NCBI GenBank assembly: GCA_937899725.1
Contig: CALCCA010000142.1
Span: forward strand, 1-36,120
Reading direction: 5' to 3'
Length of the DNA stretch: 36,120 nucleotides
Source of the DNA: an uncultured Halomicronema sp.
Lineage (GTDB): Bacteria > Cyanobacteriota > Cyanobacteriia > Phormidesmidales > Phormidesmidaceae
This document shows, in pieces, positions 1 to 36,120 of this stretch. Made by a program: the position numbers and the translations under genes. Numbering within the stretch: the first letter of the stretch is position 1; every line of letters begins with the position of its first letter. The notes under the pieces are model-generated. The model saw only the letters and a program-made list of their open reading frames with translations, ran no database searches and had not been told where the DNA came from.

Positions 1-2
1 GC

Positions 3-611
3 GCTCATTTCTGGACGGCTATTATTAAGCGCAGTGTTACAGAGCATTGGTATAACTGGTCATACGCATCTAATGGCACCGAGGCGAATTCTGGTGCCAA
101 TGGGGGGTTGAACTTGGGCGGCTTCTCCGAAGTTAGCTCTAATAGAAATGCCCGTAATAACAGCTTCGAATTTACGTTTGCTGAGGGGACCACCGTCTCT
201 GACTTTTCTCTATTGATGCTGGACTATGGTGATTACAACGCATTTGGTGCTCAAGGACACAACGTTTTCCTGACGGCCTACAGCGGTGATCAACAAATTG
301 GGCAAGATTCTCTTGCTGGTCAGGGTAAAGCCTCTGGTGGTGATGCCAATTCGCCTGATGGAGTGACGGAATTTGGTCGGACTAATCTCGCCGTTCAGGG
401 TGAAAATATTACCTCTGTTAAGCTCACCTTCGATTTTCAAAAAGGTGGCGATACACATAACAAGTCCTTTGATCCCTTCCTGGGCTTTGACAGTCTGAGT
501 TTCACCGCGAACGAAGCGGACAGCGCTGATGTGCCTGAACCGGCGACGGCGTTAGCCCTGCTGGTTGTTGGTGCGGTGGGCACGACCACTCTCAAGCGTA
601 AGAAAGCTTGA
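3..611 (+). CDS. PEP-CTERM sorting domain protein, 5' end outside window
   Basis: The frame is open from the first bases of the window, so the true start lies upstream and only about 202 C-terminal residues are seen. The last ~25 residues form a PEP-CTERM signal: the motif VPEP, a hydrophobic stretch (ATALALLVVGAVG) and a basic end (LKRKKA). In this family the signal directs secreted proteins to an exosortase-type processing system and the cell envelope. The visible body is rich in Gly, Asn, Asp, Ser and Thr with alternating hydrophobic residues, as in secreted beta-rich proteins. It has no catalytic motif I recognise. The specific role is unknown; it is probably an exported surface or matrix protein. 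No exosortase gene is in the window. A strong terminator follows about 130 bp downstream. Confidence 0.85.
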   Translation, partial: AHFWTAIIKRSVTEHWYNWSYASNGTEANSGANGGLNLGGFSEVSSNRNARNNSFEFTFAEGTTVSDFSLLMLDYGDYNAFGAQGHNVFLTAYSGDQQIGQDSLAGQGKASGGDANSPDGVTEFGRTNLAVQGENITSVKLTFDFQKGGDTHNKSFDPFLGFDSLSFTANEADSADVPEPATALALLVVGAVGTTTLKRKKA

Positions 612-620
612 GGCTAGGAT

Positions 621-656
621 TCTAGAGATCGCTCTGAGTTGAGGGCGATCTCTAGA
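621..656 (+). repeat. 12-bp perfect inverted repeat after the PEP-CTERM gene
   Basis: TCTAGAGATCGC (621-632) is matched exactly by its reverse complement at 645-656, with a 12-nt loop, ten bases after the stop codon. No T-run follows on the plus strand, so it is a weaker terminator candidate than the hairpin at 739-777. It could instead protect the mRNA 3' end. Confidence 0.6.
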
Positions 657-738
657 GAAAACTCAGCAATGTCTGTGAGTGTTCCAGCTGATCGGCTAGT
701 TGATCAAAAAGATTGTTAGTGAACCCCTGTGATCGAAA

Positions 739-785
739 AAGCCTCGTTCTCTCTGCCTCGATGAGAGAACGAGGCTTAATTTTTT
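739..785. terminator. Strong, probably bidirectional rho-independent terminator
   Basis: AAGCCTCGTTCTCTC (739-753) pairs perfectly with 763-777 across a 9-nt loop. AATTTTTT follows on the plus strand. On the minus strand the same stem is followed by TTTTTC, so it can end transcription both ways. It sits between the PEP-CTERM gene (+) and the CHASE2 gene (-), which converge here. Confidence 0.85.
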
Positions 786-809
786 GTGGTTTGTGGCAGG
801 ATATAGCAG

Positions 810-837
810 AAGTCGGAATGCAGAAGTCGGAAGTCGG
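810..837 (+). repeat. Heptamer-phased short repeat (STRR-like)
   Basis: Four consecutive 7-nt units read AAGTCGG, AATGCAG, AAGTCGG, AAGTCGG. Strict 7-nt phase is the hallmark of cyanobacterial short tandemly repeated repetitive sequences. The array is short, so this is a small example. Confidence 0.6.
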
Positions 838-1189
838 AGTTAAAAAGCCTGTCAGATAACGGTTTCAGGCATCTGGAGTGACCGAATCAAACTGCGGCGT
901 GCTAGACCTTCTAGAGAGCGCAACGCTCTACGGCAGGGGGCGTTCAGTATTCGGCATTGAGATACCGGTTAAACTACCACTTCAGCGATCTGAACTGCCT
1001 TGACCTAACGACAGCTTGCCATATCCCAAATCAGCTCCTTTTGCCCCCTTGACAGTCGTCGAGTACGTTCTTTGGCAGAGCCATGCCGCTGGCATTAGCT
1101 AGCGCATCGCAACAGATTGAGACATTGCTCAAACCATGGCTGACCCACTGATCCCATAGCCAATGCGCCGACTCAGATATCATGCGCCG

Positions 1190-2839
1190 TTATGGCTGCT
1201 CGTCGCTCTGATCTTGAGACTTGAGGCGGTTCGATTTTTGGAGCAGATCGGCGAAATAATCGTCATTATTCGAGGGCGAGTCCGCTGGCGGCTCGGCCGA
1301 TTCCGAAGCTGATGGGGAGACCGGCGGTGGCGTGCGATCAGGATTCGACAACCGGGCTTGGCGCTGCGATCGCAGCTCTTTGGCCTGGGCCTGCAGCTGG
1401 CTGAAATAATCAGTGTCGGTGATTTCGGCGACTTGCTCACCGACCTTGGTCTTATCGATTTCAATCTCAATGCGGAGCAGGCTTTTCATCTGCTTGTAGA
1501 CGGCCTGCCCATAGTCGCTCTTGTTAAAGCGATCAAATAGCAGCACCCCTCCCGAAGCCAGCACAAAGCCCAAGGCCGCGGGCACTAGCGGCAGCCAGCC
1601 CCCCTGCAAAAAGACGACATAGCAAAAGCCATACAGCCCACCCAACAGAACAACTGCCACCGCCGTATAAACCAGCGGGCGACGAATGGAGCGAGCAAAT
1701 AGCGCGCCACCTAACCCCCAAGCCACAATCCACAACGCTTCTACCGGCGGTGACCAGCTCCATAACAGGGGGCGCTCGTCGAGCACCGCACTCAAAATTT
1801 GGCTAACCGATTGGGCATGTACGATCACACCAGACATTTTTTGGCTGTCACGCAGCCCGCCACTAAAGGGCGTATAAAACTCGTCTTTGGCTTCAGGAGT
1901 AGTCGCACCGATCAAAACGATGCGATCGCGAATTTGGGCAGGTTCCACCTGACCAGACAACACATCGGTCAAACTCACCTGCGGCACCGACTGCTGTGCC
2001 GCCCGATAATTCAACAAAATTTGATAGCCGTTGGCATCAACGTTGCGATAGCCCCCCAGGTTAGGCGTCAAGCGGGGCAGCACTGTTTGGCCCAGCTGCA
2101 GCTCTTGATTGAGCGTGAGTTCGGGGTTGATGCCCTCTGCCGCCAAATACCGCAAGGCCAGCTGTAGACCCAGAGAAAACAGCTGGTTGTCCGGGCTATT
2201 ACACAAATGGGTATCGACAGTTGCAGTCTCAGCGGGAGGAGCCGCAATCAGCAGGTTGCGGCGTAAAATACCGCCAGAATCGACGACTAAATCGGAAAAG
2301 CCCACCTGCGTCTCGAGGGTATCGGTAGGCGGCGGCACGCCCGGATTATCAGCGCCGCTAATTTTACACACGGGGAAAATGAGATCGCTGCTTTGCAGCA
2401 CTGACAGCAGTTCGGCTTGGCCTGTGCCAATGGGCAAATCGCGAAACATATCGAGCCCGATGGCCTGCGGTTCAGCCTCTAGCAGCACCTCCAGCAGTTC
2501 GGCCACGGTGCTGTCTTGAATGGGCCACTCTTGACGCGATTGAATATCTGACTCGCTAATGCCAACAACGAGGATGCGATCGTCTGGGGGCGGGGTGGGC
2601 CGCCACCGCAGCATCTTGTCGTAAACTCCCAGTTCGAGGCCCTGCAGTGCTCCCAAAGTCCGCAAACTGAGAATAACCGTCCCCGTCGCGAGGGTTGACA
2701 TCACCGCTGGTCGCCCCAAATGACCGACCCAATTGAGCGCCGTTTGTAATTTTGGCGGTAGTTTTTGACGAGGCGGAGGCGTGGGAATGACCATAGATGC
2801 AGAAAACCGGGATAAAGCGCCCAAGAGTGCGTCCGTCAA
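1190..2839 (-). CDS. CHASE2 domain membrane sensor protein without a catalytic output domain
   Basis: CHASE2 is an extracytoplasmic sensory domain of bacterial signalling proteins. The order fits: one N-terminal membrane segment (about residues 43-66), a ~300-residue extracytoplasmic CHASE2 region beginning near YDKMLRWRP and including ILVVGISESDI and IGLDMFRDLP, then three closely spaced membrane helices (about 365-436). The ~113-residue cytoplasmic tail carries no kinase, cyclase or GGDEF motifs. The tail has two copies of a DYF..L......L.SQ motif (residues ~477 and ~527) joined by a Pro/Ser-rich linker. The longest frame starts with TTG at 2839; an ATG at 2794 (residue 16) is equally plausible, and neither has a clear Shine-Dalgarno. 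It is divergent from a DUF928 gene. Such effector-less CHASE2 proteins occur in cyanobacteria; ligand and output are unknown. Confidence 0.85.
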   Translation of the reverse strand: MTDALLGALSRFSASMVIPTPPPRQKLPPKLQTALNWVGHLGRPAVMSTLATGTVILSLRTLGALQGLELGVYDKMLRWRPTPPPDDRILVVGISESDIQSRQEWPIQDSTVAELLEVLLEAEPQAIGLDMFRDLPIGTGQAELLSVLQSSDLIFPVCKISGADNPGVPPPTDTLETQVGFSDLVVDSGGILRRNLLIAAPPAETATVDTHLCNSPDNQLFSLGLQLALRYLAAEGINPELTLNQELQLGQTVLPRLTPNLGGYRNVDANGYQILLNYRAAQQSVPQVSLTDVLSGQVEPAQIRDRIVLIGATTPEAKDEFYTPFSGGLRDSQKMSGVIVHAQSVSQILSAVLDERPLLWSWSPPVEALWIVAWGLGGALFARSIRRPLVYTAVAVVLLGGLYGFCYVVFLQGGWLPLVPAALGFVLASGGVLLFDRFNKSDYGQAVYKQMKSLLRIEIEIDKTKVGEQVAEITDTDYFSQLQAQAKELRSQRQARLSNPDRTPPPVSPSASESAEPPADSPSNNDDYFADLLQKSNRLKSQDQSDEQP

Positions 2840-3362
2840 TTAACGGCCAAAAGCTTTGAAACTAAGCATGATCGCACCCGTATCAACTTTCTAAGCTAAG
2901 AGCTGAAAACAAGGCACGGCAAGCCGTAGAGCATCTAAATGATGACAGACTCAAGAGTTAGGCGTCAATACATTTTAGCCAGGCAGATGCTTTAAACCTG
3001 TCATACCACCGTGCAGTGAGAAGTTTTTCGTAAAAACCGTAACAGTTCTCCGTCATTGTGAGATTGCCTGGTGTAGACCTAGATTAGGGACAGGGCGCAT
3101 CACTCTGATCAAACCTCACTAGGGATACCCATCAGGCGATTTGGGAAAGTTATACGTAGAAAGCCTTAATTATCGTCGGGTGTGTCATCGCTTGGCGTGA
3201 CGCACCAAAGCCGCCCCTGGCAGTGCGTTGGGCTGTGGCAACATCACAATACTCTACAGCTGTCACAAGTCTTCGATTGAGACGACAGTTCTCAGCTTAA
3301 TTGCCTCGTTTCCCCCTCACGTTTGATTGGTCACTACTCATTTTTGGGATTCACTAGATTCT
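2840..3362. other. Divergent intergenic region between CHASE2 and DUF928 genes
   Basis: About 520 bp with no coding potential I can support. It must hold the promoters of both divergent genes. The only visible structure is a small palindrome, GTTTTTCGTAAAAAC, at 3023-3037. I did not assign a promoter. Confidence 0.5.
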
Positions 3363-4076
3363 ATGAAAGGTTTTCGTCGCGTTCAGCAAATTGGCCTACT
3401 CAGCACCGTCAGCCTGCTCATGACTGGGGGCTTGATGGCAGGAGTGCTACCGGCGATCGCCCAGGGGACTCTCCAGTTCCGATTGCCTGACATCAGTGCC
3501 CCCGGCAACCGCGAATCGGGGTCAACCCGCAGCACCTCCTGCGTGGCCTTTGATGACAAGGTGATTGCCCTGATGCCAGAGACCAACTACGGCTATACCC
3601 AAACAGGCTATCCCGCGTTTTACTTCTACCTACCGCCCACCACAGCAGAGCAGGTCAAGTTTGTCATTCGTCATGAGGTGACTGGTGAACTGGTTTATGA
3701 AGGGCGGTTCCACATCGCCGGTGACTCCGGCATTGCCCAAGTCAGCTTGCCGAACAACGGGTTACAGCAGCCCCTGATGACTGGCGAAGTGTATGTCTGG
3801 TATGTGTCAGTGGTCTGCGACGAAACTGACCCCAGTGCGGATGTGGTCACCGAAGGATTTATCGAGCGGATTGACGCCCGAGTAGTGGCCACCACCACGC
3901 CAGCGACGGCGCTGCCTGCACTCTACGCGGGGGAAGGCGTGTGGTATGACGCTTTAGCCGCTTCGGCAGCGCTCAAACAAGACGATAGCGCTGCCGACTG
4001 GAATGCACTGTTAGAGGCCGTTGCCCTCGATCAGCTGATTCCGGTCGAGCTGCTGACAACTGAACCCACACCGTAG
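3363..4076 (+). CDS. Secreted DUF928 family protein
   Basis: The frame is open from 3327, but the ATG at 3363 gives a classic signal peptide: basic MKGFRR, a hydrophobic core, and predicted cleavage after AIA at about residue 34. The mature part matches the cyanobacterial DUF928 layout: an early PGNR segment, a single Cys about 20 residues later (TSCVAF), the F/Y-rich strand PAFYFYLPP, and a second Cys in YVSVVCDE near residue 148. The protein is about 237 aa, normal for the family. Its molecular function is unknown; by family knowledge these are exported proteins often encoded near CHASE2 or CHAT genes. Here it is divergent from a CHASE2 gene, which suggests a shared pathway (inference). Confidence 0.8.
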   Translation: MKGFRRVQQIGLLSTVSLLMTGGLMAGVLPAIAQGTLQFRLPDISAPGNRESGSTRSTSCVAFDDKVIALMPETNYGYTQTGYPAFYFYLPPTTAEQVKFVIRHEVTGELVYEGRFHIAGDSGIAQVSLPNNGLQQPLMTGEVYVWYVSVVCDETDPSADVVTEGFIERIDARVVATTTPATALPALYAGEGVWYDALAASAALKQDDSAADWNALLEAVALDQLIPVELLTTEPTP

Positions 4077-4116
4077 CTGCCGTCGGGTCGCCGTCTTCCC
4101 GGTCATCGGGCTCCCC

Positions 4117-4132
4117 GGTGTCTCCAGACACC
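4117..4132. terminator. Small hairpin between convergent genes
   Basis: GGTGTC (4117-4122) pairs with GACACC (4127-4132) over a 4-nt loop, 40 bp after the DUF928 stop and 62 bp beyond the stpA stop. There is no T-run, so it is only a candidate terminator. Confidence 0.3.
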
Positions 4133-4194
4133 AGAGAAGTCGGGTTTTGCAAACTGTTCTCGCCAATCGTGGCCGCTCTCGACAGGAAGGCGGT

Positions 4195-5475
4195 TCAGCG
4201 CGAACGCTGCTGGGCGGCGGCGATAAAGGCCGCACAGTATTGCTGATATCCCTCCGGAAACACCACGTTTAGATCGAGCGGATCGGTCGTATCCTCCGGA
4301 TCACCAGGGCCTTCCACCACGGTTAACGCCCCCTCATCGGGGCGAAGTTTAAGCGCTTTACGGTTTTTGAGTTCGCCACCGCTGCTATCGACGTAGGTGA
4401 CAATGTTGCCAATGTTGAACGATCGCCCAATGTCTTGAACTAAGTGCAAGAAGTTGCGATCGCTGCCGCCGCGTTTAGCCGCCGGTTCACCCGCCACCGT
4501 CATCACTTTGCTGGTGATGGTATCACCGACGCCCACAATGAGGGGCATGGCGGCAGGGTCAAATCGCTCTTGAACCAAGTCAATCAGGGCTTGATGAGCA
4601 TGGGGGGCCGTGCGGACGCTAAAGTCAGCCCCGAGGGGATAGGTACCCGTTTGCTGAGCGTAGTAGCGATTGAGCAGCGCCAGCACGCCTGCCTCTTTGA
4701 TCGCCCCCCGCAGCATAAATTGAAAATCGGTGGTGCCTGATTCGTCACCCTGGCTGAGCCAAATGACTTCCTTGCCCTGCTCATCACGGCCATGATTAGG
4801 TGCATAATGCACAAAAAATGAGTCGGCCAGTCCCTGCTCTGCCGCTTCTGACAGCAGGGTCGCCATCAGCGCCTGCATGGCTTGCTGCAGCGCTACGTAA
4901 ATATCACGATCGCCCCCAATCGCCGCGTGAAACGTATTGAGGTTAGCCGTCGGCGAGGCCACATTGGTCAGGGCCGAAGACTGAAGGCAGCGCTCCAGCT
5001 CGTCAGCCTCTAGCGACAGCGCTTGGGCTGCAGCAAAGCGCTGCAGGGTTTGGCGAATGCGATCGGGCACCGTTTTGAGAAACGCCAGCTCCGCCTCACT
5101 GACGCCAGGATGCTGAATCTCGCCCTGGCGCGTTTGCCACTGCACACCGCCCGCCGCCAACCCTGGCAAATACTGGCCCTTGGCGCGGACAGCGGCAGAA
5201 TCACCAAAGGCTCGCTCAATAATGCCATTAACGCCGCGCTGGCCGATGTGTTCGCCATTGGTCAGCACATAAAAATGGCCCTCAAAGGCTTGCGTTGCGG
5301 TGACGTAATCGGGGTCAATTTGGCGATCAAGGGGATCTTTGACCAGACTCATACAAACACCGTCTAAATCTTGAATGATGAGTAAATTGTCTGTGTTGGC
5401 GACAAGATCGATGAAGCGATCGTGCTCAAGGGAATAGGTTTGCTGGTGTAGTGGCAGGCTGGTGGCAGAGGTCAT
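4195..5475 (-). CDS. stpA: Glucosylglycerol-3-phosphate phosphatase (StpA/GgpP-like)
   Basis: The enzyme removes phosphate from glucosylglycerol 3-phosphate, the last step in making the compatible solute glucosylglycerol in the cytoplasm of salt-stressed cyanobacteria. Identification rests on length (426 aa, close to the ~420 aa of Synechocystis StpA) and on recalled similarity at the N terminus: SLEHDRFIDLVANTDNLLII followed by QDLDGVCMSLVKDPLDR. D36 and D38 form the HAD-type motif DxDGV. Further conserved-looking blocks are VLTNGEHIGQRGVNGI, DSFFVHYAPNHGRDE and the Gly/Asp-rich IVGVGDTITSKVMTVAGE, which fits the last acidic HAD motif. ATG start at 5475. No glucosylglycerol-phosphate synthase gene lies beside it in this window. 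Substrate assignment comes from the family, not from catalytic detail. Confidence 0.82.
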   Translation of the reverse strand: MTSATSLPLHQQTYSLEHDRFIDLVANTDNLLIIQDLDGVCMSLVKDPLDRQIDPDYVTATQAFEGHFYVLTNGEHIGQRGVNGIIERAFGDSAAVRAKGQYLPGLAAGGVQWQTRQGEIQHPGVSEAELAFLKTVPDRIRQTLQRFAAAQALSLEADELERCLQSSALTNVASPTANLNTFHAAIGGDRDIYVALQQAMQALMATLLSEAAEQGLADSFFVHYAPNHGRDEQGKEVIWLSQGDESGTTDFQFMLRGAIKEAGVLALLNRYYAQQTGTYPLGADFSVRTAPHAHQALIDLVQERFDPAAMPLIVGVGDTITSKVMTVAGEPAAKRGGSDRNFLHLVQDIGRSFNIGNIVTYVDSSGGELKNRKALKLRPDEGALTVVEGPGDPEDTTDPLDLNVVFPEGYQQYCAAFIAAAQQRSR

Positions 5476-6055
5476 GGGGATAGCAAGGTCGCGGCAGTCT
5501 CAGCCTATCAAGTCTTGACGAATCGGCTAGGACAGGTCGCTTCACAATTCGCGATGACTTGGGTTTAAGGTTCAGAGGCCAGGATGTGAGGTTCAGGGTT
5601 CACGGTGGATAACGCACGCAGCCCAAGGGCCGGGAAACTTCTGACCGGCAGGACTAGCTGGACAGGCGGTCGGAATTTAAGCCCCTGTAAAGGCAACCTT
5701 AGCCTGGCCTTAATGCCAGCTGATTTTAATAGTTTGGGTGTTATTTGAATCTGGTTTGAGCCAATTCTGACAACCCGATCGCATTGCCCCATCGTGCTTA
5801 ACGTCATGCAACCATACAACCTCAAAAACCTTGACTTTGAGGCTTGGTCATCAGCAGTACGACAGCAGATGTTGGAATCATTATCCAAGCGTCGCCTGGG
5901 CGCTCAGCAAGACTCTCCGGCACCGAGCGATCGCGAGACCTCAGACCGCGACGCCAAATAGGGCAGCGTCTTTTATTGACATTTAGATATCGCCTAAATC
6001 AACCGCAATACTGGACTACGGTGCCCTCGCTCCTGGTCAAGGCATCGCCGCTGGC
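5476..6055. other. Intergenic region around the 51-aa small ORF
   Basis: Apart from the small ORF at 5806-5961, I see no gene or strong hairpin. The part at 5476-5800 must include the stpA promoter. Confidence 0.4.
5806..5961 (+). CDS. Small ORF, 51 aa, hypothetical
   Basis: This ATG-started frame lies in the 580-bp gap between stpA and a small membrane-protein gene; both flanking genes are on the minus strand. It begins MQPYNLKNLDFEAWSSAVRQ and then reads QMLESLSKRR before a polar, charged tail. The first 30 residues look like one amphipathic helical segment, and the composition is protein-like. A GTG four codons upstream is an alternative start. I see no clear Shine-Dalgarno. Function is unknown. 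A 107-codon minus-strand frame overlaps it and looks like a shadow. Conservation in related genomes would decide. Confidence 0.45.
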   Translation: MQPYNLKNLDFEAWSSAVRQQMLESLSKRRLGAQQDSPAPSDRETSDRDAK

Positions 6056-6451
6056 TTACTCCGAGTCCGAGGGTTGACTGTCGCGACGGCCCAATTCATA
6101 AACCCCGCTGCCCACGGCAAATAGCAAACCGAGACTGATCGACCAGCTGCCACCTAGCCCCCAAATCACGCCGTAGTGAATCAGAGTGCCCAGCACAATA
6201 AACGGTAGGACGCTGAACATTGAGGCCCAGAATGCATTTTGCGACTCCCGACCCTGACGAGTTTTTTCAAACTCTTCTTGCGAGATGTAGAGCGATCGCT
6301 CAGCAAAGTTAAACCAGCGGGTGAGCTGTTCGATGACCCAGTCACTCAATGGCGAAAAGGCCAGATACAGCGCCAGCGCCCACAGCAAAACTCCCGATAC
6401 CGCCATCGGATCGATGGAAAATGAAAAGGGAAACAGATCGGTAAACTTCAT
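6056..6451 (-). CDS. Small membrane protein, hypothetical
   Basis: About 131 aa from an ATG at 6451 (MKFTDLFPF); a TTG two codons earlier is less likely. Three hydrophobic segments are visible: SGVLLWALALYLAFSPL near residues 18-36, FWASMFSVLPFIVLGTLIHY near 76-95, and WSISLGLLFAVGSGVYEL near 104-121. An acidic/basic cytoplasmic-type stretch (SQEEFEKTRQGRES) lies between the first two. The C terminus is short and acidic. I do not recognise a named family. It is monocistronic as far as can be seen: the next gene downstream on the same strand, stpA, is 580 bp away. Confidence 0.65.
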   Translation of the reverse strand: MKFTDLFPFSFSIDPMAVSGVLLWALALYLAFSPLSDWVIEQLTRWFNFAERSLYISQEEFEKTRQGRESQNAFWASMFSVLPFIVLGTLIHYGVIWGLGGSWSISLGLLFAVGSGVYELGRRDSQPSDSE

Positions 6452-6457
6452 CGCCAA

Positions 6458-7216
6458 AAGTCAGAGGTGAGCTATGAAAAATCGGGATGCATTCGGGCAG
6501 ACCTCGGCTAGATAGTTCAGCGACCAAGGCATCCACCAATGTGATCATCAACCTAACCAACGAGCTGTCACCCAGTTAAGCCAGGATTTTTTGCAGAAAA
6601 GAGTGAAAAAGGCCCTTAACTTGAGTTAATCAAGGCGGCCAGTGGAGGGTTGGATCAACGCAGTTATTAATTATCTGTTAATAGTATCGACGGCTGGTGG
6701 GGTTTTGTATAGGCAGCGATCGCGGGCGCACGTGAGTCCCTTAGCGCTTCGCCGCCATAACGTCGCCCCTAAAAATCACCCCAGGTCGCCAACGCCAGCG
6801 ATATTGTTATCAGCAGGATGGCTTAACCAGAAGTGATGCAGCGGATTCGTGGCACGTCGCTGGCCATCAACGAAACTGGTTTTTCTGCCTTCGCCGTAAA
6901 TGCCAAGCATCTTGGATGAGTAGAGGAGATCGGTACCCAGTCTGTGGGAACAGTACTAAGGTAAATCTCGCCGTTGCTAGAGCGCGCAGCCGACCGTTTG
7001 TCATGAATGGCGACGATGACAAGGGTCACGTTGGCGATCGCCATTGTCTGCATCGTTCGACAAGTCGACGCTGCCGTCAGACCTAAAAAAAATTGATAAA
7101 CATGCTTAAATTGAGCTTGACTAATCGAGGCGTGCTGTAGCCTTGGCTTATCCCTGAGTTGAGCGTCTGTGTCCCCTTAATTTGCTCTTTACCGCAGCGA
7201 GAGTCGGTTCATTACG
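6458..7216. other. 760-bp region without a supported gene
   Basis: Frames of 64 and 76 codons exist but are arginine- or serine-rich with no ribosome binding site, so I do not call them. A palindrome TTAACT-TG-AGTTAA lies at 6616-6629, about 165 bp upstream of the membrane-protein start. The last 100 bp should hold the promoter of the efflux operon, but I could not assign -35/-10 boxes. Confidence 0.5.
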
Positions 7217-8470
7217 ATGAGTGTTAAGCCAATGTCTCAAAGCTGGCTATCTCCCCTCTTTTTAGGGACAGCAATCTCTTTATCTTTGTTGAGCACAAGT
7301 TGTCGATCAACGCCAGAGGCCGAAGCGGCAGTGCCAGCGGTGCCGGTCAAACTTGAAACGTTACAGTCGGACACCGTCAAAGACAGCTCCAAATTTGTCG
7401 GCAATCTTGAGGCCGTGCAAATCGTGGAAGTGCGGCCAGAAATTCAGGGTCGCATTGAGCAGATTTTAGTCGAGCCAGGGCAAGAAGTCGGCGCGGGACA
7501 GTCGGTGATGGTGCTCAAGCCCGATCAAACAGTCCCCAACTATGAAGGGAGTTTGGCTGGCGTGGATGTGGCGATCGGCAGCCGTGAAAACGCGGTTAAA
7601 GGTCTGGATATTGCTAAAGCCCAGCTCGAGACCGCCCGCGCTCAGTTGGAACTTGATACAGTCAATGTCGCCCGCGCGCAACAGCTCGTAGAAGCGGGTG
7701 CCCTCGGCCAAATTCGCCTAGACGAAGCCCTAACTCAGCAAGAGGCCTCGCAGAATGCGGTGATTACCGCAGAAGAACAGGTGTCTGCCGCGCATGTGCA
7801 AATTCAGCAGGCCGATGCCGCCGTTCGTCAGGCCCAATCGCAGGCCGATGCTTCACTTGTCAGTGTGGCATTTAAAGAAGTCGTGACCCCGATCGCGGGC
7901 ATTGTCGATGATCTGCCGGTGAAACTGGGAGATTACGTCAGCACCGGCCAGTCAGTGGCAAAGGTCACTCAGCTCGACGCGCTGACCCTCAATCTGCAAG
8001 TACCTTCAAATCGGTCAGCGGAGTTGCGCACAGGGCTGGCAGTCGAACTTTTAGATCCGATTAGTAAAGAGCCGCTGGCCGCCGGCAGCCTGACCTTTGT
8101 ATCGCCGACGGTCGAGGCGGAGGGGCAAACGATTTTAGCCAAGGCCCAGTTTCGCAATCCTGATGGTAATTTGCGCGATGGCCAAGCCGTTGAAGCACGC
8201 ATCGTTTGGGATACCCAGCCAGGTATTTTGGTGCCCACGACAGCGATTACGCGAGTCGGGGGGCAAAATTTTGTGTTTGTGGTCGATGAAGAAGCGAATG
8301 CAAACGATCAAGCAGTCGTGCGCTTGAGCCCGGTTGAGCTAGGGGATATTCAAGACGGCAATTATCAAGTGATGTCAGGGCTAGAGCAGGGCGATCGCAT
8401 CGCCACCTCCAATATTCTCAAGCTTAGTGACGGCGTTCCCATTGAGCCTGCGTCCGAGTCGGAGTCCTAA
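7217..8470 (+). CDS. RND efflux periplasmic adaptor (membrane fusion protein), probable lipoprotein
   Basis: It links an inner-membrane RND pump to an outer-membrane channel. The N terminus is a signal segment ending LLSTSC, so C29 is a likely lipid anchor, although the lipobox is imperfect. A lipoyl-type half-domain follows (VEVRPEIQGRIEQILVEPGQ), then an Ala/Gln-rich coiled coil (about residues 110-215; TARAQLELDTVNVARAQQL, QIQQADAAVRQAQSQA). The second lipoyl half is FKEVVTPIAGIVDDLPVKLG, and the beta-barrel part includes ILVPTTAITRVGGQNFVFVV. At 417 aa it has normal AcrA-like length. It is the first gene of an operon; the pump starts 16 bp after its stop. No TetR-type regulator or TolC gene is adjacent. 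The exported substrate cannot be inferred. Confidence 0.92.
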   Translation: MSVKPMSQSWLSPLFLGTAISLSLLSTSCRSTPEAEAAVPAVPVKLETLQSDTVKDSSKFVGNLEAVQIVEVRPEIQGRIEQILVEPGQEVGAGQSVMVLKPDQTVPNYEGSLAGVDVAIGSRENAVKGLDIAKAQLETARAQLELDTVNVARAQQLVEAGALGQIRLDEALTQQEASQNAVITAEEQVSAAHVQIQQADAAVRQAQSQADASLVSVAFKEVVTPIAGIVDDLPVKLGDYVSTGQSVAKVTQLDALTLNLQVPSNRSAELRTGLAVELLDPISKEPLAAGSLTFVSPTVEAEGQTILAKAQFRNPDGNLRDGQAVEARIVWDTQPGILVPTTAITRVGGQNFVFVVDEEANANDQAVVRLSPVELGDIQDGNYQVMSGLEQGDRIATSNILKLSDGVPIEPASESES

Positions 8471-8486
8471 GCTTGAGAGGAGCATC

Positions 8487-11400
8487 ATGGCGCTATTTTC
8501 CATCGCCACGAATTTCATTAAACGCCCGGTACTCACGACAGTCTGCACCATCGTCATTTTGCTGGTGGGCGGCATTTGTATTCCTCTCTTGCCGGTGAAC
8601 TATCTGCCCGATATTTCGCCGATTCAGATTCAGGTGCGAGGCGCTTACACCGGGGCCGATGTCGAAACGGTAGAAAGTACCGTTACCACGATTTTAGAGC
8701 GGGACATTACCGGCGTTGAGGGCATGGACTACATGACCTCCCAAAGCTATGCCGGCACCAGCAGCATTTCGGTCTACTTTCCCACCGGGGTTAACAAAGA
8801 TATTAGCCAGGTCAACGTACAAAACCGGGTGGCCCAAGCCTTGCCGAAGTTACCCTCGCCGGTACAGCAGTTGGGGGTTTCGACCCGCGCCTCTTCTACC
8901 AGTATTTTGCTGGTGTATGGCATCTACGCCGAAGCCGGTGAGTACGACGATATCTTTATCAGTAACTATGTCGATCTCAACATCACCGACGTCTTGAAGC
9001 GGGTGCCTGGGGTCGGAGACGTGAGCGTCTTTGGCCTCAAACAAAATGCCATGCGCCTCTGGCTGGATCCCAACGCCCTTGCGGCCCGGCAACTAACAAT
9101 TTTAGATGTCAGTAATGCCCTCAAGTCGCAAAACGTTGTAGTCGGTGCGGGCTCTATTGGTCGAGAGCCGGTGCCTGAAGGCCAAAATTATGAATTGCCA
9201 ATTCGCATTAATGGTCGCTTTCAAGATGCGGCCGAGTTCGAAGATCTCGTGATCAAAACCCTGCCAGACGGCACGCTGATTCGGCTGCGTGACGTAGGCT
9301 ATGCCGAGTTGGGGGCAGAGAACTACATCAGTAATGCCTCGGTGAATGATCAGGCCGGGGTCGGTATCGGGATTTACCAGCTACCCGGGAGTAACGCGCT
9401 GGATGTGGGCGAAAATGTCAAGGCCGCAGTAGCTGAGCTCAGCGCCAGTTTTCCACCGGGATTGACCTCAGCCGTGGTGTATGACACGACGGAATTCATT
9501 CAGGTCTCAATTCAAGAGGTATTTATCACCCTACTACAAGCCATTGGCTTGGTGATTTTGGTGATTTTCATCTTTCTGCAAGATTGGCGCACGACGATCA
9601 TTCCGGCGGTGGCGATTCCCGTCTCGCTGATTGGGGCGCTCGGCTTTGCCTATATCTTTGGCTTCTCGTTGAACAGCTTGACGCTGTTTGGCTTGATTCT
9701 CGCTACGGGCTTGGTAGTGGATGACGCGATCGTGGTCGTAGAAGCGATTACGACCAAAATTAACGACGAGGGTCTGACGCCCAAGCAAGCTTCTATTGGC
9801 GTGATGGATGAAATTGGGGGAGCGATCGTCTCCACCTCGCTGGTACTGATGGCCGTGTTTATTCCCGTGGCGTTTTTTCCCGGTACCACGGGGCAGCTAT
9901 ACAAGCAATTCGCGTTGATCATTGCATTTTCAGTAGCGGTATCCACCTTTAACGCGTTAAGTTTCAGTCCGGCGATGTCAGCAATTTTGTTGCGATCGCA
10001 ATCTGAGGCAGCCGCCGACCAAGCCTCTGGCGGCGGGCCATTACGCTGGCTGTTCGATAAATTTAATCAAGGACTGGCGTGGGTTGCAGCCAAGTATAAA
10101 GCATCCGTTGCGGCCCTAATTCGTCTGCGGTACGTCGTCATGACGGTCTTTGTGGCCGGTCTGTTTGCCACGTTTTACATGTTTACGGCGGTGCCTGGTG
10201 GCTTCGTGCCCTCGGAAGATCAGGGGGTGATCATCGGTATTGTGCAAGCGCCCGATGGGGTCTCCGTGAGCTACACCGACAACGTCCTAGAATCAGTTGT
10301 CGAGACCCTGAAAGCAACCCCAGAAATTGAATCCTACTTTGTCGCCAGTGGCTCAGGTCTAGAAGGAGCGGGCCCAAACCAGGGCCTATTTTTCGCGAAG
10401 CTCACGCCTTGGGATGCTCGCACCGGGCCGGGCCAGACGGTCACCGGAGTGCTGCAACGCTTAAATGGGCAGTTTTTCCAAAATCAGGATGCCCGCGTGG
10501 TCGCCTTTAACCCGCCGCCGATTCCGGGCTTTAGCGCCACCGGAGAATCAGAACTGCAGCTGCAAGATCGAACTGGTGGGAGCTATACCATTGATGACTT
10601 CTTGGCTGGAGCCAATGAAATTTTGGCAGTCGCCAACCAAAAGCCCGCAATCGGTACCGCCTACACTCAGTTCACAGCGGGAACGCCCCAGTTAGAAATC
10701 GACATTGATCGCAATCAACTAGAGGCCCTCAACATTGATTTCCAGCAGGCGTTACAAACCATTGGGGCCTCGGTAGGGTCGCAATATGTCAACGACTTTG
10801 TCTTAGGCACCCGCAGCTACAAAGTCTACGTGCAGGCCGAGGGCGACTATCGTGATGCCCCCGATGATTTGGAATCCCTGTATGTGCGATCGCGATCGGG
10901 CCAAATGGTGCCAATGAGCAAGCTGGCAACAGTCACGCCGACCATTGGCCCACAGATCATCACTCACTACAACGGCTATCGCTCCATCAAATTTCAAATG
11001 AGCGAAGCAGCTGGCTACTCCAGCAGTCAGGCCCTAGCGGCGATGGATGAGGCCTTGGACGAAACGCCCCAGCAGGGCTTGGCGGCCGACTGGATTGGCC
11101 TGGCCAAAGAACAATTGGCGGCAGGCAGTTTGGGCGCACTGGTGTTCCTCTTTGGCATCATCATGGTGTTCCTCACCTTGGCGGCCCAATACGAGAGCTA
11201 TATTGACCCCATCATCATTCTGCTAACGGTGCCCCTGGCCATGCTCGGCGCGTTGTCCTTCATTGCAGCTCGTGGTCTGAACAACGACGTGTATGTGCAA
11301 GTAGCCCTGGTGATGCTAATTGGCTTAGCAAGTAAAAACGCCATTCTGATTGTGGAATTTGCCAATCAGTCACGGGAAATCGGCCTCACCATCGTTCAGT

Positions 11401-11792
11401 CAGCGCAAAGAGCGGCAGAAGAGCGGTTCCGCCCAATTTTAATGACGGCCATTTCATCCCTGGTAGGTTTCTTTCCCCTAGTGATTGCCACCGGGGCGGG
11501 CTCAGCTTCGCGCTGGGCCATTGGGACGGCCCTCTTTGGCGGCTTGTTGGTAGCCACGGTACTCAGCTTTCTCGTGGTACCGGTGCTGTATGTGGTGATC
11601 AAAAGCCTGGAAGCGCAGTTCCTCGGCGGCCAAAAGCCCCCGAGGAATCCCGATAACAGCAGCTCTGGTAACGGCTTGGTGACTAATCCTGATGGCACCT
11701 TAACCTTGCCCTCTCCCAACGACACGGGCACTCATACCGAAACTGAGAGTCCAGCACCCACCCAGTTTCAGGAAGGTGACAACCCCGCTTAG
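8487..11792 (+). CDS. AcrB-type RND efflux transporter (HAE1 family)
   Basis: This is the proton-driven inner-membrane pump of a tripartite efflux system. The open frame runs from 8427, inside the adaptor gene, but the ATG at 8487 has GAGAGG 6 bp upstream and gives the family's normal start (MALFSIATNFIKRPVLTTV), so about 1101 aa. The proton-relay residues are present: D412/D413 in GLVVDDAIVVVEA and K950 in LIGLASKNAILIVEF. Other family blocks include LPVNYLPDISPIQIQVRGAY after the first helix, NVQNRVAQALPKLP, and the second-half start VVMTVFVAGLFATFYMF with VPGGFVPSEDQG. The last ~60 residues form a Ser/Thr/Pro/Asn-rich tail longer than in AcrB. Genes for adaptor, pump and a small membrane protein are co-directional with gaps of 10-16 bp. 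Confidence 0.95.
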   Translation: MALFSIATNFIKRPVLTTVCTIVILLVGGICIPLLPVNYLPDISPIQIQVRGAYTGADVETVESTVTTILERDITGVEGMDYMTSQSYAGTSSISVYFPTGVNKDISQVNVQNRVAQALPKLPSPVQQLGVSTRASSTSILLVYGIYAEAGEYDDIFISNYVDLNITDVLKRVPGVGDVSVFGLKQNAMRLWLDPNALAARQLTILDVSNALKSQNVVVGAGSIGREPVPEGQNYELPIRINGRFQDAAEFEDLVIKTLPDGTLIRLRDVGYAELGAENYISNASVNDQAGVGIGIYQLPGSNALDVGENVKAAVAELSASFPPGLTSAVVYDTTEFIQVSIQEVFITLLQAIGLVILVIFIFLQDWRTTIIPAVAIPVSLIGALGFAYIFGFSLNSLTLFGLILATGLVVDDAIVVVEAITTKINDEGLTPKQASIGVMDEIGGAIVSTSLVLMAVFIPVAFFPGTTGQLYKQFALIIAFSVAVSTFNALSFSPAMSAILLRSQSEAAADQASGGGPLRWLFDKFNQGLAWVAAKYKASVAALIRLRYVVMTVFVAGLFATFYMFTAVPGGFVPSEDQGVIIGIVQAPDGVSVSYTDNVLESVVETLKATPEIESYFVASGSGLEGAGPNQGLFFAKLTPWDARTGPGQTVTGVLQRLNGQFFQNQDARVVAFNPPPIPGFSATGESELQLQDRTGGSYTIDDFLAGANEILAVANQKPAIGTAYTQFTAGTPQLEIDIDRNQLEALNIDFQQALQTIGASVGSQYVNDFVLGTRSYKVYVQAEGDYRDAPDDLESLYVRSRSGQMVPMSKLATVTPTIGPQIITHYNGYRSIKFQMSEAAGYSSSQALAAMDEALDETPQQGLAADWIGLAKEQLAAGSLGALVFLFGIIMVFLTLAAQYESYIDPIIILLTVPLAMLGALSFIAARGLNNDVYVQVALVMLIGLASKNAILIVEFANQSREIGLTIVQSAQRAAEERFRPILMTAISSLVGFFPLVIATGAGSASRWAIGTALFGGLLVATVLSFLVVPVLYVVIKSLEAQFLGGQKPPRNPDNSSSGNGLVTNPDGTLTLPSPNDTGTHTETESPAPTQFQEGDNPA

Positions 11793-11802
11793 GAGGTGAC
11801 GG

Positions 11803-12057
11803 ATGAACTGGCGCAGAATGTTTTATACCGGCCTGATGAATACCATCATTGGCATCGGCCTGGGGCTAGTGATGGCAAACATTGCCGCGTCGCCTTACAC
11901 CAGTCGCAGCTATCAAAATCTCGATCGCCTTTATATGATCATCGGCGGCGGCGGTGGCTTTGCCCTCGGCTGGAGCTGGGAAGGCTTGCGGCAGCTCAAA
12001 GAAAAGCGCGATCGCGAAGAGCGCGAACTTTCACAATCAGCTCAGTCAGAAGATTAA
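11803..12057 (+). CDS. Small membrane protein in the RND operon
   Basis: An 84-aa protein with an excellent ribosome binding site: AGGAGG at 11791-11796, then ATG at 11803. The Shine-Dalgarno overlaps the pump's stop codon, so translational coupling is likely. Two hydrophobic helices are visible: FYTGLMNTIIGIGLGLVMAN (residues ~7-26) and LYMIIGGGGGFALGWSWEGL (~43-62). A strongly charged C-terminal tail follows (LKEKRDREERELSQSAQSED). I know no named family. By position it may be an accessory subunit or regulator of the pump, as small membrane proteins can be in other RND systems; that is inference. A longer overlapping +1 frame (11796-12137) is a shadow. Confidence 0.8.
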   Translation: MNWRRMFYTGLMNTIIGIGLGLVMANIAASPYTSRSYQNLDRLYMIIGGGGGFALGWSWEGLRQLKEKRDREERELSQSAQSED

Positions 12058-12183
12058 TATTGGCCAGTGGCGGTCGCCCATCCGGCAGCGAAATCACAGT
12101 GAAATTTCACATAGGACTTACGCAGAAGCCATTTTAAGAGAAGGATGCTTGAGCTGCTGACAAAGATAGTGGGCGTTGCTTAA

Positions 12184-12440
12184 TCAAGAGATGAATCTTG
12201 GCGGAACTGGAACCTCGTCGAACTTGAGGTAGTGAAGCAACAACCGAACCGAGTGCGCCAGCATTGCTACGGACTTGGAATAGCAAAGGGTCTTGCGATG
12301 CAGGCGAGCGAGATCGTGACGTAAGCGCGTATTTTCACCTTCCACCCGAGTCATGTACGTCTTGCTGACAATTTGGTCGCCCGCTGGAATAAAGCCGGGA
12401 TAGACCGACCAGCCATCAGTGACATAGAAATAGCATTGCG
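12184..12440 (-). pseudogene. IS1-family transposase, C-terminal fragment
   Basis: Conceptual translation from the insertion point reads CYFYVTDGWSVYPGFIPAGD, then QIVSKTYMTRVEGENTRLRH and LARLHRKTLCYSKSV, ending PVPPRFIS and a TGA. The second Asp (VTDGW) and the Glu (VEGENTRLRH) of the catalytic DDE set are intact. The fragment has no start codon of its own because the IS256-type element separates it from the N-terminal half. It cannot be expressed as a full transposase. Confidence 0.85.
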
Positions 12441-13736
12441 TTAGTGTCCCGATTTATTCGCCACCGAAGGGCGGTCATGTTTGGCATGTTCTAGTTGTCT
12501 GACTAGAAAGAAGAGAGCAAGGCAGCTTTGTTCATTGGGAAACGCCCCGACTTCATCGGCCTTAGCCCGGAATTCTCGAAAGAACCGTTCGAGTGGATTG
12601 GTGGTGCGGACAAAACGATGCCAAGTGTCATCGAGTTGATAAAAGGTAAAGGTCCGCTCTAGTCCCCATTCAAAGGCATGGATCGCATCGGGCTCAAGGT
12701 CTTGCCACTGATTGATAAACGCCTGCTGGCGCTGCTGTGCGGCCTCGTAGGTCGGCGCATCATAGATTTCATCAGCCTCCTTGAAGAGATCGGATTTACG
12801 CTGTTGCTTCGCGGTTTGGCGCTCCAGTGGCTGACCTTGCTCATCGGTGGTGGGCAAGTGTCGATACTTCAAGTAGGGGGCCATGCCGCGCACTTTATGG
12901 GTCATGCAGCGCTGTTGTTGGGTCTGAGGCAGGGTTTTGGCCATTGCCGCCAGTAACCCTTTGGTCCCATCGCTGACGACCACTTGGACCGTTTCCGGGT
13001 CGAGGCCACGGGCCATTAAGTGCTCAAAGAGGGATTGCCAGGCAGTGGTATCCTCTTGCTGAGCGATTTCGTAATGCAGCATTTCATGGGTGCCATCCGG
13101 CCACACCGCCATCACGGCCAAAATCACTCGGTCTTGGGCTTGGCGCACCTGGCGCTGATGACCCGAACGGTCAACTTTAACCGCCCCACTCGTGTACTGA
13201 ATCTCCACCCACACGCCATCCACAATGAGGACATTGGGCGTTTGCTCAATACGCGATTGACGCTCGGCTAGCATGCGCTCATGAACCCTCAGAGTGACTT
13301 GGTTGACAGCGTTGCGCTATAACACCTGACCCAACTGCCAGGATAGGAGCACCTGGAGATCCCGCCTCGAAAGCCCCAGCACATACAGATAGCACACCCA
13401 GTCGAGAAACCCCTGAACCCCTCGTTGGTAGCGCTCCAGGATTTGCCAAGCCCGCTCTCGATTGCGCGCCCGCAGTTTCGGCACTAGCAGCTCATCAATG
13501 CGGCCGTACTGAGTATCGACCACCCGACGGTAATAGCCTGAACGACGGGGTCTCAACTCCCCAAAGCCTTCCAACTCCTGCTTTAATTCTTCCACCAAGG
13601 CCGATTCCAACACCGCCTTCACCGTCTTCACCACGCTACTGCGGAGTTCCGCTTCTAAACTCTCGTTCAGCGATTGTTGAAACGTTTGGCTTGGGATGCG
13701 TTGGATTTCCTCGGTGCGTTCGGCTACGGTCGACAT
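12441..13736 (-). pseudogene. IS256-family (mutator-type) transposase with an in-frame TAG
   Basis: An ATG at 13736, preceded by AGGAG 9 nt upstream, opens a 139-residue N-terminal part ending in QLGQVL. A TAG at 13317-13319 follows, and the same frame then continues without shift (RNAVNQVTLRVHERM...) to 12441. Without that codon the protein would be about 430 aa, full length for the family. The catalytic DDE region lies after the stop: VDGVWVEIQY, VVVSDGTKGLLAAM and TNPLERFFREFRAK. The last two blocks are the mutator-family signature. An internal ATG at 13274 could start only the C-terminal 277 aa. The element is probably inactive, unless the TAG is read through or is a sequencing error. Confidence 0.85.
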
Positions 13737-13821
13737 GGTAGATCACTCCTGAGCGGCGGTAACCTACTTCTATCGCCTTTTGCAAGTGCGATTGTTCATG
13801 GCGAATAACTAAGGACACTAA
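12441..13821 (-). mobile_element. IS256-family insertion sequence, 1381 bp, inserted in an IS1-family gene
   Basis: The ends carry 23-bp imperfect inverted repeats (20/23 identical): 12441-12463 begins TTAGTGTCC, and 13799-13821 is its reverse complement partner. Both ends also share TTATTCGCCA. The element contains one transposase frame on the minus strand and nothing else. Its outermost three bases supply the transposase stop codon (TAA). The flanking CATTGC repeat is 6 bp, shorter than the 8-9 bp usual for the family; one mismatch would extend it to 7. Confidence 0.88.
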
Positions 13822-14274
13822 CATTGCCAACTTGCCACTCGTGCCCAGAGCGGCTGAAACGTCTTGGCACTATGGTCACCGAGCACCCAACCCAAAATCC
13901 CTTGGCGAAAGTGGTCAACGGCCGTCCACAGCCAAATTTTGTTTTTGTGTGCCCACAAAAGTTTCCCACTCGTCGAGTTCGCCGACCTCAGGCGTCGTTT
14001 CCGGGTCGTAAGCATCGGGGAGGTATGCGCCCACTTGTTTGACCCAGGTGATCACCGTCGTATGGTGCACCCCTTTGACCCGTTCGATCGCTCTAAAACC
14101 TCGACCATTGACATAGAGTGTGAGGCATTCTCGTCTGAGCTCATCGCTGTACCCGCGGTGAGGCTCATAGGCGTCGATAAATTGACGGCCACAAGCCACA
14201 CAGATGTGGTTTTGCTTACCTTTTCTTTGACCATTCTTACGGATGTGAGTCGCTCCGCACTCTGGACATGGCAT
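13822..14274 (-). pseudogene. IS1-family transposase, N-terminal fragment with frameshift
   Basis: The ATG at 14274 opens a zinc-ribbon (CPECGATHIRKNGQ, then ICVACGRQF: two CxxC pairs), followed by a helix-turn-helix region (GRGFRAIERVKGVHHTTVI) and ELDEWETFVG. At about 13946 the frame breaks. The family sequence continues one frame over as HKNKIWLWTAVDHF (first catalytic Asp) and GILGWVLGDHSAKTFQPLW, ending WQC where the IS256-type element begins. The break lies in an A-rich stretch (ACACAAAAACAAAA) and fits loss of one base there. The shift needed is not the -1 step used in programmed frameshifting of classical IS1, so I read it as a mutation. Confidence 0.82.
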
Positions 14275-14302
14275 CGCAAATTACCCTGGTTCATCTCCTA
14301 AT

Positions 14303-14476
14303 CAATAGTCCGGACAGTTTTGCTAACGAAGCTATAAGGCTTACAGGGCAATCATCCCAGCAACTGCCTATTTAAATCAAAGTTAGCTTTCAGGCCGACA
14401 TTGATTTAAATACTTCTAGCAACGAAGGCTCTACATTACAGGCGATGTGAGGAGCAGATTTCTGTCCGGAGTATTG
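14303..14476. repeat. Small structure bounded by 15-bp inverted repeats
   Basis: CAATAGTCCGGACAG (14303-14317) and its near-exact reverse complement (14462-14476; 14 of 15) bound 144 bp of noncoding DNA. CTAAT lies just outside on both sides (14298-14302; 14478-14482, one base further out). Inside is a second, perfect inverted repeat: TATTTAAATCAA at 14369-14380 and 14401-14412. Together these look like a MITE or a short element remnant. The left repeat could alternatively belong to the IS1-family end. Confidence 0.4.
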
Positions 14477-14481
14477 CCTAA

Positions 14482-15024
14482 TTATGCAACGCCAAAAATG
14501 CCTTCACCGATCTACGCCCCTTAGCTGATTTGAACCGCTTGAGATCGCTCCATCTTGCGGGCAATCACCTCGTCGATATCGCGCCCTTAACTAGTCTCAC
14601 CCAGTTGCAAGCACTCGACTTGAGCTGCAATGACCTCAGCGATCTCACTCCCCTCACGAGCTTGACTCACTTAACAAGGCTGAATCTGCGTAACAATCAG
14701 CTCGTTGATCTGACGCCCCTCGCCCGTCTCACCCAGTTGACCGAACTGAATCTCCATAACAATCAAATTGCTGATGTGACGCCCCTCGCGAGCCTCAGCA
14801 ACTTAAAAAAGCTAGATCTGGGCATCAACCAAATTGCTGACGTGACGCCCCTCGCGAGCCTGACTCACTTAAAAAGCCTGAACCTGAGCATCAATCAAGT
14901 GACCGACGTCGCGCCCTTAGTCAATCTGCAACATCTGACCGAGCTTGGGCTGTTTTGTAACCCGCTTAATCCGTTGGCACGGCTGCAGATGCACTGGTTA
15001 GTCAGAACTATCCGCCATCTCTAA
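14482..15024 (+). pseudogene. Leucine-rich repeat protein, 5'-truncated
   Basis: The frame encodes six tandem 22-residue leucine-rich repeats of internalin type (e.g. THLTRLNLRNNQLVDLTPLA, SNLKKLDLGINQIADVTPLA) and ends in a cap, TELGLFCNPLNPLARLQMH. Such domains bind proteins. The repeats run upstream past the only usable start (TTG at 14530): NAFTDLRPLADL is already part of an earlier repeat, and the frame opens only at 14482, next to the inverted-repeat structure and the broken insertion sequences. No signal peptide or effector domain remains. I infer loss of the 5' part through mobile-element activity. A TTG-initiated 164-aa protein cannot be excluded. Confidence 0.7.
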
Positions 15025-15235
15025 GCACATTGCGTTATCAGGAGGTACTTGACCGAACCAAATCATGTCGTGTCGCTTGACCCGTGGCCCTGACTTGGCA
15101 TCAGGGCTGGCGCGATCGCCCCTACTCAATGAACGCACCACGCCAATACGTACTTCACATCTGAAATCAACTGGATGGCGGCGATGTTGACACAGTGATT
15201 GTCTGATTCGAGATTAACCAACTTGGAGGGTTAAC

Positions 15236-15892
15236 ATGACTATCTCAAAAATTGATCGCCCTTTGCTTCTGTTGTTTCTGGGTTGCATCACCGCTGGCCT
15301 GACTGGTCAGGCGAGGGCGACCACACCCGCTGTCACCCTACTACCCACCTCCCCAGCCTTGGGTGCAGTCTTACTCCCTGCCGTTGAAACGCAAGCGACC
15401 TTCCTCGCCAACCTGCCCACGCCTGTTGAGGCTCAAGCCGCTGGCGGAGAACCAACACATGATGCCGAAAAATGCTTTGTGATGCTGGCCTACGATCCGG
15501 AGGACACCTCAGTCAATCTGCGTGACCAGCCCGACGGCAACATTGTCACCGGGCTACCCAACTTTACGCCCTTGGGGATTCATACCGGGCCAGCGCTTGT
15601 TGAACCTGGGTGGAATTTTATTCATGTTTTAGAGCCAGACCGATCGGCATACTGGCAGTCGGGATATATCTGGCATGAACTCATTCGCCGCACGCACTAT
15701 CAGGTCGCAGACCCTCAAGACAGTACTGTCAACTTTCGCCAGTCGCCTGATGGCCCCGTGATCGATACGCTAGCCAATGGGACGGAAGTGCGGTTTATGG
15801 GTGAAGCAGGCACCTGGACTCAGGTCGAACTCGCCGATCATCGAACCGGCTATGTCGCCACGGCCTTACTGACTGACCCCAGCTGTTTCTAG
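15236..15892 (+). CDS. Secreted protein with two SH3-like domains
   Basis: A 218-aa protein with a clear Shine-Dalgarno (GGAGGG, 15225-15230) before ATG 15236. The N terminus is a signal peptide (MTISKIDRPLLLLFLGCITA, cleavage near ARA-TT). Two bacterial SH3-type repeats follow: the first has SVNLRDQPDGNIVTGLP and ends WQSGYIWHELI; the second has STVNFRQSPDGPVIDTLANG and ends TGYVATALL. Such domains bind cell-wall peptides or act as targeting modules. There is no hydrolase domain. Cysteines at CFVMLAY and at the end (DPSCF) could form a disulfide. The role is probably envelope-associated. It is a single gene 178 bp upstream of prfC. Confidence 0.78.
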   Translation: MTISKIDRPLLLLFLGCITAGLTGQARATTPAVTLLPTSPALGAVLLPAVETQATFLANLPTPVEAQAAGGEPTHDAEKCFVMLAYDPEDTSVNLRDQPDGNIVTGLPNFTPLGIHTGPALVEPGWNFIHVLEPDRSAYWQSGYIWHELIRRTHYQVADPQDSTVNFRQSPDGPVIDTLANGTEVRFMGEAGTWTQVELADHRTGYVATALLTDPSCF

Positions 15893-16069
15893 GCATTTCG
15901 AGTCGTCTACCTTTGACGACGCAAACTCTCATTTTTGGGCTTGACAGAACACTCGGGCTTTGATGCAGAGAGGCTGATTCCAGGCCAATCTTTGACTTTG
16001 GAAAAGTCCAAATGCTTCGCCTAAGATGAAAGGATAGGTAATCCGCCTCCCTTATTTTTTGACGCGTTT

Positions 16070-17704
16070 ATGGCCACATCGTTAGTCTCTCCAGAAGTTT
16101 TAACCGAGGAAGTTGAGAAGCGCCGCAATTTTGCGATCATCTCTCACCCCGACGCCGGTAAAACCACCCTGACTGAAAAACTCTTGCTCTATGGAGGCGC
16201 GATTCACGAAGCGGGGGCGGTCAAAGCACGCCGAGCCCAGCGGCACGCCACCTCTGATTGGATGGAAATGGAGCAGCAGCGCGGCATCTCGATCACCTCA
16301 ACTGTGCTGCAGTTTGACTATCGCGACTATCGCATCAACCTGCTCGATACTCCCGGCCACCAAGACTTTAGTGAAGATACCTATCGCACCTTGGCCGCTG
16401 CCGATAACGCGGTGATGCTAGAAGATGCGGCGAAAGGTTTGGAGCCCCAAACCCGCAAACTGTTTGAAGTTTGCCGCATGCGATCGCTCCCGATCTTTAC
16501 CTTCTTCAACAAGATGGATCGTCCAGCGCGCGAACCGCTAGAACTGCTCGACGAAATTGAGCGTGAATTGGGTCTGCAAACCTATGCGGTCAATTGGCCG
16601 ATTGGCATGGGCGAGCAGTTTCGTGGCGTGTTTGACCGGCGCAAGCGCCAGTTTCACCTATTTGAGCGCAATGCCCACGGCAGCAAAGAAGCGGCGAAAG
16701 TCGTGCTCGATATGGGCGATCCCAGAATTGAAGACCTAGTGGATCAAGACCTTTACTACCAGTTCAAAGAAGAACTGGAGATGATTGAAGAACTCGGGTC
16801 GGCACTCGACCTGGAGGCGATTCATGCCGGTCAGCTGACGCCGGTCTTTTTTGGTAGCGCCATGACCAACTTTGGTGTGCAGCTATTTTTAGACGCCTTT
16901 TTGGATTATGCGCTCAAGCCCGGTGCTCGTAGCAGCAGCCAAGGCGACATCGAACCCACCACCGAAGACTTTACCGGATTCGTCTTTAAGCTCCAGGCCA
17001 ACATGGATCCGAAACACCGCGATCGCGTCGCCTTTATCCGCGTGTGCTCCGGCAAGTTTGAAAAAGACATGGTGGTCAACCATGCGCGATCGGGCAAGAA
17101 TGTCCGTCTGTCTCACCCTCAAAAGCTCTTTGCCCAGGGCCGCGAGTCCCTAGAAGAGGCGTTTCCGGGTGATGTGATCGGCCTCAATAATCCCGGCGTG
17201 TTTGCGATCGGGGATACAATTTATCAGGGCCAAAAGCTGGAGTATGAGGGCATTCCCTGCTTTTCTCCTGAGCTGTTTGCCTTTTTGAGAAATCCCAATC
17301 CCTCCAAGTTCAAGCAGTTTCACAAGGGTGTTACCGAACTGCGCGAAGAGGGGGCAGTGCAAATCATGTTCTCAGCGGATGAGGCCAAGCGCGACCCCAT
17401 TCTGGCCGCCGTCGGACAGCTGCAGTTTGAGGTGGTGCAGTTCCGCCTCAAAAACGAGTACAACGTTGACACTCGTCTAGAACCCTTGCCCTACAGCGTT
17501 GCTCGTTGGGTGGAGGGCGGTTGGGAAGCCCTGGAAAAGGCGGGCCGACTGTTCAACACCACCACAGTCAAAGACAGCTGGGGTCGCCCCGTTCTCTTGT
17601 TCCGCAATGAATGGAACGTGGGCCAAATTGAAGCCGATCACCCCGAACTCAAGCTCCGCAATACGGCCCCCGTCGCTGCCGGTCAGCAGGTCGAAGATTT
17701 GTAG
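16070..17704 (+). CDS. prfC: Peptide chain release factor 3
   Basis: RF3 is a translational GTPase that recycles RF1/RF2 from the ribosome after termination. The 544-aa length fits (E. coli 529). GTP-binding motifs are in order: [15 protein letters not shown] (P-loop), [13 protein letters not shown] (switch I region), DTPGHQDF (G3) and NKMDR (G4). RF3-specific blocks include the start [32 protein letters not shown] and [20 protein letters not shown]. The C-terminal part carries [18 protein letters not shown]. The G3-G4 segment reads [14 protein letters not shown], where VIDAAKG is usual, so it has a mild substitution. ATG start at 16070. Transcribed alone as far as can be seen. Confidence 0.97.
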
Positions 17705-17758
17705 CGGTGCCTTTTCTTGTTAGATCTCTCTCTGCTACCGATCACGCTTCTAACCTGA

Positions 17759-18268
17759 ATGAAGGAGCCAAAGGACAGAAATGTTTTCCTTAACGGTGCT
17801 ATGAGTTCTCTAACTTTTCTCACAAATACACTGTTCGGATTGTTTTTAGCACTTGGGATTATATCCTTTCATCATATTACCAAGTATCTTTTCTACCCTT
17901 TTTTTGATATTTTCCAAGCACTACAGTTCTTTAGGGAGCAGAAAGGGCTTAGTTTTGCAGCCATCGCTTTTTTGTTGATTCCCTTTTGGGCATATTTTTT
18001 GCTCGCGTTTTTTTGCATATTTGCAAGAGCAGCCTTGATGGAATTATCAAGTTTCGGGGTTGCTTATATATGCCTCTTCCCTACTTCGATTGCATGCCTT
18101 TTGTATTTTGTTTCTTTGTTGTCGGCTCCTATAGATTTGAGTGTTGGTAGCATGAAAATTAGTGAAAGAGAGTTGTTTGCTCAAATGTCTCCTTCCTTGT
18201 TTTCACAGTCCTTTGTGCTGATCCTCGGTGGCTTTGCCGCACTATGGATTAGCTTGCTATGGGCTTGA
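17759..18268 (+). CDS. AT-rich membrane protein, hypothetical
   Basis: A 169-aa protein with four hydrophobic segments: TLFGLFLALGIISFHHI, AAIAFLLIPFWAYFLLAFFC, VAYICLFPTSIACLLYFVSL and a C-terminal SFVLILGGFAALWISLLW. I see no family motif. The gene is noticeably richer in A/T than its neighbours, uses codons such as TTT, ATT and TTG heavily, and contains no HIP1 site, which suggests horizontal acquisition. The ATG at 17759 has no ideal ribosome binding site; a second ATG at 17801 would shorten it by 14 residues. It lies 55 bp after prfC but is unlikely to be functionally linked. Confidence 0.6.
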   Translation: MKEPKDRNVFLNGAMSSLTFLTNTLFGLFLALGIISFHHITKYLFYPFFDIFQALQFFREQKGLSFAAIAFLLIPFWAYFLLAFFCIFARAALMELSSFGVAYICLFPTSIACLLYFVSLLSAPIDLSVGSMKISERELFAQMSPSLFSQSFVLILGGFAALWISLLWA

Positions 18269-18476
18269 AAGGGAAAGGATATTTTCGTTTGCTTGAATCT
18301 AGGAGCGTAAAGTGGAAAATTCGCAAGGTACTCAAGGCTAGTAGTTGAGCCTTTCTATTATGTTCGAGATCGCCTGCATCTAGAACGAGTGCGCCTCTTT
18401 AATGGGTTGGGGTGACATCGTTGAGAGGCCACCGATAATCCACTTTTACCCGCAGGAGATCGCAATGCTCTTCGAG
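18269..18476. other. Spacer after the AT-rich gene
   Basis: About 200 bp between two convergent coding regions. I see no strong terminator or ORF here. Confidence 0.4.
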
Positions 18477-18626
18477 CTATCGCTGTTGTGAAAGCGTCTT
18501 GCGCAGGGTGCTGATCAGCTCGCTGACTTCTAGCTTGAGTAACGGTTCTTGATAGGCTGCAAATAGAGTTTGCTGCTGCAGCAACTCATAATGCACGTGA
18601 GATGGGAGGGGTAGCGGCTCGCTCAT
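18477..18626 (-). CDS. Small protein, 49 aa, downstream of cobA
   Basis: ATG at 18626, TAG at 18477-18479. The protein begins MSEPLPLPSHVHYELLQQQT, continues with a helix-like stretch (LFAAYQEPLLKLEVSELIST) and ends LRKTLSQQR. It resembles, from memory, a small cyanobacterial family (possibly DUF5340) with the same PLPSHVHYELL start; that match is unverified. It lies 104 bp after cobA on the same strand and could be cotranscribed. The start has no strong Shine-Dalgarno. It would be missed by annotation pipelines with a 60-aa cutoff. Confidence 0.62.
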   Translation of the reverse strand: MSEPLPLPSHVHYELLQQQTLFAAYQEPLLKLEVSELISTLRKTLSQQR

Positions 18627-18730
18627 GGAAAATTTGAAACTATAGTGGCATGACTGATCGAGGAGTTAGGCATATCGCTAAGCGATCGCCTGAGCAAATT
18701 CGTCATTGCCCCTCGGGCACTGCCCCAGAT

Positions 18731-19465
18731 TTACGGCTGCAAATAAGGGCGTAAGCCCACGACTTCGCCAATCACAATGATGCAGGGAGACAACGTTTCA
18801 GCCTTAGTCTGCTGCGTGATATTGAGTAACGTTCCCGTCCAAACCTGCTGTTGCGGCTGACTCGCCCACCGCACGATCGCCACCGGCGTTTCCGGACGCT
18901 TGCCGTAACGCAACAGGCGATCACAGATCGCGGGCAGCGCTTTGCCCCCCATCAGCACGACTAAAACAGCCATTTGGGCTAAGGCCTCCCAGTTGTGCAG
19001 CTCCAAATCATGGGCCGTCAGCACGGTGAATTGACTGCCCAAAACCGGATCTGTCAGTGGCACACTGGCGAGCAGCGGGGCCACAGTGGCAGATGACAAA
19101 CCGGGAATCACTTCGAACGCGCAGTTGGCTGCCTTGAGCGCTTGAATCTCCGCAGCAGTGCGGCCAAAAATAAACGGATCGCCACTTTTGAGACGAATGA
19201 CGGTTTTGCCCTGTTGGCAAAGCTCAATCAGGAGTTGGTTGATTGCCGCCTGCGACCAGCTGGGCTGTCCGCCCCGTTTACCCACAGAGCGCACGTCACA
19301 AGTTGCAGGAACCAAGGCCAAAACATCAGCATTCACCAGAGCGTCATGGATTAACACCTGAGCCTGGGTCAGCAATTGATGGGCTCTGACGGTTAAGAAA
19401 TCGACGCTGCCGGGCCCTGCCCCAACGAGATAAACCTTGCCTAAATTCTCCAAAAATTGCCTCAA
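18731..19465 (-). CDS. cobA: Uroporphyrinogen-III C-methyltransferase (SUMT)
   Basis: The enzyme transfers two methyl groups from S-adenosylmethionine to uroporphyrinogen III, giving precorrin-2 for siroheme and cobalamin. Family motifs are all present: KVYLVGAGPGSVDFLTVRA at the N terminus, IHDALVN, RLKSGDPFIFGRTAAEI, FEVIPGLSSATVAPLL, PLTDP and VLVVLMGGKALPAI. At 244 aa it is a stand-alone methyltransferase without the CysG dehydrogenase/chelatase half or a HemD fusion. The longest frame starts at TTG 19465 (MRQFLENLGKVYL); the core begins only eight residues later, so the start is uncertain by a few codons. No other tetrapyrrole gene is adjacent. A 10-bp hairpin lies about 40 bp upstream (19506-19534). 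Confidence 0.95.
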   Translation of the reverse strand: MRQFLENLGKVYLVGAGPGSVDFLTVRAHQLLTQAQVLIHDALVNADVLALVPATCDVRSVGKRGGQPSWSQAAINQLLIELCQQGKTVIRLKSGDPFIFGRTAAEIQALKAANCAFEVIPGLSSATVAPLLASVPLTDPVLGSQFTVLTAHDLELHNWEALAQMAVLVVLMGGKALPAICDRLLRYGKRPETPVAIVRWASQPQQQVWTGTLLNITQQTKAETLSPCIIVIGEVVGLRPYLQP

Positions 19466-19817
19466 CGCTCAGCCTGCTTGCCCTCATCATGCCGGAACGA
19501 CGGTGCGAGCGCTGACACCAATTTTCAGCGCTCGGACTCTCCCTGAAATCTGGGCAAGGCAGAGGAGCCAAGGAGCAGGGGAGCCAGTTTTATCGTCTTG
19601 TTTCAGAGAATCGGCATGAGACAGCGGGCAAAGCGACTGGGTGGCATCGGGCTGAAAAGCAAGATTAATACACATGAACTATACTGATCGAGAAACTGTC
19701 CTTCGATGAGCGGCGAATCTTCATTTCTTGCTACGGTCAGGGTGAGTGCCGTGCGGTCGGCAATGCCTGGGTGTGACTGACCGCTTGTGACTGAATCTTT
19801 ATTGGAGTGCGATCGCC
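19466..19817. other. Divergent intergenic region, cobA / DUF4230 gene
   Basis: No gene is supported. It must contain the promoters of both divergent genes. The one clear structure is the hairpin at 19506-19534. Confidence 0.5.
19506..19534. repeat. 10-bp perfect inverted repeat upstream of cobA
   Basis: CGAGCGCTGA (19506-19515) pairs fully with TCAGCGCTCG (19525-19534) over a 9-nt loop, 41 bp before the cobA start on the minus strand. It could be an operator or a leader hairpin. No T-run follows on either strand. Confidence 0.45.
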
Positions 19818-20609
19818 ATGCCTACCCAGCCACCTCCCGTTGAGCAGGAGCCTGATTTAAATGAGGCAGATCTATACAAGGTGCGGCGACGGTCAACGTC
19901 CCGGCGATCGCCCCTCATTTTGCGCGTGCTCCAGGGCTTTGCCGGTAGCTTGTCAGGCGGCATGTTGCTGATCGGCATGGTGGCAGGGGTTGGCCTCTGG
20001 CGCTCCGGCGAAGATTTTGTCAACGGCATTCGCTCTGCGTTTACGCCCGCTGCCCCGGTGGAAGAAGTCGATGTGAAAACGGTGGTGGTGGAGCAGATTC
20101 GCGAAGCCAGCGAATTGACCACGGCCATTTTTACCATGGAAGTGGTGGTGCCGACCTCCAGTACGCGCACGATTGCGAACTATGAAATGGGCAAAACCAC
20201 TCTGATTTACATTGCCAATGGGGAGGTGCGCGCGGGGGTCGACCTGAGCACAATTGCGTCGACAGACGTTCAGGATACCGGCGATACGCTGCGAGTGATG
20301 CTGCCGCCGCCCACCATTATTGACAGCAAGATTGATGTCAACCAGTCACAAGTTTTTGACTACGATCGCGGCTTTTTAGGATTGGGGCCTGATCGAGCGC
20401 CGGAACTGCAAGATCAGGCTCAAGAGGTAGCGCTACAGCGGATGATTTTAGCGGCTTGCGAACAGAGCATTTTGCAGGAGGCCAGCGATCGAGCGGAGCT
20501 AGTGGTGGGACAACTGCTGCAAATCACCGACTATGAACAGATTGTGGTGGAATCACAGCCATCACCGAATACCGCCTGTGTCGGCGCTGGGGCAGGCACG
20601 GTACAGTAA
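19818..20609 (+). CDS. DUF4230 domain membrane-anchored protein
   Basis: A 263-aa protein with a basic N-terminal cytoplasmic segment (KVRRRSTSRRSP), one membrane helix (about residues 46-66; SLSGGMLLIGMVAGVGLW), then an extracytoplasmic domain. The DUF4230 pattern is seen in VVEQIREASELTTAIFTMEV, the strand KTTLIYIANGEVRAGVDLS, DTLRVMLPPPTIIDSKIDVN and a C-terminal helix (EVALQRMILAACEQSILQEA). Function is not known for this family; proteins of this type occur in many bacteria including cyanobacteria. The glutathione S-transferase gene starts 29 bp downstream, so cotranscription is likely. Confidence 0.82.
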   Translation: MPTQPPPVEQEPDLNEADLYKVRRRSTSRRSPLILRVLQGFAGSLSGGMLLIGMVAGVGLWRSGEDFVNGIRSAFTPAAPVEEVDVKTVVVEQIREASELTTAIFTMEVVVPTSSTRTIANYEMGKTTLIYIANGEVRAGVDLSTIASTDVQDTGDTLRVMLPPPTIIDSKIDVNQSQVFDYDRGFLGLGPDRAPELQDQAQEVALQRMILAACEQSILQEASDRAELVVGQLLQITDYEQIVVESQPSPNTACVGAGAGTVQ

Positions 20610-20637
20610 ACGAGGTTGTGCCAAGGTATTCTCGTCC

Positions 20638-21429
20638 ATGCTAGAGCTTTATCAGTTTGAAGCCTCTGCCTACAGCGAAAAAGTTAAGCTCATTCTCGAC
20701 TACAAGCAACTGCCGTATAAGGCCATCGAAGTGACACCGGGGGTTGGCCAAGTTGAGCTGTTCCAGCTTTCTGGCCAGCGCAAAGTGCCCGTGCTCAAAG
20801 CTGGCACCGACGTCATTCCTGATTCCACCGCGATCGCCCGTTATCTGGATGAGAAATATCCTGAGCGTCCAGTTCTGCCTACAGATCAACGCCAAAAAGG
20901 ACTCTGTCTAGCGCTCGAAGATTGGGCTGATGAATCCCTCGGGTTACAAGGTCGCAAAGCGATGATTGGCGCGTTTAACCAACATCCCAACTTTCGGACG
21001 GCGCTACTACCGGCGGCGACGCCCGATCTCGTCAAAAATTTGGTCGGTGCAGTGCCAGGCGATGTGCTCAGCCTGTTAGGCATGGGCATTGGATTTGGCC
21101 CAGAGAATGTCAAAGAAGCGACCCAGGTGCTCAAGCAAGCATTGGAAGCCCTGTGCCTGATGCTGGCCGACCAGCCTTATTTGGTCGGCGATCAGCCCAC
21201 GCTGGCTGACTTTGCCGTGGCGGGTATCTCGATGTACATCAAATTCCCCGCTTATCAATACGTTGATTTGCCCGAAAGCATCTGTGGCAAAGGGGTGCCG
21301 GGGTTAGCCGATGACATCAGCTACCAGCCCTTTTTTGATTGGCGCGATCGCCTCTATGCTGATTACCGCCAGGTGCGCGTTGGCACTCCGGCGGGGGGCA
21401 GTAGCCCAACTTCGATCAACATTGACTAG
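20638..21429 (+). CDS. Glutathione S-transferase family protein
   Basis: A 263-aa protein. The N-terminal thioredoxin-like domain runs MLELYQFEASAYSEKVKLIL to LDEKYP, with the glutathione-contacting cis-Pro segment RKVPVLKAG and the PDSTAIARYLDE motif (the Asp-Ser pair that binds the gamma-glutamyl part). The helical C-terminal domain contains the folding motif PTLADFAVAGI. The catalytic position in the first helix is Ser (FEASAYSEKV), as in Ser/Tyr-type enzymes rather than Cys-type. An in-frame extension to 20533 overlaps the upstream gene; the ATG at 20638 fits the domain start and is preferred. The substrate is unknown. Confidence 0.88.
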   Translation: MLELYQFEASAYSEKVKLILDYKQLPYKAIEVTPGVGQVELFQLSGQRKVPVLKAGTDVIPDSTAIARYLDEKYPERPVLPTDQRQKGLCLALEDWADESLGLQGRKAMIGAFNQHPNFRTALLPAATPDLVKNLVGAVPGDVLSLLGMGIGFGPENVKEATQVLKQALEALCLMLADQPYLVGDQPTLADFAVAGISMYIKFPAYQYVDLPESICGKGVPGLADDISYQPFFDWRDRLYADYRQVRVGTPAGGSSPTSINID

Positions 21430-21517
21430 GACTCATCTGTCCGCGTCAGTTTGATGGAAGGGGGCAACCGACTGTCTAAAATCGCTTGCCGCGATAGTGG
21501 GTGCCTAGATTGCCCTT

Positions 21518-21550
21518 AATCGGCAGTGTTGCTAGTCAGCGCTGCCGATT
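21518..21550 (+). terminator. Hairpin after the GST gene
   Basis: AATCGGCAG (21518-21526) pairs perfectly with CTGCCGATT (21542-21550) across 15 nt. It stands 90 bp after the GST stop and 64 bp before glcE. There is no long T-run (TCTCTTG follows), so it is a moderate terminator candidate. Confidence 0.45.
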
Positions 21551-21614
21551 CTCTTGAATGGCTATTCCGACCCCGTCATACACTGAAGAATGGTGAGGTA
21601 CGGGGTTACGCGCG

Positions 21615-22922
21615 ATGGGATCAATTCTTCAAACTGTTGAGTCCATGTTGGGCGCATCGCAGGTCATGAGCTGGGAGGCTTTGAGTCCCGCTTGGCAAAG
21701 TCGCGTGCACGGGGCGATCGCCGCTGAGTCACGACCCGACTGCATCGCCTATCCCAACACTGTCGAACAGCTGGCCGAGTTGGTGACCTGTGCCCATCAA
21801 CATCAGTGGCGGCTGTTGCCCTGCGGTCACGGCAGCAAACTCAGCTGGGGCGCATCTGTTACGGGCGCTGATGTGGTCGTCAGCACGCAACACCTTAATC
21901 AAGTGGTGGAACATGCTGTCGGCGATCTGACGGTCACGGCGCAGGCCGGGGTAGGATTTGCCGAGTTACAAGCGACTCTGTTACAGACCCGACAGTTTTT
22001 GGCGATTGACCCGGCCTATCCCCAACAGGCGACCCTGGGGGGCATTGTTGCCACCCGTGATACAGGGGCCTTGCGACAGCGATACGGCAGCATTCGCGAC
22101 ATGCTGATCGGCGTCTCGTTTGTGCGTCACGATGGTCAACTGGCCAAAGCCGGTGGGCGCGTGGTTAAAAACGTTGCGGGCTATGACCTGATGAAGCTGA
22201 TGAGTGGGTCTTTTGGCACGTTGGGCATTTTGACCCAGCTGACCTGGCGCACCTTTCCGCAACAGGAAACCGCTCAGACCATCTTTCTAAGCGGAGCGGC
22301 CACCGATATTCGGGCCGTAACGGCAGCCGTTTTGCGATCGCCCTTAACGCCCGCCAAGCTGGATCTCTTATCACCAGGGCTGGGGCCAGATCAGGGCGAG
22401 CAATTCGGCTTGGCGGTGCAGTTTCAAAGTATTGCCGCCGGTGTCGCCGAGCAAGGGGAACGGTTGGCCGCGATCGCCCAGCCCTATGAACTACAGCAAC
22501 AAACGCTATCAGACGTGGCGGACGACACCTGCTGGCAGACGTTGACGGCGGCGCTGCTGCCAGACGATCACCCGGAAAATCTCGCGATCGCCAAGGTGGG
22601 TATCCTCCCGGCTCAAGCCGTCGATTGGCTCGCATCTCTGCAGACGACACTTGCACCCGGCACCTGGCGAGCCCGCCTTCACGCCAGCAGTGGCCTGGGC
22701 CTCTTGCAGCTGAGCTGTGCGCACAATTCACCTGAGCAGCTAACGGCAGTGCGATCGCGCTGTCAGGCTGCCGGCGGCTATCTCAACCTGCTCGATGCAC
22801 CTGCAGACTGGAAGCAGCAGCTTGATCCCTGGGCGTTGGACGACGCGGCCCGGCTGTTGATGACCCGACTGCAAAAACAGTTTGATCCGCAAGGACGATT
22901 GAGTCCCGGTCGTCTGCGATAA
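21615..22922 (+). CDS. glcE: Glycolate dehydrogenase FAD-binding subunit
   Basis: This is a subunit of the membrane-associated glycolate dehydrogenase that oxidises photorespiratory glycolate to glyoxylate. The FAD-binding domain is clear: CIAYPNTVEQLAELVTCAHQ, LLPCGHGSKLSWG, VTAQAGVGFAELQATL, PQQATLGGIVATRDTGALRQ, RYGSIRDMLIGVSFVRHDGQ and GRVVKNVAGYDLMKLMSGSF (the KNVAGYDL block is characteristic of GlcE). At 435 aa it is somewhat longer than E. coli GlcE (350 aa), as is usual in cyanobacteria. ATG at 21615. glcF follows 192 bp downstream on the same strand; glcD is not in this window, so the catalytic subunit must be encoded elsewhere. Confidence 0.92.
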   Translation: MGSILQTVESMLGASQVMSWEALSPAWQSRVHGAIAAESRPDCIAYPNTVEQLAELVTCAHQHQWRLLPCGHGSKLSWGASVTGADVVVSTQHLNQVVEHAVGDLTVTAQAGVGFAELQATLLQTRQFLAIDPAYPQQATLGGIVATRDTGALRQRYGSIRDMLIGVSFVRHDGQLAKAGGRVVKNVAGYDLMKLMSGSFGTLGILTQLTWRTFPQQETAQTIFLSGAATDIRAVTAAVLRSPLTPAKLDLLSPGLGPDQGEQFGLAVQFQSIAAGVAEQGERLAAIAQPYELQQQTLSDVADDTCWQTLTAALLPDDHPENLAIAKVGILPAQAVDWLASLQTTLAPGTWRARLHASSGLGLLQLSCAHNSPEQLTAVRSRCQAAGGYLNLLDAPADWKQQLDPWALDDAARLLMTRLQKQFDPQGRLSPGRLR

Positions 22923-23114
22923 GGCCATCAGCCGATTTCCGGTACTCGCGACTCCCCACCAATATCCAGATTCGAGCGATCGCGGCGCGGCGATGCAATA
23001 GACACTATTGAAAGATGATCCCCCGCGATTGCCTGTCTCGCCCTCTGCTACCACCCAATCCCGAAATCAACGCGGTAGGCTGGAACTACTGATCGCCAGC
23101 GAAATCTCACCAAT

Positions 23115-24467
23115 ATGCAAACGGCAGATGCGCCCACGCCTCAACCCGACAATTTGCCCGAGCAAGGATTTGATCCTCAACATCCGCCATCTCAAGAGCT
23201 GATTGATGCCTGCGTGCACTGTGGATTTTGCTTGACCACCTGCCCCAGCTATCGGGTCATTGGCAAAGAAATGGACTCGCCTCGGGGTCGCATTTATTTA
23301 ATGGATGCGATTAACAAGGGAGAGGCCGAGTTTTCGGCTACAGCGGTGGAGCACTTTGACTCTTGTCTGGGGTGTCTGGCCTGTACAACCGCCTGTCCGT
23401 CTGGGGTGCAGTATGACCAGCTGATTGCTGCAGTGCGGCCTCAAGTACAGCGCCAGCACTCGCGATCGCTGCCGGGCAAACTCTTGCGAACGCTGATCTT
23501 TCAGCTATTTCCCTATCCTGACCGGATTCGTTTATTACTGACACCGCTGGGGCTATATCAGCTATCAGGCCTATCGAAATTGGTGCAGGGCTCCGGTCTG
23601 CTCAAAAAACTGTCGCCCAACCTGGCCGCTATGGAATCGCTGCTGCCTCAGGTGACGGCCAAATCTTTTCAAGATAATTTGCCGGCGGTGATTCCGGCGG
23701 TGGGCCAACAGCGCTACCGAGTGGGCATGGTTTTAGGCTGTGTGCAACGCGTCTTCTTTTCTGACGTCAATGAGGCGACGGCACGGGTATTGGCCGCCAA
23801 CGGCTGTGAGATTGTGATCCCCAAAAGTCAGGGCTGCTGCTCCGCGCTCCCCGCTCACCAAGGTGAAGAAGCCCAGGCCCAAGCCCTGGCGCGGCAAATG
23901 ATCGACGCCTTCGCCGACACCGAGGTCGATTATGTGGTGATCAATGCGGCGGGCTGCGGGCATACCCTGAAGGAATATGGTCACATTTTGCAAGATGATG
24001 ACGCCTATCGCGAGCGCGCCCAGGCTTTTTCAGACAGTGTGCGCGATGTGCAGGAGTTTTTGGCCGCCGTCGGGCTGACGGCAGAGCTGCATCCGTTAAC
24101 CGATGACACGTTGCCTGTGGTCTATCAAGATGCCTGCCATCTACTGCATGGGCAAAAAATCAGTGTGCAACCCCGCCAGCTGCTCAAGCAAATTCCCCAG
24201 GTACAGCTGCGTGAGCCCATTGACGGAGCGCTGTGCTGTGGCAGTGCCGGGGTGTACAACATGCTGCAGCCCGAAGTGGCTGAAGAATTAGGTCAAATGA
24301 AGGCCGAAAACCTGGTGAATACGGGGGCTAAACTCATTGCTTCACCCAACCCAGGCTGTTCTCTACAGATTCAGAAATATTTGCAGCAGCAGGGCCACTC
24401 ACTGCCGCTGGTGCATCCGATTGAGCTGCTAGATCGCTCCATTCGAGGCGAAAAACTGGTGGTTTAA
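23115..24467 (+). CDS. glcF: Glycolate dehydrogenase iron-sulfur subunit
   Basis: A 450-aa electron-transfer subunit that passes electrons from the flavin subunits toward the membrane quinone pool. Two [4Fe-4S] motifs are complete: C33, C36, C39 and C43, then C84, C87, C90 and C94. The C-terminal half has the cysteine-rich blocks of the GlcF/HdrB type: SQGCCSALPAHQGE, NAAGCGHTLKEYG, QDACHLLHGQK and ALCCGSAGVYN. The ATG at 23115 was chosen because no earlier start adds conserved sequence. It is probably coexpressed with glcE upstream. An inverted repeat lies about 145 bp after the stop (24613-24648). Confidence 0.95.
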   Translation: MQTADAPTPQPDNLPEQGFDPQHPPSQELIDACVHCGFCLTTCPSYRVIGKEMDSPRGRIYLMDAINKGEAEFSATAVEHFDSCLGCLACTTACPSGVQYDQLIAAVRPQVQRQHSRSLPGKLLRTLIFQLFPYPDRIRLLLTPLGLYQLSGLSKLVQGSGLLKKLSPNLAAMESLLPQVTAKSFQDNLPAVIPAVGQQRYRVGMVLGCVQRVFFSDVNEATARVLAANGCEIVIPKSQGCCSALPAHQGEEAQAQALARQMIDAFADTEVDYVVINAAGCGHTLKEYGHILQDDDAYRERAQAFSDSVRDVQEFLAAVGLTAELHPLTDDTLPVVYQDACHLLHGQKISVQPRQLLKQIPQVQLREPIDGALCCGSAGVYNMLQPEVAEELGQMKAENLVNTGAKLIASPNPGCSLQIQKYLQQQGHSLPLVHPIELLDRSIRGEKLVV

Positions 24468-24612
24468 GTCAGTCATGCCATCCGAGGGCGCGTCATCAGT
24501 TAATGACTAAAACCCCACGGGGCCAGCATTTTCGCGCCAGCCCCAGCCACTACGCTAGGAGCTAAAACCGTGTCATCCCAATTCTCTGAAACTGGACTAC
24601 AGATCTTCCTTT

Positions 24613-24648
24613 CGACGCCGCTCAAGGAACGTCGGCTGAGCGGAGTCG
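24613..24648. repeat. REP-like palindrome after glcF
   Basis: CGACGCCGCTCA (24613-24624) pairs with TGAGCGGAGTCG (24637-24648), 11 of 12 positions, over a 12-nt loop. The CTCA...TGAGCGGAGTCG form resembles dispersed intergenic palindromes found in many bacterial genomes. Confidence 0.5.
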
Positions 24649-24730
24649 TTCGCATCGCGTCTCCCCGAGGGAGAAAGCTGACTGACATGTGTAGCTGTAA
24701 TTGGTAGAACTGGTATCCGCTAGATATTCA

Positions 24731-24775
24731 GCCGCTGACCTCTGACCGTCTCCAGCGGCCGGGCGGTCAGAGGTC
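24731..24775 (+). promoter_or_regulatory. Interleaved inverted repeats in the rlmN leader
   Basis: A 12-bp perfect stem (GACCTCTGACCG, 24737-24748, with 24764-24775) is interleaved with a 6-bp stem (GCCGCT, 24731-24736, with AGCGGC, 24754-24759). The order A-B-A'-B' means the two stems compete, or form a pseudoknot. It ends 75 bp before the rlmN ATG. It may be a leader structure or a terminator for upstream transcription; there is no T-run after it. Confidence 0.4.
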
Positions 24776-24850
24776 GATCAGACGGTAAAAGCGTACCGTT
24801 GCCAGAAGAGCGTATTAGGATGGACAAGCATCATTTTTCCATTCCTGACT

Positions 24851-25900
24851 ATGGCTTCGACATCTCCTGAGCTCACGACAACCACGACTCCTTTATTAGG
24901 GCAGTCTTTAGAAGAACTGACGGATTGGGTCAAGGCGCAGGGGCAGCCTAGCTATCGCGGCAAACAGCTGCACCAGTGGCTGTACGACAAATACGCCCGT
25001 AGCCTGGCGGACGTGACGGTGTTTTCTAAAGAGTGGCGGGCCGAGATTGCGGCAGTGCCAGTCGGTCGATCGCAGCTGCACTTTCGCTCTGTCGCGCCCG
25101 ATGGCACAGTGAAATATTTGTTGAAGCTAGCCGATGGTCACATTATTGAAGCGGTCGGCATTCCCACCGAACGCCGACTTACGGTGTGTGTGTCTTCGCA
25201 AGTGGGCTGTCCGATGGCCTGTGATTTTTGTGCTACGGGTAAAGGTGGCTTTTTGCGCAATCTAGAGACCCACGAAATTGTCGATCAGGTCTTGACCGTA
25301 CAGGAAGATTTTGAGCAGCGCGTCAGCAATATCGTTTTTATGGGCATGGGTGAGCCCTTGCTGAACCCAAAAAACGTGGTGAAAGCAGTGCGATCGCTGA
25401 ACCAAGATGTCGGCATCGGTCAGCGCTCGATCACCGTTTCGACGGTCGGAATTCCCGGTCAAATTCGACGATTAGCCGCCGAATCACTGAAAATTACGCT
25501 GGCAGTCAGTCTCCATGCTTCCAACCAGACGCTGCGAGAAACCCTGATTCCCAGTGCTCGTCAATATCCCCTTGAAGCCTTGATGGAGGAGTGCTACGAA
25601 TATTTGCATCAGACCGGGCGGCGCATTAGCTTTGAATACATTTTGTTGTCAGGGCTCAACGACTTGCCCCACCACGCGGCTGAGCTGGCCGAAATGGTGG
25701 GCGGCTTTCAAAGTCACGTCAACCTGATTCCTTACAACCCCATCAGCGAGGTCGATTATCAGCGACCGAGCGATCACCAGATCCAAACCTTTGTCGATGA
25801 ACTCAAAAAGCGCAATGTTGTCGTTAGCGTTCGCTATTCTCGCGGGCTGGAAAAAGATGCCGCCTGTGGCCAGCTGAGAGCACAGAAGCTAGCCAGCTAG
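24851..25900 (+). CDS. rlmN: 23S rRNA (adenine-2503-C2)-methyltransferase / tRNA methyltransferase
   Basis: A radical S-adenosylmethionine enzyme that methylates C2 of A2503 in 23S rRNA and A37 of some tRNAs. The radical-SAM cysteines are C120, C124 and C127 in [12 protein letters not shown]. The methyl-carrier cysteine is C339 in EKDAACGQL. Other family blocks: [17 protein letters not shown] near the N terminus, [43 protein letters not shown] and [18 protein letters not shown]. Length 349 aa is typical. ATG at 24851. Confidence 0.97.
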
Positions 25901-25949
25901 GCTGCACTGGTATCTCAACGGTTCAAGCGCCGTTCAGCCTACTGCAGCC
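25900..25949 (+). terminator. Branched hairpin at the rlmN 3' end
   Basis: GGCTGCA (25900-25906) pairs with TGCAGCC (25943-25949). A second stem, AACGG (25917-25921) with CCGTT (25930-25934), is nested inside. It begins at the rlmN stop codon. No T-run follows, so termination is uncertain. Confidence 0.4.
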
Positions 25950-26300
25950 CAAACATCCAGACCGTTGCCAAGTAAGGCCAGGTGATTGAACGCGCCCAAA
26001 AGCTGACCCTAAGCACTCGTCGAGCCTGGGCACTGCAGCTCATTCCGTGCTTATGCGATCGCGTCACTCATGAAGCTTAAAACGACAACAGCCTTAGCCG
26101 ATAGCGTTGTAGCGGAGGCCGTCGTTGAGACCGGTATCGATGGGTGATTGATTGAGATCTGGCACCAGTCGGCAGCTAGAGGTCAGAATTGAAAGGCCGA
26201 CTAGATCGTAATTTCAGTCATCTGGAGTGGCCTGATCCAGCTACGGGTAGACGTATTGACATGACTTGACGGCACCATGCCAACCATGCCTGGCAGCAAT
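25950..26300. other. Intergenic spacer with one copy of a 26-nt dispersed motif
   Basis: No coding potential is seen. The segment 26212-26237 matches 863-888 at 22 of 26 positions. The rest shows nothing I can name. Confidence 0.5.
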
Positions 26301-26672
26301 TTAGTGAGCACGAGTGGCCAGCAGCTGTTCTTCTAAGGCGGCAATGCGGTTGTAGGCAGCTGTGAGCTGAGCCGTTAGTCGCTGAATTTGCACTTCGGGA
26401 GACAACACAGTGTCATCGCCAGACGTTTCAGGATCAACATAGACCGAATCCATCAGAATATCTTTGTGCATGAGCAAGGACTCACCACGCTGAAAGTTGC
26501 CAGAGGGCCGAACGCGTGACGGGTAGCTATCATCCAACACGCTGGCATTTGCCGAAGAAGATTTTGATGTAGAAAGCATCTCGGTCACCCGAGAGTTGAC
26601 CTGGTCAATCACCTCGTGGAGTGCGTCAACTTTTTGAGTCAGCAATGTGACTTGTGATTGCATAGGTTCCAT
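26301..26672 (-). CDS. Small coiled-coil protein, hypothetical
   Basis: A 123-aa protein with two helical, heptad-like ends: SQVTLLTQKVDALHEVIDQV near the N terminus and RLTAQLTAAYNRIAALEEQL at the C terminus. The middle is polar, Ser/Asp-rich and probably disordered. The C-terminal QIQRLTAQLTAAYNRIAALE stretch looks like that of small conserved cyanobacterial proteins I have seen annotated as hypothetical, but I cannot name the family. There is no signal peptide or membrane segment, so it is probably cytosolic. ATG at 26672, with a second ATG three codons in. It is transcribed alone, in a gene-poor stretch. Confidence 0.65.
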   Translation of the reverse strand: MEPMQSQVTLLTQKVDALHEVIDQVNSRVTEMLSTSKSSSANASVLDDSYPSRVRPSGNFQRGESLLMHKDILMDSVYVDPETSGDDTVLSPEVQIQRLTAQLTAAYNRIAALEEQLLATRAH

Positions 26673-27067
26673 ATGACGCTGAAGCTCTTGGATAGAATTA
26701 TGTATATCCTATAGCTGCTTTTTTTCAATGCGTCCGTTCCCACTAATGATTTAAAGTTTGTTGATAATTTTTCTCCCCTCCCAGTTTTTATTTGAGTTGG
26801 CCCCTTGAGGTCAATGGTTTTCTGTGTCGGGGTTTGAGGATAATATCCTGCCCGTTTGCCACAAGTTAGTCGCGGTTCGTCGGCAATTTGCGAGACACAT
26901 AAGTTCATTAAGCCCTGATCGAAGAAAAACTTTAATCAGGTCACTCATCTAGTGCCAAATGCTGGTCAGTTAATCGTTTCGGCGCTAAATCAAACTTCTG
27001 AGAGAGCTGCTAAAAGCCTTGAAAAATATGGGCTTTGTAGTGCTGAATACAAGATTTGAATGAGCGC

Positions 27068-27109
27068 TGGCAGTACCCTTGCCTGGCCTTTCAGGCAAGG
27101 GTACTGCCA
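27068..27109. repeat. Perfect 18-bp inverted repeat, 6-nt loop
   Basis: TGGCAGTACCCTTGCCTG (27068-27085) is followed by GCCTTT and then its exact reverse complement (27092-27109). No T-run follows on either strand, and the nearest called coding region on either side is more than 390 bp away. It may be a structured small RNA or a mobile-element end rather than a terminator. Confidence 0.6.
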
Positions 27110-27144
27110 AAGTTTCATCCATCAAAAGCAGGACTTTAAACCGT

Positions 27145-27196
27145 TTAGATAGAACTCAAGAGAGCTGTTATTAGATAGAACTCAAGGGCGCTGTTA
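27145..27196. repeat. Tandem duplication, 2 x 26 bp
   Basis: The 26-nt unit beginning TTAGATAGAACTCAAG (27145-27170) is repeated directly at 27171-27196, with 24 of 26 bases identical. It lies 35 bp after the 18-bp hairpin. Confidence 0.7.
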
Positions 27197-27965
27197 AAGA
27201 CATTTTTTGACTGCTAGCAATTGCGAGTCACAAGTAAAAGCCTTGTGCCTAAAGCTTCTTAGCAAATAAAAGCCCTTTGCCAGTGCTTTATTCGTTTGGC
27301 AAAGCGTCCTGAAGAAAGAAAAGAACGGCATCCTGAGGAGCGGAAAGAACCAGACTGATTTAGATAAAAATCTATGGATCTTGGTATTTGCAGTGATGTT
27401 TCACTAGTTGTTGTCGCAGGTTTATGGACGATTGCAATCGTCTGTGTCCCTGGGTGCGATCGCGCTGTTGCCCAGGCTTTTTGTGAAGGTTTGCTTTCTT
27501 TCGCCAGCATTCGATCAAGCCGGCGGCAAATCTTTCCCTGATCTCTTGGCTCCCCTGGGCGTTCAAGAGGGCATGAAGAGTGCGCTCACTGAGAGTGATG
27601 TCAGCCGCCGAATGCGTGGCAAAAGCAAATCCGACGGCGGCGATCGTCAGCCGCTCAGTGGACTTCGCAGCGGACATGAGGCATGATTTGACGCTCTGCG
27701 TGAGTGTTTGGGCGAGATTCCGGCAACGAGTTTGGTAACCTTGACAATAGTTCGTGTCGACAGCCGCGCTGCCAGCTCGTTATCTCAATGTTGACGATGC
27801 TGGGCTGGGCCACGCCCTTTGAAATGATGAGTAAAGGACGCTGAACCCGGCGATGGGCGATTGGGGTTCATGACTTCAGGGCACATGGGGCTCGATGCTG
27901 CCGCCCTGTTTCTACCGATTTGGTGACAACGACTCCAGCTATTTATTCATCATCAACACGCCCCT

Positions 27966-29108
27966 ATGGACCGAAGACGTTTACTGGCTGGTTTGGCCGC
28001 GTTGGCCGTTTCACAAGTCGCCTGCCGCAGCAACACCGCTAATGCCCTGCAGATTATGACGCTCAAGGGGGTCTTGCCCCCTCAATTACTCAACAATTTC
28101 AAATCGGGGCTGGCCGAGTCTGAGCAGTTGCGGCTCACCACCCGTCGAGATTGGGCTGACCTTTTTCAGCAGTTACAGGCCTGGCATCCCTCGGCCAACG
28201 CTGATGCCACAGAGGCGACGGCGTCCCTCAGCGCTGACTGGGTTTGTCTCAGTGACTATTGGTTGCTGGCAGCGATTCAACAGCAGCTAATTGCCCCGTT
28301 GCAAGATATTGAGCAGCTACCCGGTTGGTCTACGCTCTCCGCCGCTTGGCCCACGCTCCTGCGACGCAATGACCAGGGTTTGTTGGCGGAGGCTGGTTCG
28401 CTTTGGGCGGCACCTTATCGCTGGCGCTATTTGACCATCGTTTATTCGCGCCGTCAGTTTGAGCGTTTGGGCTGGCAACCCTCAACTTGGCAAGACTTGC
28501 TGAATCCTGACATTCAAGGTCGACTGGCCTTGCCGAATCATCCTCGACTGGTTTTAGGCATGATGTTGAAAGCCGGGGGACATTCGGTTAACGATCCTGA
28601 TCCCACCGCTTATCCAGACGTTGTGAGATCGCTGGCGACACTGACACCGCAGGTCAAGGTTTATTCTTCAGACTATTATCTGCAGGCCCTTATCAAAGGC
28701 GACATCTGGCTAGCGGTGGGCTGGTCCACAGAGATTCAACCGCTGCTGTCGCAATATCGCCAGCTCAGCATGGTCGCGCCGGACCCCGGCACCCTGCTGT
28801 CGGCGGATGTTTGGGTCAAGCCCAACCGACAGGCTGAGGCGGCCTCTGCGATCGCCCTCACTGAGCTGGAACAAAAATGGCTCGCTTACTGGTGGCAACC
28901 GGCCGTAATCACCCCCCTGAATCTGTTTTCCCAAGGGGTGTCGCCCCGATTGCTGACCACGCAAGCCACCACTGGCGTCGAGGGGGCGGCTGAGGCGCGG
29001 CGTCCCACCGTTCAACAACTAGAGCAGAGCGAGTTCATTACTCCCCTAGCAGAGCCGGCGATCGCCCGCTATGACGAGCTGTGGCGCCGCTTACGGCGGG
29101 GCGAATAA
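27966..29108 (+). CDS. Extracellular solute-binding lipoprotein (PotD-like, type 2)
   Basis: A 380-aa substrate-binding protein of the polyamine/iron-type ABC uptake class. The N terminus MDRRRLLAGLAALAVSQVAC has an Arg-Arg pair, a hydrophobic core and a lipobox-like VAC, so it is probably a lipoprotein, possibly Tat-exported. Family-like blocks: LWAAPYRWRYLTIVYSRRQF, WQPSTWQDLLNPDIQGRLAL, DYYLQALIKGDIWLAVGWS and the C-terminal hinge segment LLSADVWVKPNRQ. No permease or ATPase gene is adjacent, so the transporter partner lies elsewhere and the ligand is unknown. Its last 18 bp overlap the 3' end of the convergent gene. Confidence 0.85.
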   Translation: MDRRRLLAGLAALAVSQVACRSNTANALQIMTLKGVLPPQLLNNFKSGLAESEQLRLTTRRDWADLFQQLQAWHPSANADATEATASLSADWVCLSDYWLLAAIQQQLIAPLQDIEQLPGWSTLSAAWPTLLRRNDQGLLAEAGSLWAAPYRWRYLTIVYSRRQFERLGWQPSTWQDLLNPDIQGRLALPNHPRLVLGMMLKAGGHSVNDPDPTAYPDVVRSLATLTPQVKVYSSDYYLQALIKGDIWLAVGWSTEIQPLLSQYRQLSMVAPDPGTLLSADVWVKPNRQAEAASAIALTELEQKWLAYWWQPAVITPLNLFSQGVSPRLLTTQATTGVEGAAEARRPTVQQLEQSEFITPLAEPAIARYDELWRRLRRGE

Positions 29109-29804
29109 ATCTTCAAATTCAGGACTGATGGCATCGATAAAAGGCCCGACAGCGGCGGCACAGGTGACCTCGCTCAGCTCAGGCAGTGACACCTGGGACG
29201 GCATTAAGGTGGCTGAGGTCGCAACGCTATCAAAGTCACAGGCATGGACTCCCGCCAGGCTGACTGAGCTATAAACCCTGACGTGGTAGCCGTAGCTCAT
29301 GCCGGCACTGCCAAATTGCCGAAGCACGGCATATTTTTGAAAGTAATTGAAGCGATTCCAATATTGTGGGTCAACTCTAACGTCGACTACCAGAGTGTCA
29401 GTGCTGGAGTCATGAAAAGCGACCCAATCTCTCACCAAGCGATAGCCTTCGACTCTCACTAATGTGTTATCGGCTTGTCGCCAAAGGGTCGGTAGCTGGT
29501 CGCGACGCCACCAAAAACTAGGCAATGTGGGTTCAAAGAGGGAGGTGTCTTCCTGTCGGGCTCTGACCTCTTGTGTAGGGGCATCGAGAGGGTTTTCAAA
29601 GTCAGTTAAACCATATTCAGAATCCAGGTTTAACAACGTCTCAAAAACGACATCTTCCGGTGCGAGGGCAGTATCTACCTCGGAGGATGGCTGAGCGATC
29701 GCCCCGGTGGCGCCAACGATACACAAGGCAACGCCGCACAACCCTAATGCCCTTGGCCAGCGCCGCCACGATGGAAATGAAGCCTGGAGGGATTTTGGCA
29801 GCAT
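29091..29804 (-). CDS. Secreted protein, hypothetical
   Basis: From the ATG at 29804 the protein is about 237 aa, with a signal peptide: MLPKSLQASFPSWRRWPRAL, then the hydrophobic GLCGVALCIVGATGAIA, cleavage before QP. The frame extends to an ATG at 29912 that overlaps the stop of the upstream radical-SAM gene, but this would put 36 non-signal residues before the export signal. The mature part has a Trp/Arg-rich segment (LPSFWWRRDQLPTLWRQ) and ends with two Cys regions (GVHACDFDS, EVTCAAAVG). I do not recognise a family. Its close spacing after the radical-SAM gene suggests cotranscription. Confidence 0.65.
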   Translation of the reverse strand: MLPKSLQASFPSWRRWPRALGLCGVALCIVGATGAIAQPSSEVDTALAPEDVVFETLLNLDSEYGLTDFENPLDAPTQEVRARQEDTSLFEPTLPSFWWRRDQLPTLWRQADNTLVRVEGYRLVRDWVAFHDSSTDTLVVDVRVDPQYWNRFNYFQKYAVLRQFGSAGMSYGYHVRVYSSVSLAGVHACDFDSVATSATLMPSQVSLPELSEVTCAAAVGPFIDAISPEFEDLFAPP

Positions 29805-29892
29805 GGAGGTGACCACAGCAGTTTTGAAGAGATGAACGATGATGGCCTGCTCGTCTGAACCCGCAACGGTCGCCGAGCGCTTTGACCTTATT

Positions 29893-32574
29893 CTAATCCG
29901 GCAGCTCGGCATTGAGAATCAGTTGCAGGCGATGGGCGTGTAGCAGGCTGAGCGGGCAGGCGGCCTGCTGTTCGAACATAAAGGTGACATGTTCAGGGCG
30001 CAGCAGGGTGCCGTCATTGCGGCAGCTGCCCACATAGCGGATGACGACGGATGAGTCCGCTTTGTTGCCCTGCCAGTGAGCCGGTAGCCAAGACACCACG
30101 CTCTGATCGGCCAGCGTCAGCTCAAAGAGGCGATCACGCAGGTTAACGGATTTCTTTTTGCCTGATTTAGTGGTGTGCTCCCACATGATGCTCTCGGCTT
30201 GGAGAATGGCTGCAATCCACTCTGACCAGTCTGGACGAGTGATCGTCTCAGGGTCAGACTCCGGAGCCAACACCAACAAATACTCGGCCCGTTCGAGAGA
30301 TTTGGTGGCTGAGGGATGCGATAACGGCACATCGACCACCTCGAAGATCGGCATGTCGGCGGGCAACTGGGCCGCGAGCTGAGCCTGAAATGCGGGCAGC
30401 TCCATCGGCTCAGTCAGTTCAAAATCAATCACCTCACCGGAACTCGTTGCGCCCAACGGCAAGGCATTGGCCGGCGAGATGCGCGGCCCTGGATGAAAGC
30501 CCCCGGTAAAAGCAATTGGAATCGCCGCCCGCCGCAGGGCCCGGTCAAACAGACGCACTAGATCGAGGTGGCCCAATAGGGCCAGTTCACCTTGCTTGCC
30601 TAAACGCACCCGCAGTCGCTGCGCCCGTGTCTTGTCGGGCTTAAAGTGTCCTGAAAACTCCGGAATAGCTGGTGGCTCAACGATGACGTTGTGGCCAAAG
30701 TCAGACCCACACACGCCGCAATGGGAACAGCCCTCAAATGAACAGTCGGGGACGGTCGCCGCCGCTAGGGCGCGCTGCAGATCGGCCTGTAGCCAGGCTT
30801 TGTCGATACCGGTGTCCAAATGATCCCAGGGTAAGGGCAGGGCCAGTTGGGCATCGCGATCGCCGCCCGGCTCGGCCATCACATTCCACTCACCGGTTTC
30901 GACTTGGCGATATTTCCAAGAGAGGCCGGCTTCGTCGATGGCTTGGGTCCAGGCGTTGAAGGCTCGATCAAGACTTTCCCACCAAGAATCCATGCCCGCT
31001 CCCAGCTGCCACGCCCGATGCACCACGGCGGATAGACGGCGATCGCCGCGGCCCACAAAGTCTTCCATTGCCGAAATGCGGACATCGGTGAAATTTGCTT
31101 TAAGGCCGCGCATCTGCCGAAACTCAGCGCCTAACAGGGCTTGCTTCCGTAGGAATTCGCTGGTCGAGACGCTGTGCCACTGGAAGGGGGTATGGGGTTT
31201 GGGCGTGAAGTTAGAAATCGTCAGGTTGATCTTGAGTGGTTTGCGACCCTGCTGCCGACATGCCTGCTGCAGCCATCGCACCGTCTCAGCAATGCCAATC
31301 ACGTCGGCATCGGTCTCGCCCGGTAGCCCAATCATGAAATATAGCTTGACCCGATCCCAGCCTTGCTCATAGGCCGTCTTGACGCCGCGCAGCAGTTCCT
31401 CGTTGGTGAGCCCTTTGTTAATAATGTCGCGCAGGCGCTGGGTGCCCGCTTCGGGCGCAAAGGTCAACCCAGTTTGGCGCGTTCCGCCCAGAATGTTGGC
31501 AATATTTTCGTCAAAGCGATCGACCCGCTGACTCGGCAGCGAGAGGGAGATATTGTCATCTTTGAGGCGATTTTTGACCTCTAGCCCCACTGCCGGTAGT
31601 GCCAGATAGTCGGAGCAGCTGAGAGAAAGGAGAGAGAACTCGTTGTAGCCGGTGGCCCGCATCCCTTTTTCGATCGCATCCACGACCTCCGTTGTATCCA
31701 CGTCGCGGGCCGGACGAGTTAACATACCCGGCTGACAAAAGCGACAGCCGCGAGTGCAGCCGCGACGAATTTCGACCGTGAGGCGATCGTGCACCGTTTC
31801 CACATAGGGCACGAGGCCGATGGCGTAGTGGGGCATCGGGGTCGCCACTCGCCGCAGCACACGAGCCGGGACATCGGGCCGATTCGGCTGCACGGTGCCA
31901 TCCGCTGCCAGGTCATAAAATCGCGGCACGTACACGCCGGGCACCTGAGCTAAGTCCAGCAGCAGCGCTTCCCGGCTCAGGCCCGCCGCCTTGCCGTCTT
32001 CAATCACCAGGCCAATCTCGGGCAGCAGTTCTTCCCCGTCACCCAGCGCGATAAAGTCAAAAAACTCGGCATAGGGTTCGGGATTTGAGGTGGCGGTTTG
32101 TCCGCCGGCAAAGATCAGTGGCCAGCTGCCCGTCTCGACATGCCACACACCGGCTGCGTCCCGCTCCTGCCAGGTCAGGGGAATCTGCGCCAGGGTCAGC
32201 ATTTCTAAAATATTGGTAGCCCCGAGTTCGTAGGCGAGACTAAAGCCCAAAATGTCGGCCTCTGTGAGCGATCGCCGCGACTCCACCGCAAACAGAGGCG
32301 TTTGCGTCTCCATCAGCTTTTGCGCCAGATCGGCAGCGGGCAAATAGGCGCGATCGCACAGCTGACGCGGCTGCGCATTCAAAATGCTGTAAAGAATGAT
32401 GTGACCCAAATTAGAGGCCCCGACCTCATAAACTTCGGGATAGGTCAGCACCCAATGCACCTGAGCCTCATCCCAGGATTTATGCACAGCGCCCCGTTCA
32501 TTGCCCAGGTAGCGAGCAGGTTTGTTGATTTCAGTGTTGAGCAGCGATTCAACAGCAACGGCCACGGCGATCAC
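29893..32574 (-). CDS. Radical SAM protein fused to a DUF2344 domain (TIGR03960/TIGR03936 type)
   Basis: An 893-aa fusion. The N-terminal part (about residues 1-600) is the TIGR03960-type B12-binding-like/radical SAM protein: YPEVYEVGASNLGHIILYSI, FIALGDGEELLPEI, and the radical cluster cysteines C273, C277 and C280 in RRGCTRGCRFCQPG. Later blocks are RVKLYFMIGLPGETDADVIG and NLTISNFTPKPHTPFQW. A Cys-rich linker, CSFEGCSHCGVCGSDFG, leads to the C-terminal ~230-residue DUF2344 domain (RLRVRLGKQGELALLGHLDL, FTGGFHPGPRISPANALPLG). The function is unknown; in some bacteria such genes sit next to the RNase E/G gene, but not here. The start is GTG at 32574, with AAGG just before; other GTGs nearby are possible. 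Confidence 0.9.
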   Translation of the reverse strand: MIAVAVAVESLLNTEINKPARYLGNERGAVHKSWDEAQVHWVLTYPEVYEVGASNLGHIILYSILNAQPRQLCDRAYLPAADLAQKLMETQTPLFAVESRRSLTEADILGFSLAYELGATNILEMLTLAQIPLTWQERDAAGVWHVETGSWPLIFAGGQTATSNPEPYAEFFDFIALGDGEELLPEIGLVIEDGKAAGLSREALLLDLAQVPGVYVPRFYDLAADGTVQPNRPDVPARVLRRVATPMPHYAIGLVPYVETVHDRLTVEIRRGCTRGCRFCQPGMLTRPARDVDTTEVVDAIEKGMRATGYNEFSLLSLSCSDYLALPAVGLEVKNRLKDDNISLSLPSQRVDRFDENIANILGGTRQTGLTFAPEAGTQRLRDIINKGLTNEELLRGVKTAYEQGWDRVKLYFMIGLPGETDADVIGIAETVRWLQQACRQQGRKPLKINLTISNFTPKPHTPFQWHSVSTSEFLRKQALLGAEFRQMRGLKANFTDVRISAMEDFVGRGDRRLSAVVHRAWQLGAGMDSWWESLDRAFNAWTQAIDEAGLSWKYRQVETGEWNVMAEPGGDRDAQLALPLPWDHLDTGIDKAWLQADLQRALAAATVPDCSFEGCSHCGVCGSDFGHNVIVEPPAIPEFSGHFKPDKTRAQRLRVRLGKQGELALLGHLDLVRLFDRALRRAAIPIAFTGGFHPGPRISPANALPLGATSSGEVIDFELTEPMELPAFQAQLAAQLPADMPIFEVVDVPLSHPSATKSLERAEYLLVLAPESDPETITRPDWSEWIAAILQAESIMWEHTTKSGKKKSVNLRDRLFELTLADQSVVSWLPAHWQGNKADSSVVIRYVGSCRNDGTLLRPEHVTFMFEQQAACPLSLLHAHRLQLILNAELPD

Positions 32575-32892
32575 CTTGGAAAAAGACAGGGATGAAGTGC
32601 AGAAACCACTATAACGAAAAGCTCTGTACCGTTCTTGCGGTGTGTTGATTTGTGATGGCTGGTCGCGATTGGTGCGTCAGGTAGAGCCAATGAGCAGGAC
32701 TGGGGAGACAGGGGGCGAAGAGAGAGAGGGCGCAAGGGGGGCAACATTTTGAACCAGGAGCATGGGGATTTTTCAAGGTTGCGGTTTAGCTGGGGCGATC
32801 GCCTAGGGCGATGACTATCCTGACTGGAGAGGCGGGGGGAACTCCTTTACGGTGGGAGGAATCGCGGGGAGATCGCTGGATTGTCTGATTGC
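32575..32892. other. Intergenic spacer, 318 bp
   Basis: No ORF, repeat or strong hairpin. It should contain the promoter of the radical-SAM gene. The stretch at 32700-32860 is G-rich on the plus strand. Confidence 0.5.
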
Positions 32893-34008
32893 TCAACGGC
32901 TAAAGGCCACCATTGCATTCTGGCCACCAAAGCCAAAGCTCAGGCAGAGGGCTGTAGTAAGGGTTGCCGATGTGGCCTGCGTCACCAGGTTCAGATCAAA
33001 GGCGGCAGTGCGCAATCCCGTGCAGGGCGGCAACATTTGCTGATTCAACGCCAGTAGACAGGCGACAGCGCCCATGGCGCCGGAGGCTCCCAGCGTATGC
33101 CCCGTCGCTCCTTTCGTACCGGTTACCCAAGTCGCCGAGGGCAAGACCTTTTGAATCAGTGCCGCTTCATAGGCATCATTGAGCCTCGTGCTTGTGCCGT
33201 GGGCGTGAACGAAGCTGACATCCACTGGCTGCAACTGACTGCGCTGCAGGCAAGTATGCAAGGCAGATAAGCCCCCTTGCTGGCTCACTGCATCGGGTGC
33301 GCTGATGTGATTCGCGTCGGCCGTTAAGCCAGCGCCTAAAAAGCGGCCATAAATCTTTGCCCCCCGAGCTTGGGCTGCCGCCGCCGACTCCAGCATCAGC
33401 ACTGCTGCGCCCTCACCCAAAACCAACCCTTCACGTCGATCATCAAAGGGATAGCAGCCGGTTTGAGCTAGCGCTTTCATCTGCTCAAATCCGGTCAGCG
33501 CCAGAGGCGTAATGGGTGCTTCGCCCGCTCCCACAAGAACTTGGTCACATTGCCCGGTGCGAATGAGCTCAGCACCCTGGGCGATCGCCCACAAACCCGT
33601 CGCACAAGCTGCCATCGGCGACAACACTGGCCCTTGACTAGCCAGCTGGCGAGCCACGGTCATTGCCCCCATGTGAGGCAGGTGCTCCAGCCAACCGGCC
33701 ACCTGATCATTCACGAGAGCCGCTTCCCAATCACGCTGATAACCGCGACTGCTGCCGATTACCACGCCGCAGTCCGACAGTGGCAAAGACAACTGGGCAT
33801 CGTTAACGGCAGCCGTCACCGCCGTCAATAACAGGGTATTTAAATCGCTGGGCCACTTGCCCATCATGGCCAAAGGGCGAGGAGATAGGGCGGCAAAGGG
33901 CTGATGCAGCGAGATCGCGCTGTCTCCTCTCAGCAAACGTTGCCAGTTCTCAGGGGCGTTTTGACCGAGGGCCGACACCCATCCAAGACCCGTGACGACT
34001 ACCGCCAT
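32893..34008 (-). CDS. Beta-ketoacyl-ACP synthase, KAS II-like
   Basis: A condensing enzyme that extends acyl-ACP chains with malonyl-ACP. The thiolase-fold start is MAVVVTGLGWVSALGQNAPE. The catalytic set is complete: C135 in MAACATGLWAIAQGA, H270 in VHAHGTSTRLNDAYE, and H304 in TKGATGHTLGASGAMG. Glycine-rich GEGAAVLMLE and C-terminal SFGFGGQNAMVAF are also typical. At 371 aa it is about 40 residues shorter than FabF (413 aa), so it may be a second, specialised KAS and not the main FabF; that is inference. The ATG at 34008 lies 9 bp after the cyclophilin stop, so the two are probably one operon. No acyl carrier protein gene is adjacent. Confidence 0.88.
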   Translation of the reverse strand: MAVVVTGLGWVSALGQNAPENWQRLLRGDSAISLHQPFAALSPRPLAMMGKWPSDLNTLLLTAVTAAVNDAQLSLPLSDCGVVIGSSRGYQRDWEAALVNDQVAGWLEHLPHMGAMTVARQLASQGPVLSPMAACATGLWAIAQGAELIRTGQCDQVLVGAGEAPITPLALTGFEQMKALAQTGCYPFDDRREGLVLGEGAAVLMLESAAAAQARGAKIYGRFLGAGLTADANHISAPDAVSQQGGLSALHTCLQRSQLQPVDVSFVHAHGTSTRLNDAYEAALIQKVLPSATWVTGTKGATGHTLGASGAMGAVACLLALNQQMLPPCTGLRTAAFDLNLVTQATSATLTTALCLSFGFGGQNAMVAFSR

Positions 34009-34017
34009 GAATAATTT

Positions 34018-34785
34018 CTATTCAGGCTGGCGGAGATTTTCAATCCCCGAGACGACCGTGGCTGCTTCGACGATGTCGCCTTGCTCAATGGCGTCGACGA
34101 CATCCATGCCGTCGGTGACATACCCAAATACCGCATAGCTCCCGTCTAAAAACGGCAGATCAGCCAGCGCAAAATAAAACTGCGCCGAGGCCGAATCGGG
34201 CAGCTGCGATCGCGCCATCGCCAGGGCCCCGCGGGTGTGGCTGAGGGCCGGGGGCGCCGCAATGTTAGCTGCCTCCAAGGGTTGACCGTACACTGGCGAC
34301 TCCGCCCCGACTGGCTGAATCTCGAGGGGAATGTAGCGCTGCTCATTCGTGTCTGGATCAATAAAGCCACCGGTTCCCAACGCTTGGGGCGGCACCGAAG
34401 GATCTTTGCTCTGGGGATCGCCCCCCTGGACGACGAAAGGTTCCGGCGATTTCACCACTCGGTGAAAGGCGACGCCGTCATACACGCCGCGCTCGACCAA
34501 ATCGACAAAATTACCTGCAGTGACGGGGGCTTTCGTCCCGTCAACTTCCATGACCACGGTACTCCCGTTAATCTGCATCTCGACTGTCGCCATCCCGTCT
34601 AAAACGGGCAGGTTAGTGTCAAGTTCAGCGGTCACTGCCGGAGTTTCTGCAGCGGGTGGAACGGTTTCTTCTAACGGCGTCTCGCTAGTGGTCGCATCAG
34701 CGGTCGGTTCATCATTGGTGCAGCTAGCTACGCCAGCTAAAAGCACGACCAGGCAGAGTATCCAACTCCATTGTCGAAGCTGCAT
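34018..34785 (-). CDS. Cyclophilin-type peptidyl-prolyl isomerase, lipoprotein
   Basis: It catalyses cis-trans isomerisation of X-Pro bonds in exported proteins. The preferred start is ATG 34785 (MQLRQWSWILCLVVLLAGVA), giving a lipoprotein signal ending VASC; the frame is open to 34875, but earlier starts add unlikely residues. A Thr/Glu/Ala-rich linker follows, then the cyclophilin domain: MQINGSTVVMEVDGTKAPVT, AGNFVDLVERGVYDGVAFHR (with the catalytic Arg), VQGGDPQSKDPS, ALAMARSQLPDSASAQFYFA and YAVFGYVTDGMDVVDAI. These are the normal active-site blocks. It is probably anchored in the periplasm or thylakoid lumen side. The KAS gene follows 9 bp downstream. Confidence 0.92.
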   Translation of the reverse strand: MQLRQWSWILCLVVLLAGVASCTNDEPTADATTSETPLEETVPPAAETPAVTAELDTNLPVLDGMATVEMQINGSTVVMEVDGTKAPVTAGNFVDLVERGVYDGVAFHRVVKSPEPFVVQGGDPQSKDPSVPPQALGTGGFIDPDTNEQRYIPLEIQPVGAESPVYGQPLEAANIAAPPALSHTRGALAMARSQLPDSASAQFYFALADLPFLDGSYAVFGYVTDGMDVVDAIEQGDIVEAATVVSGIENLRQPE

Positions 34786-34875
34786 TATCATCGATCGCTT
34801 GCTCCAAAGGGTGTACGAAGTGAGGCCATACATTCTGGCATGTTTGCCGTCAAATTGAGGGAAAGCTGCCGCCAA

Positions 34876-35263
34876 CTCGCATAGCGGCCACAGATTCAGG
34901 CCGTCAGAGTTGGATTGGCCACCCAGCGGCGAGGCTGCAGCCCAGTCTCGCTGCTCAGGACACAGGCACCTTGATTAATTTCAAATAGCTGAAAACAGTT
35001 GTCGCTGTTGAGAATTCTGAACGAGACGGCATGAGCGGTAAGGCACGACTGTCAGCTCCCAGGCAATCACCTTACTGCAGGGCTCGGTTGATAACTCCCT
35101 GGCATTGCAAATCCCTATCGTTGCCATGCGGAATTCATCAGATAGGCCTAAATTAGGCAACAATTGGCCATCACGTTCCAGTTTTGTCCTCTCAGATGGC
35201 ACTGATGACGAGCTCCTCCGGAAATCAAACTAGCGATCGCTGTCCTCACCCCGGCTGGTTGGC
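34876..35263. other. Intergenic region between the cyclophilin gene and ycf4
   Basis: A 73-codon minus-strand frame (34981-35202) has no ribosome binding site or recognisable motif, so I do not call it. No strong hairpin is visible. It should hold the promoter of the cyclophilin-KAS operon. Confidence 0.5.
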
Positions 35264-35830
35264 CTAGAGCCCTTCGAGAGGTACCTCCAAAAACCGAGCT
35301 AACTCAGCACCTTGATTTTCAATTTCTGAGAGGGGCAGCGGCTGTCCGACTCGGGTGAGGGGAATTTCGGGTCGGCCTTTGACGCGCAGATAGAGTGCTC
35401 GCTTGGGGTTCAGGCCTTCGCGAATATCGACTCTGATGGCTTGAACCTTGTCCAGGGGATGCTCGATTTCGATGCTGCGATTCTTGCCCAAAAAGCCAGA
35501 ACGAAAGATCCGCACCTTACCGGTCTCTTTATTGAATTCGTTGTAGCCGCCGCCGACGTCCAGCGTAATGATTACCCAGAGGTAGCCCGCCAACAAAATG
35601 CCGACGACGCCATAAAATCCCATGGCAACTCCCTGGGGGATGAAAATCAGCGAAGTGGGATCAGCAAATGGTAGAAGGTTAATTTGCAAATAACTGGAGA
35701 GACTAGCCAGGAAAAATCCTGTCGCTCCCAGAGACATAACCGTTGCCCACCAATAGTTGCTGAGGCGCCGCGCCCCCAGCACTGGATACTTTAAAACCGA
35801 GTTTGTACTAGCCTGTGTGGATGCAATCAT
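35264..35830 (-). CDS. ycf4: Photosystem I assembly protein Ycf4
   Basis: A thylakoid membrane protein that scaffolds photosystem I assembly. At 188 aa it has the normal length. Two membrane helices: NYWWATVMSLGATGFFLASL (residues ~25-44) and GVAMGFYGVVGILLAGYLWV (~68-87). Typical Ycf4 sequence: LGARRLSNYWWA, SLSSYLQINLLPF, FIPQGVAMGFYGV, DVGGGYNEFNKETGKVRIFR and ALYLRVKGRPEIPLTRVGQP. ATG at 35830. It is divergent from psbD, with 235 bp between the start codons, so the two photosystem genes share a regulatory region. Confidence 0.97.
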   Translation of the reverse strand: MIASTQASTNSVLKYPVLGARRLSNYWWATVMSLGATGFFLASLSSYLQINLLPFADPTSLIFIPQGVAMGFYGVVGILLAGYLWVIITLDVGGGYNEFNKETGKVRIFRSGFLGKNRSIEIEHPLDKVQAIRVDIREGLNPKRALYLRVKGRPEIPLTRVGQPLPLSEIENQGAELARFLEVPLEGL

Positions 35831-36005
35831 GACCTGAGAATTTAAGTATCAGATTGTAAAAAATTGGATCAATCCCTATCATAATTAGAAACCTGCATTT
35901 CTCTAATGACTCACCTCGTGAGCATTTGAGGACGCATCGATAGGGCTAACCTCTCATTAGCAGAGTATAGGGCCTCTGTCGAGGCGATCGCAGCTTTGCA
36001 ATAAA

Positions 36006-36033
36006 CATGCAAAGTCTTGCATGATAAACATGC
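36006..36033 (+). promoter_or_regulatory. Palindrome and direct repeats upstream of psbD
   Basis: CATGCAA (36006-36012) and TTGCATG (36017-36023) form a palindrome with a 4-nt centre. ATAAACATGC occurs twice (36001-36010 and 36024-36033), 23 bp apart, on either side of its right half. This lies 33-65 bp before the psbD start, in the likely 5' leader or core promoter. It could be a protein-binding site or an mRNA structure. Confidence 0.45.
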
Positions 36034-36065
36034 TGGATTCCTAGCTATAGATAAGAGGGTTTGAA

Positions 36066-36120
36066 ATGACCATAGCAATGGGACGAGCGCAAGCCCAGCG
36101 AGGATGGTTCGACGTCCTCG
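36066..36120 (+). CDS. psbD: Photosystem II D2 protein, 5' end only
   Basis: The window ends 18 codons into this gene. The translation MTIAMGRAQAQRGWFDVL matches the highly conserved D2 start (MTIA.GRA..-RGWFDVLDDW). AGAGGG at 36054-36059 is the ribosome binding site. D2 binds the photosystem II reaction-centre cofactors in the thylakoid membrane; in cyanobacteria psbD is often followed by psbC, which would lie outside this window. It is too short for the six-frame track because it is cut off. Residue 5 is Met, where Val or Leu is usual. Confidence 0.95.
   Translation, partial: MTIAMGRAQAQRGWFDVL

Follow-up and report, generated by a model that had tools for sequence, protein, structure and literature searches.

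A decayed nest of IS1-family, IS256-type and MITE sequences in an uncultured Halomicronema

We report a locus that is very probably, and we say so with high confidence, a nest of ordinary mobile elements in a state of decay: an IS256-type element and a 174-bp MITE lie in an IS1-family element, and the IS1-family element lies in a leucine-rich-repeat gene. The locus belongs to a window of 36,120 nucleotides, by which we mean the whole stretch of DNA that was analyzed. Most of the interest resides in the relatives of two of these elements, namely an IS256-related subgroup with 7-bp target repeats and MITEs, and IS1 copies whose second reading frame is offset by +1; the rest is an ordinary nest. 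Our joint proposal is tentative, and we rate it slightly below an even chance. It holds (a) that the inner element is a member of a cyanobacterial IS256-related subgroup with its own 7-bp target repeat and its own MITEs, and (b) that the outer IS1 is a member of a mobile group in which the second frame mostly lies at +1 behind an A7C run.

Architecture of the nest

The IS1-family element at 12172-14493 holds two inserts, the IS256-type element (12440-13822) and the MITE (14303-14476). The features are as follows, with coordinates given as positions in the window.

12172-14493, minus strand: IS1-family element with ends GGCGTTGC..GCAACGCC; 754 bp without the inserts and one copy of each of their target repeats
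13915-14274, minus strand: upstream IS1 ORF (InsA-like part), from the ORF list and NCBIfam
12184-12439, minus strand: 3' part of the downstream IS1 ORF (CYFYVTDGW..VPPRFIS), from the joined frame
12440-13822, minus strand: IS256-type element, 1383 bp, in the IS1 transposase gene; terminal inverted repeats matching at 21/24 positions, like ends in relatives, and Pfam PF00872 in both ORF halves
13317-13736, minus strand: N-terminal part of the IS256-type transposase, from the ORF list, ending at an in-frame TAG (13317-13319)
12441-13274, minus strand: C-terminal part of the IS256-type transposase, in frame with the N-terminal part and with its stop codon inside the terminal repeat
12433-12439, no strand: left target repeat of the IS256-type element, GCATTGC, from the sequence; 7 bp are expected from relatives
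13823-13827, no strand: right target repeat of the IS256-type element, ATTGC, from the sequence; 5 bp, with 2 bp probably lost
14303-14476, no strand: MITE of 174 bp near the IS1 right end, terminal inverted repeats CAATAGTCCGGACAG / CTGTCCGGAGTATTG; two copies on contig C120 are identical at 174/174 positions
14297-14302, no strand: left copy of the MITE target repeat CCTAAT; the right copy is at 14477-14482

The outer element resembles the IS1 family in its transposase, length, ends and repeats. Specifically, the upstream ORF scores 117 bits against NCBIfam NF033558 (IS1), over the cut-off of 100. A 65-residue piece of the downstream ORF scores 45 bits, below the cut-off, and Pfam has no family for either IS1 piece. 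The length of 754 bp, the short inverted ends, the 8-bp target repeats and the division of the gene into two ORFs that overlap at an A-rich stretch are likewise IS1-like. IS1-family elements make target repeats of 8-9 bp, and we find exact 8-bp repeats in three flank pairs of the same genome and at both of two identical copies in Leptolyngbya sp. SIOISBB (genome G005).

A preliminary description of this DNA had read it as an IS1-type gene entered by an IS256-type element, and had recognized, on the minus strand, two pieces of IS1-family sequence with an IS256-type element, bounded by inverted ends, between them. Both observations are borne out. Excising the two inserts, each together with one target repeat (ATTGC for the IS256-type element, CCTAAT for the MITE), leaves 754 bp, and these align from 1 to 754 with uninterrupted IS1 copies, also 754 bp long, in contig C214 of the same genome (80%) and in G005 (L050, 81%). 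Those copies supply the empty IS1 element that the description had proposed to look for, and independent copies of the inner element, with like ends at unrelated sites, supply its second suggested check. The IS1 extent of 12184-14274 was too small: other copies in the same genome set the ends at 12172 and 14493. The description had also stated that the gene fragments rejoin. The peptide WQCYFYVTDGW is indeed restored on removal of 12440-13827; cutting out 12441-13821 alone, as had been suggested, does not restore the gene because one copy of the repeat remains. Beyond these points, the MITE, the in-frame TAG, the actual ends of IS1 and the disagreement between the outer flanks had all escaped the description.

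Could the IS1 and IS256-type sequences be a single conserved composite element, mobile as a unit? We found no evidence that supports this idea. The same 95 genomes were searched once with the inner element and once with the IS1 part (four and six candidates scored per genome), and, among the matches listed, the window is the only place with both elements. IS1 copies exist without the inner element, and relatives of the inner element sit at other sites with their own target repeats. Because the parts occur separately among the matches listed, we reject a composite that moves as a unit and give that reading only the faintest probability. The arrangement is thus best viewed as a nest.

The MITE lies 17 bp from the right end of the IS1 element, its right target repeat included. 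It has what is expected of a MITE: it is short, non-coding and too short for a transposase gene, and it has long terminal inverted repeats, target repeats of its own and several copies, some of them identical within the genome. The two C120 copies (L079:504-677 and L080:504-677) have their own 6-bp repeats, TACTTA and TCATAT, so that 6-bp repeats accompany all three copies found in this genome. These two copies lie near both ends of the 9.7-kb C120 contig. Genome G050 has two complete copies, one with a 6-bp repeat and one with none.

The IS256-type element and its 7-bp relatives

The inner element is assigned to the IS256 family by its transposase. Pfam Transposase_mut (PF00872) matches the two ORF halves with E values of 7.8e-38 and 5.1e-12. 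An intact relative from G005 (P0001) scores 194.1 bits against NCBIfam NF033543 (IS256), over the cut-off of 150, and the window's own 277-residue C-terminal part alone reaches 147.7 bits, just below it. One long ORF and inverted ends are further likenesses to the family.

The ORF is a single frame of about 430 codons interrupted by one TAG, at 13317-13319. Five translated relatives have serine (four) or phenylalanine (one) at this position, and on that basis we rejected the TAG as a family trait. The frame of one G005 copy (L029) is open across 431 residues. The sole other relative in the same genome, on contig C59, also has one TAG, at a different place, and the copy in G336 has one TGA. With the IS1 gene cut and the inner frame interrupted by TAG, neither transposase could be made whole from this locus by ordinary decoding. 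Thus, both transposase genes appear dead.

Among the matches listed, the inner element has relatives in 9 of the 95 genomes, its own included, and the best are the two G005 copies, at 77%. A contig scan for the inner transposase returned only those two G005 copies. A second close copy is absent from the genome of origin (6.99 Mb, 216 contigs), where C59 comes nearest at 65%; the element's ends therefore rest on relatives at 77% identity or less. To compare ends and target repeats, we tallied 23 rows: 17 gene-bearing copies, five short MITE-like copies and the window. Partial matches, for example those in G020, G043, G072 and at the contig edges of G030, were left out. An end pair like GTT[A/G]GTGTC..GACAC[T/C]AAC, with at most one mismatch per end, is present in 20 of the 23 rows, the window counted. 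The end pairs in the relatives therefore define the window element as 12440-13822, 1383 bp. Inverted ends had been described before, and they are there, matching at 21 of 24 nucleotides (88% complementary); the borders 12441-13821 and the flanking repeat CATTGC that went with them are dropped, on the evidence of the relatives, in favor of 12440-13822 and the 5-bp repeat ATTGC.

Target repeats in the tally are exact at 7 bp in 11 rows, 7 bp with one mismatch in two and exact at 8 bp in two. Three rows have no target repeat despite readable ends (G334a, G316 and G079m4), and in four the repeat is unreadable, one at a contig end and three for lack of an end pair. The remaining row is the window, with 5 bp. 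Could the inner element truly have duplicated 5 bp? The window repeat is exactly ATTGC when the relatives' ends are used; however, no other row among the 23 has an exact 5-bp repeat, as against the 11 with exact 7 bp and the two with exact 8 bp. We consider a genuine 5-bp duplication improbable. The left flank reads GCATTGC, and the simplest account is therefore a 7-bp repeat from which 2 bp, the GC at the right junction, would have been lost. The preliminary description had suggested decay or slightly different ends as the cause of the short repeat. Probably both apply: the two ends are each displaced outward by one base, and 2 bp seem to be missing from the right repeat.

The five MITE-like copies have the ends of the inner element and measure 97-201 bp (L028, L033, L038, L041 in G079 and L044 in G005). 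Three of the five have exact 7-bp repeats, one has a repeat with one mismatch and one has none.

IS256-family elements make target repeats of 8-9 bp. This was also the earlier expectation for the inner element, and it misfits the subgroup, in which 7 bp is the usual length and serves as a mark. Because the family is defined by its transposase, we do not hold repeat length against the IS256 assignment. In PMC7780238, ISCth4 and IS256 are reported with 8-bp target repeats, and a TGTAAA motif is given as a conserved feature of the family. By eye, TGTAAA is absent from the first and last 32 bases of the inner element and of the relatives displayed. The inner-element group differs from this picture of the family: its target repeats are mostly 7 bp long, and its terminal 32 bases lack TGTAAA. 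In our literature searches, no paper title had a 7-bp IS256 subgroup in cyanobacteria as its topic.

Reading-frame offset in the IS1 copies

In IS1 elements, a -1 shift at an A-run joins two ORFs. The window copy lacks this arrangement: its ORFs are offset by +1 at ACACAAAAAC, and its A-run is only A5. In the window's branch, 12 of the 16 rows (the window counted) have the second frame at +1, not at -1, according to a quick tree that was built without the A-run and in which the branch has a support of 80, not starred. We take the +1 offset as variation within the family because transposase, ends and repeats fit IS1.

We counted offsets in copies that have two peptide motifs, and copies without both were left out. 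Among 56 distinct copies so defined by motif, 19 are +1 (again with the window), 31 are -1 and six are in frame. The +1 label needs 10 changes on the tree, which carries a long-branch warning, versus a mean of 16.1 when labels are shuffled, and none of 500 shuffles is as low. The number of changes is small relative to the shuffles, yet it is still 10; the offset is therefore clustered but has repeatedly changed.

Two identical 754-bp IS1 copies occupy different sites in genome G005; both are +1 behind an A7C run, and their 8-bp repeats are intact. These features suggest recent movement, for which the transposase may have been their own or may have come from another source. A third G005 copy, with one extra base at the run, is scored -1. 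The +1 copies behind an A7C run comprise L142, L173 (in G005), L143, L144, L145, L172 and others. Small indels upstream of the A-run are also seen. In L046 (G032), one shifts the frame such that both ORF parts form a single open frame of 243 codons; in L174 (G005), the fused frame spans the A-run, but a stop precedes the run.

How might +1 frames be joined? A ribosomal -1 shift would not fuse them. RNA-polymerase slippage on the A-run could, and it would tolerate both offsets. According to the review PMC5009743, no IS elements with +1 ribosomal shifting had been identified, and several use transcriptional realignment with a +1 shift. Polymerase slippage is therefore the likelier route by which +1 IS1 ORFs would be fused.

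Outer flanks, proposed history and meaning

Two further features adjoin the IS1 element.

14494-15024, plus strand: 3' portion of a leucine-rich-repeat gene that IS1 interrupts; the 5' portion is on contig C140, with AAAAATGC, 8 bp, shared
12112-12171, no strand: left end (60 bp) of a further repeat, TAGGACTTACGCA..; it contains the left junction of IS1, a matching opposite end sits at the edge of contig C157, and TTCACA repeats flank it

We compared eight left and seven right IS1 flanks from the same genome; C73, with a degraded IS1 end, was left out. Exactly 8 bp are common to three pairs: C10/C27 (CGGTTTTT), C145/C2 (CAAAATTC) and C140/window right (AAAAATGC). Joining C140 to the window's right flank yields a 364-codon leucine-rich-repeat open frame, from which it follows that IS1 entered a leucine-rich-repeat gene. 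C140 has a second leucine-rich-repeat open frame as well. The window's left IS1 flank matches none of the seven right flanks compared. The flanks of the uninterrupted C214 copy do not match each other either.

The left neighbor has a history of its own. The TAGGACTTACGCA repeat has TTCACA on both outer sides (in the window and at the C157 edge, L119), and the site is empty in G002. In both G002 and G005, the genes now at the C157 edge come after the gene that lies to the left of the nest in the window. The flank pairing and the gene order therefore place the left and right neighbors of the window IS1 at two loci. An IS1 copy cut the TAGGACTTACGCA element, and a search of the assembly with one 22-base pattern did not find that copy's right junction; the sole match of the pattern is at the end of C16 (L118), without adjoining IS1. 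C16 has a 359-codon open frame near a TAGGACTTACGCA-type end, transposase-like by eye.

Given that the left flank is unlike the right, the window IS1 copy most likely also marks the place where two IS1 copies crossed over in a rearrangement, or where the assembly joined two loci. A mis-assembly would mean that two IS1 flanks were wrongly connected and that the true left neighbor of the nest is C140. That contig and the window's right flank have AAAAATGC in common and restore the 364-codon frame, and 268 bp of IS1 part the left flank from the inner element. Nine contigs (C10, C211, C145, C140, C69, C27, C105, C14 and C2) stop within 64 bp of an IS1-type end, the first five after 54-55 bp in common with the IS1 left end; contigs that end in IS1 are expected where a short-read assembler cannot resolve a repeat. 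However, the assembler did extend through the window IS1 copy, and extension through a repeat copy generally needs read-pair support. A crossover between two IS1 copies, moreover, gives an identical picture. We regard mis-assembly as a strong contender whose probability falls just short of one half, and both IS1-IS1 recombination and an assembly join fit the flank mismatch.

We propose the following history. The leucine-rich-repeat gene would first have received the IS1-family element, which made the 8-bp duplication AAAAATGC. Later, in either order, the IS256-type element would have entered the IS1 transposase gene and the 174-bp MITE the right end of IS1, and both insertions would have duplicated their own targets. 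An in-frame TAG interrupts the IS256-type copy, 2 bp have probably been lost from its right target repeat, and the IS1 copy most likely became the crossover point of the rearrangement or of the assembly join.

Bacterial genomes routinely contain insertion sequences that are nested and decaying. The nest itself therefore means little, and its value lies in providing the right borders for three elements. A caution for users of this contig is that it may fuse two loci at the IS1 copy. From the family side, the 7-bp IS256 subgroup and the +1-offset IS1 group provide small, testable points for understanding the geometry of transposase cutting and for understanding frameshifting.
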